A stretch of 64,000 nucleotides of DNA from Streptomyces graminofaciens (GTDB lineage Bacteria; Actinomycetota; Actinomycetes; Streptomycetales; Streptomycetaceae): positions 5,734,001-5,798,000 of the forward strand of contig NZ_AP018448.1 of the NCBI RefSeq assembly GCF_030294945.1. The letters run 5' to 3'. How positions within the stretch are numbered: position 1 is the stretch's first letter; the number at the start of each line of letters is the position of its first letter. Shown piece by piece: positions 1 through 64,000 of this stretch. A model generated the notes under the pieces. It saw nothing but the letters and a program-made list of their open reading frames with translations, made no database searches and had not been told where the DNA came from. Both the position numbers and the translations under genes were made by a program.

Positions 1-687
1 CAGGGCGATCCGCGCTTTGCGGCCCGGCGCGATCGTGCCGCGCCACTGCTGCTCCTCCCACTTCGGCGCGAACACGCCGTGCGAGGTGCCCACCTGGAAG
101 AGGGGGTCCTTGACCGGCGCGGTGCCGACATTGCCGACGGTGAGGACCAGTTCGCGCGCGGGCGGCGCCCCGAACCAGGTCAGCAGGCCGCTCGAACCCT
201 CCAGCCGGGTGTCCGTCAGGACCGACAGCCGTCCGCTGCCCGTTTCCTCGGGCAGGGGTTGGACGGAGTGCCCGGCGACCTGGAAGACCACGTCGGCCTC
301 GGTCTTCTCGCCCGTGATGGTGGACACGTGCACCACGCATGGGCACGGCACGGGCGGCTCGGCCACCGGCAGCTTCCGGCTGAACCGGCCCTCGCCGTCC
401 GCGGTCGCGGCCCGGCCGTCGGAGTTGGCACAGGAGTTGGTGCCACCGGGCACGCCCCGCGAGGGCTCGGCCTGACCGCAGATCAGGATCATCAGCAGCG
501 CTTTCGGCCGCCAGCCGGTACCGGTGACGGTGAGGGAACCGCCGGTCCCCGCCTGAGACTCGGACAGCTTCAGGCTCGGCTTGTCGGCGGCCGCGGCCCG
601 ACCCGCCGCGCCCGCGAACACCGGCACGAGCAGCAGGACGAGCGCGCACAGCACCACAGCCGACGTACGGTTCCGCCCTTTCTCCAC
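1..687 (-). CDS. Secreted protein, 3' part cut by window edge
   Basis: A GTG at 687 preceded by GGGGAG opens a frame that stays open through base 1, so at least 229 residues are present and the C-terminus lies outside the window. The first 35 residues are a typical Sec signal peptide: a short basic N-region with K and R, a Leu/Val-rich core, then AGAAGRAAAA. The mature part begins with a beta-rich segment of the type seen in neocarzinostatin-like or Ig-like secreted proteins (TVTGTGW motif near residue 53) and has a Cys-rich PCPCVVHV stretch. It lies 62 bases downstream of the LPXTG protein gene on the same strand, so the two are probably co-transcribed and both act at the cell surface. I do not recognise a specific function. 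Confidence 0.75.
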   Translation of the reverse strand, partial: MEKGRNRTSAVVLCALVLLLVPVFAGAAGRAAAADKPSLKLSESQAGTGGSLTVTGTGWRPKALLMILICGQAEPSRGVPGGTNSCANSDGRAATADGEGRFSRKLPVAEPPVPCPCVVHVSTITGEKTEADVVFQVAGHSVQPLPEETGSGRLSVLTDTRLEGSSGLLTWFGAPPARELVLTVGNVGTAPVKDPLFQVGTSHGVFAPKWEEQQWRGTIAPGRKARIAL

Positions 688-749
688 GTCACGCTCCCCG
701 CTTCCGTCAGCTCGACAACTCGACAACTCGCCTCAGCGGTGCACGGCCG

Positions 750-1478
750 TCACCGCCGTACCGCCTGCTTCCTACGGGTCACCCACAGCGCCCCCGCCGC
801 GCCCACGAGCAGCACCGTGCCGCCGAGCGTGCCGAGCGCGACCGCCGAGTCCTCGGGCCCGGTCTGCGGCAGCTCGCCACCGGAACCGCCCGAGCCGCTC
901 GACCCACCCGACCCGCCGGAATCCGAACCACCGGTCGAGCCACCCGTCGAACCTCCGCCCGCTGCCGTGACGTCGAGCGTCAGCGACGGCCCGGGGGTGT
1001 TGCCGGGCGTGCAGGTCGTGGTCGTACCGAGGGCCTTGATGGTCAGGACGCCCGCGGTGAAGGTGACCTTGCCGGACTTCTTCGGGGTGTACGTGCCGCT
1101 CAGGTCGTTGATCTTGATGGGAGTGTCGGCGGGGATGGCCGCCTGGTTGGCCGGACCCGTCACCGTGAGCGTGCCGCTGTCGGCGCCGCCCAGCGCGATG
1201 GTGGCGCTCGGCTCCATCGCACCCTTGCCGAGTTCGACCGGGCTGGACGAGACGCCCTTCTGCCAGGACATGGTGATCTTGTAGCCGCTGCCGCTCTTGA
1301 CGCCCTTGATGTCGATGGGCGAGACGGCGGACTTGTCACCGATCGGCGTCTTGCAGTTGTACTCGACGTTCACGACCTCGGCATGGGCCGCCGGCGCGGC
1401 CATCAGCACCGCCGAGCCGGCCAGCGCCGCGAGAGACGCGAACGCGGCGGTCCGTTTCTGGTACGTCCGGTACGACAC
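750..1478 (-). CDS. LPXTG-anchored cell-wall protein
   Basis: This 242-residue protein is probably exported and covalently linked to the cell wall by a sortase. It has an N-terminal signal peptide ending in APAAHAE, a beta-rich globular region, a Gly/Ser spacer of about 35 residues, and a sorting signal made of LPQTG, a hydrophobic helix and a terminal RRKQAVRR. The GTG at 1478 is chosen because a GGGG tract lies about 8 bases upstream; the ATG at 1493 would add five residues and has no ribosome-binding site. The gene precedes another secreted protein gene on the same strand. The binding target is unknown. Similar pairs of LPXTG and secreted proteins are common in Streptomyces. Confidence 0.85.
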
Positions 1479-1639
1479 CTCGGCACCCCACATTCTGACG
1501 GGACATCAGATCGGCCGCTCAAGGTACGCCGGGCCCCTTGGAGAAGGAAGACACAGGCGGGTGTCGGATGTGTGGGGGTGCGGCGGCCGCCTTGCGAGCA
1601 AGGCGGGGCGCGGGCTTTCACAGGGCGCGGGGACCTGCG

Positions 1640-1809
1640 CGATCAGGCACGACGATCTCGCTGGGACCGGTGCCCCCTGGCGCGACATCCCGGAACGCCA
1701 CGGGCCCTGGGACCGGGTCCATGACCTGTTCCGCCGCTGGCAGCGGGATGGCACGTGAGCCCGGATCGTCACCCGTCTCCAGGCCGAAGCCCACGCGAAG
1801 GCCCTGTGA
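1640..1809 (+). pseudogene. IS5-family transposase remnant
   Basis: The forward translation contains [15 protein letters not shown] followed by [13 protein letters not shown]. This is the N-terminal signature of IS5-type transposases, which commonly read TGxPWRDLPxRFGPW and FxRWxxDGTW. The frame is interrupted by TGA at 1756-1758 exactly where family members have a Trp codon. It then continues as ARIVTRLQAEAHAKAL before a second stop at 1807. There is no DDE core, no start and no clear terminal repeat, so only about 55 codons of a once longer gene survive. It sits in the 350-base gap between the LPXTG gene and the TPR gene and marks an old insertion. Confidence 0.7.
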
Positions 1810-1829
1810 CCAGCACTTGTCCATGGAGC

Positions 1830-2477
1830 CTAGGGACGGATGAGCGTGCGGGCATGCTCGATCCACCCCAGCACGGCCTTGGCACCGCACGCCTCGGCGA
1901 CCGACTCGGCCTCGTCGAGGTGGTCGAGCGCCGCCGATCGGTCGCCCGTCTCGGCCGAGAAGTAGGCCAGCGCCACCAGGCCGGCCGCTTCCCCGGGCCT
2001 GAAGCCGATCTCCCGGCGCAGTGTCACCGATTCGGTCAACCGCTCGCGGGCCTGATGGAACCGGCCTGCGTCCTTGTCGGCAAAGCCGAGATGGCGTACC
2101 GCGTAGGACATCGTCATCCGGTCGCCGACGGACTTCGCCAGCGTGTACGACCGGTCGAAGTACGGCCTGCCGGTGGCGCCATCGCCCTTCACCACCTGAT
2201 GCCAGCAGCCGACCCAGAACAACGCGTCCGCCTCACCCGACACGTCCCCGAGACGCTGGTACAACTCGGCCGCGCGCTCGAACAGCACCAGTTCCTGGCC
2301 GTTCTCCTCGCGGTCGTTCAGGAAGCGGACGTGCAACACCTTTCCACGCGCCATGGCGAGGGGTGCCTCGATCGCGTCCAGCGCGTCATCGGACCGATCC
2401 AGCGCGGACGTGTCGCCGCCGAACATCGCCGCTTCGAACAACTCTCCCGCACGTTCGATCCAGTCCTGCCCTGGCAT
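1830..2477 (-). CDS. TPR-repeat protein
   Basis: The protein has 215 residues and is almost wholly alpha-helical. It has TPR-like helix pairs such as GELFEAAMFGGDTSALDRSDDALDAI in several short copies, and ALDHLDEAESVAEACG near the end. There is no signal peptide or membrane segment, so it should be cytoplasmic. The ATG at 2477 has GGGGAGG about 8 bases upstream. TPR proteins mediate protein-protein contacts; the partner cannot be read from the sequence. The gene lies downstream of the anti-sigma factor gene (prsI-like) on the same strand with a gap of about 230 bases, so a functional link is possible but unproven. Confidence 0.7.
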   Translation of the reverse strand: MPGQDWIERAGELFEAAMFGGDTSALDRSDDALDAIEAPLAMARGKVLHVRFLNDREENGQELVLFERAAELYQRLGDVSGEADALFWVGCWHQVVKGDGATGRPYFDRSYTLAKSVGDRMTMSYAVRHLGFADKDAGRFHQARERLTESVTLRREIGFRPGEAAGLVALAYFSAETGDRSAALDHLDEAESVAEACGAKAVLGWIEHARTLIRP

Positions 2478-2711
2478 GCCCTGCCCCTCCCCGTTGGACG
2501 ATTCGCCTGCCGAGGCTATCTCCGCCCTCCCGCCGGGACTCGGCAATTTCCGAGGGCGGCCCTCAAGCGCCCCATTCGCCCGTGACCTTGGCGAGTGCCC
2601 CGGGCGCGGTCCCGAGCTGTCAGCCCGCGCTGACGGCCAGTCCGGGCTTCCGGGTTCAGGCGTCCTTCACTGGACGACGAGTCCAGGCGTCCGCGACTTC
2701 CCCAACAGGCC

Positions 2712-3227
2712 CTAGGCGGGCGCCCCCAGCTCCGCCCAAACGGTCTTCCCCGGCGCCCCAGGAGTCCGTACGACCCCCCAGTCGAGACAAAGCCGCTGCA
2801 CGATGAACATCCCGTGCCCACCCGGCCTACCGGCTCTGTGCGGCGTACGCGGCGCCGGATCCCCCGCCCCCCGGTCGGACACCTCGATCCGCAGCACCTT
2901 GCCGTCGGAGCCGATCCACAACTCGGCCGGGCCCTCCGCATGGAGACACGCGTTGGTGACCAACTCGGAGACCACCAGCAGCACATCCTCGGCCGCCGCC
3001 CGCTGATCGGCGGTGGCCGAGGGAAGCCACCCCCACGCGTACAGGGCCTGCCGGGCGAAGTCGCGGGCGAGCGGCACCACCCCGCTCTCGCCGTCGAAGC
3101 TCAGCCGGCGGGAGCGGCCACCGGAGGCCGACACGGCGGACGCGTCCTCCCCGGACGCGCCGGAAGCGCCGCCGATGCCCGATTCCGGGCCGCGGTCGCC
3201 CGGCGAGCAAGGCCGGGGGGTGCTCAT
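2712..3227 (-). CDS. prsI: Anti-sigma factor, HATPase_c serine kinase (PrsI-like)
   Basis: This 171-residue protein belongs to the RsbW/SpoIIAB-like GHKL ATPase family, which binds a sigma factor and phosphorylates a STAS antagonist. The N-box is VVSELVTNACLH near residue 95, the G1 box is DRGAG, and the G2 box is GGHGMFIVQ. The N-terminal 50 residues are Ser/Gly-rich and poorly conserved. The ATG at 3227 is preceded by GAGG at a suitable distance; a GTG two codons upstream is possible. The genes for its predicted antagonist and its sigma factor lie immediately upstream. This arrangement matches the PrsI-ArsI-SigI partner-switching locus described in S. coelicolor, so I use those names by synteny. 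Confidence 0.85.
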   Translation of the reverse strand: MSTPRPCSPGDRGPESGIGGASGASGEDASAVSASGGRSRRLSFDGESGVVPLARDFARQALYAWGWLPSATADQRAAAEDVLLVVSELVTNACLHAEGPAELWIGSDGKVLRIEVSDRGAGDPAPRTPHRAGRPGGHGMFIVQRLCLDWGVVRTPGAPGKTVWAELGAPA

Positions 3228-3442
3228 CAGCACTTCACCTCACCGATTCACCAGTTCACGATTCAGGACTCAGAGTGCGGGTACGGAGTGCGGGGCAGAG
3301 GCGCGGTGTGGACGGCAGGGCCTCCCGCACCCCGTACGCGCTCCCGTACGTTCCGTACTGTCGACTCGTTCAGGATGTCTCCTGCCCGAGCGAACCGTCA
3401 GAACACCCACGTTTTCGGCACAGAAGCTGTGACGCCGACGGA

Positions 3443-3811
3443 CTAGCCGGCCAACGCCGCCTCGACCGAGTCATGGACGGTGAAGACGGCCTCCGCCCCG
3501 GTGATCTCGAACACCCTGGCCACCACCGGCTGCATCGCCGCGAGATGGACCCCGCCGCCCGCGGCCTCGGCCTTCAGCCGGACCCCCAGGAGGACGTTGA
3601 GCCCGGTGGAGTCACAGAACTCGAGGCGGGAGCAGTCCACGACGAGACGCGTGAACCCCTTCTCCAGACACCCTTCGAGTGGCTCGCGCAGCAGATCGGC
3701 GGTGTGGTGATCGAGCTCACCCGCCGGCGCCACGACGGCACTGGGGCCCTCTTCCCGCACTTCGACGTGCAGTCGGCCCGACTGCGCGCTGCCGACCGTC
3801 CCACGGTCCAT
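3443..3811 (-). CDS. arsI: STAS-domain anti-anti-sigma factor (ArsI-like)
   Basis: The 122-residue protein is a single STAS domain of the SpoIIAA/RsbV type. The strand-turn-helix segment CSRLEFCDSTGLNVLL carries the conserved DST/SGL motif whose Ser (near residue 69) is the expected phosphorylation site for the kinase. The unphosphorylated form should bind the anti-sigma factor and free the sigma factor. The ATG at 3811 has a GGGAGAGAG ribosome site. It is transcribed divergently from sigI with 246 bases between them and in the same direction as the anti-sigma gene, with a gap of about 215 bases that carries no gene. Family role is firm; the specific partner is inferred from adjacency. Confidence 0.88.
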   Translation of the reverse strand: MDRGTVGSAQSGRLHVEVREEGPSAVVAPAGELDHHTADLLREPLEGCLEKGFTRLVVDCSRLEFCDSTGLNVLLGVRLKAEAAGGGVHLAAMQPVVARVFEITGAEAVFTVHDSVEAALAG

Positions 3812-4057
3812 GCCGTCTCTCTCCCGACCGTCGTGACTGTTGACTCGCTCTCGAACACTACGCCTTCCTCACAATCTCCGACACCCGAACAACCGCCCAG
3901 AAGTGGACATTTCACCGCAGTACGCACTTGCGATGAACTCCGGATTGCGGGTAGGGCTAGTAAGGACACCAATCGACACGGCCGCTCGGAGGGCGCCGCA
4001 CACCGCAGTGCACGTATTGGCATCGGCGGCCATACGCCGAGAACGATGGAGGACATC

Positions 4058-4960
4058 ATGTCACCCCGGCTCGACGCATCGCATACCCGGACGGCGACGT
4101 CGACACCCTCTCCGGAAGACACCCGGGACGCGTTCGACCCCCACCTCAGCGACGCGCTCCAAGGACTTCCCGAGATCCCCCCGTACGACGAGGTGGGGCC
4201 GGTTGACGCACGAGCTCTGTCCAAGACCCTCTTCGAGCGGCTGCAGTCCCTCGACGAAGGAACGCACGAGTACTCGTACGTCCGCAACACGCTCGTCGAA
4301 CTCAACCTCGCGCTGGTCAAGTTCGCCGCCTCCCGCTTCCGCTCACGCAGCGAGCCGATGGAGGACATCATCCAGGTCGGCACGATCGGGCTGATCAAGG
4401 CGATCGACCGCTTCGAGCTCAGCCGAGGCGTCGAGTTCCCGACCTTCGCCATGCCGACGATCGTCGGCGAGATCAAGCGCTTCTTCCGTGACACGTCGTG
4501 GTCCGTCCGCGTACCGCGAAGACTGCAGGAACTCCGGCTCGACCTGGCCAAGGCCGGTGACGAGCTCGCGCAGCAGCTCGACCGCGCTCCGACGGTGGGC
4601 GAGTTGGCTGAGCGGCTGGGCCTGACGAACGACGAGGTCGTGGAGGGGATGGCCGCGTCGAACGCCTACACGGCGTCATCGCTCGACGCCCAGCCCGAGG
4701 AGGACGACTCCGAGGGCGCGCTGGCGGACCGGATCGGCTACGAGGACCACGGGCTCGAAGGCATCGAGTACGTCGAGTCGCTCAAGCCGCTGATCGCGGA
4801 ACTCCCGCCGCGTGACCGGAAGATCCTCTCGCTCCGCTTCGTCGCGGGCATGACCCAGTCGGAGATCGGCGAGGAACTCGGCATCTCCCAGATGCATGTC
4901 TCCCGGCTGCTGTCACGCACACTCGTGCGACTACGCAAGGGGCTGACGGTCGAGGAGTGA
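4058..4960 (+). CDS. sigI: RNA polymerase sigma factor SigI (SigB/SigF class)
   Basis: This 300-residue group-3 sigma factor resembles the Streptomyces SigB/SigF/SigI family. Region 2 has RNTLVELNLALVKFAA and the core-binding EDIIQVGTIGLIKAID. The -10-binding segment is FPTFAMPTIVGEIKRFFRD, region 3 follows SWSVRVPRRLQEL, and region 4 ends with the helix-turn-helix MTQSEIGEELGISQMHVSRLL. The ATG at 4058 is favoured over the in-frame ATG at 4046, because GGAGG at 4048-4052 sits 5 bases before it and overlaps the earlier ATG. A GGGTA at 3949-3953 in the leader could be a SigB-like -10 for autoregulation, but no convincing -35 was found. It is probably held inactive by the neighbouring HATPase protein. 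Confidence 0.92.
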   Translation: MSPRLDASHTRTATSTPSPEDTRDAFDPHLSDALQGLPEIPPYDEVGPVDARALSKTLFERLQSLDEGTHEYSYVRNTLVELNLALVKFAASRFRSRSEPMEDIIQVGTIGLIKAIDRFELSRGVEFPTFAMPTIVGEIKRFFRDTSWSVRVPRRLQELRLDLAKAGDELAQQLDRAPTVGELAERLGLTNDEVVEGMAASNAYTASSLDAQPEEDDSEGALADRIGYEDHGLEGIEYVESLKPLIAELPPRDRKILSLRFVAGMTQSEIGEELGISQMHVSRLLSRTLVRLRKGLTVEE

Positions 4961-5121
4961 ACGCCTCGTCATGACACAAGTGGGCCGGGTTCGGTAGGAG
5001 TTGTTCTCCTGCCGGGCCTGGTCCCTTGTCGTTCTTGGTAGTTACTGACGGGAACCTCTTTTCCCGCGAGTCTCCTTCCACCACTATGGTCACCCGCACG
5101 GGGGTGCGAGGAGGCCAGAGA

Positions 5122-6666
5122 ATGGCTCGGTCCGACGCGCGGCTCACCGAGCTGTTGCGCGCCGACACCCCCACCGTGTTCCCGGCACTGCGCGAACTGC
5201 GCGCACGCCATCACCCGTCGGTCCTCGCGTACGCCCGCCTGTGCACCGCGAGCGAGGCGGCGGCACGGCAGCTGGCGGCGCAGGTGTTCACGACGGCGGC
5301 CCGCGAGACGGCACAGGGCTTTGAGCCGAGCGTCCCGTGGCGGCACCAACTCCTGCTGCTGGCCGGGCGGTCGGCCGCCGCATGGGCCGGGGACGAGCGC
5401 GCGGGCGGGCTCGACGCCGGGCTGCTCGTCATGCTGAACACCACGGGCCCCGACGGCCCGGAGCCGCCCATGCTCATGGCGTTCCGTTCACTGCCGCCCC
5501 GCGCCCAGGGGCTGCTCTGGTACGGGTTCGTGGAGCGGGAGCCCGATGACCAGGCGGCCGCCTTCCTCGGCCTCACCCGCGAGGACGTGACGTACGAGAA
5601 GGGCCCGGCGCTGCACACCCTGCGCCAAGCCTGTCTCCGGACCCGTCTCGCCGCCTCCGACGACCCGCGCTGCCAGGACTTCCGCCGGCTGATCGAGGAG
5701 TCGGTACGCCCCGACACCCCCCGCCACAGCGCGGATCTGCACGCCCACATGGCGCACTGCGCCCACTGCACCGGCGCGTTCGAGGAACTCCGCGCCCTGC
5801 GTGACGCTCCGCGCGCGGCCCTGGCGGAGGGGTTGCTGCCGTGGGGCGGGGCGGCGTACGTGCGCGGCAGGGAGAGCGAGGGGCAGGAGGGCGGGGGCGT
5901 CGGTGAGGCGTCGGCCGGGGACGCGGGCGAGGGCGTCGGCGAGGCGACCGCCCGGGATGCGGGCGGGGGCGCCACCAAATCCCGTCGGCCGCCGTCCCGC
6001 CGGTTCGTGCTGACCTCGGCGGTCCTGGGCGTGGCCGCTCTGGCGCTGCTGGGTTTTCTGCTGTTCTCGGGCGACTCGTCGTCCCCGTCCCCGGCCCCGG
6101 CGGGCGCGGACGCCGTCCGTACGCCGGCGAGCCCGCCGTCGGTGACGGTCCCGTCGAGCCCGGCACCGAGCCCTGACCCGAGCCCCTCGGTGTCACGTTC
6201 GGTCGAGTCGCCGGAACCGACCGGGCCGACGCAGAGCCCGGCTCCGTCGGCGCAGCAACCGGGCAGCGGATACGCGCAGGTCGTGAACGTCGCGTCGGGC
6301 CTGTGTCTGGATGTGCGGGGCGAGTTGGAGAAGGGGACGGACGTCGTCACGGCCATCTGTACCCGGGCGGACACCCAGCGCTGGCGGGTCGACGCCGACC
6401 GGGGTGTGGTGCAGTCGTACGCCGACCCCGACTTCTGTCTGGACAGCCGGGGGGCGACCGACGACGGTGTGGGCATCTGGGAGTGCGACTCGGTCGACGG
6501 CGACAACGGCCGGAACCTGAGGTTCACGGTCGACTCCCGAGGGGCGATCCGCCCGGCGATCGCCCCGGATCACGCGGTGACACCGGACGCGCTCGGCGCG
6601 GTGTCCCTGGCCGAGGGGACGGGGCGCGCGGGGCAGCGGTGGCGGACGGGGGCCGGGCCGCGCTGA
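5122..6666 (+). CDS. Sigma-like / zinc-finger / TM / ricin-lectin fusion protein
   Basis: The product has 514 residues and an unusual domain order. Residues 1-180 look like a degenerate ECF sigma factor, with a region-2-like helix bundle, then LPPRAQGLLWYGFVE and a region-4-like segment. Residues 184-216 contain a zinc-binding anti-sigma motif H209-x3-C213-x2-C216. A Gly/Glu-rich linker leads to one transmembrane helix around residues 300-322 (VLTSAVLGVAALALLGFLLF). This is followed by a Pro/Ser-rich external stalk and a C-terminal ricin-type beta-trefoil from about residue 410, with repeated QRW motifs (TQRWRVD and GQRWRTG). The start at 5122 has a strong GAGGAGG at 5108-5114. The topology suggests an outside sugar ligand coupled to an inside regulatory head. 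It directly follows sigI, but a role in that circuit is inference. Confidence 0.85.
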   Translation: MARSDARLTELLRADTPTVFPALRELRARHHPSVLAYARLCTASEAAARQLAAQVFTTAARETAQGFEPSVPWRHQLLLLAGRSAAAWAGDERAGGLDAGLLVMLNTTGPDGPEPPMLMAFRSLPPRAQGLLWYGFVEREPDDQAAAFLGLTREDVTYEKGPALHTLRQACLRTRLAASDDPRCQDFRRLIEESVRPDTPRHSADLHAHMAHCAHCTGAFEELRALRDAPRAALAEGLLPWGGAAYVRGRESEGQEGGGVGEASAGDAGEGVGEATARDAGGGATKSRRPPSRRFVLTSAVLGVAALALLGFLLFSGDSSSPSPAPAGADAVRTPASPPSVTVPSSPAPSPDPSPSVSRSVESPEPTGPTQSPAPSAQQPGSGYAQVVNVASGLCLDVRGELEKGTDVVTAICTRADTQRWRVDADRGVVQSYADPDFCLDSRGATDDGVGIWECDSVDGDNGRNLRFTVDSRGAIRPAIAPDHAVTPDALGAVSLAEGTGRAGQRWRTGAGPR

Positions 6667-6731
6667 GGGCTTGGGCTTCGGTTGAGGGCTTTCGGTTTGA
6701 GGGCTTGGGCTTCGGTTTGAGGGCTTGGGCG
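6664..6731. repeat. Short tandem repeat between convergent genes
   Basis: A unit close to GAGGGCTTGGGCTTCGGTTT occurs about three and a half times, one copy shortened, between the stop of the ricin fusion gene and the stop of hutI. It codes for nothing recognisable. It may have arisen by slippage and may affect transcription termination of the two convergent genes. Confidence 0.75.
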
Positions 6732-6735
6732 CGCG

Positions 6736-7950
6736 TCAGAGTTGGCGTACGCCCCTGCGCCACACCCCCGCCACCAGCGGAACTCCCGGCCGGTAGGCCA
6801 GATGGACATGGCTGGGCGCGTCCAGGAGCGTGAGGTCGGCGTACGCGCCCGGTGTGAGCCGTCCGATGTCGTCGCGGCGCAGGGCCCGCGCGCCCCCTGC
6901 CGTGGCGGACCAGACCGCCTCGTCCGGTGTCATCCCCATGTCCCGTACCGCGAGGGCGATGCAGAAGGGGACCGAGGAGGTGAAGGACGAGCCGGGGTTG
7001 CAGTCGGTGGACAGTGCGACCGTGACACCGGCGTCGAGGAGGCGCCGGGCGTCCGGCCACTCGGCGCGGGTGGAGAACTCGGCGCCGGGGAGGAGCGTGG
7101 CGACGGTGTTTCCGCCGGCCAGGGCGTCGACGTCGGCGTCGGTGAGGTGGGTGCAGTGGTCGGCGCTGGCCGCGTCGAGTTCGACGGCGAGCTGGACTCC
7201 GGGGCCGTAGGAGAGCTGGTTGGCGTGGATGCGGGGGTGCAGGCCCTTGGCCCGGCCGGCCGTGAGGATCGCGCGGGCCTGGTCGCCGTCGAAGGCGCCC
7301 CGCTCGCAGAAGACGTCGATCCAACGGGCGTACGGGGCGCAGGCGTCGAGCATCTCACCGGTGACCAGGTCGACGTAGGCGGCCGGGTCGTCGGCGAGGT
7401 CGGGCGCGACGATGTGCGCGCCGAGGTAGGTGACCTCGTCGGTGTGGGCGGCGGCGATGCGCAGGGCGCGGGCCTCGTCCTCGACGGTCAGGCCGTACCC
7501 GGACTTCGTCTCGAAGGTGGTCGTGCCTTGGCGGAGGGCCTCGTGGAGGTAACGGGTGAGGTTGGCCTCCAGTTCCTCGTCGGTGGCGGCGCGGGTGGCC
7601 GCGACGGTCGTCCGGATGCCGCCGGCGCTGTAGGCCCGGCCGGACATACGGGCGTTGAACTCGGCGGTCCGGTCTCCCGCGAAGAGGAGGTGGGAGTGGG
7701 AGTCGACGAAGCCCGGGAGCACCGCCCGGCCACCGGCGTCGACCCGATTGTCAGTGGCGGGTGCTTTGCTTTGATCACCGGTCCACGCGATGCGTTCACC
7801 GTCGATGACGACGGCCGCGTCCTGGATCAGTCCGAGGGGGGATCCGTCACCGAGGGAGGGGTCGTTGGTGACCAGGGCGGCGATGTTGGTGATGAGCGTG
7901 CTTGCGGTGCTCGCGGAGTTGGCGGGGCTGACGGTCGTAGCGCTGCTCAT
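6736..7950 (-). CDS. hutI: Imidazolonepropionase
   Basis: This 404-residue amidohydrolase-superfamily enzyme hydrolyses imidazolone-propionate to N-formimino-L-glutamate, the third step of histidine degradation. The metal-binding HSHLLFAG is near residue 77, [10 protein letters not shown] near residue 145 is typical of HutI, and the later metal residues lie in [10 protein letters not shown] and STDCNPGSS. The ATG at 7950 follows AAGGA; upstream in-frame codons in the same reading frame lack any family similarity. It is the last gene of the hut operon, 65 bases after hutF. The first 15 residues are Ser/Thr/Ala-rich and not conserved. Confidence 0.95.
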
Positions 7951-8015
7951 GGCGTCCTTGTTGGCCTGGTCGGCGGTGGGTTCGGGGGCGGGCCGTGCGG
8001 GTGGTCGGCCCGGTG

Positions 8016-9368
8016 TCATCCGCGCAGGGCTGCGACGGCGTCCGCGAGGGCCCGCGGCACATCCGGTACGAGGCAGTGGACCCCGTCCCGTACGACGTGC
8101 CGACCGCCCACGACCGTATGCGACACGTCCGCTGCCGACGCGGCGAATACAGCCGTCTCGGCCCCGAGCCGCGGAAGCGGCCCTGCAGTCCTGACCGAGT
8201 CGAGCGCGATCGTCGTGAAGTCGGCGAGCGCGCCGGGCTCCAGGGTGCCCGCCTCGTCCCAGCCGAGGGCGGCGTGGCCGTCGGCCGAGGCCGCCCGCAG
8301 GAGGGCCGCCGCCGTCCAGTGACCTCGCGTCCGGGTGCGCAGCCGCTCGTCGAGCTCCATCGCGCGCGCCTCTTCGAGGAGGTCGATGACGGCGTGGCTG
8401 TCGGAGCCGAGGGAGAGCGGGGAGCCCGCCCGCTGGAGGGCCACGGCCGGTCCGATGCCGTCCGCGAGGTCGCGCTCGGTGGTGGGGCACATGCAGGTGC
8501 CGGTGCCGCTGTCACCGATCAGCGCGATGTCGGTGTCGGTGAGGTGGGTGTTGTGCACACCCGTCGTCCGTGGGCCCAGCACCCCGTGGTCGGCGAGGAG
8601 TTGGGTGGGAGTGCGTCCGTGTGCCGCGCGGCAGGCGTCGTTCTCCGCCGTCTGCTCCGAGAGGTGTACGTGCAGCGGGGCCCGCCGCTCCTCGGCCCAG
8701 CGCGCCACCGTCGCCAGCTGCCCGGCCGGCACGGCCCGTACGGAGTGCACGGCCGCGCCGATCCGCACGTGATCCCGGTCCTTGAGAACTGAACAGCGTT
8801 CCGCCCAGGCCTCCGCCGTGCCGTCGGAGAAGCGCAGCTGGTGGTGGCCCGGCGGCTGTCCGAACCCGGCGGAGAGGTAGGCGGTGTCGAGCAGGGTGAT
8901 CCGGATCCCGGCCTCCCGCGCGGCCGCGATCAGCGCCTCGCCCATGGCGTTCGGGTCGGCGTAAGGGGTGCCGCCGGGGGCGTGGTGCACATAGTGGAAC
9001 TCGCCGACGGCGGTGATCCCGGCCAGCGCCATCTCGGCGTACACGGCCCGCGCGAGGGCGTGGTAGGTGTCCGGGGTCAGCCGGTCCGCGACCTGGTACA
9101 TGACCTCGCGCCAGGTCCAGAAGGTGCCCGAGCCGACCTGGACCGTGCCGCGCAGGGCCCGGTGGAAGGCGTGGCTGTGCGCGTTGGCGAGCCCTGGAAG
9201 GGTGAGCCCGCGCAGGACCACGGCACCGGGCGGCGGGGCGGGGGTGTCGGTGCGCACGGCGGTGATACGGCCGTCGTCACCGCTGGTGGTGGTCACGGTC
9301 AGGGCCACGCCCGGCTCGACGTGTGTGTCGAGCCAGGCGTGTTCGAGCCAGTAGGTCGTCTCCGTCAC
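8016..9368 (-). CDS. hutF: Formimidoylglutamate deiminase
   Basis: The 450-residue protein is a member of the amidohydrolase superfamily, AtzF/HutF branch. It should convert N-formimino-L-glutamate to N-formyl-L-glutamate and ammonia. The metal-ligand motif [13 protein letters not shown] is near residue 68, and FHYVHH, HLSEQ and the [12 protein letters not shown] segment follow in the usual order. Its GTG start at 9368 overlaps the stop of the preceding amidohydrolase gene by four bases (GTGA), so the two are translationally coupled. The gene shows that this organism uses the five-step pathway through formylglutamate rather than HutG-type formiminoglutamase cleavage. Confidence 0.93.
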
Positions 9369-10774
9369 CTGCGGGCCAGCCCTTCCAGTACGTCGGCGAG
9401 CGCGGTCACCCCGGCCAGACAGTCGTCCTCGGCGGCGTGCTCGGCCGGGGAGTGCGAGACGCCGGTGGGGTTGCGCACGAACAGCATGGCGGTCGGGACG
9501 CGCCCGGAGAGGATCCCGGCGTCGTGTCCGGCCCCCGTCCCGAGCACGGGCACCTTGAGGTCGGCGTCCCGGCCCAGGATGCGGGCGATCTCGTCCCGCA
9601 GGGCGTGCTCGAACTCGACGACGGGGGTGAAGGACTCACGTACGACGTCGAGTGCGACGCCGTGCTCCTGCGCGTAGTCGCGGGCCGCCTCCTCGATGGC
9701 GGTGACGACGACGTCCAGCGTCTTCTGGTCCTCGGCGCGGGAGTCGAGCCAGCCGCGGACGAGGGAGGGGATGGCGTTGACGCCGTTCGGCTCGACGGAG
9801 ATCTTGCCGAAGGTGGCGACGGCACCGGCGAGCCGTGCCTCGCGCCGGGCGGCGAGCACGGTCTCGGCGTAGGACAGCATGGGGTCGCGCCGGTCGACGA
9901 GCCGGGTGGTGCCGGCGTGGTTCGCCTCGCCGCGGAAGTCGAACCGCCACCGCCCGTGCGGCCAGATGGCGCTGGCGATGCCGACGGAGTCGCCTGACAG
10001 GTCCAGGGCCCGGCCCTGCTCGACATGGAGTTCGACGAAGGCTCCGATACGGGCGAGCCGCTCGGGGTCGGGCCCGATGTCCTCCGGGTCGTACCCCGCG
10101 GCCTCCATGGCCTGCGGCAGGGTGACCCCGTCGCCGTCGGTCAGCCGGTGCGCCTGCTCGACGGTCAGCTGCCCGGCGGCGAGCCGCGACCCCACACAGG
10201 CCAGCCCGAACCGCGCCCCCTCCTCGTCCCCGAAGTTGACGATGCCGAACGGCTTGTCGAACCGAGCGCCCCGGGCCCGCAGTTCGTCGAGGGCGGCGAA
10301 GGAGGACACGACCCCGAGGGGCCCGTCGAAGGCGCCGCCGTCGGGCACGGAGTCGAGGTGGGAGCCCGTGACGACCGCGTCCCCCTGCTCGGGATCCCCG
10401 AGCCAGGCCCACTGGTTGCCGTTCCGGTCGACCTCGTAGGTCAGGCCACGGCCCCTGGCCTGCTCCTCGAACCAGCCCCGGCACTCGCCATCGGCCGCCG
10501 TCCAGGCGAACCGCCGATACCCACCGGAGTCAGGGTGCCGCCCGATGGGCCGAAGCTCACGCCACATCTCGTGGAAGGAGGTTCCGCCGGGGACGGGCGA
10601 CGAGTCGGCGTCGGTGCCACCTGATGCAGCTCCAGGCTGTGGGCAGTCGTTCCGCAGGGCGGAACGGGTGGGCGCAGCCGCAGCCGCACCCGCACCCGCA
10701 CCCGCACCCGCACCCGCACCCGCACCCGGCGACGAGACGTCAGCCTCCGCCGGACCGTTGCCGCGCTGCTTCAC
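9365..10774 (-). CDS. M20-family amidohydrolase in the hut operon (candidate N-formylglutamate deformylase)
   Basis: This 469-residue metallohydrolase belongs to the allantoate amidohydrolase / N-carbamoyl-L-amino-acid hydrolase group of peptidase family M20. Zinc-binding motifs are present: [29 protein letters not shown], and the C-terminal GAGHDAGIL. The GTG start at 10774 overlaps the hutU stop by four bases. The first 65 residues are low-complexity, with an Ala-Gly dipeptide run encoded by a perfect CCCGCA-type repeat near 10685-10725. The operon lacks a HutG-type deformylase, so this enzyme is the obvious candidate for the last step, N-formyl-L-glutamate to glutamate and formate. The substrate is inferred only from context. 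Confidence 0.85.
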
Positions 10775-12435
10775 TCCGAGTCACCCTCACGCATCGGCAC
10801 CCGTACACCCCGCTCGTCGGCGACCGACTCCGCGATGTCGTAGCCCGCGTCGACGTGGCGGATCACGCCCATCCCGGGGTCGTTCGTCAGCACCCGGCGG
10901 ATCTTCTCCCCGCCCAGCTTCGTACCGTCGGCGACGGTGACCTGACCGGCGTGGATGGAGCGGCCCATGCCGACGCCGCCGCCGTGGTGGAGGGAGACCC
11001 AGGACGCACCGGAAGCGACGTTCACCATGGCGTTCAGCAGCGGCCAGTCGGCGATCGCGTCGGAGCCGTCGAGCATGGCCTCGGTCTCGCGGTACGGCGA
11101 GGCGACGGAACCGCAGTCCAGGTGGTCGCGGCCGATCGCCAGCGGCGCCGCCAGCTCCCCGCTCGCCACCATGTCGTTGAACCGCTCGCCCGCCTTGTCC
11201 CGCTCGCCGTAGCCGAGCCAGCAGATGCGCGCCGGGAGCCCCTGGAAGTGCACCCGCTCGCCGGCCATCTTGATCCACCGGTGGAGGGACTCGTTCTCGG
11301 GGAAGAGGTCGAGGATCGCCCGGTCGGTCTTGGCGATGTCGGCGGGATCGCCGGAGAGGGCCGCCCAGCGGAAGGGGCCCTTGCCCTCGCAGAAGAGGGG
11401 GCGGATGTAGGCGGGGACGAAGCCCGGGAAGGCGAACGCCCGGTCGTATCCGGCGAGTCGTGCCTCGCCGCGGATGGAGTTGCCGTAGTCGAAGACCTCG
11501 GCACCGGCGTCCAGGAAGCCGACCATGGCCTCGACATGGCGGGCCATCGACTCACGGGCACGGGTGGTGAAGCCCGCCGGGTCCTTGGCCGCGTACGACG
11601 CCATGTCGTCGAAGTCGACGCCGACCGGCAGATACGCCAGCGGGTCGTGGGCCGAGGTCTGGTCGGTGACGATGTCGATGGGGGCGCCCATGGCGAGGAG
11701 CTGCGGGACGAGGTCGGCGGCGTTGCCGAGGACGCCGATGGAGAGGGGCCTGCGCTGGTCACGGGCCTCGACGGCCAGCTGGAGGGCGTGGTCGAGGGAG
11801 TCGGCCCGCACGTCCAGGTACCGGTGCTCGATGCGGCGCTCGATCGCGCGCGGGTCGCAGTCGATACAGATCGCGACGCCGTCGTTCATGGTCACGGCGA
11901 GCGGCTGGGCGCCGCCCATGCCGCCGAGGCCGGCGGTGAGGGTGATCGTCCCGGCCAGGGTCCCGCCGAAGCTCTTCGCGGCGACGGCGGAGAAGGTCTC
12001 GTAGGTGCCCTGGAGGATGCCCTGGGTGCCGATGTAGATCCAGGAACCGGCGGTCATCTGGCCGTACATGGTCAGGCCGAGCTGTTCCAGACGGCGGAAC
12101 TCCTCCCAGTTGGCCCAGTCGCCGACGAGGTTGGAGTTGGCGATGAGGACGCGCGGGGCCCACTCGTGGGTCTGCATGACACCGACGGGGCGGCCGGACT
12201 GGACGAGCATGGTCTCGTCCTGCTTGAGGGTCTGCAGGGTGCGGACCATGGCGTCGAAGGAGCGCCAGTCGCGGGCGGCCTTGCCGGTGCCGCCGTAGAC
12301 GACGAGCTTGTCGGGGTGCTCGGCGACCTCGGGGTCGAGGTTGTTCTGCAGCATCCGCAGGGCGGCTTCCTGCTGCCAGCCAAGGGCGCTCAGCTCCGTA
12401 CCGCGTGATGCTCGAACGGGGCGGGGTCCTGACAC
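10771..12435 (-). CDS. hutU: Urocanate hydratase
   Basis: The 554-residue protein is a full-length urocanase, which hydrates urocanate to imidazolone-propionate using NAD+ as an electrophilic cofactor. Family hallmarks are [14 protein letters not shown] near the N-terminus, the NAD-binding region [18 protein letters not shown], the active-site Cys region, and [18 protein letters not shown] near the C-terminus. The GTG at 12435 is chosen because GGAGG lies 6 bases upstream; an ATG-like start further upstream would read through the promoter region. It is the first gene of the hut operon and starts divergently from a PLP-enzyme gene, with an inverted repeat between them. Confidence 0.96.
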
Positions 12436-12460
12436 GGTCTGCCTCCTCGCTATACAGCAA

Positions 12461-12487
12461 CTATTCACATCCTGGCCTGATGAATAG
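12461..12487. promoter_or_regulatory. Inverted repeat in hutU upstream region
   Basis: CTATTCA (12461-12467) and TGAATAG (12481-12487) form a perfect 7-base inverted repeat with a 13-base spacer, 26 bases upstream of the hutU start. A TATACAG sequence adjoins it at 12451. A TATACAG and a TATTCA also occur upstream of the MIO-lyase-like gene at about 21190-21230, which would fit one regulator acting on both, but the arrangement differs. Operator status is inferred from symmetry and position. Confidence 0.45.
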
Positions 12488-12554
12488 AACTAGTCAATAC
12501 GGCCGTACGCCAGCGCCGACACGCCACTGATGTTTGGCTGGACAGACTGGACGT

Positions 12555-13994
12555 ATGAGCTCGGACATCGACGGGACGGCGGGGGAAGAGATGGGAGACG
12601 CGACGATCGGGGCCGGCGGGAACGGGAGGCCGTACGGCGTCGGCCAGGGCGACGACACCGGCGGTGCGCGGGCCGCCCGGCGGGACGAGGCCGTGCGGGC
12701 GGCGGTGGAGCAGGGGCTGCTCGGGCCCGCGAGCCCGGTCGTGGGGCTGCTCGACGTGCGCGGGATCCGGGCCTCGGCGGCGGCGCTGCGGGAGGCGTTC
12801 GACGCGGTGACGGCGCCCGGCACTCCGGTGCTGCACGCGTTCGCGGTGAAGGCGACGCCACTCGTGCCGGTACTGCGACTGCTGCGCGAGGCGGGCATCG
12901 GTGCGGAGGTGGCGAGCGCCGGCGAGCTGGCCCTGGCGCGGGCGGCCGGGGCCCCGCCGAAGGAGACCGTGCTCGACTCCCCCGCCAAGACCCCGGCGGA
13001 GCTGCGGGAGGCGCTGGCCCTGGGGATCGCGGTCAACGCGGACAATCCGCAGGAGCTGGACCGCATCGACGTCCTCGTCCGGTCGGCCACCACCCGCTCA
13101 CCGCTCGGCATCCGGGTGAATCCGCAGCTCGGCGGCGGTTCCATCGACGCGCTGTCCACGGCGACGGCCACCTCGAAGTTCGGGGTGGCGTTGCGCGACG
13201 AGGGCGCCCGGGAGTGGGTCGTCCAGGCGTACGCGGACCGCCCCTGGCTGTCCCGGCTGCACGCGCACACCGGGTCGCAGGGCATGCCGCTCTCCCTGAT
13301 GACACAGGGCATCAGGGAGACGTACGAGCTGGCCGAGGAGATCAACCGGCGGATCGGCCGGCAGCAGATCGACACGATCGACATCGGCGGCGGGCTGCCG
13401 GTGAACTTCGCGTCGGAGGCGGCGACCCCGACGTACGCGCAGTACGCGCGGCTGCTGGCGGAGGCGGTGCCGGGGCTGTTCGGGGGGCGGTACGGGCTGG
13501 TCACCGAGTTCGGGCGCTCGCTGCTCGCCAAGCACGGGACGGTCGTGGCGCGGGTGGAGTACGCCAAGCGGGCCGGGGGCCGGCCGATCGCGGTCACGCA
13601 CGCTGGGGTGCAGGTGGCGACCCGCACGGTGTACGCGCCGGGGGCGTGGCCGCTGAGGATCGCCGCGTACGACGCGAAGGGGAGGCCGAAGGCGGGGCCG
13701 GAGGTCGTGCAGGACGTGGCCGGGCCCGCCTGTTTCGCGGGTGACCTGCTTGCCGAGGGGCGGTCGCTGCCGCTGCTCGAGCAGGGGGACTACGCGGCCG
13801 CGTTGGACACCGGGGCGTACTGCTTCGCGCACCACTACGCGTACAACTCGCTGCCTCGGCCCGGGATCTACGGATACGCGCCCGGCGCGGGCGAGAGGGA
13901 CGTGCGTTTCGCGGTGGTGCGTGGGCCGCAGACGGTGGAGGAGATCGTGGCGGAGTCGGGTGGGGGGCAGCGGTCGGTGTTGTTGGAGCTGTGA
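12555..13994 (+). CDS. Diaminopimelate-decarboxylase-like PLP enzyme (fold type III)
   Basis: This 479-residue protein has the alanine-racemase/ornithine-decarboxylase fold. The PLP-lysine motif is FAVKATP near residue 97. RLHAHTGSQG and DTIDIGGGLP bind the phosphate, and CFAGDLLAEG and DTGAYCFAHHYAYNSLPRP correspond to the C-terminal substrate-binding motifs. The usual EPGR is EFGR here, so the substrate may not be meso-diaminopimelate. Starts at 12555 or 12591 are both possible; the latter has a GGGGGAAG tract before it, and the first 30 residues are non-conserved. It is divergent from hutU and unlinked to lysine genes. Decarboxylase versus racemase activity cannot be decided from sequence. 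Confidence 0.8.
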   Translation: MSSDIDGTAGEEMGDATIGAGGNGRPYGVGQGDDTGGARAARRDEAVRAAVEQGLLGPASPVVGLLDVRGIRASAAALREAFDAVTAPGTPVLHAFAVKATPLVPVLRLLREAGIGAEVASAGELALARAAGAPPKETVLDSPAKTPAELREALALGIAVNADNPQELDRIDVLVRSATTRSPLGIRVNPQLGGGSIDALSTATATSKFGVALRDEGAREWVVQAYADRPWLSRLHAHTGSQGMPLSLMTQGIRETYELAEEINRRIGRQQIDTIDIGGGLPVNFASEAATPTYAQYARLLAEAVPGLFGGRYGLVTEFGRSLLAKHGTVVARVEYAKRAGGRPIAVTHAGVQVATRTVYAPGAWPLRIAAYDAKGRPKAGPEVVQDVAGPACFAGDLLAEGRSLPLLEQGDYAAALDTGAYCFAHHYAYNSLPRPGIYGYAPGAGERDVRFAVVRGPQTVEEIVAESGGGQRSVLLEL

Positions 13995-14057
13995 TGGGCA
14001 CGCTTGAGGCCCTGCCGGACGCCTGATGACTCGGGGGGGCGGGAACCGCGGTGCGAC

Positions 14058-14107
14058 GCGCGGGTTGTTCGTGGTTGCTCGCGCAGTCCCCGCGCCCCTC
14101 AGGGGCG
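14058..14107. repeat. Dispersed Streptomyces repeat with GCGCCCC hairpin
   Basis: The sequence has a GTGGTTGCTCGCGCAGTCCCC stretch followed by GCGCCCCTCAGGGGCG. It recurs in variant form at 24928-24975, 27431-27470 and in part near 35075. This is a known type of dispersed intergenic element in Streptomyces genomes, placed after genes and able to form a hairpin that may terminate transcription. Confidence 0.65.
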
Positions 14108-14392
14108 TACCGCAGGGCCGTGCGCTCCCATCCGCACGCCTCTCGCGCCACTCGAAATGATGGTCGCCGGGCGCCGCGTCGCGCCCCCGCCATGCGGTTC
14201 GGCCGCATAGCCCCACCTCAGCGCGCTGCGGCCCCATCCTGCCCTCAACAGGGCCGAAATCCAGGCAAGTTGACCCACACTAGCGTCCCGTAGGCATGTT
14301 CCACTGGAAAATGCCAGATCTCTCACTCCTCGCGCATACGTTGCGTAGCGTCTACGTCACTCAGCCGAACCGCAGGCAGGAGGGGAGCCACG
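14108..14392. promoter_or_regulatory. Leader and promoter region of the roadblock cluster
   Basis: No gene is seen here. Base composition falls near 14260-14340. A TTGACC at about 14269 could be a -35 element, but I cannot place a good -10 at 16-18 bases. A CTGG-AAAAT-CCAG-like imperfect repeat occurs near 14305. GGAGGGGAG directly before 14393 is the ribosome site of the first gene. Confidence 0.35.
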
Positions 14393-14791
14393 GTGCCCGG
14401 AATCGACGAGTGTCTGGTGGAGGCCATGAGGCTGCCCGGTGCGCTGGGCGCCGCGGTGGTCGACTGGACCAGCGGACTGGCGCTGGGCACGGTCGGGGAA
14501 GCACCCGGCGGTGACCACGAGACCACCGCTGCGGAGGCGGCCGAGCTGGCGCGGATCGCGGCGGAGCACCGGGCGTTCGCGCCGGAGGACGGTTCCGACT
14601 GGTCCGGGGCCGATCTCCCGGTCGAGGACCTGATCGTCAGCAACCGCGACACGTACCACGTGCTGCGGTTCGTGCAGACGACGTTCGACAGCAGCGTGTT
14701 CCTGCATCTGTGGCTGGCCCGTACGGACGGCAATCTCGCGCTGGCCCGGATCCGGCTCGGCGAGATGGCGGGACGGCTGGTGCTCGGATGA
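14393..14791 (+). CDS. Roadblock/LC7-family protein (first of cluster)
   Basis: This 132-residue protein has the Roadblock/LC7 fold signature: an N-terminal helix (DECLVEAMRLPGALGAAVVDW), the TSGLALGTVGE turn, a central helix rich in Ala/Glu, a strand EDLIVSNRDTYHVLRF, and a C-terminal helix LALARIRLGEMAGRLVLG. It aligns well with the last gene of this cluster, which has the same AALVDYTSGMALGTIGG core. Roadblock proteins dimerise and in bacteria act as GTPase-activating or scaffold partners of MglA-like GTPases. No GTPase is encoded nearby. The GTG start has a strong GGAGGGGAG. The stop overlaps the next ATG (ATGA), so translation is coupled. Confidence 0.8.
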   Translation: MPGIDECLVEAMRLPGALGAAVVDWTSGLALGTVGEAPGGDHETTAAEAAELARIAAEHRAFAPEDGSDWSGADLPVEDLIVSNRDTYHVLRFVQTTFDSSVFLHLWLARTDGNLALARIRLGEMAGRLVLG

Positions 14792-15636
14792 TCGCGGTCA
14801 GGAAACCCGCTCCGCTGCTGCCGTTGCGCGACAGAGTGCCGGGCCCCGGTGTCTCCCCGATGCTGAACCGGCTCGCCGCCGAGCGGGCCACCGGCGTACT
14901 GCTGCGCGAGCTCGGCACGCTCTACCTCTCCGAGGGCGAGGTCGTGCACGCCGAGAGCCCCCGCTCGCCGAGCCTCGACGTGCTGCTCACCACCGGCGGG
15001 ATCATCGACGGCGACGGCTGGCGGGAGGCGGTCGACAGGGCCGGGGCCGGGCTGCGGGTCGGGCGGTTCCTGGTCGACAGCGGCCGGGTCAGCAGGGGCT
15101 CGCTGGAGCTGTGCCACGCGGGCGCGCTGTTCGACGCGGCGTACTTCGTGCTCGGGCCGAGCAGCGCGCCGGCCAGCTTCCGGTACGGGGCCGCGCACTG
15201 GCTCGGGCCGATCCGCCCGGTGCCGGTGGCCGTGGTGGAGCGGGAGACCCTGCGCCGCCGCGACCTGCTGCACCGCATCTGGCCCGACCCTGCGACGGAC
15301 GACGGCCCACTCGTCCGCGCCGGCCACCGCGCCCCGTCCTCGGTCCCGGCCCGCCAGGGGGCGGTGCTCGACCAGGTGGACGGCTCCCGCACGGCGGCGG
15401 ACATCTCCGTGACCCTGGGGCGGCCCACCTTCCACACCCTGGTGGACATACGGCGTCTGGCGGCAGCGGGCCTGATAGCGCCCCACGCGTACCGCGAGGC
15501 GGCACCGGTGGGCACGGCCGGGCCGCCCGTGGTCGAGGACAGGACATCGGCCCCCGCCGGACCGTCGCCGTTCATCACCACCGACCCCGACATCGCGCTA
15601 CTGCAAAGGCTCAGGGATGCGCTGGAGGCCCTTTGA
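14788..15636 (+). CDS. DUF4388/PATAN-like protein with C-terminal winged helix
   Basis: The protein has 282 residues. Residues 25-140 resemble the DUF4388 (PATAN) domain: a small ligand or signal module with the recurring pattern RATGVLLRELGTLYLSEG, EVVHAES, and a later DVLLTTGGIIDGDGW. Residues 200-250 look like a winged helix (LDQVDGSRTAADISVTLG then DIRRLAAAGLIAP), as in MarR-like proteins. In other bacteria DUF4388 proteins are often found next to roadblock proteins and small GTPases. Its start overlaps the first roadblock gene by four bases and the next gene begins 37 bases after its stop, so it is in the middle of one operon. DNA binding is possible but not shown. Confidence 0.7.
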   Translation: MIAVRKPAPLLPLRDRVPGPGVSPMLNRLAAERATGVLLRELGTLYLSEGEVVHAESPRSPSLDVLLTTGGIIDGDGWREAVDRAGAGLRVGRFLVDSGRVSRGSLELCHAGALFDAAYFVLGPSSAPASFRYGAAHWLGPIRPVPVAVVERETLRRRDLLHRIWPDPATDDGPLVRAGHRAPSSVPARQGAVLDQVDGSRTAADISVTLGRPTFHTLVDIRRLAAAGLIAPHAYREAAPVGTAGPPVVEDRTSAPAGPSPFITTDPDIALLQRLRDALEAL

Positions 15637-15673
15637 GCGGCAGCGGCAACGCCCCGCCGAGAGGAGACTGCTC

Positions 15674-16396
15674 ATGGCCGCGGAGGCCGAAGTCCTCGAC
15701 GAACTGCGCCGGTTGAGGGCCCGTGTACCCCAGCTGACCGGTGCGCTCGCGGCCAGTGTGGACGGGCTCGTACTCGCCCACGACACCCCCGGCACCGAGC
15801 CGGAGAGCCTCGCGGCACTGACCGCCGCCGCGCTGGGCGTGGCACTGCGGCTGACGGACGCCACCGGCCGGGGCGACCTGCGCGAGCTGCTCCTGCGCGG
15901 CGAACAGGGCTATGTGGCGACGTACGCGGCGGGCTCGTCCGCGGTGCTGACGCTGCTGGCCCAGGACCGGGTCAACGTCGGCCGGCTGCACCTGGAGGGC
16001 CGCCGCGCGGGCAGCCGCATCGGGGAGCTGGTCGACGCGGTCGGGCCCCGCGCCGACCCCGCCGAGCGCCCGACCGGCACCGAGCCGTCCGTGAACACCC
16101 GGGCCGGCGAGGCGTCCGCGACCACGGCTGGTGCCGCTGGTCCCGCTTCGTCTGCGGCTTCTGCGGCTTCCGCGGCTTCCGCGCGGAACGGGTCTGCGCT
16201 GCCCATCCGACCGACGTCGCAGGCGCCGAACCCGGCCCAGGCACAGCAACCCGATCCAGCACCAGCCCCCGCACCACCACCCGCCAAGACCACGGTCAGG
16301 TCCACGCCGCCCCAGGTCCGTACGCCCCGCGCCCCGACCCCACGCACCACCACCCCCCGCATCACCCCGAACACCCGTTCCGCCACGGAGAACTGA
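15674..16396 (+). CDS. Roadblock-like protein with long Pro/Ala tail
   Basis: The protein has 240 residues. Residues 1-125 resemble a Roadblock/LC7 domain: LDELRRLRARVPQLTGAL, ASVDGLVLAHDTPG, the LTAAALGVALRL helix, and a sheet containing RGEQGYVATYAAGSSAVLTLL. The remaining 115 residues are disordered, rich in Ala, Ser, Pro and Thr, with basic charges near the end, and could serve as a tether. ATG at 15674 follows GAGGAG at about 8 bases. It lies between the DUF4388-like gene and a second short roadblock gene and is 16 bases before the latter. Confidence 0.72.
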   Translation: MAAEAEVLDELRRLRARVPQLTGALAASVDGLVLAHDTPGTEPESLAALTAAALGVALRLTDATGRGDLRELLLRGEQGYVATYAAGSSAVLTLLAQDRVNVGRLHLEGRRAGSRIGELVDAVGPRADPAERPTGTEPSVNTRAGEASATTAGAAGPASSAASAASAASARNGSALPIRPTSQAPNPAQAQQPDPAPAPAPPPAKTTVRSTPPQVRTPRAPTPRTTTPRITPNTRSATEN

Positions 16397-16412
16397 GAGG
16401 ACACCGCACATC

Positions 16413-16787
16413 ATGGCCAACACCGAGACCGCGCTCAAAGAGGCCCTCGCGTCCATCGAGGGTGCGACCGGCGCCGCCCTCGTCGACTACACCAGCGGTA
16501 TGGCGCTGGGCACGATCGGCGGCAGCAAGGGCTTCGACCTCACCGTCGCCGCCGCCGGCAACACCGACGTCGTACGCGCCAAGCTGCGCACCATGGAGCA
16601 CCTCGGCCTCAAGGGCGAGATCGAGGACATCCTGATCACCCTGTCCGACGCCTACCACCTGATCCGGCTGCTCACCGGCCGTGGCGGCAACGGCCTCTTC
16701 CTGTACCTGGTCCTCGACTCCAAGCGGGCCAACCTGGCCATGGCCAGGCACCAGCTGAAGAAGATCGAGGCGGAACTGGAGGTGTAG
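16413..16787 (+). CDS. Roadblock/LC7-family protein (last of cluster)
   Basis: This 124-residue protein is a compact Roadblock/LC7 domain: ALKEALASIEGATGAALVDY, TSGMALGTIGG, a helix with AAAGNTDVVRAKLRTM, the strand EDILITLSDAYHLIRLL, and the terminal helix ANLAMARHQLKKIEAELEV. It is clearly a paralogue of the first gene of the cluster, to which it is closer than to the middle roadblock-like gene. The gene is followed by a strong terminator at 16811-16847, which marks the end of the four-gene unit. The absence of a GTPase makes self-assembly or partnership with an unlinked GTPase the likely modes of action. Confidence 0.82.
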   Translation: MANTETALKEALASIEGATGAALVDYTSGMALGTIGGSKGFDLTVAAAGNTDVVRAKLRTMEHLGLKGEIEDILITLSDAYHLIRLLTGRGGNGLFLYLVLDSKRANLAMARHQLKKIEAELEV

Positions 16788-16810
16788 CCCCGCGCAAGGC
16801 ATCCGTACCC

Positions 16811-16847
16811 GCCGGGCGGCGCACCCCACCGGGGAGCGCCGCCCGGC
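16811..16847 (+). terminator. Rho-independent-type terminator after roadblock cluster
   Basis: GCCGGGCGGCGC (16811-16822) pairs perfectly with GCGCCGCCCGGC (16836-16847) around a 13-base loop. There is no U-tract, as is usual in Streptomyces. Confidence 0.75.
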
Positions 16848-16865
16848 ACGCCGTTACCGTGATCC

Positions 16866-16952
16866 GGCCAGAGGCGAAAGAAGACCAGAAGAAGCAGAAA
16901 CTCTGCAGAAGCCCAAGCAGAAACAGAGACAGAAACATCTGCGGAAGCGGAA
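16866..16952. repeat. Purine-rich AGAAGC-type tract
   Basis: About 85 bases are nearly all A and G on the plus strand, with repeated GAAGCAGAAAC- and AGAAGACC-like units. This is strikingly A-rich for this chromosome. It is in the leader of the lipoprotein gene at 16963 and encodes nothing plausible. It could shape the leader RNA or be slippage-derived. Confidence 0.6.
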
Positions 16953-16962
16953 GCAGCAGACG

Positions 16963-17694
16963 ATGACGGAGACGGTGGCGTTGCGAAGAACGGGAAGAGC
17001 GGCTGGGGCGGTACGGGGACCGGTGCTGGTCCAGGTGGCCCTGCTGGCCGGACTGTTGACGGCGTGCTCGGAGTCGGCCGACCAGGACGACGACACCGCG
17101 GCCAAGCCCTCGACCAGCGCGTCCGGGAGAAGCTCCTCCGAAGAGGCCGGCTCGACGGGCGACGTCGCCGAGCGCGGCGGCACCCTTGGCGCCCCCGGCT
17201 CCGCCTGCGAGCTGCCGGTCACCTTCGACACCGCCAAGTCGTGGAAGGCGGAGGCCGTCGAGGCCGACCCCGACGACGAGCCCACGGAGGAACTGGCGGA
17301 GCTCGCCGACTCCCTGCTCCACCAGGGCCCCTTCACCATGGCGTGCGAGATCGACGCCAAGCCCGCCGGGCACATCGGATTCATCCGGATCTGGACCGGC
17401 GCGACCACGAGCAAGGACGCGCGCACGCTGCTGAAGGAGTTCGTGGCGGCCGAGGACGACACGAGCAAGGTGAAGTACACCGATTTCTCCCCCGAAGACT
17501 CCGAGGGCTCGGGCGCCGAAGTCGAGTACCTCTACACCAGCAAGGCCCTGGACGAGACGAAGAAGGAGCGGGCGTTCGCCGTCACGACCCCCGAGGGGCC
17601 GGTCCTCGTCCACCTCGGAGGCTTCGACTCCGACGAGCACGAGGAAATGCTTCCGGCGTACGCCCTCGCGAAGCAGACCCTGCGCATCGCGTGA
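16963..17694 (+). CDS. Secreted lipoprotein of unknown function
   Basis: The 243-residue precursor has a signal peptide with LLAGLLTAC, a good lipobox whose Cys at about residue 35 would be lipidated. It is followed by a Ser/Thr/Asp-rich linker and a globular domain with the features SACELPVTFDTAKSW, IGFIRIWTGATTSKDARTLL and EVEYLYTSKALDETKKERAF. Actinobacterial lipoproteins of this general form are widespread and uncharacterised. The stop overlaps a GTG that opens the permease-tail remnant. I do not recognise a family function. Confidence 0.82.
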   Translation: MTETVALRRTGRAAGAVRGPVLVQVALLAGLLTACSESADQDDDTAAKPSTSASGRSSSEEAGSTGDVAERGGTLGAPGSACELPVTFDTAKSWKAEAVEADPDDEPTEELAELADSLLHQGPFTMACEIDAKPAGHIGFIRIWTGATTSKDARTLLKEFVAAEDDTSKVKYTDFSPEDSEGSGAEVEYLYTSKALDETKKERAFAVTTPEGPVLVHLGGFDSDEHEEMLPAYALAKQTLRIA

Positions 17695-17972
17695 CCCCCG
17701 CGAGCCCCACCCGTGCGCCGCGAACCGCGTGCGGGCTCGCCTTCGCCGTGGTCAATATCGCGGTGCTTGTCCTGCGGCGGGATCGCGTCCACCATGCGCA
17801 TTTCCGGACGCCGACGGTTCTGCCGGTCCTCGGGGCGTTGACGGCCGTGATCCTGGCGAGCCCGCCGGCCGAGCGGCCGACTGGTGTGTACGTCCGCGCG
17901 GGGGTTCTGCCGGCGATCGGGGTCGGTCTGTGGGAGGTGAACAAGGTGGTGCTGCGAGTGCGGGGCGAGTAA
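17691..17972 (+). pseudogene. C-terminal remnant of an APC-family amino-acid permease
   Basis: The 93-codon frame opens with GTG overlapping the lipoprotein stop. Its translation, with ACGLAFAVVNIAVLVLRRD, HFRTPTVLPVLGAL and ERPTGVYVRAGVLPAIG, matches the last two transmembrane helices of Streptomyces APC-superfamily permeases, which normally have about 450 residues. Everything upstream of these helices is missing and replaced by the lipoprotein gene. It is therefore read as the relic of a deleted transporter. A tiny expressed two-helix membrane protein cannot be excluded. Confidence 0.65.
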
Positions 17973-17994
17973 CAGCGCCCCCGCCGCCCCTACC

Positions 17995-18564
17995 TCACCC
18001 CACCCGCCCACCCCCCGGCCCCGCGTCCCCCGCCCCGACCCCGGTCACCCGGAATCCGGCCACCCGCTTGGCGACGGGGCCGCCGGCCCGGCCCGACAGC
18101 CAGTCCACCCGGATCCAGTACAGGGCGGACTCCGCCCGTTCCCGCCGCCCGAGCCAGAGCGCCTTCAGCCACAGCCCGGTGCCGACACCGGCCAGCAGCA
18201 GCCCGCCGGCCGCCGGAACCACGAACGACGAGCCCAGCGCGGCGGCGAACCCCAGCAGCAGCCACCACCGGTGACCCCGGCGCCAGTCCCGGACGGTCAC
18301 GGCGCGGTCCCGGAGGACGTCGTACTTGCCGGCCTTGGAGGCCGCGCGCCCCAGCGCCACATACCGCCCGCGCCTCGCACACGCCACCACCGCGGCCGCG
18401 ACGACGAACAGCGCCGCCCCGCCCAGCACGCCGATCCGCCGCCCGGTCACCCCTGGCGGCACCACGCCGACCCCCGCCGCGAGCACCCCGAACCACCACA
18501 GCGGTGCCGCCCCGGCCCGCACCACCACGGCCACCCGGGCCAGCCCATGTCCTCCGCGTGCCAC
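17995..18564 (-). CDS. Hypothetical membrane protein
   Basis: The GTG at 18564 has GGGAGG seven bases upstream. The 189-residue product has four predicted hydrophobic helices: PLWWFGVLAAGVGVV, IGVLGGAALFVVAAAVVAC, WWLLLGFAAALGSSFVV and AGGLLLAGVGTGLWL. A basic loop (RRGRYVALGRAASKAGKYD) lies between the second and third. The C-terminal 60 residues have several Arg and Gly residues. The gene is convergent with the permease remnant and lies upstream of the RpiR gene's terminus without obvious link. I do not recognise the family. Confidence 0.65.
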   Translation of the reverse strand: MARGGHGLARVAVVVRAGAAPLWWFGVLAAGVGVVPPGVTGRRIGVLGGAALFVVAAAVVACARRGRYVALGRAASKAGKYDVLRDRAVTVRDWRRGHRWWLLLGFAAALGSSFVVPAAGGLLLAGVGTGLWLKALWLGRRERAESALYWIRVDWLSGRAGGPVAKRVAGFRVTGVGAGDAGPGGGRVG

Positions 18565-18639
18565 GTGCCCGCCTCCCGACGTCGTACGACAGTAGGCGGG
18601 CACCTTAGCCACCGAAGGTGAAACGCGTCTGAGAAGCCT

Positions 18640-19596
18640 CTACTCCACGAACAGACCCCGCGCCGCCGCCCGCGCGTCGAACTCCTCCAGCCGTGCCTGC
18701 GCGTCCGGCAGGTCGTCGCACATCGCCTCCAGCAGCACCCGCCCGAGCAGCATCGGCGCGCAGACCGTGTCGAAGGCGAGGCCCGTCCCGACGGCGGCCG
18801 GCAGCAGCAGGTCGGACACCTTGGCCACGGGCGCGAACACCGAGTCGGCGACCGTGACCACCGTCAGCCCGGCCTCCTTCGCGTACGCCAGTGCGTCCAC
18901 GACCTCCCGCGGGTGCCGGGGCAGCGCGAAGCAGAGCAGGGCCGTCGCCCCGGCCCGTACGGCCGCGTCGATACGGTCGTGGAGGACGGTCCCGCCCTCG
19001 TGCAGCAGCCGTACGTCCGGGTGGACCTTGGCCGCGAAGTACGAGAAGCCGTACGCCTGGGAGGCCGCGGCCCGCAGGCCGAGCACGGGCAGGGGGCGCG
19101 AGGCCGCGAGCAGGCGCCCCGCGCGCGCGACCGGCGCAGGGTCGGCGAGCACCTCCGCCAGATGCCGCAGATTCTCGATCTCGGCCTCGACGGCCTGCTG
19201 GTACTCGTTGTACGACGCGGTGTCCGCCGCCGGCTCCGCGGGCGCGACCTCGCGCAGATGCCTGCGCAGCGCCGGGTAGCCGTCGAAGCCGAGCGCCACG
19301 GCGAAGCGGGTCACCGAGGGCTGGCTGACCCCGGCCAGCTCGGCCAGTTCGACGCTGGACAGGAACGGCACGTCGGCGGCCCGCCGCACCATGCTGTGCG
19401 CGATCCGCCGCTGGGTGGGCGTCAGCCGGTGCCCTTCGAAGAGCGCCTGCAGCCGCGCGGCAGAACTCTCGACCGCACCCGTGCCCCGGTCCACACCCGT
19501 ACCCCCACCCGCACCCGTGCCCCGGTCCACACCCGTACCCCCACCCGCACCCGTGCCCCGGTCCACACCCGTACCCCCACCCGCACCCGCGCTCAT
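18640..19596 (-). CDS. MurR/RpiR-family transcriptional regulator
   Basis: This 318-residue protein has an N-terminal helix-turn-helix of the HTH_6 type (VELAELAGVSQPSVTRFAVAL near residue 85) and a C-terminal SIS sugar-phosphate-binding domain (VLGLRAAASQAYGFSYF, LLCFALPRHPREVVDALAYAK). The first 45 residues contain three copies of a 12-residue Gly/Thr/Asp/Arg unit encoded by a 36-base repeat. The ATG at 19596 overlaps the stop of the lyase-like gene (ATGA), which supports this start and translational coupling. RpiR proteins sense phosphorylated metabolites; here the likely target is its own operon with the lyase-like gene. Confidence 0.88.
   Translation of the reverse strand: MSAGAGGGTGVDRGTGAGGGTGVDRGTGAGGGTGVDRGTGAVESSAARLQALFEGHRLTPTQRRIAHSMVRRAADVPFLSSVELAELAGVSQPSVTRFAVALGFDGYPALRRHLREVAPAEPAADTASYNEYQQAVEAEIENLRHLAEVLADPAPVARAGRLLAASRPLPVLGLRAAASQAYGFSYFAAKVHPDVRLLHEGGTVLHDRIDAAVRAGATALLCFALPRHPREVVDALAYAKEAGLTVVTVADSVFAPVAKVSDLLLPAAVGTGLAFDTVCAPMLLGRVLLEAMCDDLPDAQARLEEFDARAAARGLFVE
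19480..19587. repeat. 36-base tandem repeat, three copies, in RpiR gene
   Basis: Three identical 36-base units encode GAGGGTGVDRGT three times in the N-terminal tail of the RpiR regulator. The copies appear identical at DNA level, which implies recent expansion or active homogenisation. Copy number may vary between strains and alters only the disordered tail. Confidence 0.85.
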
Positions 19597-21155
19597 GTCC
19601 CGCTTCCCCTCTGCACATCGGTCCCCACGACCGTCCCGGCGTCCGTCCAGACGTCCGTGAACCGGTCCAGCAGCGCGGCCGCCGCCCGTACGTCGTCCGT
19701 GAGCGGCCGGTCGGCCGGGTCCGGGTCGAGCACCGACTCGGCCAGTTCCAGCGCCCGCGCGGCCGGCAGCCCCGGCTCCGGCCGCAGCTCGCGCTGCCGC
19801 AGCGCCCGTACCGCCGCGACGAGTTCGCAGCCGACGACGAGACGGTACGCGCCGCAGGCCCGCAGTGTCTGACGTGCGGCGAGAGAGGCGAAACTGGCCT
19901 GTTCCTCGACCCCCCGGGAGAGTACGGCGTGGCCGAGCGAGGCGGGCGCGGCGAAGGCGCGCAGGTCGCCGAGGGCGGCCCCGGCCGCGTACTCGAGGAT
20001 CATCACCCCCGACGACGCGGGCTCCTGGTCGGCGAGGAAGGGCCGCAGCCGGGTGTAGGCGGGCTCGTTGAGCGAGGACAGCCGGGAGGTCGACAGTCGC
20101 GCGACCTGCATCACGGCCAGCCTGAAGTGGTCCAGGGCCAGGGTGAGCTGGGCCTGGTAGAAGCCTCCGTGGTGGTACGCCGCCATGTCCTCGGGGCATA
20201 TCAGCGGGTTCTCGGCGGCCGCGTTGATCTCCACCTCCAGCACGCCCCGCAGGGCGTCCGCCGCGTCCAGCGCGGGTCCGTGGATCTGCGGAAGACAGCG
20301 GAAGCCGTACGGGTCCTGGATCCGCCCGAGCGGGGGCGTCGGCCGGTCGGCGGCGCCGATCAGCGCGCGCATACGGCGGGCCACCTCCCGCGAGCCCCGG
20401 TGGGGGCGCGCGAGGTGCACGGGCGCCGCGTACGCCTCGTGCGAGCCGTCCACGGCGAGCAGCGAGAGCGCGGCGACGACCTGTGTGGCGGCGATCAGCC
20501 CGCGCAACTCGTCGAGTGCGAGGGCGGCCTGACCGAGGGTGAGGGCGTTGCTGCTGATCAGCGCGAGGGCGTCGTTGTTGTCGAGCTGCTGGGCCTCGGG
20601 GGCGCCCGCTCCGGCCCAGGGATGTTCCCCGGCGAGCGCCAGCCCGACCTGTGCCAGCGCCGCGATGTCCCCGGTGCCCACCGACCCGAACTCGTTCACC
20701 ACGGGGTACGCCCCGCTCGCCAGCGCCTCGCACAGCGCGGTGACCACGGTCGGGCGGAGCCCGGCGCCGCCCGCGAGCAGCTGGTTCGCGCGTACGGCCA
20801 GCATGGCGCGGACCTGCCGGGCGGGCACCTCCTCGCCGATGGCCCCCGCGTGGCTGCGCAGCAGGCGCAGTCCGTGCTCGGCGGCCGCTTCGGTCGGCAC
20901 GGCCTCGTCGCGGTTGGCACCGACACCGGTGGAGCGGCCGTAGACCCGGCCGGCGAGCGCGATGTGCCGGGCCGCCTCCCAGGACTCCTCGACCCGCCGC
21001 AGGGCGTCCGGGCCGGGGGCGGGCCGGGCGGTCCCGTCGGCGAGGCGTACGACGTCGGCGACGTCGAGCCCGCGCCCGTCGAGGACGACGGGACCGGGCG
21101 ACGAGGCGCCGGTCGCCGCGACACCCGGCGCTTCCACGATCCGGGACGACATCAC
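19593..21155 (-). CDS. Aromatic-amino-acid lyase (HutH/PAL)-like protein with altered MIO region
   Basis: The 520-residue protein has the length and fold of histidine/phenylalanine ammonia-lyases and keeps VYGRSTGVGANRD near the N-terminus and GRIQDPYGFRCLPQIHGP. The catalytic MIO triad is abnormal. Family members read GSVGASGDLAPL or GSVGCSGDLAPL, while this one reads GSVGTGDIAAL (Thr at residue 161), one residue shorter and without Ser. The Asn that follows LALIN in HAL is Ser here (LALISSN), and the GGNFH motif is HGGFYQ. It may thus lack MIO chemistry or use Thr. It is coupled to the RpiR regulator and unlinked to hutUFI. Annotating it as hutH would be risky. Confidence 0.8.
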   Translation of the reverse strand: MMSSRIVEAPGVAATGASSPGPVVLDGRGLDVADVVRLADGTARPAPGPDALRRVEESWEAARHIALAGRVYGRSTGVGANRDEAVPTEAAAEHGLRLLRSHAGAIGEEVPARQVRAMLAVRANQLLAGGAGLRPTVVTALCEALASGAYPVVNEFGSVGTGDIAALAQVGLALAGEHPWAGAGAPEAQQLDNNDALALISSNALTLGQAALALDELRGLIAATQVVAALSLLAVDGSHEAYAAPVHLARPHRGSREVARRMRALIGAADRPTPPLGRIQDPYGFRCLPQIHGPALDAADALRGVLEVEINAAAENPLICPEDMAAYHHGGFYQAQLTLALDHFRLAVMQVARLSTSRLSSLNEPAYTRLRPFLADQEPASSGVMILEYAAGAALGDLRAFAAPASLGHAVLSRGVEEQASFASLAARQTLRACGAYRLVVGCELVAAVRALRQRELRPEPGLPAARALELAESVLDPDPADRPLTDDVRAAAALLDRFTDVWTDAGTVVGTDVQRGSGT

Positions 21156-21359
21156 ACGCAGGCCCCTCTCGCCTCAACCCGTCGAGCACATATTCAGCCA
21201 CCATGAACTCTGCATGACGTTATACAGGCCGGGCAAGGGACGTCTCATCTTCCGGCAACCGCCGGAACCGGCCGCCGCCGCATTCGGGGGTCCGGCGCAA
21301 CGGCGACAGGGGGGCTAACCCCAGTGCCGAGCGGCCCCCCGCTGCCTACCTTGAGAGGC

Positions 21360-21830
21360 ATGACCGGAATGGATGCCCGCGACGCCGAACGCCTGAATGC
21401 CACGCCCCGGGACGACGAGTTGAACAAGGAACTCGCGGCCACCCTGCACGCCCGCAGAGAGCTGGGCGAGGACTACGAGTCCGCGCTCGTCGAGTCGTTC
21501 CTGGAGAAGGTCGACCAGCGCATCGACGGCGCGGTGGACCGCCGGGTGCGGCGGCAGGTCGCCGAGCAGCAGATGGTCGTGGCCCGTGGCTCGCGCTCCC
21601 CGAAGTCGAACGACTCCTGGGGCGACCGCTTCGGCTTCGGCATCGTCTCCCTCGTCCTCGCCATCCCGCTCTCCGGCATCGGCGGCGGCGTCGCGGGCTT
21701 CTCGGGCCTGCTCGTCACCTGGACGGGCATCGTCGGCGTGAACATGGCCTGGGTGCTGCGCTCCCGCCCGGAACCGGGCTTCGGCAGGCGCGGGGAGAAC
21801 AAGTCGGCCGACTCGGACCGGGAGAAGTAG
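21360..21830 (+). CDS. Conserved two-helix membrane protein
   Basis: The 156-residue protein has an N-terminal acidic helical region (DELNKELAATLHARRELGEDYESALVESF and QRIDGAVDRRVRRQV in short segments). Two adjacent membrane helices, FGIVSLVLAIPLSGIGG and SGLLVTWTGIVGVNMAWVL, follow, then a charged tail. The start is ATG 21360 or 21369; GAGAGG precedes both at unusual distances (1 or 10 bases). It is followed by a strong terminator. Proteins of this shape are conserved in Streptomyces without assigned function. Confidence 0.7.
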   Translation: MTGMDARDAERLNATPRDDELNKELAATLHARRELGEDYESALVESFLEKVDQRIDGAVDRRVRRQVAEQQMVVARGSRSPKSNDSWGDRFGFGIVSLVLAIPLSGIGGGVAGFSGLLVTWTGIVGVNMAWVLRSRPEPGFGRRGENKSADSDREK

Positions 21831-21880
21831 CCCAGGAGCACCCGGAAGAAAGTAGCCCCGGGGCACCCGGAAGAAATATG

Positions 21881-21935
21881 CGCGGGGACCGCCGCACCCC
21901 CGTTGTCGGGGGGCGGGACGACGGCGGTCCCCGCG
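21881..21935 (+). terminator. Long hairpin terminator
   Basis: CGCGGGGACCGCCG (21881-21894) pairs with CGGCGGTCCCCGCG (21922-21935), with a smaller CCCCC/GGGGG hairpin in the loop. A duplicated CACCCGGAAGAAA lies just upstream at about 21839 and 21864. It separates the membrane-protein gene from the convergent CBS gene. Confidence 0.75.
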
Positions 21936-22213
21936 AGGGACGCGGGCCGGGTCAGGCCGGGCTTGCGCGTCCTAGGCGTCGGTGGAGGTCCGGGAGCCGC
22001 TCCGGAGGTCCGTGACGCCGTTTTGGTGCCGGCCTGGGCGGGGAGCCGCTCCCGCCCTGCCGACACCCACTAATGTGCCGGACCCGTGTTAAGAGGGTGC
22101 TGCGCGGACGTGACGCCCTCGTACCACTTCTGCGAAGTCGAACGCTCGCCTCGCGCAAATCTTCGACTCCGAGGCCGCTTGGGGCCGATTCCTCCTGGAT
22201 ACCGCCGGCTTCC
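21936..22213. other. Intergenic region with no recognised gene
   Basis: This stretch lies downstream of the CBS gene and after the terminator at 21881-21935. I see no convincing coding frame, tRNA or repeat. Short GC-rich inverted segments near 21985-22050 could contribute to termination from the CBS side. Confidence 0.4.
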
Positions 22214-23608
22214 CTACTGCTTCACCCCGCCCTTGGCGAGGAACGCGAGCAGGTCCTGGCGGCTGACGACGCCCTTCGGCTTGCCCTCGACGAGCACGAT
22301 CGCCGCGTCGGCCGTACCGAGCACGGACATCAGGTCCCCGACCGGTTCACCGGAGCCGACCTGCGGCAGCGGCGCCGACATGTGCTTCTCCAGCGGGTCG
22401 TCGAGCGAGGCCCGCTGGGTGAACAGCGCGTCCAGCAGTTCGCGTTCGACGACGGACCCGACGACCTCGGCGGCCATGACGTCCGGGTGGCCCGCGCCCG
22501 GCTTCACGATCGGCATCTGTGAGACGCCGTACTCGCGCAGGACCTCGATCGCCTGGCCGACCGTCTCGTCCGGGTGCATGTGGACGAGGGACGGGATGGC
22601 CCCGTGCTCCTTGTCGTTGAGCACGTCCCCGACGCGCGCGGACGGCCCCTCGTCCTCCAGGAAGCCGTAGTCGGCCATCCACTCGTCGTTGAAGATCTTC
22701 GAGAGGTAGCCACGGCCGCTGTCGGGCAGCAGCACGACGACGACGTCGTCCGGCCCGAGCCGCTCGGCGACCCGCAGCGCGGCGACGACGGCCATGCCGC
22801 ACGACCCGCCCACCAGCAGCCCCTCCTCCTTGGCCAGCCGGCGGGTCATCTGGAAGGAGTCCTTGTCGGACACGGCGACGATCTCGTCCGCGACGGTCCG
22901 GTCGTAGGCGGTCGGCCAGAAGTCCTCACCGACGCCCTCGACGAGGTACGGCCGCCCGGAGCCGCCCGAGTACACGGACCCCTCGGGGTCGGCGCCGACG
23001 ACCTGGACGCGGCCCTCGCTGGCGTCCTTCAGATAGCGGCCCGTACCGGAGATGGTGCCGCCGGTCCCCACACCCGCCACGAAATGGGTGATCTTCCCCT
23101 CGGTCTGCTCCCACAGTTCGGGGCCGGTCGAGTGGTAGTGGGAGAGCGGGTTGTGGGGGTTGGAGTACTGGTCGGGCTTCCAGGCGCCCGGCGTCTCGCG
23201 CACCAGCCGGTCGGACACGTTGTAGTACGAGTCGGGGTGCTCGGGGTCCACGGCGGTGGGGCACACGACGACCTCGGCCCCGTACGCCCGAAGCACGTTG
23301 ATCTTGTCGGTGCTCACCTTGTCGGGGCACACGAAGATGCACTTGTACCCCTTCTGCTGCGCGACGATGGCGAGCCCCACGCCTGTGTTTCCGCTGGTCG
23401 GCTCGACGATCGTGCCGCCGGGCTGCAGCTCGCCGCTCTTCTCCGCCGCCTCGATCATGCGCAGGGCGATGCGGTCCTTCACGGAACCGCCCGGGTTGAA
23501 GTACTCAACCTTGGCCAGAACGGTCGCCTGGATACCCTCGGTCACACTGTTGAGCCTCACGAGCGGGGTGTTCCCGACGAGGCTGATCATCGAGTCGTGG
23601 AATTGCAC
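22214..23608 (-). CDS. Cystathionine beta-synthase
   Basis: This 464-residue PLP enzyme condenses homocysteine and serine (or O-acetylserine) to cystathionine for reverse transsulfuration. The PLP lysine lies in FNPGGSVKDRIAL (Lys44), the SGNTGVGLAIVAQQKG loop binds substrate, and GTGGTISGTGRYLKD binds the PLP phosphate. The C-terminal 130 residues form two CBS motifs with DETVGQAIEVLREYGVSQMPI and PKGVVSRQDLLAFL. GTG at 23608 has GGAG 6 bases upstream. The Bateman module suggests regulation by an adenosyl ligand, as in other CBS enzymes. It is a single transcription unit. Confidence 0.93.
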   Translation of the reverse strand: MQFHDSMISLVGNTPLVRLNSVTEGIQATVLAKVEYFNPGGSVKDRIALRMIEAAEKSGELQPGGTIVEPTSGNTGVGLAIVAQQKGYKCIFVCPDKVSTDKINVLRAYGAEVVVCPTAVDPEHPDSYYNVSDRLVRETPGAWKPDQYSNPHNPLSHYHSTGPELWEQTEGKITHFVAGVGTGGTISGTGRYLKDASEGRVQVVGADPEGSVYSGGSGRPYLVEGVGEDFWPTAYDRTVADEIVAVSDKDSFQMTRRLAKEEGLLVGGSCGMAVVAALRVAERLGPDDVVVVLLPDSGRGYLSKIFNDEWMADYGFLEDEGPSARVGDVLNDKEHGAIPSLVHMHPDETVGQAIEVLREYGVSQMPIVKPGAGHPDVMAAEVVGSVVERELLDALFTQRASLDDPLEKHMSAPLPQVGSGEPVGDLMSVLGTADAAIVLVEGKPKGVVSRQDLLAFLAKGGVKQ

Positions 23609-23793
23609 CGTTGTCTCCGGTAGCTGCAAAAAGGGATGGTCTTGATGTCCCGCCAGCCTAAGCCCCCTGTCATGCGTTCACGCGGTGTTGAGATTGGCCG
23701 ACGGTCGGTACGGGGCAAGGAGTGGTTGTACGGCTAGGGGCCGGCCTCGCCTGATCCGGAGGAGCGGTCCCCACGAGGAGGTGGCGGCGACGG

Positions 23794-24870
23794 ATGACGA
23801 GCATGTCGAGGGCGAGGGTGGCCCGGCGCATCGCGGCGGGCGCGGCGTTCGGCGGCGGTGGCATCGGGCTGGTCGGTGCGGCGGCCGTCGGCTTGGTGCT
23901 GGCCGAGCTCCGGATGGCCAAGCGCGTCGTGGGCAACGGCCACAGCCCGCATCCGCCGAGCGCGGAGGGCCTGTACGGCCGCTCGTACGGCGCCCCGTAC
24001 AACAGACGGACGTACGGGGCACCGTACGGGGGCGTCACTGACGACCCCCCGCTCCGGCTGACCATGCTCGGTGACTCCACGGCCGCCGGCCAGGGTGTCC
24101 ACCGGGCCCGCCAGACCCCGGGCGCCCTCATCGCCTCGGGGCTCGCGGCGGTCGCGGAGCGCCCGGTGGAGCTGCGGAACGTGGCGCTGCCCGGCGCCCA
24201 GTCGGATGATCTGGACCGCCAGGTGGCGCTGGCCCTGGAGAACCCGACGCGGGTCCCGGACGTCTGCGTGATCATGATCGGCGCGAACGACGTGACGCAC
24301 CGCATGCCTCCGACGCGCTCGGTCCGCCATCTCTCCTCGGCCGTACGGCGGCTACGGACGGCCGGGGCCGAGGTCGTCGTCGGCACCTGTCCCGACCTCG
24401 GCACCATCGAACTCGTGCAGCAGCCCCTGCGGTGGCTGGCCCGCCGGGCCTCGCGGCAGCTGGCGGCGGCGCAGACGATCGGCACGGTCGAGCAGGGCGG
24501 CCGCACGGTGTCGCTGGGCGACATGCTGGGCCCCGAGTTCGAAGCGAACCCCCGGGAGCTGTTCGGCCCCGACAACTACCACCCCTCGGCGGAGGGGTAC
24601 GCGACCGCGGCGATGGCGGTCCTGCCGACGGTGTGCGCGGCACTGGGTCTGTGGCCGGCGGAGGAGGAGCGCCCGGACGTCTCCCGCCGCGAGGGCTTCC
24701 TCCCGGTGGCGAGAGCGGCCGCGGAAGCCGCCTCCGAGGCGGGCACGGAGGTCACGGCCGCGATGCCCACGGGCCCGCGCGGCCCCTGGGCCCTCCTCAA
24801 GCGCCGCCGTCGGCGCCGGGTCCCGGCGACGGACCCGACCCCGACGACCGCGGCGGAACCGTCCGCCTAG
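23794..24870 (+). CDS. SGNH/GDSL-family hydrolase
   Basis: The 358-residue protein is probably a membrane-anchored esterase/lipase. An N-terminal helix (AAFGGGGIGLVGAAAVGLVLA) anchors it. The catalytic blocks are LGDSTAAGQGVH (Ser nucleophile), a Gly in block II, MIGANDVTH (Asn), and DNYHPSAEGY (Asp/His). Residues 52-80 hold a YGAPY-type duplication (SYGAPYNRR and TYGAPYGG), encoded by palindromic GTACGG-rich DNA. The C-terminal 60 residues are Arg/Pro/Thr-rich and disordered. It is convergent or neighbouring to CBS by distance only. Physiological substrate is unknown. Confidence 0.88.
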   Translation: MTSMSRARVARRIAAGAAFGGGGIGLVGAAAVGLVLAELRMAKRVVGNGHSPHPPSAEGLYGRSYGAPYNRRTYGAPYGGVTDDPPLRLTMLGDSTAAGQGVHRARQTPGALIASGLAAVAERPVELRNVALPGAQSDDLDRQVALALENPTRVPDVCVIMIGANDVTHRMPPTRSVRHLSSAVRRLRTAGAEVVVGTCPDLGTIELVQQPLRWLARRASRQLAAAQTIGTVEQGGRTVSLGDMLGPEFEANPRELFGPDNYHPSAEGYATAAMAVLPTVCAALGLWPAEEERPDVSRREGFLPVARAAAEAASEAGTEVTAAMPTGPRGPWALLKRRRRRRVPATDPTPTTAAEPSA

Positions 24871-24927
24871 GAGCTCGGGGGTACAGGCGCTTGAGCGGGT
24901 GCGGGTGGGGGTGCGTGGGGGCTTGTC

Positions 24928-24975
24928 GCGCAGTTCCCCGCGCCCCTGAAAAGCCGGGGCTGCGCCCCCGAGCGC
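24928..24975. repeat. Dispersed CGCGCCCCTGAAAAGC-type repeat
   Basis: The sequence CGCGCAGTTCCCCGCGCCCC followed by TGAAAAGCCGGGGCTGCGCC is a common Streptomyces intergenic repeat with a hairpin. It is a variant of the elements at 14058 and 27431 and follows the SGNH hydrolase gene, where it may serve as a terminator. Confidence 0.65.
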
Positions 24976-25107
24976 CTGGGCACCCCACCCAAAAAGCAAG
25001 CGCTTAGAAAAGTGCGGCCGGAGTCACACCCCCACCCCCGTGACCCAACCCATACGTACGGGTAACTTCCCCAACAGCCCCCGCCCGCACAAGCCAATGG
25101 AGCCGTA

Positions 25108-26328
25108 ATGCCCGAAGCCGTGATCGTCTCAGCCGCCCGCTCCCCCATCGGCCGCGCGTTCAAGGGCTCCCTCAAGGACCTGCGCCCCGACGACCTCACC
25201 GCCACGATCGTCCGGGCGGCGCTCGACAAGATCCCGGCGCTGGACCCCAGGGACATCGACGACCTGATGCTCGGCTGCGGCCTCCCCGGCGGCGAGGCGG
25301 GCCACAACCTCGGCCGTATCGTCGCGGTACAGCTGGGCATGGACCACCTCCCGGGCTGCACGATCACCCGTTACTGTTCCTCCTCGCTCCAGACGAGCCG
25401 CATGGCCCTGCACGCCATCAAGGCCGGCGAGGGCGACGTCTTCATCTCGGCCGGTGTCGAGACGGTCTCGCGCAGCGTGAAGGGCACGAGCGACGGCCTG
25501 CCCGACACCCACAACCCCCTCTTCGCGGAGGCCGAGGCCCGCACGGAGGCCGTCTCCAAGTCCGAGGGCGCCGGCTGGCGCGACCCGCGCGAGGACGGCC
25601 TGCTCCCCGACCCGTACATCGCGATGGGCCAGACCGCCGAGAACCTGGCCCGCCAGTGGGGCGTGACCCGCCAGGACATGGACGAGTTCGGCGTCCGCTC
25701 GCAGAACCTCGCCGAGGAAGCCATCAAGAAGGGCTTCTGGGAGCGCGAGATCACCCCGGTCACGCTCCCCGACGGCACGGTCGTCAGCGCGGACGACGGC
25801 CCGCGCGCGGGCGTCACCCTGGAGGCCGTCCAGGGCCTGAAGCCGGTCTTCCGCCCGGACGGCCTGGTCACGGCCGGCAACTGCTGCCCGCTCAACGACG
25901 GCGCCGCCGCCCTCGTGATCATGTCCGACACGAAGGCCCGCGAGCTGGGGCTGACCCCCCTCGCCCGGATCGTCTCCACCGGCGTCTCGGGCCTCTCCCC
26001 CGAGATCATGGGCTATGGCCCGGTCGAGGCGTCGAAGCAGGCCCTGTCCCGCGCCGGCCTCACCGTCGACGACATCGACCTGTTCGAGATCAACGAGGCC
26101 TTCGCCGCCCAGGTGATCCCCTCCTACCGCGACCTGAACATCCCGCTGGACAAGCTGAACGTGAACGGCGGTGCCATCGCCGTCGGCCACCCCTTCGGCA
26201 TGACCGGCGCCCGCATCACCGGCACGCTGATCAACTCCCTCCAGTTCCACGACAAGCAGTTCGGCCTGGAGACGATGTGCGTCGGCGGCGGCCAGGGCAT
26301 GGCCATGGTCATCGAGCGCCTCAGCTGA
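25108..26328 (+). CDS. Acetyl-CoA acetyltransferase (thiolase)
   Basis: The 406-residue protein has the complete thiolase fold. The nucleophilic Cys90 is in RYCSSSLQTSRMA. EINEAFAAQ is near residue 330, GGAIAVGHPFGMTGAR carries the catalytic His, and CVGGGQGMAMV carries the second Cys. It should act in fatty-acid beta-oxidation or in acetoacetyl-CoA formation. It stands alone, with a terminator after it at 26379-26413, and is not adjacent to an acyl-CoA dehydrogenase or FadB. The ATG at 25108 is the only start that keeps the canonical EAVIVSAARSPIG N-terminus. Confidence 0.94.
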   Translation: MPEAVIVSAARSPIGRAFKGSLKDLRPDDLTATIVRAALDKIPALDPRDIDDLMLGCGLPGGEAGHNLGRIVAVQLGMDHLPGCTITRYCSSSLQTSRMALHAIKAGEGDVFISAGVETVSRSVKGTSDGLPDTHNPLFAEAEARTEAVSKSEGAGWRDPREDGLLPDPYIAMGQTAENLARQWGVTRQDMDEFGVRSQNLAEEAIKKGFWEREITPVTLPDGTVVSADDGPRAGVTLEAVQGLKPVFRPDGLVTAGNCCPLNDGAAALVIMSDTKARELGLTPLARIVSTGVSGLSPEIMGYGPVEASKQALSRAGLTVDDIDLFEINEAFAAQVIPSYRDLNIPLDKLNVNGGAIAVGHPFGMTGARITGTLINSLQFHDKQFGLETMCVGGGQGMAMVIERLS

Positions 26329-26378
26329 CCCGGAGCGCCCCCGCCCCGTACCCCTACGGAAACCCACTGTGATGCAAT

Positions 26379-26413
26379 GGCCCAGAATCCCGGAGGCTCC
26401 GGGACTCTGGGCC
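26379..26413 (+). terminator. Terminator after thiolase gene
   Basis: GGCCCAGAATCCCGGAG and CTCCGGGACTCTGGGCC form a 17-base stem with one mismatch and a minimal loop, 50 bases after the thiolase stop. Confidence 0.8.
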
Positions 26414-26610
26414 GATTTGTGATCCAATCTCCCCCAGGATGTGACCTATCTCCCCCGGAGAGCGGTTTCCGCAGCTCAGAAGCGCTTCACGACGAAACAT
26501 CGGCACGAAGGTCCTGCCCGATTCGTGACGTTACGCACTGACAGCTGGTTAGTCCGCCCTTCAAGCTGATGTAGGAAGTCGGGGGTCGACTTTGAACCGG
26601 GAGTACGTCA

Positions 26611-27432
26611 GTGAGCGCCATGCCGATCGCCTTGCTGCTCACCACGGCGGCCACCGCCGCCGTGGGTGTCGTCGTCCTGCGCACCCTCACGGGTCTGCGC
26701 CGAGAGGTCGCCGCCCTGCACGCCGAGCTGGCCGCGAGCCGCGCCGCCGGTGTGCGCGCGCCGGTGCCGGCCGCCCGCCCGGCCGCCGACACGGAGGAGA
26801 TACGCGCCGCCGTGGCCGAGGCCCTCGCGGAGGAACGGGAGCGTGAGCTGGCCGAGGCGCGCGCCTTCTGGGCCGCCCAGGAGGCCCGTGACGCCTCCGA
26901 CGCGCCGTCTCTGCTGGGTCTGCCCGACAGCGAGCTGTTCCTGCCCCGACAGTCCGATTTCGCGGGTCTGGAGCACCTTGAGCCGGTGACCGAGCCGAGC
27001 ATCGAGGGCGACGAGTTCTCCCCGAAGGACTTCGTCCAGGGGGGTACGGCCATGGAGTCCGCCGAGCTGGCCGCGGCCCGTCGGCGTCACCCCTCGCACC
27101 CCGACTTCGTGCCCGTGCAGTCCCCGGTCACGGGCGACCACGAGCGCACGGTCGCCTGCCTGGAGGAGCTGGCCGCCTCCCGCACCGAGCTGGCAGACGT
27201 CCGCCCGGGCCCGCTCGGCACGCTCGACGTGTACGTCTTCGCCGACGGCACCACCCTGTGCATGACCCCCGGCCACCGCGAAACCGCCGAACGCCTCTCC
27301 GCGGCCCTGCGCACCGGCGACACCCCCGTCCTCCTGGGCGGCTCGGGCATCTCGGGTGCGTACACCCTGACCTTCGAATGCGGCGAGGAAACGGTCTACA
27401 TCCTGGCGGACAGGGTCATCGCGTCGCTGTAG
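26611..27432 (+). CDS. Membrane-anchored protein of unknown function
   Basis: The product has 273 residues. An N-terminal helix (IALLLTTAATAAVGVVVL) is followed by an Ala/Glu-rich coiled coil of about 60 residues, an acidic linker with LLGLPDSELFLPRQSDF, and a C-terminal domain with LGTLDVYVFADGTTLCMTPGH and TFECGEETVYILADRVIASL. GTG at 26611 has GGGAG seven bases upstream. Long leader DNA of 280 bases precedes it after the thiolase terminator. The family is conserved in Streptomyces, but I do not know its function. The dispersed repeat at its 3' end may terminate it. Confidence 0.75.
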   Translation: MSAMPIALLLTTAATAAVGVVVLRTLTGLRREVAALHAELAASRAAGVRAPVPAARPAADTEEIRAAVAEALAEERERELAEARAFWAAQEARDASDAPSLLGLPDSELFLPRQSDFAGLEHLEPVTEPSIEGDEFSPKDFVQGGTAMESAELAAARRRHPSHPDFVPVQSPVTGDHERTVACLEELAASRTELADVRPGPLGTLDVYVFADGTTLCMTPGHRETAERLSAALRTGDTPVLLGGSGISGAYTLTFECGEETVYILADRVIASL

Positions 27433-27470
27433 CGCCCCGTCAGGGGCGCGGGGACTGCGCGAGCAAACCC
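27431..27470. repeat. Dispersed GCGCCCC/GGGGCGC element
   Basis: GCGCCCCGTCAGGGGCGC forms a hairpin followed by GGGGACTGCGCGAGCAA, which is the inverted orientation of the element at 14058-14107. It overlaps the last base pair of the preceding gene's stop and may act as its terminator. Confidence 0.65.
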
Positions 27471-27528
27471 AGGACGGCCCGCAGTCGCCACGACGCCACA
27501 GGCATTCGGAGCTCCCGGGCACCCACGC

Positions 27529-27834
27529 TCACACCCCCGCCCGCCGCTGCGCCTCCTCCACCAGCGCCAAGGCCTCCGCCAGCTCACCCTCGTCCCCCAG
27601 GACCAGCGCCAGATCATGCGCGGCAACGGTGATCTGATCAGCCGCCGCGAACATCCCGGCATCGGGCATCTCCCGCGGCGTGACCCCCTCCAGCCGCTGG
27701 GCACTGCGTGCCAACGCCCTGGCCAGTCCCAGTGCCTCCGCGGCGGCGCCCCGTTGCAGCCGGCTCTGCGGAGCGGCCCGCAGCCGGTCGGCGAAATGGT
27801 CCACGGCCCGGGTCAGTGGCGTCGTATCAAGCAC
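27529..27834 (-). CDS. Small conserved helical protein
   Basis: The 101-residue product is predominantly helical: TPLTRAVDHFADRLRAAPQSR, then Ala/Leu-rich helices and DLALVLGDEGELAEALALVEE. It has no signal or membrane segment. Such short proteins are conserved in Streptomyces without assigned function. It is divergent from the DUF4287-like gene at 27938, with 103 bases between them that can hold both promoters. Confidence 0.65.
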   Translation of the reverse strand: MLDTTPLTRAVDHFADRLRAAPQSRLQRGAAAEALGLARALARSAQRLEGVTPREMPDAGMFAAADQITVAAHDLALVLGDEGELAEALALVEEAQRRAGV

Positions 27835-27937
27835 GCCGCGAGACTACGCGTCTTCGCCGGAGTGTTGCCAACACGCGAACGCTCAGGCACCGTGGCCTGA
27901 AGGACCGGCTTACGTTCCCTTTCGTCCGGAGGCGCCG

Positions 27938-28168
27938 ATGTCCCAAGTCTTCTCAGAGGAGACCCATCGCAACCTGCTCGCCCGCATCCCCCATTGCACC
28001 GGTCGTGAAGTCTCCGACTGGCTTCGGAAAGTCGACGAAGGACCTGCTCTCTTCAACTTCGAGGAGAAGGTCAGCTGGCTCCGGCACGAGTACGACCTCG
28101 CGTACGGCCACGCCAAGGCACTCATCCACGAGTACGACCTGAGGAGGGCCGCGCGCAAACTGCTCTAG
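27938..28168 (+). CDS. DUF4287-like small protein
   Basis: The 76-residue protein has three short helices with HRNLLARIPHCTGREVSDWL, FNFEEKVSWLRHEYDLAYG and ALIHEYDLRRAA. These match the DUF4287 pattern (a DUF with a conserved WLR..HxLxxGHAxAxV motif). The ATG at 27938 has GGAGG five bases upstream. It ends 48 bases before a strong terminator shared with the convergent Bax-inhibitor gene. Function is unknown. Confidence 0.75.
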   Translation: MSQVFSEETHRNLLARIPHCTGREVSDWLRKVDEGPALFNFEEKVSWLRHEYDLAYGHAKALIHEYDLRRAARKLL

Positions 28169-28215
28169 GCGCGCACGCAGGATCCCCGACCGACCCACCC
28201 ACCCCGCAGACGAGG

Positions 28216-28250
28216 AAGGGCCCCGGGAAGCGGAAGCTCCCGGGGCCCTT
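28216..28250. terminator. Bidirectional terminator
   Basis: AAGGGCCCCGGGA (28216-28228) and TCCCGGGGCCCTT (28238-28250) form a perfect 13-base stem with a 9-base loop between the convergent genes ending at 28168 and 28282. The A/T ends make it suitable in both directions. Confidence 0.85.
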
Positions 28251-28281
28251 CGGCGCGCTGCGCCAGGTACTACTGGTTCGG

Positions 28282-29163
28282 TCAGTCGTCGCCGCTGAAG
28301 ATGGCGACCAGCCGCAGCATCTCCACGTAGATCCACACGAGGGTCATGGTCAGGCCGAACGCGGCCAGCCAGGCCTCCTCGCGGGGGGCGCCGTAGGCGA
28401 TGCCGTCCTCGATCTGCTTGAAGTCGAGGGTGAGGAAGAAGGCGCCGAGCAGGATCGCGAGGATGCCGACGATCGCGCCGATCGGGCCCATGCTGCGCAG
28501 TCCGCCGTCGGGCGCGAGGCCGAAGACGACCAGCAGCAGGTTGACCGCCATGACGAGGACGAAGGCGATCGCGATCGTCATGCCGATGCGGGCGTACCGT
28601 GCGGTGACCCGGATCCAGCCCGCCTTGTAGACGAGCAGGGTGGCGCCGGAGACGGCCATGGTGCCGAGCACCGCCTGGAAGGGCGCGCCGTCCCAGACCG
28701 AGTTGTACATCTCGCTGAGCACGCCGAGGAAGACGCCCTCGAAGGCGGCGTAGGCCAGGATCAGCGCGGGCGAGGCCTTGCGCTTGAAGGACTGCACCAT
28801 CGCCAGGACGAAGGCGATGAGCGCGGCGCCGATGGCCAGGCCGAAGCTCTTGGACGTGACGGGCAGGAGGGCCCACGCCAGGATGGCACCGACCACGACC
28901 GTGCCGAGCGTCATGGCCGAGCGGACGACGACGTCGTCCATCGTCATGCCGCCGGTGCGGACCGGGGCCTGCGGCGGGGCGCCGTGCTGTACGCCCTGCT
29001 GGGCGTACGGGTTCGTCGCGTAGGGGTTGCCGCCCTGCTGGGCGTAGGGGTTGCCCTGGGTGCCGACAGCTGCTCCCCCGGCCTGCGGCGCGGTGTTGAA
29101 GCCCGCGTAGCCGTTGTCGCGGCTGAACCCCCGTCGCGAGAAGACCGGGTTGCTGCTCCTCAT
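28282..29163 (-). CDS. Bax inhibitor-1/YccA-family membrane protein
   Basis: The 293-residue protein has an N-terminal cytoplasmic tail with NPYAQQGGNPYATNPYAQQ repeats, and then seven hydrophobic helices, including VVVGAILAWALLPV, LAIGAALIAFVLAMV and the conserved EGVFLGVLSEMY segment. BI-1/YccA proteins are pH-sensitive ion (calcium) leak channels or modulators of membrane proteases. The ATG at 29163 sits behind GGAGG (CACTCCTCC on the complement). It is a single gene bounded by the terminator at 28216 and the region upstream of bldA. Confidence 0.88.
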   Translation of the reverse strand: MRSSNPVFSRRGFSRDNGYAGFNTAPQAGGAAVGTQGNPYAQQGGNPYATNPYAQQGVQHGAPPQAPVRTGGMTMDDVVVRSAMTLGTVVVGAILAWALLPVTSKSFGLAIGAALIAFVLAMVQSFKRKASPALILAYAAFEGVFLGVLSEMYNSVWDGAPFQAVLGTMAVSGATLLVYKAGWIRVTARYARIGMTIAIAFVLVMAVNLLLVVFGLAPDGGLRSMGPIGAIVGILAILLGAFFLTLDFKQIEDGIAYGAPREEAWLAAFGLTMTLVWIYVEMLRLVAIFSGDD

Positions 29164-29523
29164 TTCACTCCTCCATGGCCACCGTGCGTGGCCTTGGCCT
29201 CAAGAGTAATAGGTAGGCAAAGGATTGACCCTAGTGCTTGGGGAGGATCTTTCCCTTGCCCTGACATCGAACACGCTACGCGTCTGCGTGATTCCCCGCC
29301 CCGGCCGCCCCAACCCCGGACCATCTCGGTACACACCCGAGATCGTCCAGAAATCAACCACCAGCCGTCTCAGGTGGCACGCTTCGAGGTGTCGTCATCG
29401 GGTAGCCGGTCGACAAGGGCCCGCCCGAGGGTCGGCAGCGGGCGCCAGTCGGCGCGCGCATGCCGGTCGAGGAACACCCCCCGTGTCGGACCCTGGGGGA
29501 TATTGTTCGATGTGGGTCGGAGG
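29164..29523. other. Intergenic region between Bax-inhibitor gene and bldA
   Basis: This stretch contains the promoter region of the Bax-inhibitor gene (AT-richer around 29205-29270, with AGTAATAGGTAGG) and the 3' flank of bldA. No credible protein gene was found. A CTAGTGCTTGGGGAGGATC segment near 29230 gives no recognisable motif. Confidence 0.4.
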
Positions 29524-29606
29524 TGCCCGGAACCGGACTTGAACCGGTACGCCCGCGAGGGGCAGCGAGGTTTAAGCTCGCCGTGTCTGCATTCCACCAT
29601 CCGGGC
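29524..29606 (-). tRNA. bldA: tRNA-Leu(UAA), the bldA developmental tRNA
   Basis: The minus strand folds into a complete class II tRNA. The acceptor GCCCGGA pairs with TCCGGGC. The D-arm contains GTGGAATGCAGACAC. The anticodon stem GCGAG/CTCGC encloses the loop CTTAAAC, which places UAA as anticodon. A long variable arm with GCCCCTCGCGGGCGT follows, and the T-arm loop is TTCAAGT. This tRNA decodes UUA, the rarest codon in Streptomyces, and is the bldA gene whose loss blocks aerial growth and antibiotic production. The genome has ACC after the acceptor, followed by T, so the terminal A would be added after transcription. Confidence 0.95.
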
Positions 29607-29634
29607 AGGCCATGGGCTCCGCGCTGAGGTGCCG

Positions 29635-29640
29635 AGCCTA
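29635..29640 (-). promoter_or_regulatory. Candidate -10 box of bldA
   Basis: TAGGCT on the minus strand lies about 30 bases upstream of the tRNA 5' end and resembles a -10 element. The sequence about 18 bases further upstream gives no clear -35. This is a position-based guess. Confidence 0.35.
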
Positions 29641-29931
29641 TCGGGACCCTTCCCTCGAACAGCGGAAGAGCAGACCGATGTTGTCTTATTTTATTGACGT
29701 CTGAGGGTGCATCAGCCCACGGAACAGGCCATCCGCACTTGCCAATAGCCTTTCGGACGGCAGGCCCGAGCGTGTGGGGAATGACGGAATTTCACCGCCC
29801 GAACGAGCGGCCGCACCCAGGCGCCCGGTGATGACGCGTCGCGTCGACGACGATTCGGGGGGCGGTGCGTGGTGAATCGTGTCGCTCACGCCGGGTGCGA
29901 CGGAGGACACAGACACGGTCCAACTGGACGC

Positions 29932-29951
29932 CGTCATACCCAGGTATGACG
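29932..29951. promoter_or_regulatory. Perfect palindrome upstream of ABC exporter genes
   Basis: CGTCATACC (29932-29940) and GGTATGACG (29943-29951) form a perfect 9-base inverted repeat with spacer CA, 145 bases before the ATP-binding protein start. It has the size and symmetry of a TetR- or MarR-type operator. No regulator gene lies next to it, so the repressor should be unlinked. Confidence 0.6.
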
Positions 29952-30096
29952 CGACGCCCGCTCGTCCGTCAGAAGTCTGCCCCCGGAACCAGGACTGCGA
30001 CTGACTACACGGCGACCGTCGATCGCGACGATGGAGGCATCCCCCGAAAAGACGGAAGCCTCAGAACCGTCGTCGTCCCGACAGGAGTTCCCACCC

Positions 30097-30867
<771 letters not shown>

Positions 30868-30978
30868 GGCCGTTCGCCCCGGCGACCCCTGGGCCGCGCC
30901 CCCAGACCCCCATCGGCCTTCGGCCGCGTCCTCGACGCCGGACGGGCCGAACATCCACAACCCCGAACAGAGACCCCT

Positions 30979-33519
30979 ATGTTCCGTACCGCCCTGCGCA
31001 ACGTGCTCGCGCACAAGGCGAGGCTGCTCATGACCGTGCTCGCCGTGATGCTCGGCGTGGCCTTCGTCTCGGGCACGCTGGTCTTCACCAACACCATCTC
31101 GGAGGCGTACCAGAAGAGCTCGGCCAAGGGCTTCGACCAAGTGGACGTCGCGATCCAGCCGGAGTACCGGGAGGGCGAGGGCGACAAGGTCGGCGAGCGG
31201 CGGAAGCTGACGCACGCGCTGCTGGAGAAGGCCGAGTCCGTGCCCGGCGCCAAGTCCGCCCTCGGTGTCGTCGGTGGTTTCACCGCCCTCGGTGACAAGG
31301 ACGGCAAGCTCATCGGCGGCGGCTTCCAGTCGCAGGGCGGGAACTACTGGGGGAGCCACGACCCCCGGTATCCGATCCGGGAGGGCGGTCGTGCTCCCAG
31401 GGGAGCCGACGAGATCGCCATTGACTCCGAGACCGCCGAGCGGGCCGGGTACAAGGTCGGCGACACGATCCCGGTGTCCGTCGACGGGCCCGTCGTCACC
31501 CCCACCATCACCGGAATCTTCACCACGGACGACGGCAATGTCGCCGCCGGCGGCAGCCTCGCCCTCTTCGACACGGCGACTGCCCAAAAGCTGTTCCACA
31601 AGCAGGGCGAGTACGACGAGATCGACGTGAAGGCGGCAGCCGGCACCAGCCAGGCCCAACTCCGCACGGCCCTCGACAAGGTCGTACCGGCCGATGTCGC
31701 GTCCACGATCACCGGCAGGCAACTCGCCGACGACCAGGCCGAGATGATCGCCGCCAACATGAGCGGCCTGAAGAACGGCCTGCTGGTCTTCGCCGGGATC
31801 GCCCTGTTCGTCGGCACCTTCATCATCGCCAACACCTTCACCATGCTGGTCGCCCAGCGCACCAAGGAGCTGGCGCTGCTGCGCGCGGTGGGTGCCTCGC
31901 GCCGTCAGGTGACGCGTTCGGTGCTGGTCGAGGCGTTCTTCGTGGGCGCGGTCGCGGCGGTCGGCGGGCTCGCGGTCGGGGTCGGTATCGGCGCCGCCAT
32001 GCGAGCCCTGATCGGCATGGTCGGTGCGGCCATCCCGGACGGCCCGCTGGTCGTGACGCCCGGCACGGCCGCCACCGCCCTCCTCGTCGGCGTACTGATC
32101 ACGATGCTGGCCGCCTGGCTGCCCGGGCGCCGCGCCGCGAAGATCCCGCCGGTCGCCGCGATGAGCAGCGTCCACGCGCAGGCGACGACCAGGTCGCTCG
32201 TCGTACGGAACGTCATCGGCGCGATCCTCGCCGGCGGGGGCGCGGCCGTCGTCCTCTACGCCACCACCCTGGACGGCTCCGACGGCCAGGCCCCGATGGG
32301 GCTCGGCGCGGTTCTGCTGATCATCGGCGTCTTCGTCCTCACCCCGCTGCTCTCCCGCCCGCTCATCGCGGCCGCGTCGCCCGTGCTGCGCGTCTTCGGC
32401 GTCTCCGGCAAGCTCGCCCGGCAGAACTCCGTACGCAATCCGCGCCGGACCGCCGCCACCGCCTCCGCGCTGATGATCGGCCTGACGCTGATCACCGGTA
32501 TGACGGTGATGGCGGGCAGTCTGCAGACGTCCATCGACAAGATGGCGGCCTCCTCGATCAAGGCGGACTACGTCGTCTCGATGGCCAACGGCAACCTCCT
32601 CGTCCCGGACGTGGACAAGAAGCTCGCCGCCACCGAGGGCGTCACCGCCACCTCCCCGCTGCGCAACTCCCCCTCCCGCATCGAGGGCGAGACCGAGTAC
32701 CTGACCGGAGTCAACGGCTCCACCATCGGCAGGCTGACCGACCTGACGATCGAGGACGGCGCTTTCGAGGTCGGCGGGACGAACATCGTCGTGGACGAGG
32801 GGACCGCCAAGTACCACGGCTGGAAGGCGGGTTCGTCCTTCACGGTCGCGTACGAGGACGGGGCGAAGCAGAAGCTGACGGTCGCCGGCGTCTACGCGGG
32901 CAACGAGATCATGCGGGGCGTCCTCCTGGACAACGCGACGCTCACCCCGCATCTCAAGGTCCCCTCCGACCCGGCGGACATGCAGGTCATGGTCAAGACC
33001 TCGGCCGGTGCCTCCGACGCCACCAAGAGCCGGTTGGAGAAGGCCCTCGGCGACAACCCGGGCATCCGGGTCCAGGACCGCCAGGACATCTCCGACGGCA
33101 TCGCGCAGATCTTCACGCTGATGCTGAACATGCTCTACGGCCTGCTGGCCATGGCTGTGATCGTCGCCGTCCTCGGTGTGATCAACACCCTCGCGATGTC
33201 CGTCTTCGAGCGCTCGCAGGAGATCGGCATGCTCCGCGCGATCGGCCTCGACCGCCGGGCCGTGAAGCGGATGGTCCGCCTGGAGTCCCTGGTGATCTCC
33301 CTGTTCGGCGGGTTCCTCGGCATCGGCCTCGGCATCTTCTTCGGCTGGGCGGCCGGTGAACTGCTCGCCAGCAAGATGGCGACGTACGAACTGGTCCTGC
33401 CCTGGGCCCGCCTGGCCGTCTTCCTCCTGCTGGCCGCCACGGTCGGCATCCTGGCCGCGCTCTGGCCGGCCCGCCGCGCGGCGAAGCTGAACATGCTGGA
33501 GGCGATCAAGGCGGAGTAG
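30979..33519 (+). CDS. FtsX/MacB-like ABC permease
   Basis: The 846-residue protein has the duplicated FtsX-domain architecture: an N-terminal helix and a MacB_PCD extracellular domain, then a transmembrane set with LLVFAGIALFVGTFIIANTF and ELALLRAVGASRRQVTR. A second set follows at about residues 480-846, with LLAMAVIVAVLGVINTLAMS and EIGMLRAIGLDRRAVKRM and a C-terminal helix. The GAS/AIG motifs mark the coupling helices. It is coupled functionally with the preceding ATPase and ends at a strong terminator. Substrate is unknown, and the family exports lipids, antibiotics or lipoproteins. Confidence 0.93.
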   Translation: MFRTALRNVLAHKARLLMTVLAVMLGVAFVSGTLVFTNTISEAYQKSSAKGFDQVDVAIQPEYREGEGDKVGERRKLTHALLEKAESVPGAKSALGVVGGFTALGDKDGKLIGGGFQSQGGNYWGSHDPRYPIREGGRAPRGADEIAIDSETAERAGYKVGDTIPVSVDGPVVTPTITGIFTTDDGNVAAGGSLALFDTATAQKLFHKQGEYDEIDVKAAAGTSQAQLRTALDKVVPADVASTITGRQLADDQAEMIAANMSGLKNGLLVFAGIALFVGTFIIANTFTMLVAQRTKELALLRAVGASRRQVTRSVLVEAFFVGAVAAVGGLAVGVGIGAAMRALIGMVGAAIPDGPLVVTPGTAATALLVGVLITMLAAWLPGRRAAKIPPVAAMSSVHAQATTRSLVVRNVIGAILAGGGAAVVLYATTLDGSDGQAPMGLGAVLLIIGVFVLTPLLSRPLIAAASPVLRVFGVSGKLARQNSVRNPRRTAATASALMIGLTLITGMTVMAGSLQTSIDKMAASSIKADYVVSMANGNLLVPDVDKKLAATEGVTATSPLRNSPSRIEGETEYLTGVNGSTIGRLTDLTIEDGAFEVGGTNIVVDEGTAKYHGWKAGSSFTVAYEDGAKQKLTVAGVYAGNEIMRGVLLDNATLTPHLKVPSDPADMQVMVKTSAGASDATKSRLEKALGDNPGIRVQDRQDISDGIAQIFTLMLNMLYGLLAMAVIVAVLGVINTLAMSVFERSQEIGMLRAIGLDRRAVKRMVRLESLVISLFGGFLGIGLGIFFGWAAGELLASKMATYELVLPWARLAVFLLLAATVGILAALWPARRAAKLNMLEAIKAE

Positions 33520-33538
33520 CGACGCCTGCCTGCCTGCA

Positions 33539-33577
33539 CGAAGGGGCCCCGTTCCGTGGCGGAACGGGGCCCCTTCG
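33539..33577. terminator. Strong hairpin terminator after ABC exporter
   Basis: CGAAGGGGCCCCGTTCCG (33539-33556) and its perfect complement (33560-33577) form an 18-base stem with a 3-base loop, 20 bases after the permease stop and 15 bases before the convergent cfa stop. It can work for both genes. Confidence 0.88.
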
Positions 33578-33591
33578 TGTACCTACGGACG

Positions 33592-34929
33592 TCACCCACC
33601 CCACACACGGGCCCTGAGCGGCATCCCGGAAGCACCCCCTTCGGGTGTTCTGACGGCCAGCACCTGGTTGACGCCGAGGCGGTTGCGTTCGAAGCCGACG
33701 GCGCAGGCGGCCATGTAGAGGAGCCAGACGCGGGCGCGGCCGGGGCTGGTGAGGGCGACGGCGCGGGCCCATGCGGCGTCGAGGTTCGCGACCCAGGCGC
33801 GCAGGGTGAGGCCGTAGTGCTCGCGGAGGGACTCGACGTCGCGGACCTCGAACCCGGCGCGTTCGAGCTGGGTGACGGTGGTGCCGACGGGGGCGAGTTC
33901 GCCGTCCGGGAAGACGTACGCGTCGATGAACCCGTCGATGGAGTACGCGGACTCGTCGCGTCGCGGACGGCGTGAGATCTGGTGGTTGAGGAGCCGACCG
34001 CCGGGTGCGAGGAGTCGGTGAAGATTTTCCGCGTACTCCAGGTACTTGTCGGCGCCGACGTGTTCGGCCATGCCGATGGAGGAGATGGCGTCGTAGGGCC
34101 CGTCGGTGACGTCGCGGTAGTCCTGGACGCGGATCTCCACCCGGTCGGTCAGTCCCTCGTCGGCGACACGCTTGCGTGCGTACACGGCCTGTTCCTGCGA
34201 GAGCGTGATGCCGACGACGTGTACGCCGTGGTCGCGGGCCGCGTGGACGGCCATGGAGCCCCAGCCGCAGCCGACGTCCAGGAGGCGCTGTCCGGGCGCG
34301 AGGGCGAGCTTGCGGCAGATGAGGTCGAGCTTGTCGTGCTGGGCGGTCTCGAGGGTGGCCTCGGCATCGACATCGGCATCGGCATCGGCATCGGGGGAGC
34401 CCGATGGCCAGTAGGCGCAGGAGTACACCATCGAGGGGCCGAGGACGAGCTCGTAGAAGTCGTTGCCCACGTCGTAGTGGTGGCTGATGGCGCGTTTGTC
34501 GGTGTGTTTGGTGTGGCGGTGGCGCAGCGGGTCGCGGATCTCCTCCGGGGGCGGTGCGGGCGGGAGGAGGACGGCGGGGCCGGCGAGTCTGAGCAGCCCC
34601 CGGACGGCGGAGCGCGCGGTGGGGTCGCGCAGGGTTTCGGCGAGCCCACGGGCGCCCTCCTCACGCTCCCAGACGTGGGTGGCCATCAGGTCGAGGACGG
34701 CGTAGAGGTCGCCGTCGACACCGAGGTCGCCGGCGACCCAGGCGCGGGCGAGGCCCAGTTCGCCGGGTTTCCAGAGCAGTCGGCGCAAGGCCCTGCGGTT
34801 GCGTACGACCAGTACGGGGGCCTCCGGGGGGCCGGCCTCCGAGCCGTCCCACGCCCGGATCCGGACCGGGAGCGAGGTTCCCAACACCTGTTCGAACAGG
34901 GTGTTCAGCCGCGACGCGGCGTCCTGCAT
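33592..34929 (-). CDS. cfa: Cyclopropane-fatty-acyl-phospholipid synthase
   Basis: This 445-residue SAM-dependent enzyme adds a methylene to unsaturated acyl chains of membrane phospholipids. The SAM-binding motif is LLDVGCGWGSMAVHAA near residue 212. The conserved HYDVGNDFY and MVYSCAYW precede it and TLSQEQ follows. The ATG at 34929 has GGAGG eight bases upstream; the longer frame upstream has no support. A DADADADVDAEAT run near residue 190 is encoded by a CATCGG-type hexamer repeat at about 34365-34395, an insertion unlike most family members. It is convergent with the ABC exporter. Confidence 0.9.
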   Translation of the reverse strand: MQDAASRLNTLFEQVLGTSLPVRIRAWDGSEAGPPEAPVLVVRNRRALRRLLWKPGELGLARAWVAGDLGVDGDLYAVLDLMATHVWEREEGARGLAETLRDPTARSAVRGLLRLAGPAVLLPPAPPPEEIRDPLRHRHTKHTDKRAISHHYDVGNDFYELVLGPSMVYSCAYWPSGSPDADADADVDAEATLETAQHDKLDLICRKLALAPGQRLLDVGCGWGSMAVHAARDHGVHVVGITLSQEQAVYARKRVADEGLTDRVEIRVQDYRDVTDGPYDAISSIGMAEHVGADKYLEYAENLHRLLAPGGRLLNHQISRRPRRDESAYSIDGFIDAYVFPDGELAPVGTTVTQLERAGFEVRDVESLREHYGLTLRAWVANLDAAWARAVALTSPGRARVWLLYMAACAVGFERNRLGVNQVLAVRTPEGGASGMPLRARVWGG

Positions 34930-35102
34930 GGCGCACACCTCCGTGACGAGAGATCCCGGAATGTCCAACACAGAGGTAACACCTACAGAGCCCGGCCGCA
35001 GTCCCCCATGGGCGTTACAAGTCGATTTCGCCCAGAGGGCGGGTGATGGGGTTCACCGGCGGGCGCAGGATCGTCGTGGTTGCTCGCGCGGCCCCCGGCA
35101 CG

Positions 35103-35144
35103 CCGAAGGACCTCCCGCACCACGGATGGCGGGAGGTCCTTCGG
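35103..35144 (-). terminator. Terminator after NADH dehydrogenase gene
   Basis: CCGAAGGACCTCCCGC (35103-35118) and GCGGGAGGTCCTTCGG (35129-35144) form a perfect 16-base stem with a 10-base loop, 22 bases downstream of the ndh stop on the minus strand. Confidence 0.85.
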
Positions 35145-35166
35145 GTCGATCAGGGGCGACCGGAGG

Positions 35167-36549
35167 TCAGGAGGCCTTGGCCTTTTCCTCGGTCTTCGTC
35201 ACGGCAGCGACCGGCGCCGGCTTCGCGGCCTCGTAGAACTCCTCACGGGGAGTCTCGATGGCACCGAGGGAGACGACCTCGCGCTTGAGGAACATCGCGA
35301 GGGTCCAGTCGGCGAAGACGCGGATCTTGCGGTTCCAGGTCGGCATGGCCAGACCGTGGTAGCCACGGTGCATGTACCACGCCAGGCGGCCCTTGAGCTT
35401 GATCTTCATCTTGCCCATGACGATCATCGCGACGCCCTTGTGGAGGCCGAGGCCCGCCACCGCACCCTTGTTGGAGTGCGCGTACTCCTTCTGCGGGAAG
35501 CCCCGCATACCGGAGACCACGTTGTCGCCGAGGACCCGGGCCTGACGCAGCGCGTGCTGTGCGTTCGGCGGGCACCAGGCGTTCTCGACACCGGCCTTGC
35601 GGGCGGCGACGTCGGGCACCTGGGCGTTGTCGCCGGCGGCCCAGATGTAGTCGGTGCCCTGGACCTGGAGGGTCGGCTGGGTGTCGACGTGGCCACGGGG
35701 GCCGAGCGGCAGGCCGTAGCGCGAGAGAACCGGGTTCGGCTTGACGCCGGCGGTCCAGACGATCGTGTTGGAGTCGACCTCGAGGCCGTTCTTCAGCACC
35801 ACGTGGCCGTCGACGCAGGAGTCCATGGAGGTGTTGAGGTAGACCTCGACCCCACGGCCCTCCAGGTGCTCCTTGCCGTACAGGCCGAGCTTCGGGCCGA
35901 CCTCGGGGAGGATCTTGTCGGCGGCGTCGACGAGCACGAAGCGCATGTCCTCGCGGGACACGTTCTTGTAGTACTTCGCGGCGTCGCGGGCCATGTCCTC
36001 GACCTCGCCGATGGTCTCCGCGCCGGCGAAGCCACCGCCCACGAAGACGAAGGTCAGCGCCTTGCGGCGGACGTCCTCGTCGGTCGTGGAGTCGGCCTTG
36101 TCGAGCTGCTCGAGGACGTGGTTGCGCAGGCCGATGGCCTCCTCGATGCCCTTCATGCCGATGCCCTGCTCGGCGAGGCCGGGGATCGGGAAGGTGCGGG
36201 AGACCGCGCCGAGCGCGATCACCAGGTAGTCGAAGGGCAGCTCGTACGCCTCGCCGACCAGCGGGGCGATCGTGGCGACCTTGCGGTCCTGGTCGATGGT
36301 GGTGACCCGACCGGTGAGGACCTCCGCCTTCGGCAGCACGCGTCGCAGCGGGACGACGACGTGCCGGGGGGAGATGCTGCCGGCGGCGGCTTCGGGGAGG
36401 AAGGGCTGGTAGGTCATGTACGACCGGGGGTCGACGACCGTGACGGTCGCCTCGCCGTAGCGCATCTTCTTGAGGATGCGCCGAGCTGCGTACAGGCCTA
36501 CGTACCCACCGCCTACTACGAGGATCCTGGGACGCTCCGTGGTGCTCAT
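35167..36549 (-). CDS. ndh: Type II NADH dehydrogenase
   Basis: The 460-residue flavoprotein passes electrons from NADH to menaquinone without proton pumping. The FAD-binding motif is VVGGGYVGLYAARRI at the N-terminus, and a second Rossmann motif lies in FVFVGGGFAGAETIGE near residue 165. IWTAGVKPNPVLS and IWAAGDNAQVPD are typical of NDH-2, and the C-terminal helix (RVFADWTLAMFLKREVV) attaches it to the membrane. ATG at 36549 has no strong ribosome site, and an upstream extension through 36831 lacks homology. A Rex-type operator lies 320 bases upstream, so the leader appears long. Confidence 0.92.
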   Translation of the reverse strand: MSTTERPRILVVGGGYVGLYAARRILKKMRYGEATVTVVDPRSYMTYQPFLPEAAAGSISPRHVVVPLRRVLPKAEVLTGRVTTIDQDRKVATIAPLVGEAYELPFDYLVIALGAVSRTFPIPGLAEQGIGMKGIEEAIGLRNHVLEQLDKADSTTDEDVRRKALTFVFVGGGFAGAETIGEVEDMARDAAKYYKNVSREDMRFVLVDAADKILPEVGPKLGLYGKEHLEGRGVEVYLNTSMDSCVDGHVVLKNGLEVDSNTIVWTAGVKPNPVLSRYGLPLGPRGHVDTQPTLQVQGTDYIWAAGDNAQVPDVAARKAGVENAWCPPNAQHALRQARVLGDNVVSGMRGFPQKEYAHSNKGAVAGLGLHKGVAMIVMGKMKIKLKGRLAWYMHRGYHGLAMPTWNRKIRVFADWTLAMFLKREVVSLGAIETPREEFYEAAKPAPVAAVTKTEEKAKAS

Positions 36550-36868
36550 GCCATCGAGTATGTACCCGCCATCCGGGGGTCGCTCGTGCGCCCCTTCACA
36601 AGCTTCCACAGCCCCTCTGATACACTGCGCGGCCCTCGAGATCAAGGTCAGGGCACGAGCGGGGAACCACCCTGCGTGGCGGGGCGTTGTCAATGCCGCG
36701 TGAACTGCTCTTCCGAGCTTCCGGACCCCTTGCGAACGCCTCCGACCGGGCCGTGTTTTCACACGGACGCGACCCCTCCGAAACGCCCGCGCGGGACCCC
36801 TCGACTCGCCCCGGAGGCCCCGAAGGCTCACCGCAGGCTCAAAACGTCGCCCAACAGGGCCGATTCTC
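36550..36868. other. Long leader upstream of ndh
   Basis: About 320 bases separate the ndh start from the Rex-like site. No gene was recognised. GGCCCTCGAGATC and short GC-rich inverted segments occur near 36630-36690. The region probably holds the 5' untranslated leader and promoter. Confidence 0.4.
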
Positions 36869-36886
36869 TTGTGAAGAACTTCACGA
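36869..36886. promoter_or_regulatory. Rex (NADH-sensor) operator candidate
   Basis: TTGTGAAGAACTTCACGA matches the Rex operator TTGTGAAC-CGC-TTCACAA in 7 of 7 left-arm and 6 of 7 right-arm bases, with the 4-base spacing preserved. It stands upstream of ndh, a known class of Rex target in Streptomyces. High NADH would release Rex and allow NADH dehydrogenase expression. Confidence 0.75.
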
Positions 36887-37049
36887 AGTTTCTCGACGGC
36901 ACGTCATCGAGGGGTGCCGAGGCGCCCCTCGGACGCGCTCAGACGTTATCCGACCTGCTCAAGCGAGACTACCGACGAGTAGCAAACACTTGCTCACAAG
37001 CGTGCCCGCCGGACCGGGAGAACGCCCGAAATCCGACGGGCCAAATGCC

Positions 37050-37994
37050 TCATCGAGTGATGGACCAGGTGATTCCGTCCAGGATGTCGTGCTCGCTCAC
37101 CACGACCTCCTCCGCGCCGATCCGCTCCATGATCGCGAGGAGCACGAGGGCGCCCGCCGCGATCACGTCGACCCGCCCGGGATGCATCGAGGGGACCGCC
37201 GCGCGCTCGGCGTGGGTGGAGCGCAGCAGCCACTCGGTGATCTCGCGGACGCGGCCGTGCGAGATCCGGGAGTGGTGGATGGCCCGCGAGTCGTACTCGG
37301 GCAGGTCCTGGGCGATGGCGGAGAGGGTCGTGACCGAGCCGGCCAGTCCGACGAGCGTGTGCGCCTCGCGCAGCGGCACGCTCCGCTCCGCGAGGTCGAG
37401 GGCGGCCTCGATGTCGGCCCGGATGGCCGCGATCTGCTCCGGCCCGGGCGGATCGACGACGACGCCGTCCCGTACGAGGTGCCGCTCGGTCATCCGTACA
37501 CAGCCGATGTCGACCGAGCGGGCGCCACGCACATGGTCGTCGCCGACGACGAACTCGGTCGAGCCGCCGCCGATGTCCACGACGAGGAACGGCTTGGCGA
37601 GGTCGTCCCTGCCGAGCAGTTCCTTCGTGGCGCCCGTGAAGGAGAACTCGGCCTCCTGGTCGCCGGAGATCACCTCGGGCTCGACGCCGAGGATGTCCAG
37701 GACGCCGCGTACGAACTCGTCGCGGTTCTCGGCGTCGCGGGACGCGGAGGTCGCGACGAAGCGGAGCCGCTCGGCGCCGTGCTCCTTGATGAGCGCCGCG
37801 TACTCGCGGCACGCGGCGAAGGTCCGCTCCAGCGCCTCGGGGGCGAGCCGGCCCGTACGGTCGACGCCCTGGCCGAGCCGAACGATCGTCATCCGCCGGT
37901 CCAGGTCGACCAGTTCGCCCCTTTCGGGGTCGGCGTCGGCGACGAGGAGGCGGATGGAGTTCGTACCGCAGTCGATGGCGGCGACGCGGGTCAC
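37050..37994 (-). CDS. ppx: Exopolyphosphatase / guanosine pentaphosphate phosphohydrolase
   Basis: This 314-residue member of the ASKHA Ppx/GppA family hydrolyses polyphosphate or pppGpp. The phosphate-binding motif AAIDCGTNSIRLLVAD is at the N-terminus, and FLVVDIGGGSTEFV and GLAGSVTTLSAIAQ follow in order. The length fits the short actinobacterial Ppx form. GTG at 37994 overlaps the stop of DUF501 (GTGA), so the start is supported by translational coupling. It belongs to the eno-ftsB-DUF501-ppx unit. Confidence 0.92.
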   Translation of the reverse strand: MTRVAAIDCGTNSIRLLVADADPERGELVDLDRRMTIVRLGQGVDRTGRLAPEALERTFAACREYAALIKEHGAERLRFVATSASRDAENRDEFVRGVLDILGVEPEVISGDQEAEFSFTGATKELLGRDDLAKPFLVVDIGGGSTEFVVGDDHVRGARSVDIGCVRMTERHLVRDGVVVDPPGPEQIAAIRADIEAALDLAERSVPLREAHTLVGLAGSVTTLSAIAQDLPEYDSRAIHHSRISHGRVREITEWLLRSTHAERAAVPSMHPGRVDVIAAGALVLLAIMERIGAEEVVVSEHDILDGITWSITR

Positions 37995-38599
37995 TCGCCG
38001 TCCTCCTCGGGCTTGTCGGCGTCGACCGGCTTGAAGGCGAAGTATCCGGACTCGCTCGCGTCGACCTGCCAGCCCTCGGGCGGCGTCGAGGGCACCACGC
38101 ACGGGCCCTTCGCCCACCACTCCGGCAGCATCGCGATCGCCTCGTCGCCCAGCGGGTTGACGCCCGGCCCGGCGGCCAGGGAGTGCCCCACGAGGACGTG
38201 CAGGCACTTCACGCGGTCCGGCATGCCGCCCGCGCTCGGGAATCCCTCCAGGACCTCGATCGCGTCACGGCGGGCGATGTAGTCCTCATGGGCGGCGCGA
38301 TAGGACGCGGCCAGCTCGGGGTCGGTCCCGAGCCGCTCCGTCATCTCCTTCATCACGCCGTTCGCCTCCAGCGTGCCGATCGCGGAGGCGGCCCGAGGGC
38401 ACGTCAGGTAGTACGTCGTGGGGAAGGGCGTGCCGTCCGGCAGACGGGGGGCCGTCTCGACGACGTCCGGCTGCCCGCAGGGGCAGCGGTGCGCGATCGC
38501 GCGCAGCCCGCGCGGCGGACGCCCGAGCTGCTGCTTGAAGGCCTCGACGTCCGCGTCGGTCGGCTCGGTGCGCGGGGTGGGCGGCGGAGGGGTTTCCAT
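37991..38599 (-). CDS. DUF501-domain protein
   Basis: The 202-residue protein belongs to the actinobacterial DUF501 family found between ftsB and ppx. It has LGRPPRGLRAIAHRCPCGQPDVVET, in which CPC may bind metal, then TTYYLTCPRAASAIG, and a C-terminal GMPDRVKCLHVLVGHSLAAGPGVNPLGDEA region split by short loops. There is no signal peptide. Function is unknown. It is separated from ftsB by 35 bases and overlaps ppx by four bases. Confidence 0.88.
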   Translation of the reverse strand: METPPPPTPRTEPTDADVEAFKQQLGRPPRGLRAIAHRCPCGQPDVVETAPRLPDGTPFPTTYYLTCPRAASAIGTLEANGVMKEMTERLGTDPELAASYRAAHEDYIARRDAIEVLEGFPSAGGMPDRVKCLHVLVGHSLAAGPGVNPLGDEAIAMLPEWWAKGPCVVPSTPPEGWQVDASESGYFAFKPVDADKPEEDGE

Positions 38600-38634
38600 A
38601 CCTGTACGTAAGTCTCTCTAGAGCTCTGGTCGGT

Positions 38635-39111
38635 TCACTGGTCGGTGGCGTCGGCCTTGTCGACCCCGTCCCAGACATTGGCGTACCAGGGGCGGTCGGC
38701 CGCGCCCTGCGTCGTACGGGACTGCTTGGCCGCGTCCGGGTCGATCACGACATAGCCGGTCTCGCCGGGCATGACGTAGTGCAGCCGCTCCCGGATGCGC
38801 TGCTCGGCGTACGCGTCGTCCTGCCAGCGGGCCTTGAGGTCACGCAGCTCCTCGACCCGCTGCCGGGCCTGCTCGCGCTGCCGCTCCATGTCGGCGATCT
38901 CGGCACGCTGGGAGACGTACTCCCTTATGGGGTACGCGAGGGCCACGATCAGCGAGCAGAAGACGAGGGCGAGCAGCGCGGCGCGGCCGGTGAGCCGGGA
39001 GCGGCGGGCCTGGCGTTTGGTCTGGGAGCGGTAGACCCGGGCCGCCGTCTGCTCGCCGAGCAGCTTCAGCCGGGTCGCGGTGGAGAAACGGTCCCGGTCC
39101 TTCACGGCCAT
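38635..39111 (-). CDS. ftsB: FtsB/DivIC-family cell-division protein
   Basis: The 158-residue protein has a basic N-terminal cytoplasmic segment, one membrane helix (AALLALVFCSLIVALAY), and a coiled coil (RAEIADMERQREQARQRVEEL) that pairs with FtsL in the divisome. RIRERLHYVMPGETGYVVI follows as the conserved C-terminal end of the periplasmic domain. ATG at 39111 has GGAGAG six bases upstream. It is 108 bases downstream of eno, as in most actinobacteria. Confidence 0.9.
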   Translation of the reverse strand: MAVKDRDRFSTATRLKLLGEQTAARVYRSQTKRQARRSRLTGRAALLALVFCSLIVALAYPIREYVSQRAEIADMERQREQARQRVEELRDLKARWQDDAYAEQRIRERLHYVMPGETGYVVIDPDAAKQSRTTQGAADRPWYANVWDGVDKADATDQ

Positions 39112-39219
39112 CTGGCTCTCCGCCTCCCCTTGCACACGTGCGTACGTCCCCGCACACGGTACGGGACCGCGTACGGGGACGTACGTACGACTGGCTAAGC
39201 CTTACCCCTGGTTGGGGGC

Positions 39220-40563
<1,344 letters not shown>

Positions 40564-40688
40564 CTAACCGCCCCGGGGCCGTCGGCAGCCGACCGACCGT
40601 CCCGTGGACAGACAGACGGTACCCATTGTTCCCGTCCGGAACAAAGAGGGGGTGAACAAGAAATGGGGCGAAAGAGAAAAAGAAAGAG

Positions 40689-40730
40689 CCCCGCCCCGGT
40701 GCGTACGGGGGAATGCGCACCGAGGCGGGG
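40689..40730 (-). terminator. Intrinsic terminator after rpfA
   Basis: CCCCGCC-CGGTGCG and CGCACCG-GGCGGGG (40689-40703 and 40716-40730) form a stem of 14 pairs with one unpaired base per side. On the minus strand it is followed by a T-rich tract (TCTTTCTTTTTCTCTTTC), which is rare in this GC-rich genome. It closes the rpfA transcript. Confidence 0.85.
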
Positions 40731-40758
40731 AGCCCGTGGGGACGGGGGGACGACCCTC

Positions 40759-40800
40759 ACGGTGCCTTCACAATGGGGGACACGGCTGTGGAGGCACCGT
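40759..40800. repeat. Inverted repeat downstream of rpfA
   Basis: ACGGTGCCT (40759-40767) and AGGCACCGT (40792-40800) are perfect complements around 24 bases that contain a further CACA/TGTG pair. It may be a first terminator or an RNA-stabilising hairpin ahead of the main terminator. Confidence 0.6.
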
Positions 40801-40850
40801 GGTTCAGCTGAGGAGCGGCTCTCTTTTTCCCAGCTTCCGAGCGGCCGGGA

Positions 40851-41564
<714 letters not shown>

Positions 41565-41599
41565 TCACCGACGCCTGCGAGGTGAGCTGTCGGGTTCGG

Positions 41600-41775
41600 G
41601 CCGGTTGAGTTGCCCGGCCGCGCCTCCCGAAAGAGACACGGCTTCACCCCAAGCCGAGTCCAGCCTCAAGTGCTGGGCCCGGCGCTTACCTTGGGTCCCC
41701 CGCTCCTGCCTACGGCGCTTGACGCGACGACTGTTCCCGTACGGCCGGTGGCAGGATTCGGCGTTTCGACCGCAG
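41600..41775 (-). ncRNA. ydaO/yuaA c-di-AMP riboswitch upstream of rpfA
   Basis: The minus-strand leader contains CGCCGAATCCTGCC at its 5' side, the core GAGCGGGGGACCCAAGGTAAGC, and TTGGGGTGAAGCCG further on. These are hallmark segments of the c-di-AMP-binding ydaO element, and their order is as expected. It sits between the promoter and the rpfA start. Ligand binding is known to lower rpfA expression in Streptomyces. Ends are approximate. Confidence 0.85.
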
Positions 41776-41904
41776 GGGCCCGCTGTGGCGAGCGGTCACG
41801 ACCGTAGACATGCGATTGGGGGAAATTCAAAGACGATCAGGACTTCTGTGATTCATGTCCCACTGAGATCAAAACGGGCATTAACGGGCGAACCATGACG
41901 CCAA

Positions 41905-42936
41905 CTACCGTTGCTTTTCGCCCGTTTCGGCACCTACTTCGAGGGTCTGACCGGGGAGGATAAGGTCCGGATCAGTTCCGACGGTGGACTCGTTCTCGGC
42001 GTAGAGCACCCGCCATCCGCCGTCGAGGCCAAGAGAGTCGGCGATGGCCGTCAGGTTGTCCCCGACGCGGACGACGTACGAGCCGTCGACGGCTTCGCGG
42101 GCCGCGTCGCCACCACGGGAGGCATGCCGACCGGAGGAACCGTCGGGGGACTCCGAGTCGGTACGGGCGTCCGCGGCGCTCTCGTCGGCGCTGCCACCGC
42201 GATGGCGGCCGGTGCTGGATTCGCTGTCCGCGTCGACCGAAGAGTTGCCGTTCTGGGTTGAGTTATCCGACTTGTCGGTCTGGTTTCCGCCCTCGGTGTC
42301 CTCTGTGGACGAGCTTCCGGCTCCCTGCGAATCAGCCTTGCCGGAGTCGGTCGAGTCGGTGTGGGACTCGGTCGAGCCTTCGGTGTCGCCCGAGGAGGAG
42401 CCGGAGGAGGAGCCGGAGGAGGAGTCGGAGGAACTGGACGAATCGGAATTATCGGATGAATCGCCGGAACCATCCGAGCTGCTCGAATCGCTCGAATCAC
42501 CTGAATTGCTCGAACCCGACGATTCGTCCGCGACGCCCGTATCCACCTTGTCCGGGGTCGAGTCGTCGCCGAGGCCGTGCAGGAGTCCGCAGGTGGACCA
42601 GACGCCGACACCCTGGTCGGCGAGGACCTTCTCGGCCACGGCTATCTGCTGCGAACGGCTCGCCTGGTCGGGGCTCATCGCGTAGTCGAGGCCGCCGTAC
42701 TTCTCCCAGTTCTTCTGGGAGATCTGGAGGCCGCCGTAGTACCCGTTGCCGGTGTCGGCGCTCCAGGAGCCGCCACTCTCGCACTCCGCCACCTGGTCCC
42801 AGGTCGTTCCGCTGGCCGCGCTCGCGCCGGTGGCGCCAAGGAGGGGGATGGCGATGGCCGAGCCGGCCACGCCGGCCGCGACGAGGAGGGCCGGAGCCTG
42901 ACGGGGGCGACGGTGTCGACCGTTCCCGGAGAGCAT
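41905..42936 (-). CDS. RpfC-like secreted transglycosylase with LysM domain
   Basis: The 343-residue protein has a signal peptide (PALLVAAGVAGSAIAIPLL), a Rpf domain ([35 protein letters not shown]), a very long acidic Ser/Asp/Gly/Glu linker of about 170 residues, and a C-terminal LysM-like domain (SYVVRVGDNLTAIADSLGL). The ATG at 42936 has AAAGG seven bases upstream. The product resembles RpfC of S. coelicolor, which also neighbours rpfA. The long negatively charged linker may span the wall. It lacks the riboswitch found upstream of rpfA. Confidence 0.88.
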   Translation of the reverse strand: MLSGNGRHRRPRQAPALLVAAGVAGSAIAIPLLGATGASAASGTTWDQVAECESGGSWSADTGNGYYGGLQISQKNWEKYGGLDYAMSPDQASRSQQIAVAEKVLADQGVGVWSTCGLLHGLGDDSTPDKVDTGVADESSGSSNSGDSSDSSSSDGSGDSSDNSDSSSSSDSSSGSSSGSSSGDTEGSTESHTDSTDSGKADSQGAGSSSTEDTEGGNQTDKSDNSTQNGNSSVDADSESSTGRHRGGSADESAADARTDSESPDGSSGRHASRGGDAAREAVDGSYVVRVGDNLTAIADSLGLDGGWRVLYAENESTVGTDPDLILPGQTLEVGAETGEKQR

Positions 42937-43023
42937 GCGGTTGCCTTTCGCGTGACAGCAGTGACCGGTGCGTGGGCTGTGTAAACCCTTCGCACTGACG
43001 TGTGAACGTATCGGCAGTCGATC

Positions 43024-43036
43024 ACTTGTCACAAGT
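43024..43036. promoter_or_regulatory. Short palindrome upstream of rpfC-like gene
   Basis: ACTTG-TCA-CAAGT is a perfect 5-base inverted repeat, about 90 bases before the start. A related TCACTTGTG occurs at 43122-43130 at the end of the P450 gene. It could be an operator, but the arms are short. Confidence 0.35.
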
Positions 43037-43125
43037 CAATGCAGCGCAGATCACGTGAAGATCACAGAGTTGAGGGAATGTCACGTTTACCCGCCCACGG
43101 AGAGTGCTTCGGGTGGGGCGCCGAG

Positions 43126-44445
43126 TCACTTGTGAAGGGGCGTGAACTCCACGGGCAGGGTGCGCAATCCACGCATAATGAGCCCGCCGCGCCACCGCAG
43201 ATCGGCTGAATCCACCGCGAGTTGCAGATCGGGAAGACGGGTGAGGAGAGTCGCCAGTGCGGTCTGGCCCTCCAGCCGGGCGAGGGGTGCGCCGAGGCAG
43301 TAGTGGATGCCGTGGCCGTAACCGAGGTGCTGGTTGTCCCGGCGGGAGAGGTCGAGCGTGTCGGGGTCGTCGAAGCGCGCCGGGTCACGGTCGGCGGCGG
43401 CGAGCACCACGAGAACGGGGTCGCCGGGCGCGATGTCCTGCCCGCCGATGGTGAGGGGCCGGGTCGCGAAGCGCCAGGTGGCGAGTTCGACGGGGCCGTC
43501 GTAGCGGAGGAGTTCCTCGACGCCCGTTTCGAGCAGTTCGGTTTCGCCGGCGGTCAGGGAGGCCTGGAGGCGGGCGCGTTGTTCGGGGTGGGTGAGAAGG
43601 GCGTACGTGCCGTTGCCGATCAGGTTGACGGTCGTCTCGAACCCGGCGAAGAGCAGGATGAACGCCATGGCCGCGGCCTCGTTCTCGGTGAGGTGCTCGC
43701 CGTGGTCGGAGGCGCGGATGAGGCCGGAGATGAGGTCCTCGCCGGGGGTGGCTTCGGCGGGGAGTTCTTCGCGCTTGCGGTGGATGAGTTCCAGCAGGTA
43801 GCCGCGCATCTTCTTCACCGAGCGGGCCACGCCGCCTCGGGGGCCGCCGCCGTGCCGGATCATCATCCCCGCCCAGTCCCGGAAGTCGTCCTGGTCCTCG
43901 CGGGGGACGCCGAGCAGGTCGCAGATGGCGTAGATGGGGAGAGGGAAGGCGAAGTCGTGGATGAGGTCGGCTTCGCCCTTGGCCGCGAACCGGTCGATGA
44001 GGTCGTCGGTGAGTTCCTGGACGCGGGGGGCGAACTCGGCGACCCGGCGGGGTGTGAACGCCTTGGAGACGAGGCGGCGCAGGCGGGTGTGGTCCGGCGG
44101 GTCGATGTTCAGCAGATGGGTCATCAACTCGGCCTTGCGCTCACCGGGGATGCCGGTCTTGCCCTTGGCGTGGGCCGGTTCGTCGTGGTGCGCCGGGTTC
44201 TTGGAGAGACGTTGGTCGGCGAGGGCCTGCTTGGCGTCGGCGTAACGGGTGACCAGCCAGGCCTCGACTCCGCTGGGCAGCTTGGTGCGGTGCACGGGGG
44301 CGTGGTCGCGGAGCCAGGCGTAGGCGGGGTAGGGGTTGGTGGCGAATTCCCAGGTGAAGAGTTCTGGGGCGGCGGGTCCGGTGGGGGTGGAGTCGGGGGT
44401 GCCGATGGAGGTGGCGGCGGGGCCGGGGTCGGGCTGGTTGGTCAC
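43126..44445 (-). CDS. Cytochrome P450 (CYP107-like)
   Basis: The 439-residue class I P450 has an I-helix motif LLFAGFETTVN, the E-x-x-R pair in EELLRYDGPVE, and the heme-ligand loop GYGHGIHYCLGAPLARLE, in which the usual first Phe is Tyr. Such enzymes hydroxylate small lipophilic molecules using ferredoxin electrons. No ferredoxin gene lies nearby. The GTG at 44445 overlaps the stop of the STAND-like gene (GTGA), so the P450 is translationally coupled to it and would follow its bldA-dependent translation. Confidence 0.9.
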   Translation of the reverse strand: MTNQPDPGPAATSIGTPDSTPTGPAAPELFTWEFATNPYPAYAWLRDHAPVHRTKLPSGVEAWLVTRYADAKQALADQRLSKNPAHHDEPAHAKGKTGIPGERKAELMTHLLNIDPPDHTRLRRLVSKAFTPRRVAEFAPRVQELTDDLIDRFAAKGEADLIHDFAFPLPIYAICDLLGVPREDQDDFRDWAGMMIRHGGGPRGGVARSVKKMRGYLLELIHRKREELPAEATPGEDLISGLIRASDHGEHLTENEAAAMAFILLFAGFETTVNLIGNGTYALLTHPEQRARLQASLTAGETELLETGVEELLRYDGPVELATWRFATRPLTIGGQDIAPGDPVLVVLAAADRDPARFDDPDTLDLSRRDNQHLGYGHGIHYCLGAPLARLEGQTALATLLTRLPDLQLAVDSADLRWRGGLIMRGLRTLPVEFTPLHK

Positions 44446-46667
44446 TCGTCGACGGTACCGGGGGCGGGGTCTGCGCTCGCGGTCCCCTCGGTGAGAAAGA
44501 CGGTCATGCGGGAGCGGTGCAGATCGAGGTGGCCCAGCTCATCGGCTCTGCTGAGCCATTGCTCGGCCGCTCGGCCTCTGCCCTTCTGTTTCAGGTGGAT
44601 CCCGAGCCAGTGAGCGGCTTGGCCGTCACCTCTCTTGGTGGCCCTCCGGAGCATGCTTTCGCCCTCGTCCACGGAGCCGGTGTTGATGAGGAGACGTCCG
44701 AGGTTCCGCAGTGCGTCCGGCTGGCCTGCCGCCATGGCCGCGCGGAGCATCTGCTCGGCCTCTTCGGCATTGTTGTCCTCGATGTACAGAAGAGCCGCGA
44801 GGTCGTTCATGGCCAAGGGATCCCCCTGGGCGACCCCGTAACGGAACCAGCTCTCCGCGGCCTGCTTGTCCCCCATGTTGTAGAGCTCCCTGCCCAGGCG
44901 AACGGCTGCCCTGTCGTAGCCGGCCTCGATCGCCGTCATGTACCACCGGAGTGCTTCGACGCTGCTGACGGCGCTCTGCATATTGCCCAGTTCGTACGCG
45001 GCGTGCCCGTCCCCTTTCTCGGCCGCCGCCCGCAGCCATCGCTCGCTGCGGGCGCGGTGCAGCAAACCGGCCTCGCGCGCCGCGCGGGCGCTTCCGCACT
45101 CCGCCGCCGCCTCCAGATGCCGGAGCGCGCCCGTCTCGTCTCCGATGCTCACCAGGTGCGCGGCCCACTCCTCGGCCGCCGCCTCATGTCCTGCTTCGGC
45201 CGCTCGGCGTATCAGCTCCCGGTGTGTCTCGCCACCGACGCGGCCCGCGAACGCGAACATCAGGTCCGCGTCCCCCGCCTCGAACCGGGGCTGGAGTGCT
45301 GCTCGGGCCGCGTCGAGCACGGCTTCGCGGTCGATCGGGGCTCCCGCCTCCGCCTCGTCCAGCAGGGTCCACCACACCCCGTCGGGCACGGGCTCCAGAT
45401 CCTCCGCCCGCAGCGCCTCCGCGACCAGCGCGCCGTACGCCCGGCAGGTGCCGTCCGTGCCTTGCACAAGCATTCCGGAGGCGCCGAACATGGGTGTCGT
45501 GGCCCACTCGAAAGCGTCCTCGAACGACTCGTGGCCCTCTGTCCCGTACTGCTCCTGGACTCTCCTCAGCAGTTCGACCGGCACGGCTGCCTGCACCCCG
45601 CAGCGCGGCAGCTCCACCGCCGCCCGGACCAGCAGTTGCCCGAGCGGGTGCGCCGACCGTGTCCCCTCGCGTCGCCACTCGTCGAACAGCAGGTGCCCGA
45701 TCGCGAAGTACGACGCCGGGCCTTCCCTGCCGCTCCACATGTACGCCGGGTACGCGCGCGGGTCGTCGAGCTCCGCCAGTCGCCGGAGTTCGGCCTCGCT
45801 CCACTCGCGTGGCAGCAGCACTGTGCGCGCCCTGGCCACGACCCGGTCGGCGGGGGCTGTCCGCGCCCTGCGCCGGTAGTACTCGTCGGGGCGCATGGTG
45901 GCGAGCACGACCGCCCCGAGGCCACCGAGCTTCCCCAACAGCTTCAGGTTCAGGCCGCCTTCGCCGAGGTGGTCGGTCAACTCGTCCAACCACACGACGT
46001 ATGTTCCCGGCTCGCCCTTCAGCTCGGTCGGCAGTTCCCTCAGGTCCTCGCCCCGATCGGGCGCGTACAGTCGATGCCCCTTCAGCGACCGCACGCCCTG
46101 CCACGCCGTGTACGACTTCCCCGCGTACCGCTCCCCCAGGATCAGCACCAGGCCGCCGTTCTTCAGCTCGGCCCACAGCGCCTCGTCGCAGTCGCGTGGG
46201 ACGTACGGCGGTACGTCGGCCAGCCCGGGTATCGGCCGGGTGGCGTGCACGCCGAACTCCCAGGGCTCGACGTCGCCGACCGGCCGGCCCTCGGCCGGGG
46301 GCGGGCCGTCGCCCTGGGCCTCCTGCTTGACCGTCACGGGGCCGTTGAAGGTGGCGCCGCCGAAGTCGAAGCGGTCGCCGGTGTGGCGGTCGCCGGTGGA
46401 GACGGAGTCGATGGTGCCGGCCTGGATGACAGGGCCTTGGAAGGTGCCGCCCGTAATGGTGTTGGCGACCTCGGCTCGAGCGCGGTGCAGCCGCCGTACC
46501 TTGGCCACGAGATCCTGGTAATGCTCAGGCGACTGCGTCTGGAGGGCGCGCACGTGGGCACGCAAGGTCTCTGGGTCGCGCATGTATCCGGAGGGGATGA
46601 GGGAACGCCGTTCCCCGGCCGGCAGCGCCAATAACACTCGTACCAGCCACTCCCACTCCTGCTCCAC
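44442..46667 (-). CDS. STAND-like NTPase with amyloid-like motif and Sel1/TPR repeats; TTA codon 12
   Basis: From GTG 46667 (GGGGG upstream; a TTG at 46688 is an alternative) the product has 741 residues. Residues 1-68 form a small helical domain. Residues 69-86 (NTITGGTFQGPVIQAGTI) resemble RHIM/PP-like bacterial amyloid signalling motifs, and a second, weaker copy (FDFGGATFNGPV) lies at 101-112. An NTPase domain follows: Walker A GERYAGKS at 178-185, Walker B VVWLDE at 224-229, then VVLATMRPDEYY. The C-terminal half is a series of Sel1/TPR-like repeats (AAEKGDGHAAYELG, YGVAQGDPLAMNDLA). The architecture fits a ligand-triggered STAND ATPase, perhaps in immunity or signalling. Codon 12 is TTA, so translation should need bldA. 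Confidence 0.82.
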   Translation of the reverse strand: MEQEWEWLVRVLLALPAGERRSLIPSGYMRDPETLRAHVRALQTQSPEHYQDLVAKVRRLHRARAEVANTITGGTFQGPVIQAGTIDSVSTGDRHTGDRFDFGGATFNGPVTVKQEAQGDGPPPAEGRPVGDVEPWEFGVHATRPIPGLADVPPYVPRDCDEALWAELKNGGLVLILGERYAGKSYTAWQGVRSLKGHRLYAPDRGEDLRELPTELKGEPGTYVVWLDELTDHLGEGGLNLKLLGKLGGLGAVVLATMRPDEYYRRRARTAPADRVVARARTVLLPREWSEAELRRLAELDDPRAYPAYMWSGREGPASYFAIGHLLFDEWRREGTRSAHPLGQLLVRAAVELPRCGVQAAVPVELLRRVQEQYGTEGHESFEDAFEWATTPMFGASGMLVQGTDGTCRAYGALVAEALRAEDLEPVPDGVWWTLLDEAEAGAPIDREAVLDAARAALQPRFEAGDADLMFAFAGRVGGETHRELIRRAAEAGHEAAAEEWAAHLVSIGDETGALRHLEAAAECGSARAAREAGLLHRARSERWLRAAAEKGDGHAAYELGNMQSAVSSVEALRWYMTAIEAGYDRAAVRLGRELYNMGDKQAAESWFRYGVAQGDPLAMNDLAALLYIEDNNAEEAEQMLRAAMAAGQPDALRNLGRLLINTGSVDEGESMLRRATKRGDGQAAHWLGIHLKQKGRGRAAEQWLSRADELGHLDLHRSRMTVFLTEGTASADPAPGTVDE

Positions 46668-46709
46668 AGAAGCCCCCGCCCCTCGCAACCATCCGTAAGG
46701 ACAACGGTA

Positions 46710-47708
46710 CTAAGAGTCAAGCCCCTCAGCGGCCCGCACCGCGTCCCGGTACGCCCGTGCCGCGGCCCGTAGCGCCGCTTCGGGGTCTACCCCGGCCGCC
46801 TCCGCCCGTACCGCCATCACCAGCAGCTCGTAGCCGGGGCCCTCGCCGGTCGGCAGCGGTACGTCCAGGCCCGCCGTGCGCACCCGTGAGCCCAGCTTCG
46901 ACGCCAGCGCGAGGCCCGGCTGGCCGAGAGGTATGCCGTCCGTCACCGACTCACGGCGCTTCTCCATCGCCTTGGTGCGCAGCCAGTGCGCCTTGACCTC
47001 CTCCGGGGTCGTGGCCGTCTCGTCGCCGAAGACATGCGGGTGGCGGTGGATGAGCTTGGCGACGATGCCGGCGGCGACGTCGTCGATGGAGAAGGAGGCG
47101 TCCGGATCCTCCTCGGCGATACGGGCGTGGAAGACGACCTGGAGCAGGACGTCGCCCAGTTCCTCGCGGAGTTCGTCCCTGTCGCCCTCCTCGATCGCCT
47201 CCACCAGCTCGTACGCCTCCTCGATGCCGTACTTGGCCAGGCCCTTGTGGGTCTGCTGGGAGGACCAGGGGCACTCGGCGCGGATGCGGTCCATGACCTG
47301 GACGAGGTCGAGGAGGCGGGCGCCGGGGAGGTCGTAGGAGGCGGGGAGCAGCTCCAGTGACGGCATCTGCACGCGGCCGGAGCCCGCCAGGCGCGCCAGG
47401 CCGTCGGTGAGGGCGGGCTCGCCCTCGGCGGTCGCGACGACCACCACCGTGCGGTCGCCGGCGCACTCGGCCACCAGTTCCTCGGCCGTCGGGGACGCCT
47501 GCTGGACCGTTATGCCCGCCTCGCGGAGGTACGGCAGCTGTGGGTGTGTGTCGTCCGCGCAGACGACCCGGTCCGCGTCGTGGAGGGCCTGCCAGGCGGG
47601 CCAGGACAGCAGGCCGGGGGCGACTCGGTGGCTGGTGGTCAGCAGGACGACGAGGCCGGGGGCGGGGGCCGCGGTGTCGGAGGGGCCGTCGGGGCGGTTT
47701 GCGTTCAC
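46710..47708 (-). CDS. mazG: MazG-family nucleoside triphosphate pyrophosphohydrolase
   Basis: The 332-residue protein has an N-terminal region of about 120 residues resembling a degraded tetrapyrrole-methylase-like fold, as in actinobacterial MazG. This is followed by a MazG domain with CPWSSQQTHKGLAKYGIEEAYE, then AIEEGDRDELREELGDVLLQVVFHARIAEE in short runs that carry the ExxE...ExxD magnesium ligands. It cleanses the pool of aberrant dNTPs. GTG 47708 is the preferred start, though no clear ribosome site was found. It lies 57 bases after the SurA-like lipoprotein gene and 42 bases before the STAND gene, on the same strand. Confidence 0.9.
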   Translation of the reverse strand: MNANRPDGPSDTAAPAPGLVVLLTTSHRVAPGLLSWPAWQALHDADRVVCADDTHPQLPYLREAGITVQQASPTAEELVAECAGDRTVVVVATAEGEPALTDGLARLAGSGRVQMPSLELLPASYDLPGARLLDLVQVMDRIRAECPWSSQQTHKGLAKYGIEEAYELVEAIEEGDRDELREELGDVLLQVVFHARIAEEDPDASFSIDDVAAGIVAKLIHRHPHVFGDETATTPEEVKAHWLRTKAMEKRRESVTDGIPLGQPGLALASKLGSRVRTAGLDVPLPTGEGPGYELLVMAVRAEAAGVDPEAALRAAARAYRDAVRAAEGLDS

Positions 47709-47765
47709 ACCACGAACGTAACCCACGTCACCGACGGCCCCCGAAGTTGTCCACAGGCTCCGGCG

Positions 47766-48422
47766 CTACGCCGATTCGCTGCCCGTCGCCGTGACCTCCC
47801 GCACCCACGGTGTCTTCGCGTCCACCCGGCCCGGCTCCTTGACGTCCCAGGCGCCGTAGCGGGGGTTCAGGTCGATGTTCAGCTTCTTCGACGCGTCGGC
47901 CAGGGCCGCCCAGAAGGTGTCGCTGCCCTGTTCCGTGTTGAGGTCGGCGCCGAGCGTGGTGGCGAGCTTCTGCACCTCCACGTCGCTGCGCAGGCTCTCC
48001 TCCAGCTGCTCGGGGGCCACGTTGTACCGCTGCAGCCAGTTCAGCTCCAGGCCTTCGGCGCCGCCGAGCTCCTTCTCCAGGGAGGCGCGGTACTGCTGGA
48101 CGTCCCTGCGGGTGACCGTCACCCCGGCGTCCTCGGCGGCTCTGTCGAGGACCCGTTCCAGGACCATGCCGTGCAGGGTCTGGCGGGTGAGGTTGCCGGT
48201 CTTGGCGGTGATCTGCTCGTACTGGGCCTCGTCGGAGGAGGCGTCCCGCTGGGCTTCGCGCACCTGGTTCACCCGGTTCTCCAGTTGCGCGATCGTGATG
48301 CGCTCGCCGCCGACGACGGCCGCCGCGCCGGGATGCGCGTCGTTTCCGCAGGCGGCGAGGAGCGGGGCCGCGGCGACGAGCGCGGCGGAGAGGAGGAGCG
48401 CGGTGCGACGGCGGCGGTGCAA
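47766..48422 (-). CDS. SurA-N-like lipoprotein
   Basis: The 218-residue precursor uses TTG at 48422 as start, with GGGAGG five bases before it. RRRRTALLLSAALVAAAPLLAAC is a signal peptide whose LAAC lipobox gives a lipidated Cys. The mature part has GGERITIAQLENRVNQVREAQR, and helices typical of the SurA N-terminal chaperone domain. A role in periplasmic-side protein folding or secretion is likely, but no PPIase domain is present. It precedes mazG, a neighbour relation common in actinobacteria. Confidence 0.85.
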   Translation of the reverse strand: MHRRRRTALLLSAALVAAAPLLAACGNDAHPGAAAVVGGERITIAQLENRVNQVREAQRDASSDEAQYEQITAKTGNLTRQTLHGMVLERVLDRAAEDAGVTVTRRDVQQYRASLEKELGGAEGLELNWLQRYNVAPEQLEESLRSDVEVQKLATTLGADLNTEQGSDTFWAALADASKKLNIDLNPRYGAWDVKEPGRVDAKTPWVREVTATGSESA

Positions 48423-48577
48423 GTGGGCCTCCCGAGGAGATTGTGCGGCGGTGCACAAAGTCTTGCGGTGATCGATGGTAGGCAGTGGCCCTGCTCTCGG
48501 CCAGCCATTCGACCAACGATTCACATCGACTTCCGGCACCGCCCCGCGCCGGCCGGCCTCAGCCCGTCCTCAACACT

Positions 48578-48622
48578 GTTCTCATCCGACACCGTTCTCA
48601 TCCGACACCGTTCTCATCCGAC
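48578..48622. repeat. 16-base tandem repeat across the stop of the DUF1906 gene
   Basis: The unit GTTCTCATCCGACACC occurs nearly three times (48578-48593, 48594-48609, and 48610-48622 partly). The TGA stop of the DUF1906 gene lies in the last copy on the plus strand (48614-48616). The other two copies fall in the downstream gap. Confidence 0.85.
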
Positions 48623-49489
48623 GATCGCCACAGGCGCGTCCCAGGCGTTGCGGTCCACGGTGATCGTGTAGCCGCCGCGCGACTCCTTGCTGTTGACCAT
48701 GTACTGATGGGCGCGGTGGTGCCCGGTGTACAGCGTCGGGTCGAACGGCCAGTCGGAGGTCGTCGTGTTGACCTTGTCCCACTTGGCGTACCAGAGGTTG
48801 CCCGGCAGGTTGGTGCGGTCGGTGGCGGTGGCGACGGCCTTGGCGCTGGAGCTGCTGAAGCCGTAGAAGCCGGTGCGGTACGTCTTGCCGTGGACGGCCT
48901 TCTGCCAGCCGCGGATGTAGGTGAGGACGGCGTCGTCGCAGGCCTTGTTCGTGGTGTCGTAGGCCTCCATGTCGAGGTAGAGCGCGCTGCCGGGCTTCAT
49001 GCCGAGGGCTGAGGCCTTGGCCACGGCGTCGGCTCCGTCGGCGGCGCCCTGGGAGGCGGCGGTGGAGGCGGTGATCACCTCGGGGCTGGAGCCGGTCTGG
49101 CAGGGCGGCTGGGCGCCGACGTAGAGCGGGACGAGCTTCCAGCCGAGGGAGCTCACGGACTTCACCCAGGACGCGGTGAGGTTGGGCTGGGAGCAGCCGC
49201 GGTTCTTGCCGCCCACGTAGACGGCGGCCGCGCCGTAGAAGCCGGTGTTCCAGGCCTTCATCGCGGACAGGGAGGGTGCCGTGCAGGCGTCGAAGGCGCG
49301 GCCCGTGTAGACCTTGGCGGACGGCCAGGCGGTGGTCGTGGCCAGGGAGTTCTGCGCGGTGAGGCCGGCTCCGGCGAGCACGGCGGCTCCGGCGGCGGCC
49401 CAGGCGGCGTATCTGAGCTTCTTCGACCGCCGGTGGCCGGAAGCGGCGGACTTGCCGGGCGCGCCGGATGCGCTGGACGTGCTGGACAT
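48614..49489 (-). CDS. DUF1906 glycoside-hydrolase-like secreted protein
   Basis: The 291-residue protein has a signal peptide (SKKLRYAAWAAAGAAVLAGAGLTAQNS) and a DUF1906 TIM-barrel-like domain. Segments include FDACTAPSLSAMKAW, GFYGAAAVYVGGKNRGC, LYVGAQPPC, and SALYLDMEAYDT with the acidic DxE pair typical of glycoside hydrolases. The family includes mycobacterial Rv2525c and is often exported by Tat. The ATG at 49489 follows a GGTGGGG tract. The substrate, probably peptidoglycan- or arabinogalactan-like, is unknown. The stop codon lies in a tandem repeat. Confidence 0.85.
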   Translation of the reverse strand: MSSTSSASGAPGKSAASGHRRSKKLRYAAWAAAGAAVLAGAGLTAQNSLATTTAWPSAKVYTGRAFDACTAPSLSAMKAWNTGFYGAAAVYVGGKNRGCSQPNLTASWVKSVSSLGWKLVPLYVGAQPPCQTGSSPEVITASTAASQGAADGADAVAKASALGMKPGSALYLDMEAYDTTNKACDDAVLTYIRGWQKAVHGKTYRTGFYGFSSSSAKAVATATDRTNLPGNLWYAKWDKVNTTTSDWPFDPTLYTGHHRAHQYMVNSKESRGGYTITVDRNAWDAPVAIVG

Positions 49490-49608
49490 GCGTGGGCCCC
49501 ACCCTTTGGTCGCTGTGATGTGCGAACAGCTAAGCGGTGACGTCTCCGTGTTCGGGAAACCCCGTCCCTGGATCGCCACAAGATTCAGCCAAGGTGACGC
49601 AAAACCGT

Positions 49609-51135
49609 CTAGCCGCGTACCTGCCCCAGCCACTGCAGCGTCCGCCGGACCTCCGTGGCCAGCGGGTGGCCGGGGCCCCGCAGTCGCTCCACGTCGAGCA
49701 GCAGGCGGCCCAGGGTCTCGTGGGCGGCGCCGCGGTCGCCGAGGGCGAGGAGCAGCAGGCCTATGCGGCGGCGGACGTCCAGGGACAGTTCGGGGTCGCC
49801 GCCGACGTACTGGTTCTCGAAGTACGGCAGCAGGGAGCGGTACTCGGCGAGGGCCGCCGCCGGTTCGCCGAGCTGTTCGAGGCACTGCGCGGACTCGTAG
49901 CGGAAGCGCAGGGACTGGGGGTCGGCCTGGCCGGCCTCGGCGGCGCGCTCGTCGGCGAGGCGGCGCAGCTCGGGCAGGGCGCGGCGGTACTGGCCGTCGT
50001 CCATGAGCGTGGCCGCGTACTGCTTGCGCAGGGTGCGGACGACGGGTGAGTGCTCGCCGTGCTGGGCGGCGGCGGCCGGGAGGATCGCGCCGAGAATGTC
50101 GACGGCCTGGGTGATCCGGCCCTCGCCGAGGAGCCGCTTGACCTCGTCGACGGCTCCCACCACGTCCGGCTTGTCGTCGACCGGCGCCGCCGCCTGCGGC
50201 TGGGGCGCGGGGATGCGGGCACGGTCCGGCCAGGGGGCGTGCGGGCGCAGGAAGGGGCGGGTGGGGTCGAGCGGGGAGCCGGTGGGCATCCCGCGCGCGG
50301 GGAGCAGCGGGAGGAGCTGTTCGTATGTCTCCTGCGCGGAGGACGGGCGGTGCTGCGGGTCCTTGGAGAGCAGGCGCAGTACCAGCGCCTCCAGGGCCTC
50401 GGGCACCTCGGGGCGCAGTCGGCGGACGGGGACCGGCGGCTCGTAGAGGTGGCGGTGGAGGACGCCGAGGGCCGTCGAGCCCGTGAACGGAACGTTCCCG
50501 CTGAGCAGTTCGTGTATGAGCACGCCCAGCGCGTACAGGTCGGTGTACGGGCCGACCGCGCCGCCCATGGCCTGTTCGGGGGCCATGTAGGCGGGGCTGC
50601 CGATGGGTGAGCCGGTGTGCGTCAGGCGGGTGGTGTCGGTGTCCATGACGGAGGCGACGCCCAGGTCGAGGACGGTGACCGTGCCGTCCTGCTTGACCAT
50701 CACGTTCCGCGGTTTGAGGTCGCGGTGGATGATCGGCACCGCGTGCACGGCGGACAGCACGGCGCACAGCTGGGCGGCGACCGAGACCGTCCACTGCCAC
50801 GGGTACGGGTCGTGCTCGGCGAGGTGGTCGGAGAGGTCGGCCCCGTCGACGTACTGCATGACGAGGAACAGCTCCTCGCCCTCGCTGCCCGCGTCATGGA
50901 CCGTGACCAGGCCGGGGTGGTCGACCTGGGCCGTCACCCGGCACTCGCGGACGAAGCGGCGGCGCAGCTCGTCGGCCTCCTGGCCGGCGACCTTGTCCGG
51001 GCGCAGCAGCTTCACCGCCACCCGCCGGTCGAGACGCTGGTCGTACGCCGTCCACACCTGGCCCATGCCGCCCTGTCCGATGAGCGTGGACAGTTCGTAG
51101 CGGCCGGTGATCAGGCGGCCGGTGCCCTGGGTCAC
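49609..51135 (-). CDS. Ser/Thr protein kinase with TPR region
   Basis: The 508-residue protein has an N-terminal Hanks-type kinase: glycine loop LIGQGGMGQVW, VAVKLL with the catalytic Lys, IHRDLKPRNVM, LDLGVAS (DLG instead of DFG), and GSPAYMAPEQA for the activation region. Residues 320-508 form TPR helices such as GEGRITQAVDILGAI and DGQYRRALPELRRLADERA. There is no membrane helix, so the kinase is probably cytoplasmic or associated with the coupled membrane protein. The GTG start overlaps the stop of the upstream membrane-protein gene by four bases. Confidence 0.9.
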   Translation of the reverse strand: MTQGTGRLITGRYELSTLIGQGGMGQVWTAYDQRLDRRVAVKLLRPDKVAGQEADELRRRFVRECRVTAQVDHPGLVTVHDAGSEGEELFLVMQYVDGADLSDHLAEHDPYPWQWTVSVAAQLCAVLSAVHAVPIIHRDLKPRNVMVKQDGTVTVLDLGVASVMDTDTTRLTHTGSPIGSPAYMAPEQAMGGAVGPYTDLYALGVLIHELLSGNVPFTGSTALGVLHRHLYEPPVPVRRLRPEVPEALEALVLRLLSKDPQHRPSSAQETYEQLLPLLPARGMPTGSPLDPTRPFLRPHAPWPDRARIPAPQPQAAAPVDDKPDVVGAVDEVKRLLGEGRITQAVDILGAILPAAAAQHGEHSPVVRTLRKQYAATLMDDGQYRRALPELRRLADERAAEAGQADPQSLRFRYESAQCLEQLGEPAAALAEYRSLLPYFENQYVGGDPELSLDVRRRIGLLLLALGDRGAAHETLGRLLLDVERLRGPGHPLATEVRRTLQWLGQVRG

Positions 51136-51749
51136 CTGTCTCCTTCATGCTTGCGGAGATAGTCGCTGAGTTCGTCGAGCTCGGCGCGCACCTGGTCGAT
51201 GCGGGCGGGCGCGGGTCGCTGGGCCTCCGGCGCCGGCTGGGGTTGCGGCTGCTGCTGCGGCGGCTGCGGAACCGGGGTCTGGTGGTGCTGGACCGGCGGC
51301 GGCGCGTAGGGCTGCGGCTGCGGGGCGGGGGCCGGAGGGTAGCCGTACACGGTCTGCTGCGGGGAGTACGCGGTCGTCTGCGTGTACGCCGGCGGGACGA
51401 GGCGTGCGCGGTTGAAGTGGCGTATGTCCGCGGCCAGGTAGTACGCGACGATCGCCACCAGGCCGCCGAGCAGCATCGACATGCCGACGTCGCCGCGCCA
51501 GGTGGTGAACTCCTCCTCGCCCGGGTCGGTGCCGATGATGTACAGCGTCGCGATGATGTGGACGATCGCCAGGGCGAACAGCCACCAGTCGAGTGCTCTG
51601 CGGGTCACCGAGGCCAGCCGCAGCAGGCATGCCCAGGCGAGTACGCCGCAGCTCATGACCGCGACCACCACGAAGATCACACGCAGTGTGACCTGGCCCC
51701 CCTGATCGGGGCCGGGGGGCGGTGTCGGCGCGTAGCCGTGGCCGTGCAT
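51132..51749 (-). CDS. Membrane protein coupled to the kinase
   Basis: This 205-residue protein has three hydrophobic helices: LRVIFVVVAVMSCGVLAWACL, ALDWWLFALAIVHIIATLYII and VGMSMLLGGLVAIVAYYLA. A Pro/Gln/Tyr-rich tail (QTTAYSPQQTVYGYPPA and PQPPQQQPQPQP) and a final helix RAELDELSDYLRKHE follow. The Pro/Gln tail may dock the kinase or be its substrate. The stop overlaps the kinase GTG, so the two are translationally coupled. I do not recognise the family. Confidence 0.75.
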   Translation of the reverse strand: MHGHGYAPTPPPGPDQGGQVTLRVIFVVVAVMSCGVLAWACLLRLASVTRRALDWWLFALAIVHIIATLYIIGTDPGEEEFTTWRGDVGMSMLLGGLVAIVAYYLAADIRHFNRARLVPPAYTQTTAYSPQQTVYGYPPAPAPQPQPYAPPPVQHHQTPVPQPPQQQPQPQPAPEAQRPAPARIDQVRAELDELSDYLRKHEGDR

Positions 51750-51944
51750 GGCTGCTCCTGAGGGCCTGGTGAGAGCGGACGTTCGATGTCGTTCCGAGGG
51801 TATAGGTCGACCACGACATGCGGTCCAGGGTTGTGGACAACCGTTGCGGCTTTGGTGCTGGTCACGTCACCCGAGACGGAGTGGTTCCCTCCGGAAGGTG
51901 GGCGGGAAGCGCTTGTTGGCGGTTCGGCCGGGGGACGGCGGATG

Positions 51945-53969
51945 TCACTCCGGGGCGACCGTGCCGTCCGTCAATCCGTCGTACATGCCGCGCACGAGCT
52001 GTTCGCCGAGGCGGCCCGCCCGGCGGAGCGCGTCCTCGAACGCGGCGAGGGCGCGGAACCTTTCGCCGTAGCGGCGCTGCTGGTCCAGGGGGAGCCGGGG
52101 CAGTTGGAGGCGGCGTACGTCGAGGCGGGTGGCGGTGGAGGCATAGCTGCTGGCCTGGCGGTTGTTGGCGGTGCCGCGCAGGAAACCGGCGACGAACCAC
52201 GCGTCGAGCGCGCCCGGATCGGGCCGCAGGAGGGTGAGGTTGCGGCCGAGGGCGGCGCCCGCGGTCTCGTCGTCGATCACGCGCGCCACGGAACCGCCGC
52301 CCAGGACGGGCACGACGACGTCGCCCGCCTCGACGAGCACGGAGGCCTCGCCGGTCTCGGGAAGGGTCCCCGAGGGTGCCGTTCCGGACAGGACGTCGTG
52401 ATCGGTGAGCACGCGCGTGTGGGGGCCGTTTCCCCCTGTGCGCAGCAACAGGGCGCCGCCGCGCGCGAGTTCGCCGACCGTGGTGAGCGGCCAGCGCGCG
52501 GGCTGTCCCTCGTCGGTGACCGGAGGCGCGAGGTCGGCGGTCAGCCGCAGGGTCTCGCCGAGGCGTTCGCGTACGGCGGTCAGCTCCTTGGCGCCGCCGC
52601 CCGCGGCCGGGGGCGGCAGATGGCGGGCGGGGGCCAGGTCCACGTCGTCGTCGAGGAGGTCGATGACCGGCACCGAGCGGCTGAGTCCCGGCCGCTCCTC
52701 GGCCTCGCCCACGCGGTCGAAGGGCCGCCAGGCGTCGAGTACGGCGGTGCGCAGGGCGGCCCAGTCGAGCCCGCCCCGGCCCTCGGCACCGAGCCGCCCG
52801 GTGTCGACCAGCAGCAACTCGGGCCGCACGGCCGCCTTTCCGGGCCGCCGGAGCACCCACAGGTGCAGCGGGATGCTGTACGGGGGTGCCGCGCCGACGG
52901 GCAGGGCGATCACGGCGCGCAGGGCACCCCGGCGCAGCAGGTCGGCGCGGATACGGCGCCCGGAGCGGCGGCTCGCGACGGCCGGCGGCATCAGCAGGAC
53001 GGCGGTTCCGCCCTCCTCCAGCCGGGCCAGGGCGTGCTGCACCCAGGCGAGCTCGGACTCCGTGCGGGCCGGGAAGCCGTACTCCCAGCGGGGGTCGTAG
53101 GCGAGTTCGTCGTGGCCCCAGTTGCGCTCGTTGAACGGCGGGTGGCACAGCACGGCCTCGGCCCTGAGCTGCTCGTGGGCGTCGGCGCGCAGGCTGTCGC
53201 CGGGGGCGCTGCGGATGGTGCTCCCGGTGCGCAGGGCGAGGCGGAGCGCGGTGAGGGCGGCCAGCTCGGGGGCGCTGTCCTGGGCGAACAGCTCCTGGCC
53301 GGGTTTGGCGGCGACGGCGCGCAGGAGGGCGCCGGTGCCGCAGGCCGGGTCGAGCACCGAGCGGGCGGGACCGGCGAGTTCGGCCATCAGCTCGGCAAGG
53401 TCGGCGGGGGTGAGCGTGTACTGGCGCGGGTTGGCGTCGAGGTGCCGGGCGAGCAGGAACTCGAAGGTCTGCCGGGCGCCGAGGTCGGCCGCGAGTTCGG
53501 TGGCGCCGCGCAGCAGCGGGACGGAGGGGCGGAACTCCTCGGGGGTCGGGCAGGGCACGGCGGGTGCGCGGTCCGGGCCGAAGCGGGGGGTGAGGACCTG
53601 CCGGAGGGGGTCGGGCAGGGCGTGGGCCAGTCGGTCGTCGGAGTGGGCGCTCAGTTCCAGCCAGACGAGCGGGCGGTCGTGGAGCAGCAGGAGGACGCAG
53701 CCCGCGTGCACCAGGGCCGCGACGGGGCCCTCGGGGTGGCCGGCGATCTGCTGCCAGACCCGCTCCTTGAGGGAGACCTCGGCGACCTTGCCCTGCTTGC
53801 GGAGCCAGTCCTCGATCTCGGTGAGCGCGAAGGAGGGGCTGGTCTCGGTGCCGCCGACCGGTTTGGGGAAGTCGGCGTGACGCCGGCGCCAGTTGCTGAC
53901 GGCGGCCCGACCGACCCCGGCGAGCCTCGCGATGTCCGCCGCGGTCACCTCTGTCCCGTTGTCCTGCAC
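51945..53969 (-). CDS. N6-DNA-methylase-like protein with HTH head and altered catalytic motif
   Basis: The 674-residue protein starts with an AlpA-type HTH (AADIARLAGVGRAAVSNWRRR), has a helical HsdM-like region, then a SAM-binding motif VLDPACGTGALL at 205-216. Motif IV, normally NPPF/Y, reads HPPF (His276) in VLCHPPFN, so catalysis may be lost or altered. The last 200 residues resemble a type I HsdS target-recognition half (WPLTTVGELARGGALLL, and LPLDQQRRYGERFR). GTG at 53969 has GGGGAGG eight bases upstream. No restriction subunit lies nearby. It could act as a DNA-binding regulator or an orphan methylase. Confidence 0.83.
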   Translation of the reverse strand: MQDNGTEVTAADIARLAGVGRAAVSNWRRRHADFPKPVGGTETSPSFALTEIEDWLRKQGKVAEVSLKERVWQQIAGHPEGPVAALVHAGCVLLLLHDRPLVWLELSAHSDDRLAHALPDPLRQVLTPRFGPDRAPAVPCPTPEEFRPSVPLLRGATELAADLGARQTFEFLLARHLDANPRQYTLTPADLAELMAELAGPARSVLDPACGTGALLRAVAAKPGQELFAQDSAPELAALTALRLALRTGSTIRSAPGDSLRADAHEQLRAEAVLCHPPFNERNWGHDELAYDPRWEYGFPARTESELAWVQHALARLEEGGTAVLLMPPAVASRRSGRRIRADLLRRGALRAVIALPVGAAPPYSIPLHLWVLRRPGKAAVRPELLLVDTGRLGAEGRGGLDWAALRTAVLDAWRPFDRVGEAEERPGLSRSVPVIDLLDDDVDLAPARHLPPPAAGGGAKELTAVRERLGETLRLTADLAPPVTDEGQPARWPLTTVGELARGGALLLRTGGNGPHTRVLTDHDVLSGTAPSGTLPETGEASVLVEAGDVVVPVLGGGSVARVIDDETAGAALGRNLTLLRPDPGALDAWFVAGFLRGTANNRQASSYASTATRLDVRRLQLPRLPLDQQRRYGERFRALAAFEDALRRAGRLGEQLVRGMYDGLTDGTVAPE

Positions 53970-54057
53970 GCGCCCGGCCTCCCCTCGTCCTGGTGTGTGG
54001 CGTCGAGCATACCGACGCACGCAAGATCTACCCATACACACCGTGCACATGGCCAGT

Positions 54058-54087
54058 CTTGTGAACCGTGTTGACTCGGTTCACAAG
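54058..54087. promoter_or_regulatory. 11-base inverted repeat overlapping a promoter
   Basis: CTTGTGAACCG (54058-54068) and CGGTTCACAAG (54077-54087) are perfect complements separated by 8 bases. A TTGACT -35 element lies inside the spacer, and the right arm is in the promoter. This suggests a repressor that blocks polymerase. It resembles a Rex half-site, but the spacing is wrong for Rex. Confidence 0.75.
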
Positions 54088-54099
54088 CTCTGCTGTGAT
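54071..54099 (+). promoter_or_regulatory. Promoter of small secreted protein gene
   Basis: TTGACT (54071-54076), a 17-base spacer, and TGTGAT (54094-54099) form a plausible -35/-10 pair about 110 bases upstream of the gene at 54218. The -35 element lies in the centre of the inverted repeat above. Confidence 0.6.
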
Positions 54100-54217
54100 T
54101 AACCCATCGAACGAAAGGCCGCCCCACTCGGGTGGTCACACGTCGGCGGCTCGGCCGTGCACGGCATCCGTACACACCGGTCGCAGGTCAGTCGCACGCC
54201 AAGGGAGGAGGCCGGTC

Positions 54218-54598
54218 ATGGGGATGAAAGCCCAGCTCGCAGTCAACACAGCGGTCGGTCTTCTCGTCATCGGCGTGGTCTCGGCGAACGCCGGGAGCGG
54301 CACCGCCGGGTACGGCCCCGGCTCCGCCGACCAGTTCAAGGCGTTTGTGAACAGCCATGGCAGCTCGGCTCAGCGAGCCGCCGTCTCCCATGTCACCGAG
54401 GTTCACAGACCCGCGCTGCTCACCGGCGGCAGCGATGCCGCCGACGTCCACACCGACTTCACCGGCGGCCCACCGGGCGGTGGTACCCGCCCGGCCCGGC
54501 TGATCGCCGCCGCCTTCGCCGAGTGGAAGCACGACGAGCGAGGCCGCGTCACGGTCTACGACTCCGCCGGCGAAGCGCTCGACACCCGCACCTACTGA
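54218..54598 (+). CDS. Small secreted protein
   Basis: The 126-residue product begins with KAQLAVNTAVGLLVIGVVSANA, a probable signal peptide or N-terminal anchor. A small domain with DQFKAFVNSHGSSAQRAAVSHV, VHTDFTGGPPGGGT and RLIAAAFAEWKHDERGRVTVYD follows. ATG at 54218 has GGGAGGAG seven bases upstream. The promoter is covered by a strong palindrome, so expression is probably regulated. The family is unknown to me. Confidence 0.78.
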   Translation: MGMKAQLAVNTAVGLLVIGVVSANAGSGTAGYGPGSADQFKAFVNSHGSSAQRAAVSHVTEVHRPALLTGGSDAADVHTDFTGGPPGGGTRPARLIAAAFAEWKHDERGRVTVYDSAGEALDTRTY

Positions 54599-54672
54599 CA
54601 CCCGAGCGCCCGGCCCGGCGCCACGGCACACCGCGCCCACAAGCGCGTCCACCGCCACCGCCACCGGCCCGC

Positions 54673-54704
54673 GCACCGCTCACCGCTCACCGCTCACCGC
54701 TCAC
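54673..54704. repeat. CGCTCAC heptamer repeat
   Basis: Four to five copies of CGCTCAC stand in a row between the small secreted protein gene and the lipoprotein gene. There is no coding meaning in this gap; slippage is the likely origin. Confidence 0.7.
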
Positions 54705-54752
54705 CCGCACGACGACACCGCTCAATTCACCGGATCCCAGGGGGGAACTCCC

Positions 54753-55493
54753 ATGCGTCGCACCGCTCTCGCCGCTCTCTGCATCGCCGCCGCGGCCACC
54801 GTCACGCTCACCGGCTGCCTGCCCGGCGGGGACGACAAGCCGAAGGGCCCGTTCGCCGGACTCAGCGGCGGCGAGATCGCCGACAAGGCCGTGAAGGCCA
54901 CCTCGAACGCCACCTCGCTCCGTATGAAGGGCGAGATCCAGGACGACAGCGCCGGCGGCAAGGTCGAGATCGACATGGCCATGAACAAGAAGGGCGACTG
55001 CGCCGGCACGATGAGCATCGGCGGCCAGGGCAAGGCCGAGCTGATCAAGAGTGGCGACACCATCTACATGAAGTACGACGAGGCGTTCCTGCGCGCCCAG
55101 TCCAAGGACTCCTCCAAGGAGGAGACCGACATGGTCGTCGACATGCTCGCCGGCAAGTGGACCAAGACGTCCGCGACCGCCGAGGACTCCAAGGACATCG
55201 CGAGCTTCTGCGACCTCGACACCGTCCTCTCCGACGTCGAGGACACGAACTCCGACGCCGAGCGCGGCAAGACCACCACCGTCGACGGCACTTCCGCGAT
55301 CACCCTCACCGAGCGCGACGGCAAGGACCGTTACACCCTGTACGTCGCCACCGAGGGCAAGCCGTACCTGCTGCGTGTCGTCAGCAAGTCCGCCGACGAG
55401 CCCGGCGACATCACCTTCACCGACTACGAGAAGCCGGTCCCGGCCGAGGCTCCCAAGGGGGACGTGCTCGACCTGGACAAGGAGTTGAGCTGA
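54753..55493 (+). CDS. LppX/LprG-like lipoprotein
   Basis: The 246-residue precursor has a signal peptide ending LTGC (lipobox). The mature domain carries SLRMKGEIQDDSAGGKVEIDMAMN, GDCAGTMSIGGQGKAELIKSGD and KDRYTLYVATEGKPYLLRVV in short runs. These match the LppX/LprG fold that carries lipids in mycobacteria or acts as a sensor lipoprotein in Streptomyces. ATG at 54753 has GGGGG-type upstream sequence. It is convergent with the HNH-nuclease gene, with an 18-base direct repeat between. Confidence 0.85.
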   Translation: MRRTALAALCIAAAATVTLTGCLPGGDDKPKGPFAGLSGGEIADKAVKATSNATSLRMKGEIQDDSAGGKVEIDMAMNKKGDCAGTMSIGGQGKAELIKSGDTIYMKYDEAFLRAQSKDSSKEETDMVVDMLAGKWTKTSATAEDSKDIASFCDLDTVLSDVEDTNSDAERGKTTTVDGTSAITLTERDGKDRYTLYVATEGKPYLLRVVSKSADEPGDITFTDYEKPVPAEAPKGDVLDLDKELS

Positions 55494-55516
55494 CGAGCGG
55501 AGCCGAGGACCGAGCA

Positions 55517-55564
55517 CACTGGCGGGACAGGCCCCCCTACCGAGGGCACTGGCGGGACAGGCCC
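55517..55564. repeat. 18-base direct repeat between convergent genes
   Basis: CACTGGCGGGACAGGCCC occurs at 55517-55534 and again at 55547-55564, 30 bases apart. It lies downstream of both convergent genes and could be part of a terminator or a duplication scar. Confidence 0.75.
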
Positions 55565-55589
55565 TGAGCCCTTCGGGGCCTCCGCCCCC

Positions 55590-56309
55590 TCAGTCCGCGT
55601 GGAACCTCTCCGGTGCCTTGGTCGGGTTGCCGCCCGCGGGGAGGTTCTGGTCGGGGCAGGCGGACAGGACGCGTTTCATCGCGGACTGCTCCGCCTTGGT
55701 GACCCACAGGCCGTACTTCTTCTTCACGGCGACCTGGGCGGCCACATAGGTGCAGCGGTACCCCTTGTTGGGCGGGAGCCAGGTCGCCGTGTCGCCGTCG
55801 CCCTTGCCCCGATTGGTGCCCGCGTCGACCGCGAGAAGGTTGAGCGGGTCGTTGGCCAGGGCTATGCGCTTGCTGGGGTCCCATTTCTGGGCACCCTTCT
55901 GCCAGGCGTCGGACAGGGCCACGATGTGGTCTATGTCGACCTGGCTGCGGCCGCGTTGGAAGGTGACGTCCTTGCCGGTGTACGGGTCGGGGTCGAGGGT
56001 TCCGGAGGCCACCGTGCAGTCCCCGCCCCGGAACTTCACGTCCTCCAGATCGCGTTTGAGTATGTCGTCGCGGGTGTCGCACCGGTTGGAGTCCGTGTCG
56101 GCCCAGGGGCTGCCGAACTTGTCGCGGTCGTATCCGGTCTTGGGCGCCCGGCCCTTGACGGTCAGCGAGTCCACGGCGGCGAGCGCGGCACCGCCCGCTC
56201 CGGCCGTGTCCTGTGGCCCTGCGGACCCGTCCGTGTCCAGCTCGCAGCCACTGACCGCGACCAGTACGAGGGCGACGACCGCGATCCCACCCCTGTGTCG
56301 ACGCACCAC
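55590..56309 (-). CDS. Secreted HNH/GmrSD-C-like nuclease lipoprotein
   Basis: The 239-residue precursor has RHRGGIAVVALVLVAVSGC, a lipobox signal, and a GmrSD C-terminal/DUF1524-type HNH nuclease domain. Within it, QVDIDHIVALSDAW is the first metal/catalytic strand (DHIV), LANDPLNLLAVDAGTNRGKGD the middle, and GYRCTYVAAQVAVKKKYGLWV follows. GTG at 56309 has GGGAGGGG six bases upstream. Secreted nucleases of this type are widespread in Streptomyces and probably degrade extracellular DNA. Confidence 0.88.
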   Translation of the reverse strand: MVRRHRGGIAVVALVLVAVSGCELDTDGSAGPQDTAGAGGAALAAVDSLTVKGRAPKTGYDRDKFGSPWADTDSNRCDTRDDILKRDLEDVKFRGGDCTVASGTLDPDPYTGKDVTFQRGRSQVDIDHIVALSDAWQKGAQKWDPSKRIALANDPLNLLAVDAGTNRGKGDGDTATWLPPNKGYRCTYVAAQVAVKKKYGLWVTKAEQSAMKRVLSACPDQNLPAGGNPTKAPERFHAD

Positions 56310-56489
56310 GCGACACCCCTCCCTTGGCTCTGTTCCCGTCAGCGCCGGTCTTCTGCCTGCGACGCCGGGCCTTTCCGGCCTGCGCAACACCGTAGCGACC
56401 ACGCCGTTCGGCCATAACACCACCCAGCAGGCAAGTGGTGCACGCCGGGCGTCTCGTCGGTGGCGACTCCCCTCCGGAAGGAGTTCCGC

Positions 56490-56651
56490 ATGGGCATCTT
56501 CGACCGCTTCAGGCATCAGGCCCGGAGCAGGGCCAAGAGCGTGTCCGACGGCCTGGAGAGCGAAGCGACGAGAAGACCGGCGGCAAGCACGAGGAACACT
56601 TCACACGAAGCACGTCACGCGATGAAACGGCCCCTGACGCACTTCAGCTGA
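56490..56651 (+). pseudogene. Frameshifted antitoxin-like small protein
   Basis: From ATG 56490 (AAGGAG six bases upstream) the product begins MGIFDRFRHQARSRAKSVS, which resembles the N-terminus of a widespread actinobacterial antitoxin-like family. Members continue with a DEKTGGK block. That block (SDEKTGGKHEEHF, then DETAPDALQ) is encoded here, but in another reading frame starting around 56565. A frameshift near 56560 therefore separates the halves, and the in-frame product is junk after residue about 25. This looks like a recent pseudogene or a sequencing error. Confidence 0.65.
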
Positions 56652-56780
56652 ACGACCGCACCCACCATCACCGCGAACCACCGCGAACCACCGTGACACC
56701 GAGGCCGTCCGTGAGGCTCGGCACCCCTGCGGGCGGCTTCGCCGCTCCCTCCCGCCCCCTCTCCCGCTTCCCCGCTTCCC

Positions 56781-57764
56781 TCACACCTTTCCGATTCCCA
56801 GCGTCGTCTCCGACGGCAGCAGGCCCGAGCCGATCACGGCGACCCAGAACTCGCCCAGCAGATCCGCGAGGCGGGCCGTGTCGTCCGGGCCGAGCAACTG
56901 CCAGGGTGCGGCGGCCAGTTGGTCGGTGTGCCGCTCGACCTGTCGGCGCAGGCTCCGGCCCGCGTCCGTGGCCGTACCGGCCGAGTCCACCAAGCCCCGG
57001 GCGGCCAGGCGCTCGCGCGCGGCCCTCCATTCCGCACCGCTCCACCCACGGCTCTCGAAACGCTCCACGGAGGCGGCGCCTATCGCGGCGAAGGAGACAA
57101 GGGATTCGGCAGGGTCGAGGCCCGCGATCAGCAGGGCCGCGAGGTGACCGTCGCCGCGATGCTCGCGCAGGATCGTGGCCGCCCGCCAGAGCTGGAGGTG
57201 CGCGGGCTGCGGCCAGGGCAACTCGGCGTTGGCGGCGGCGAGAGGGCGGCCGGCGGTGTTCGCCGCCTCGGCGGCGCGGCGGGCGAGGGCGGCGGCCTCG
57301 GCCAGCTCGGGGCTGTCAACGCGGTCGCCCAGTATCGATCGGTAGGCCCGGTCGATCGCGCGGTCCCGCGCCCCCAGCACGGCCGCCGGGCTCGACGTCC
57401 GCCAGGCCGGCTCGATGTGTTCGGCGACCATGCGGGGACTGAAGCTGTAGAAGGCGGATGCCACGCGCTCGGCGCCCACCGCCCCCAACGGCGCCGCGCG
57501 GAAGGGGAAGTAGCTCGGCCAGCGCTCCTTCGTCCCGTATCCGAGCGCGGCCGCCTCCTCGAAGGCCTCCGGCGCGTAGTAGAGAACGGCGTGCAGCGGC
57601 TCCAGCAGATGCCACATCCGGCGCACCTCACCCGGCGCCACGGCGTCAACCGGCCCGCCCGACTCACCCGCGCCTTCGCCTTGCGCGTCTTGCACGCCTT
57701 GCGCGCCCTCCGCCACCCGCACTTCCCGTACGCCCGCACCGCCCTCGGTGACGTTCTCGGACAT
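56781..57764 (-). CDS. SCO6745-family winged-helix-like protein
   Basis: The 327-residue protein has an N-terminal acidic Gly/Glu-rich extension of about 40 residues, then a helical domain with VRRMWHLLEPLHAVLYYAPEAFEEAAALGYG, FSPRMVAEHIEPAWRT and a C-terminal part with ERHTDQLAAAPWQLLG. It belongs to the SCO6745 family of actinobacterial proteins that some annotate as MarR-like helix-turn-helix. It is divergent from the TetR gene. A promoter on the minus strand reads TTGACA-17-CAATCT, which overlaps the operator repeats. TetR repression of this gene is the likely relation. Confidence 0.85.
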   Translation of the reverse strand: MSENVTEGGAGVREVRVAEGAQGVQDAQGEGAGESGGPVDAVAPGEVRRMWHLLEPLHAVLYYAPEAFEEAAALGYGTKERWPSYFPFRAAPLGAVGAERVASAFYSFSPRMVAEHIEPAWRTSSPAAVLGARDRAIDRAYRSILGDRVDSPELAEAAALARRAAEAANTAGRPLAAANAELPWPQPAHLQLWRAATILREHRGDGHLAALLIAGLDPAESLVSFAAIGAASVERFESRGWSGAEWRAARERLAARGLVDSAGTATDAGRSLRRQVERHTDQLAAAPWQLLGPDDTARLADLLGEFWVAVIGSGLLPSETTLGIGKV

Positions 57765-57813
57765 GGCACATCCCCCTTGCCGTAGTCGCTACCCAGCCGT
57801 CTGACACCAGCCA

Positions 57814-57869
57814 GAACTTGACATTGACTAGATTGCCCGAGCCGCCCGAACTTGTCAATGACTAGATTG
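57814..57869. promoter_or_regulatory. Two 22-base operator repeats between TetR and SCO6745-like genes
   Basis: GAACTTGACATTGACTAGATTG (57814-57835, quoted here in two parts as GAACTTGACATT and GACTAGATTG) recurs at 57848-57869 with two mismatches. The second copy contains CTTGTCAATGACTAG, a 15-base near-palindrome of the form CTWGTCANTGACWAG. The copies are 34 bases apart and overlap the divergent promoters; TTGTCA-16-TACGCT for tetR is also covered. Confidence 0.8.
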
Positions 57870-57885
57870 GGCGTACGCTGTGGCC

Positions 57886-58467
57886 ATGCCTCGAAGCACC
57901 ACGGCCGAACGCCCCTACCACCATGGCGACCTGCGCCGCGCGATCCTCAGTGCCGCGCTCGACGTGATCGCCGCCGACGGGCCGTCCGCGCTCAGCCTGC
58001 GCGATCTGGCCCGGCGCGCGGGCGTCTCGCACGCGGCGCCCGCCCATCACTTCAAGGACCGCACGGGTCTGCTCACCGCGATCGCGGCGGAGGGGCACGG
58101 CCTGCTGGCGGCCGCGCTGGCGGAGGCCGAGGACCTGCGGGACACGGGCGTGCGCTACGTGCGCTTCGCGCGCGAGCATCCCGCACACTTCCAGGTGATG
58201 TTCCGCCCGGAGCTGCTGCGGGCGGACGATCTCGAACTCACCACCGCCCGCGCCCTGTCGAGCGAACAGTTGCGGACCGCCGTCACCACCGCGCGACCGG
58301 AGTTCGGCGGCGATGCCGACCCCCGGCTGGCCGGCATCGCCGCCTGGGCCCTCTCCCACGGCTTCGCCACGCTGCTGCTCAGCCACAATCTGGACGCGGT
58401 GGTCGGCGACCAGGAGCCGGAGGACGTCTTCCGCACGGCTACGGAACTGCTGTTCCCGGCCCGGTGA
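57886..58467 (+). CDS. TetR/AcrR-family regulator
   Basis: The 193-residue protein has an N-terminal TetR HTH (RRAILSAALDVIAADG, LSLRDLARRAGVSHAAPAHHFKDR) and a helical ligand-binding domain of the WHG type (ARALSSEQLRTAVTTA and GIAAWALSHGFATLLL). It is divergently oriented to the SCO6745-like gene, and two copies of a symmetric operator lie between them. It likely represses both genes until a small ligand binds. The -10 box is close to the ATG, so the mRNA may be nearly leaderless. Confidence 0.9.
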   Translation: MPRSTTAERPYHHGDLRRAILSAALDVIAADGPSALSLRDLARRAGVSHAAPAHHFKDRTGLLTAIAAEGHGLLAAALAEAEDLRDTGVRYVRFAREHPAHFQVMFRPELLRADDLELTTARALSSEQLRTAVTTARPEFGGDADPRLAGIAAWALSHGFATLLLSHNLDAVVGDQEPEDVFRTATELLFPAR

Positions 58468-58601
58468 TCCCGACGCCGGGCTCCCCCGGCGCAAAGGCCC
58501 ATCGCCCCAGGCCCGCGAAGCCCTCCCCGGCAGAGGCCATCACCACCCCCGGCGCGCGAGCCCGAGCGCTTCCGCACCCCGCCCGCGCGCCCCCGCTCGT
58601 C

Positions 58602-61600
58602 CTACGACCCCAGAATCGAAGCCAGGAACTCCCCGGTCCACCCCAGCAGCTCCCGCCCGACCAGCGGCTTTCCGCCCACCTTCGCCGTCTTCGGGCGCGG
58701 TACCAGCACCTGGTGCGCCGCCGGCTTGATGACCGTCCCCGGATACAGCCGCTTCAGGCGCAGCTCCTGCGACTCGCGCAACTCCACCGGCGCGAAGCGG
58801 ATATTGGTGCCCTGAAGGACGATCTCGCCGACCCCGCAGGCCCGCGCGAGCATCCGCAGGCCCGCCACCAGCAGCAGGTTCTCCACCGGCTCGGGCAGCT
58901 TGCCGTAGCGGTCGACGAGTTCTTCGCGCACGGCGGCGACGTCAGCCTCGTTGTTGATGGAGGCGATCGCGCGGTACGCCTGCAACCGCAGCCGCTCACC
59001 GGGCGCGTAGTCGTGCGGGACGTGCGCGTCGACCGGCAGTTCGATCTTGACGTCGAGCGGCGGCTCCTCCTCGATCTCGCCGGTCTCCAGCTGCCGCCGG
59101 TAGTCCGCGACGGCCTCGCCGACCATGCGGACGTACAGGTCGAAGCCGACACCCGCGATGTGGCCGGACTGTTCGCCGCCCAGCAGATTGCCCGCGCCGC
59201 GGATCTCCAGGTCCTTCATCGCCACGTACATGCCCGCGCCCATCTCCGTGTGCTGGGCGATGGTCGCGAGGCGCTCGTGCGCGGTCTCCGTCAGGGGCTT
59301 CTCCGGCGGGTAGAGGAAGTAGGCGTAGCCGCGCTCCCGGCCACGCCCCACACGCCCCCTCAGCTGGTGCAACTGCGACAGCCCGAAGGTGTCGCCGCGC
59401 TCGACGATCAGCGTGTTGGCGTTGGAGATGTCGATGCCCGACTCCACGATCGTCGTCGAGACGAGCACGTCGAACTTCTTCTCCCAGAAGTCGACGACGA
59501 CCTGCTCCAGCGCCTGCTCGGACATCTGGCCGTGGGCCGTCGCGATCCGCGCCTCGGGGATGATCTCGCGCAGCCGGGCCGCCGCCCGGTCGATCGACTC
59601 CACCCTGTTGTGGATGTAGAAGACCTGGCCCTCGCGCAGCAGTTCGCGGCGGACGGCCGCGCCGATCTGCTTCTCCTCGTAGGGGCCGACGAAGGTCAGG
59701 ACCGGGTGGCGCTCCTCCGGGGGTGTCGTGATCGTCGACATCTCGCGGATGCCCGTGACCGCCATCTCCAGCGTGCGCGGGATCGGGGTCGCGGACATCG
59801 TCAGGACGTCCACGTTCGCGCGCAGCTTCTTCAGCTGCTCCTTGTGTTCGACGCCGAAGCGCTGCTCCTCGTCGACGATGACCAGGCCGAGGTCCTTGAA
59901 CTTGGTCTCGGAGGAGAACAGGCGGTGCGTGCCGATGACGATGTCGACCGCGCCCTCGCGCAGACCCTCCAGCGTGCCCTTGGCCTCGGTGTCGGTCTGG
60001 AAGCGGGACAGGGCGCGGACGTTCACCGGGAACTGCGAGTACCGCTCGCTGAACGTGCCGAAGTGCTGCTGCACCAGCAGCGTCGTCGGCACGAGGACCG
60101 CCACCTGCTTGCCGTCCTGGACCGCCTTGAAGGCGGCACGGACCGCGATCTCCGTCTTGCCGTAACCCACGTCGCCGCAGATCAGACGGTCCATCGGAAC
60201 CGTCTTCTCCATGTCTTCCTTGACCTCGGCGATCGTCGTCAGCTGGTCGGGCGTCTCCGCGTACGGGAAGGCGTCCTCCAGCTCGCGCTGCCAGGGGGTG
60301 TCCGTGCCGAACGCGTGTCCGGGGGCCGCCATCCGCGCGCTGTACAGCTTGATCAGGTCGGCGGCGATCTCCTTGACGGCCTTCTTCGCCCGCGCCTTGG
60401 TCTTCGTCCAGTCGGCGCCGCCCAGGCGGTGCAGGGTCGGGGCCTCGCCACCGACGTACTTGGTGATCTGTTCCAGCTGGTCGGTGGGGATGTAGAGACG
60501 GTCTCCGGGCTGGCCGCGCTTGGCGGGGGCGTACTCGACGACCAGGTACTCGCGGGTAGCGCCCTGGACGGTCCGCTGGACCATCTCGATGTAGCGGCCG
60601 ACGCCGTGCTGTTCGTGGACGATGTAGTCGCCGGGTTCGAGGGTGAGCGGGTCGATGGTCTTGCGGCGGCGGGCCGGCATCCGGGCGCCGTCCTTGCCGG
60701 CCGCCTTCTGCCCGGAGAGGTCGGTCTCGGTCAGAACGGCCAGCTGGAGCGCCGGGTCCACGAAGCCGTAGTCGATCGAACCGCACGCCACGTGCACGAC
60801 CGACGGGGAGATCTCCGCGAGGTCGGCCTCCAGGCGGGCCGCGATGCCCTCGCTGCCGAGCACCTCGACCGTACGGGCGGCAGGGCCGTGCGCCTCGGTC
60901 ACGAACACCGTGCGCCAGCCGCCGGCCAGCCACCCCTTGGTGTCCGCCAGCGCCTTGGCGGTGTCCCCGCGATATGTCTCGGGCGCGTGCATGCCGAGCT
61001 TGAGGGTGTCCGCGTCCAGCTCCTCGTCGGCCGCGAACGGCGAGACCGACCACCACATCATGTCCAGCTCACGGGCCCGGTTCCGGACGTCCGCGATGGA
61101 CCACAGCGAGGCCGCGCCGACGTCGATGGGCGCCTCGCCGCCACCGGCCGTGGCCGCCCATGAGGCCTGGAGGAACTCCTGCGAGGTGGCCACCAGATCC
61201 GCCGCTCGCGTGCGCACCCGCTCCGGGTCGCACACGACGGCCATGGCGCCCTTCGGGAGTACGTCGACGAGCAGCTCCATGTCGTCGACGAGGACCGGAG
61301 CCAGCGACTCCATGCCCTCGACGGCGATGCCCTCGGCGATCTTCCCGAGCAGTTCGCCCAGCTCGGGGTGGCGTTCGGCGAGGGCACGCGCGCGTGTACG
61401 GACGTCTTCCGTCAACAGAAGTTCACGGCAGGGCGGGGCCCACAGCCCGTGCTCGGCGACTTCGAGGGAGCGCTGGTCGGCGACCTTGAAGTAGCGGATC
61501 TCCTCGACGTCGTCGCCCCAGAACTCCACCCTTAGGGGGTGTTCCTCGGTGGGCGGGAAGACATCCAGGATGCCGCCGCGTACGGCGAACTCACCGCGCT

Positions 61601-62135
61601 TCTCGACCAGCTCGACCCGGGAGTACGCCGCTGCCGCCAGCGCTTCCACGACCTCGTTCAGGTCGGCGGTCCGCCCGGCCCGCAGGGCCACCGGCTCCAG
61701 CTCGCCGAGGCCCTTGACCTGGGGCTGAAGGACGGATCGTACGGGCGCGACGACCACGGAGACCGGGCCGGTCTCGGGGTCGTCGGGGCTCGGGTGGGTG
61801 AGGCGGCGCAGCACGGCGAGACGGCGGCCGACGGTGTCGCTGCGCGGGCTGAGCCGCTCGTGCGGGAGGGTCTCCCAGGCCGGGTACTCCACGACGCCGT
61901 CCGGCGGGAGGAGGGATCTGAGGGCGGCCGCCAGGTCCTCGGCCTCGCGGCCGGTCGCCGTCACGGCGAGTACGGGTCTGCCCGCGTCCCGGGCCAGCGC
62001 CGCCACCGCGAAGGGGCGGGCCGCCGGGGGGCCGACCAGGTCGACGTGGGTGCGGTTGCCGTCGGCGGCCGCCCTGATCGCTTCCGCGAGGGCCGCGTCC
62101 TTGACGACGACGTCGAGCAGACCGTGCAGGCTCAT
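58602..62135 (-). CDS. mfd: Transcription-repair coupling factor Mfd
   Basis: This 1177-residue SF2 translocase removes RNA polymerase stalled at DNA lesions and recruits UvrA. The N-terminal UvrB-like module has ARDAGRPVLAVTATGREAEDL and a YPAWETLPHERLSP core. The CarD/RID-type RNAP-interaction domain follows at about residues 500-560. Walker A is in CGDVGYGKTEIAVRAAFKA, the DExQ box in VIVDEEQRFG, and TRG-like GRVGRGRERGYAYF is followed by the C-terminal D7 domain. The ATG at 62135 has GGAAG six bases upstream. It stands alone on the minus strand. Confidence 0.96.
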   Translation of the reverse strand: MSLHGLLDVVVKDAALAEAIRAAADGNRTHVDLVGPPAARPFAVAALARDAGRPVLAVTATGREAEDLAAALRSLLPPDGVVEYPAWETLPHERLSPRSDTVGRRLAVLRRLTHPSPDDPETGPVSVVVAPVRSVLQPQVKGLGELEPVALRAGRTADLNEVVEALAAAAYSRVELVEKRGEFAVRGGILDVFPPTEEHPLRVEFWGDDVEEIRYFKVADQRSLEVAEHGLWAPPCRELLLTEDVRTRARALAERHPELGELLGKIAEGIAVEGMESLAPVLVDDMELLVDVLPKGAMAVVCDPERVRTRAADLVATSQEFLQASWAATAGGGEAPIDVGAASLWSIADVRNRARELDMMWWSVSPFAADEELDADTLKLGMHAPETYRGDTAKALADTKGWLAGGWRTVFVTEAHGPAARTVEVLGSEGIAARLEADLAEISPSVVHVACGSIDYGFVDPALQLAVLTETDLSGQKAAGKDGARMPARRRKTIDPLTLEPGDYIVHEQHGVGRYIEMVQRTVQGATREYLVVEYAPAKRGQPGDRLYIPTDQLEQITKYVGGEAPTLHRLGGADWTKTKARAKKAVKEIAADLIKLYSARMAAPGHAFGTDTPWQRELEDAFPYAETPDQLTTIAEVKEDMEKTVPMDRLICGDVGYGKTEIAVRAAFKAVQDGKQVAVLVPTTLLVQQHFGTFSERYSQFPVNVRALSRFQTDTEAKGTLEGLREGAVDIVIGTHRLFSSETKFKDLGLVIVDEEQRFGVEHKEQLKKLRANVDVLTMSATPIPRTLEMAVTGIREMSTITTPPEERHPVLTFVGPYEEKQIGAAVRRELLREGQVFYIHNRVESIDRAAARLREIIPEARIATAHGQMSEQALEQVVVDFWEKKFDVLVSTTIVESGIDISNANTLIVERGDTFGLSQLHQLRGRVGRGRERGYAYFLYPPEKPLTETAHERLATIAQHTEMGAGMYVAMKDLEIRGAGNLLGGEQSGHIAGVGFDLYVRMVGEAVADYRRQLETGEIEEEPPLDVKIELPVDAHVPHDYAPGERLRLQAYRAIASINNEADVAAVREELVDRYGKLPEPVENLLLVAGLRMLARACGVGEIVLQGTNIRFAPVELRESQELRLKRLYPGTVIKPAAHQVLVPRPKTAKVGGKPLVGRELLGWTGEFLASILGS

Positions 62136-62270
62136 GAAGGGCTTCCATCCCGGAGAGAGGGCAACGCGAACCACCCGACACGTCTCACGGGCCGGGGGTG
62201 CCCAGCCTACGACTCGACACTGACATCGCGCCTTACGGGCGAGGGTCGGAAGGGGGGCACGGGGCCCTGG

Positions 62271-62300
62271 GACCCCGGGTCCTTGATCGGACCCGGGGTC
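62271..62300. terminator. Hairpin between mfd and XRE genes
   Basis: GACCCCGGGTCC (62271-62282) and GGACCCGGGGTC (62289-62300) form a perfect 12-base stem with a 6-base loop. It lies downstream of the XRE gene and upstream of mfd, so it probably ends the XRE transcript. Confidence 0.75.
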
Positions 62301-62568
62301 TTGCGGACCGGGCCTCGGCGTCGTCTTGGGGACCATGACCGCACCTCTTGACGCTGCACGCCGCCGATCAGGGGATGACTGGGCGGTGGTACGCGGGTGC
62401 GAAGTTATGGGAGACGCCAGGGCTCGCCGGTCTGCGCGGGATGTTGCGGTTACTTCGGGTATTACCTGGTGTTACAGGTACTGACTTTTTTGCTTCCTTC
62501 TGCGGGTTCTACCGGTTTTGCGGGTTTCTTTCTGCGGGTTCCACCCGTTATGCGGTCGTGCGCCGAAC
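62301..62568. other. Lower-GC gap with T-tract and TTCTGCGGGTT repeats
   Basis: This stretch is AT-richer than its surroundings. ACCTG-GTGTTA-CAGGT at 62464-62479 is followed by a run of six T, a textbook intrinsic terminator on the plus strand, though no plus-strand gene precedes it. TTCTGCGGGTT occurs twice near 62496 and 62530. I see no protein gene. Confidence 0.5.
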
Positions 62569-63072
62569 TCAGCGCGTAGGGTTCCAGCCGTACAGCGGCC
62601 GGGAGACCATGCGCCCCTGCTGAGGGACGGTCATTCCCCTTTCGCGCGGGCCGGGCACGCCCCCTTGCAATGGTCCTCTCATACCCCTTTCTCCGGGGCC
62701 TCCCATACCGCCCATCGTCCTCTCCTCCGATTCGCCCATACCTCCGAACGAAGCCGTTACACCGCGTCCGGGTTCGATGGAGACGAGCAGCGGGGAGCCG
62801 AACGCCGAGGCGATGCGTTCCAGTAACGGAAATGTCGGCATGCACTTCCCGTGCTCCAGTCTGGATATCGCCGCCTGCGTCATCCCGGAGAGTTCGGCGA
62901 GACGCGTCTGCGTCATTCCGATCTCCGTGCGGCGGGTCCGCACGGCCCTCCCCAGGGATTCCTCCAACGGCTCCCTCGACGGTTCCCTCGATGGTTCTCT
63001 CGATGGTTCTCTGCGAAGTGTTCTGTCACCCGGATGCTCCCGGCTCGTCCCCCGTGGATAACGGCCCACCAT
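62569..63072 (-). CDS. XRE-family regulator containing a TTA codon
   Basis: The protein has about 167 residues. An N-terminal tail carries four REPS-type repeats. A Cro/C1-type HTH (TQTRLAELSGMTQAAISRLE) follows, then a stretch with MPTFPLLERIASAFGSPLLV. Within it, the Leu of FPL is TTA (62824-62826, codon 83 from the ATG at 63072). The C-terminal tail is Gly/Met/Arg-rich with GGMGG repeats. Starts at 63069-63075 are all possible; GGAG lies close to them. As a TTA gene it should be translated only when charged bldA tRNA is present, usually late in growth. It is divergent from the phospholipase gene, which it might control. Confidence 0.8.
   Translation of the reverse strand: MVGRYPRGTSREHPGDRTLRREPSREPSREPSREPLEESLGRAVRTRRTEIGMTQTRLAELSGMTQAAISRLEHGKCMPTFPLLERIASAFGSPLLVSIEPGRGVTASFGGMGESEERTMGGMGGPGERGMRGPLQGGVPGPRERGMTVPQQGRMVSRPLYGWNPTR
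62968..63012. repeat. 12-base tandem repeat in XRE gene
   Basis: Four imperfect 12-base units with the pattern GGTTCTCTCGAT encode REPS repeats in the N-terminal tail. Codons here differ from the usual third-position G/C preference. Copy-number change would alter only the tail. Confidence 0.75.
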
Positions 63073-63370
63073 CACTCCAGGATGTTGAGTTGTGCCCAAG
63101 ATTTCTTTCTAGATCTTTTCCAGGTCGATCTTCGGATCGGTTTCCAGGTCGGCTTGCAGGTCTGCTCACAGGTGGGCTTCCGGCTCGAGAGCACCACCAG
63201 CCCCTCCTGTGAGCCGTCGTCCAGCCTGACCCCGTTCGGACGTGAGTTCCAGTCCAGTCCGGTACCGGTTCTACCGGTTCCGATGCGGGCGTGTATCAGT
63301 TCTGTCTCAAGCAGCACCGCCGCCTGTCCATCCGGGTCCGCTCTCCGATCGCACATATCACGGGGCACAT
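63073..63370. other. Intergenic region upstream of phospholipase and XRE genes
   Basis: No convincing gene was found. The stretch is relatively AT-rich around 63095-63120 (AGATTTCTTTCTAGATCTTTTCC) with AGATC-type repeats, and is a suitable site for divergent promoters. Confidence 0.35.
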
Positions 63371-63386
63371 ATAGCAGAGCTGCTAT
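63371..63386. promoter_or_regulatory. Palindrome upstream of phospholipase gene
   Basis: ATAGCAG (63371-63377) and CTGCTAT (63380-63386) form a perfect 7-base inverted repeat with a 2-base spacer, about 120 bases upstream of the phospholipase start. It has the size of an XRE or TetR operator. The adjacent XRE protein is a candidate binder. Confidence 0.5.
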
Positions 63387-63507
63387 GAAAGGACCGCACT
63401 GCCCAAAAGGCCAATTGCCCGCCGGGACCCGGGCGTGCCAGCGTTGCCGACACCCAACAGGTATCCAGCAGGAAACCTTCAGCACCCGGACCGAAAAGGA
63501 CAGCAAC

Positions 63508-64000
63508 TTGAGAACGTTGCGTACGACCATTCCCGGTGCCACTCTTTCGGCCGTTCTCCTCATCACCGGCGGAGCGGTTTCCGCACAGGCCGCCGAATCC
63601 GTACCCCAGGCAGCCACCGTCACCAAAGCGCAGAAGCTCGCAAAGTTGAAGACCCTCACGGGGAACTCGGCAGGCTCCCAGAACAACTGGTTCACGGCGC
63701 TCGGGCAGCACCGGCAGAACAAGCCGGCGATCAAGCAGTACGGATTCAACTGGAACACCAACTACTGCACCAAGGCGCCGGAGAAGATCCCGGGTGGGTA
63801 CGACTTCTCGTTCCCGTGTCACCGGCATGACTTCGGTTACCGCAACTACAAGACGATCGCGGGCAAGGCCGTGTTCAAGCGGGACCACAAACTCCGGATC
63901 GACCAGGCGTTCCTCGGTGACATGAACCGCGTCTGCGGCCGGAAGTTCTGGGCCGACACGATGACACCGACCCAGCGGAAGAAGGCGAAGGCGGCCTGCC
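63508..64000 (+). CDS. Secreted phospholipase A2, 3' end outside window
   Basis: The frame starts with TTG at 63508 (AAGGA seven bases upstream) and stays open to the end, giving 164 residues so far. The signal peptide LSAVLLITGGAVSAQA precedes the mature part. GFNWNTNYCTKAPEKIPGG and DFSFPCHRHDFGYRNY follow, carrying the His-Asp pair and Cys pattern of the bacterial (Streptomyces violaceoruber type) phospholipase A2. IDQAFLGDMNRVC and KFWADTMTPTQRKKA are also typical. The enzyme releases fatty acids from the sn-2 position of phospholipids outside the cell and needs calcium. Confidence 0.9.
   Translation, partial: MRTLRTTIPGATLSAVLLITGGAVSAQAAESVPQAATVTKAQKLAKLKTLTGNSAGSQNNWFTALGQHRQNKPAIKQYGFNWNTNYCTKAPEKIPGGYDFSFPCHRHDFGYRNYKTIAGKAVFKRDHKLRIDQAFLGDMNRVCGRKFWADTMTPTQRKKAKAAC

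Follow-up and report, generated by a model that had tools for sequence, protein, structure and literature searches.

A STAND-like gene with two amyloid-signalling-like motifs in an accessory position beside a core cytochrome P450 of Streptomyces

Between mazG and a cytochrome P450 gene of Streptomyces graminofaciens lies a single gene whose product resembles a nucleotide-binding sensor with short motifs of the kind used in amyloid signalling. Its immediate neighbours are mazG and the P450, with no adjacent effector carrying a matching motif, and the question raised by this locus is what such a sensor would act upon. Here we follow up an earlier note, made from the sequence alone, on a stretch of 64,000 nucleotides (the window), using 80 loci that are the best mazG matches, and hence close relatives, together with a broader sample of 61 genomes from the genus.

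The gene occupies 44442..46667 on the minus strand, the extent originally proposed, and runs from a GTG at 46667 to a stop at 44442, encoding 741 amino acids; this is also the length of the database copy (P0001), and starting instead at a TTG at 46688 would lengthen the protein by 7 residues. Among 8000 candidates scored there are 164 homologues at E <= 1e-3, of which the best 120 make up our homologue list. From the N-terminus the protein consists of a short N-terminal domain, motif 1, motif 2, a P-loop NTPase and Sel1/TPR repeats. The N-terminal domain (46470..46667, minus strand; residues 1-66), helical by eye only, is of the type 'EQEWEWLVRxLLALP...PGY', which we recognize by eye in nine family members (P0018, P0029, P0073, P0078-P0081, P0083 and P0085); against the 'ELEELRDALVRAM' type, the best row of the focal type (P0073) reaches 12.9 bits, compared with 10.6 for a shuffle. 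In several family members the N-terminal domain is homologous to four of the eight stand-alone proteins tested, among them L104 from the same genome (E 1.8e-19) and L140 (E 6.4e-20). The Sel1/TPR C-terminus (44508..45227, minus strand; about residues 481-720) is borne out by two Pfam TPR models, with scores barely above their cut-offs, and by Sel1/TPR structures matched with a profile of the family. The gene contains exactly one TTA codon, codon 12 (46632..46634, minus strand).

The NTPase part (45678..46217, minus strand; about residues 151-330) is a conserved block in a 96-row alignment of the family and contains both motifs first read from the sequence, Walker A GERYAGKS (46113..46136, minus strand; residues 178-185), with G178 and G183 invariant and K184 nearly so, and Walker B VVWLDE (45981..45998, minus strand; residues 224-229), with L227 and D228 invariant. 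The protein thereby joins a P-loop NTPase, complete with both Walker motifs, to a repeat domain, as is looked for in a STAND protein, and the P-loop and Walker B region of the family aligns by profile (hhalign) at 89.9% with nSTAND3 proteins and at 91.4% with NACHT proteins that likewise carry motif 1. The Pfam nSTAND3 model matches 12 of 60 family members (best E 6.1e-5), with all scores seen below its curated cut-off of 27.2 bits; the focal protein differs in that no STAND family matches it up to E 1. The STAND assignment of the earlier note thus stands as a sub-threshold likeness to nSTAND3 and NACHT proteins and fails as membership of a curated family, and by its sequence the NTPase resembles STAND NTPases below curated cut-offs.

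Motif 1 (46392..46469, minus strand; residues 67-92, VANTITGGTFQGPVIQAGTIDSVSTG) includes the segment that first drew attention (residues 69-86, NTITGGTFQGPVIQAGTI), whose IQAG core may be compared with the [IV]-Q-x-G of RHIM. A profile built without the focal row gives the focal protein 43.7 bits, where the best of 2000 shuffles reaches 4.3, and a profile from 11 proteins outside the family gives it 30.7 bits (28.3 without P0124) vs 4.5 for the best of 5000 shuffles; the proteins of this profile and of its motif-2 counterpart were gathered with the family profiles, or by pattern in the case of P0124, so both profiles are non-family but not blind. Motif 1 reaches at least 10 bits in 7 of 37 slot alleles with the family profile and in 4 of 37 with the independent one, and is therefore not a constant part of the family. 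In the Streptomycetales it recurs, carried N-terminally by NB-ARC- or NACHT-type proteins and C-terminally by small or enzymatic ones, and at one locus (L133) it scores well on both a sensor and its effector-type neighbour. Another candidate pair, L142, was discarded, as its sensor side gave a non-significant 4.6 bits and no match to the non-family profile.

This recurrence on the N-termini of sensors and the C-termini of effector-type proteins supports the amyloid-signalling-like character claimed for motif 1, whereas its placement among known families does not carry over. The profile without the focal row matches neither of two BASS3-type peptides (Frankia and Methanothrix), so membership of BASS3 was rejected and the label 'RHIM/PP-like BASS' is, as far as sequence comparison goes, a resemblance and not a membership. 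The Nectria sigma peptide scores 5.5 bits, near the 4.3 of the best shuffle, and a comparison of the motif-1 profile with PDB chains gave nothing at E <= 10. An ARD 3-mer is ascribed to BASS2 (PMC9815663), and because some copies of motif 1 contain ARD (e.g. VVQARDV in L133), motif 1 may correspond to BASS2.

Motif 2 (46323..46379, minus strand; residues about 97-115, GDRFDFGGATFNGPVTVKQ) is the second copy already noted, present in a divergent and weaker form. The family profile minus the focal row gives 9.3 bits at an E of 0.085, with the best shuffle at 7.0, and the profile from 13 non-family proteins 21.1 bits vs 7.8 for the best of 5000 shuffles. It is found in 30 of 37 slot alleles and is degenerate in the focal protein; of 13 genomes searched for it, 7 gave no match. 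The motif is common to PNP_UDP_1 proteins, standing at the C-terminus of all four that were scanned (L167 from the same genome, L168, L170 and L171), and it stands at the N-terminus of NB-ARC-TPR proteins, with sensor and effector genes as neighbours at L167, L168, L171 and L172. Genes in the fetched loci were called with a simple script that scores third-position GC, with approximate starts and some genes missed, the PNP-type frame of L169 among them. Against solved structures motif 2 returned one weak zinc-finger match (E 0.24), which we dismiss as chance. The distribution of motif 2 recalls the fungal PUASM, described as a short motif common to PNP_UDP enzymes and NLR N-termini (PMC9815663). 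The fungal pattern FxGxGxQxxGxGxF differs by eye from motif 2, the fungal sensors are NACHT proteins, and the focal protein is not encoded next to the PNP gene.

Where, then, might the partners of the focal protein be? Of the 52 genes called in the window, the focal gene alone reaches 12 bits with either non-family motif profile, in keeping with the initial observation that no effector with the same motif is present there. The proposed search of the whole genome for a second protein with the motif did find such proteins, for motif 1 at L101, L100 and L104 and for motif 2 at L167. At L101 an alpha/beta-hydrolase (7957-9093; Abhydrolase_6 barely above cut-off) ends in motif 1 and adjoins a TPR protein whose N-terminus bears a weaker copy, at 15.9 bits with the held-out profile (best shuffle 4.5) and, near shuffles, 5.6 bits (E 1.3) with the family profile; the NB-ARC match on this sensor side is below cut-off. 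Small proteins at L100 and L104 carry motif 1 at the C-terminus, and at L167 motif 2 closes a PNP_UDP_1 protein and opens an NB-ARC-TPR protein encoded nearby. Because the hydrolase and the PNP_UDP_1 protein share the motifs of the focal protein, candidate effectors exist in its own genome outside the window; L101 and L167 have nearby NB-ARC-type partners of their own and therefore need not answer to the focal protein.

Neighbouring sensor and effector genes with a common motif are, in PMC7889193, the setting in which bacterial amyloid signalling motifs are called, and this arrangement is found for the motif class and not for the focal gene. The BASS NLR/effector pairs (BELL-BASS / BASS-NLR) likewise have a short N-terminal motif on a nucleotide-binding TPR protein, with the same motif ending separate effector-like proteins, in filamentous actinobacteria (PMC7889193, PMC8086366). 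The focal gene differs in lacking an adjacent matching effector, its neighbour being a P450, and the focal protein in carrying two different motifs in tandem. PADLOC models gave no match up to E 1 to either the STAND-like protein or the P450.

The P450 gene (43126..44445, minus strand; Pfam p450 E 1e-30) is followed in the window by rpf-type genes (Transglycosylas and LysM matches) and by an ORF, 92-98% identical in relatives, that we take to be eno, which is the arrangement by which a CYP107U locus is recognized. In the published gene order SCO3099 is CYP107U (PMC6838473) and SCO3098 is rpfC (PMC6414726), and because this order matches that at the focal locus we regard the P450 as CYP107U-type by synteny. 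On the upstream side, mazG (46710..47726, minus strand; Pfam MazG E 6.6e-29) served as the anchor for comparing the 80 loci. The coupling by GTGA described at the outset is present as a 4-base overlap of the STAND-like stop and the P450 start (44442..44445, minus strand). The stop likewise overlaps an in-frame P450 start in 19 of 23 related loci and in 8 of 8 genus-sample loci (three duplicates); counting distinct loci whose contig includes the P450, it does so in 25 of 29 (GTGA, once ATGA). Conservon-type operons of Streptomyces, which comprise a Ras-like GTPase, roadblock and sensor-kinase-like proteins, similarly encode a signalling nucleotide-binding protein ahead of a P450; at the focal locus the STAND-like gene is by contrast alone between mazG and the P450.

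The two genes differ sharply in their distribution. Wherever the contig extends as far as the P450, in 73 loci, its sequence is there, as it is in all 20 chosen genus genomes, whereas a STAND frame that reaches 540 aa, which does not by itself prove an intact gene, is found in 28 of 80 loci and in 23 of the 73 that reach the P450. The P450 is core and the STAND-like gene accessory, and the P450 is not a partner dependent on the STAND-like gene: the coupling is positional, not obligatory. Median pairwise identity is 48% for the STAND-like protein and 92% for the P450, and fast divergence of this kind beside a conserved P450 is what a conflict gene would be expected to show. TTA codons occur in 18 of 28 STAND alleles, at 22 TTA to 12 CTA vs 54 to 234 in other genes, which supports the suggestion of developmental control. 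Among individual P450 matches, that of G060, one of the 20 genus genomes, contains two TAG codons, that of L056 is in two pieces, and those of L051 and L052 are cut by the contig end. The P450 is inverted in 10 loci, 9 of them without a frame of at least 540 aa; because the inverted loci form a single clade and many other loci also lack the gene, we draw no conclusion on a tie between inversion and STAND loss.

The reading that we favour, with confidence that is about evenly balanced, is that the protein is an NLR-like (STAND-type) sensor that reaches its effectors in trans and whose translation is developmentally controlled. Its Sel1/TPR repeats would sense a ligand, ATP-dependent assembly through the NTPase would cluster the N-terminal motifs, and the clustered motifs could template matching motifs on separate effectors, motif 1 on the alpha/beta-hydrolase and the two small proteins and motif 2 on the PNP_UDP_1 (nucleoside phosphorylase-like) enzyme, probably ending in metabolic shutdown or in death of the hyphal compartment. 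The TTA codon would confine translation to late growth, and the stop/start overlap would tie P450 translation partly to the STAND-like gene. The roles in signalling, amyloid formation and defence are ones that we infer for the protein.

The overlap could instead be placed at the centre of the explanation, with the STAND protein as a developmental switch whose chief role would be to time P450 expression by means of a transcript common to both genes, of the TTA codon and of the overlap, an account that we think unlikely while granting it real weight. The enrichment of TTA agrees with it, as do the presence of the overlap in 25 of 29 distinct loci, alleles 34-41% identical to the focal one among them, and the nine genus-sample genomes with a match at E <= 2e-59 (its own included), all of which have the gene beside the P450. 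Against such timing, the P450 remains in the 50 of 73 loci where no STAND frame reaches 540 aa and is inverted in 10. Six or seven loci that lack the STAND-like gene have the P450 GTG overlapping the stop of mazG instead, so that the overlap may do no more than reflect the P450 start. This account also leaves the two motifs common to other proteins unexplained.

The recurrence of the motifs in unrelated proteins tells also against a self-contained switch, in which they would join the protein's own subunits only and the N-terminal domain would be its own effector or adaptor. N-termini do fall into different types across a family that retains its NTPase, and one of these types is the same domain as that of some stand-alone motif proteins, but the focal domain is short and apparently unlike the stand-alone type (no bell-profile match), and we consider this version improbable. 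Still more improbable, in our estimate, is that the accessory gene has no settled role, and that drift or recombination retains or removes it in a permissive stretch next to the core P450. A tree of 72 rows does require at least 16 gains or losses, 12 of them forced by well-supported branches, and the copies at L012 (broken), L061 (a remnant) and L066 (seemingly split into two frames), like the other genes that occupy the mazG-P450 gap at some loci, would suit such a history; against it, the frames in the 28 of 80 loci are 566-889 aa long with the same orientation and mostly the same spacing, the Walker motifs are conserved in the family, and TTA but not CTA is enriched.

The reading of a sensor acting in trans can be taken further, to a hub without an effector of its own, in which two serial templating motifs would fire two effector classes, motif 1 the hydrolase and small proteins and motif 2 PNP-type enzymes, while late-development translation would be passed through the overlap to the sporulation-linked P450; we offer this as a speculation, doubtful at present, and if true the protein would resemble a helper NLR, in bacterial form and tied into development. 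If the sensor reading is right, bacterial amyloid-type signalling would extend beyond adjacent pairs of sensor and effector genes, one sensor could address several effectors through different motifs, as in fungal and plant immune receptor networks, and an immune-type switch would be linked to a Streptomyces P450 locus that is both core and developmental.

The focal gene encodes a 741-aa STAND-like NTPase and belongs to an 11.6 Mb genome. It lies on the minus strand, with its GTG at 46667 and its stop at 44442, between mazG (46710-47726, minus strand) and a P450 gene (43126-44445, minus strand) that is followed by two rpf-type genes and by what we take, from reading of the ORF rather than a family search, to be eno. 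Across 80 mazG-anchored loci, all from Streptomyces, P450 sequence is present in all 73 of the 73 that reach it (in two pieces in L056; L-numbers denote the loci and stretches compared), and a STAND frame of at least 540 aa lies in the mazG-P450 gap of 28, 23 of them among those 73, with a broken copy in L012 and a remnant in L061. On a tree built from eno, mazG and P450 (72 rows, 23 with STAND including the focal one), presence and absence of STAND takes at least 16 changes, 12 of them forced, against a shuffled mean of about 19.5, and median pairwise identity over the 23 rows with all genes (253 pairs) is 95.6 for eno, 88.0 for mazG, 92.2 for P450 and 47.6 for STAND. Of the 61 genomes in a genus sample, 13 match STAND at E <= 1e-30; the nine strongest matches, our own included, adjoin the P450, whereas for five weaker ones the surrounding stretch examined contains neither a P450 nor a mazG match. 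In one of these five (L114) a trypsin-like protease is fused to the switch beside a Trypco2 protein, so the switch also occurs with other likely effectors. Other genes are present in the gap of L010, L027, L044, L051, L053, L065 and L082, among them one for a protein of 163-169 aa and unknown family (L010, L027, L044) and genes that look by eye to be of helix-turn-helix type (L051, L065).

The earlier note had claimed coupling to the P450, and the layout is real: among the 23 slot alleles whose contig includes the P450, 19 have an in-frame P450 start overlapping the stop of STAND (no such overlap in L039, L051, L055 and L066), as do 8/8 genus-sample loci (three duplicates; one ATGA) and the focal locus, which makes 25 of 29 distinct loci. 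The overlap may belong to the P450 start itself, since in six or seven loci without STAND the GTG of the P450 overlaps the stop of mazG. Ten loci (L016, L019, L027, L037, L038, L039, L061, L075, L078 and L079), which form one clade on the tree, have the P450 in the opposite orientation to mazG. Because S. coelicolor SCO3099 is CYP107U and SCO3098 is rpfC, as stated in the parts consulted of PMC6838473 and PMC6414726 respectively, the P450 of the window is taken, by synteny, as the CYP107U gene. A literature search, with most subscription papers outside it, returned nothing with SCO3100 for SCO3098-SCO3100 and no title on a P450 with a STAND/TPR protein in Streptomyces. By its title, a 2013 paper by Tian et al. 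is said to have CYP107U1, sporulation and antibiotic production as its subject.

Translation of TTA codons requires the bldA tRNA. Such codons occur, at varying positions, in 18 of 28 slot STAND alleles versus 46 of the 583 other genes, 300 aa or longer, that were called in these loci (Fisher p 1.3e-12), and the TTA:CTA ratio is 22:12 versus 54:234 (p 6e-8), so that the excess is not just looser codon use; both p-values are too small, since the alleles are related. The aligned parts of the neighbours carry none (P450 0/73, mazG 0/80), nor do the eight motif-carrying genes checked in our own genome.

Of the domain claims for the focal protein, the Sel1/TPR repeats are borne out: TPR-type repeats are its only Pfam matches worth keeping, and the family profile matches Sel1/TPR structures. 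The NTPase is likely, though not proven, to be STAND-like; Walker A and B are kept throughout a 96-row family alignment, and profile-profile comparison gives 89.9% over 81 columns with four nSTAND3 proteins and 91.4% with two NACHT proteins, where the aligned part includes motif 1, which both carry, and the comparison therefore tests more than the NTPase alone. Against this, nSTAND3 is matched in 12 of 60 family members (best E 6.1e-5) with the inspected scores below cut-off. Slot-allele N-termini have a median pairwise identity of 29% (231 of 406 pairs comparable) versus 56% for the NTPase (406 pairs). One N-terminal type, modelled from eight family members and run against eight stand-alone proteins, matches four, those of L104 (E 1.8e-19) and L140 (E 6.4e-20) together with the tandem proteins found in L134 and L135, with no match to the small proteins of L100, L133, L141 and L142. 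In part of the family, then, the switch is fused to a domain that stands alone with the motif in L104 and L140; the focal N-terminal domain is of a different, shorter type.

Two amyloid-signalling-like motifs precede the NTPase. Motif 1 has the consensus N-T-V-S-G-G-T-x-x-G-P-V-I-Q-A-G-x-I (20 segments), and its profile, built without the focal row, scores the focal protein at 43.7 bits, against 4.3 for the best of 2000 shuffles. Motif 2 reads DHVDFRDxTFHxxVVGVQHxHYG in homologues and is divergent in the focal protein (GDRFDFGGATFNGPVTVKQ). With profiles made solely from proteins outside the family (11 for motif 1, 13 for motif 2), focal residues 67-86 score 30.7 bits and residues 97-115 score 21.1 bits, against 4.5 and 7.8 for the best of 5000 shuffles. 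Among the 1910 called proteins of all stretches compared, 39 matches to motif 1 and 69 to motif 2 reach 12 bits, a check for stray hits rather than a blind rate, since many stretches were picked for carrying a motif; all but L154 are carriers known from earlier profile searches, overlapping copies or slot STAND alleles. That exception (L154:1465-1935) is a 156-aa protein with a motif-2-like stretch at 15.5 bits. By the same profiles, motif 2 is present in 93 of the 120 family members listed, motif 1 in 27 and both in 18, and both occur in 3 of 37 slot alleles (three pairs being the same strain). A repeated stretch, RSxAAGGDIGxAxTGD, lies ahead of motif 2 in many slot alleles (e.g. L015, L017, L023, L031) and is a possible third motif of this kind.

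A search of our own genome for a second protein with the same motif succeeded: beyond the focal gene, motif 1 was matched four times at E <= 0.01 and, more weakly, at six other places. The four stronger matches lie in a NACHT protein (L103), an iHD-CE/HSP90-type conflict protein with the motif at its start (L102:7246-11157; PF24401, E 1.7e-107), an alpha/beta-hydrolase that carries it at residue 343 of 378 (L101) and a small protein that has it C-terminally (L100); another such small protein, in L104, is among the weaker six (E 0.02). A 309-aa protein of this genome with no domain assigned (L105:5623-6552) has a motif-1-like stretch near its N-terminus at 25.7 bits by the non-family profile. 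Overlapping the gene of the hydrolase, in head-to-head orientation, is that of an 803-aa TPR protein (L101:7957-11332, own genome 7035000-7051000), whose NB-ARC match is below cut-off and whose motif-1 copy at residue 8, noticed by pattern, scores 5.6 bits with the family profile and 15.9 bits with a non-family profile built without it (best shuffle 4.5); the two are a possible sensor/effector pair. Motif 1 occurs at E <= 0.01 in 9 of 21 genomes (20 relatives and our own), and ten further regions were inspected. In one, L133, the genes for an NB-ARC-TPR protein (motif at residue 15, 22.6 bits) and for a small protein that ends in the motif (28.4 bits) stand head to head, by sequence a clear candidate pair. 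In L142 a small protein ends in the motif (17.2 bits) and the adjoining NB-ARC-TPR copy scores 4.6 bits, which is not significant; in L134 a gene with two copies of a small-protein domain lies close to a NACHT carrier.

Motif 2 was matched at E <= 0.1 in 6 of 13 chosen genomes and without match in the other 7. Outside the family it lies at the C-terminus of 282-308 aa proteins, PNP_UDP_1 by Pfam in 4/4 scanned (L167, L168, L170, L171), and N-terminally in proteins about 730-760 aa long, NB-ARC-TPR where scanned (L167, L168, L173, L174), roughly 0.5 to 8 kb apart. This arrangement is found in our own genome (L167:5114-10517), whose PNP_UDP_1 protein is one of 8 such matches there at E <= 1e-10, and in L168, L169, L170 and L171; no PNP carrier was seen in L173 or L174. 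In L172 a 137-aa protein ending in motif 2 adjoins an NB-ARC-TPR protein that starts with it. Nearby in L168, L170 and L171 is a called protein that carries VTVGQLLL close to its N-terminus, while the one near the L169 genes is membrane-like and also contains VTVGQLLL; it is perhaps a third component of these loci.

Our background on amyloid signalling comes from parts of PMC7889193, PMC8086366, PMC9815663 and PMC12881547, and term searches found neither RHIM nor P450 in the main text of two eLife conflict-system papers (PMC8195603, PMC7159879). Judged by adjacency, the focal gene is not a BASS system: no motif-bearing effector lies beside it. Re-scoring weakened L142 as a motif-1 pair and qualified L101; since the argument rests on L133, motif 2 and the non-family profiles, our estimate stays as it was. 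We regard the focal protein as an NLR-like switch with two amyloid-signalling-like motifs, the chances that it works like the sensor of an amyloid-type signalosome being about even; its gene holds a conserved position ahead of a core P450, is fast evolving and is often absent.
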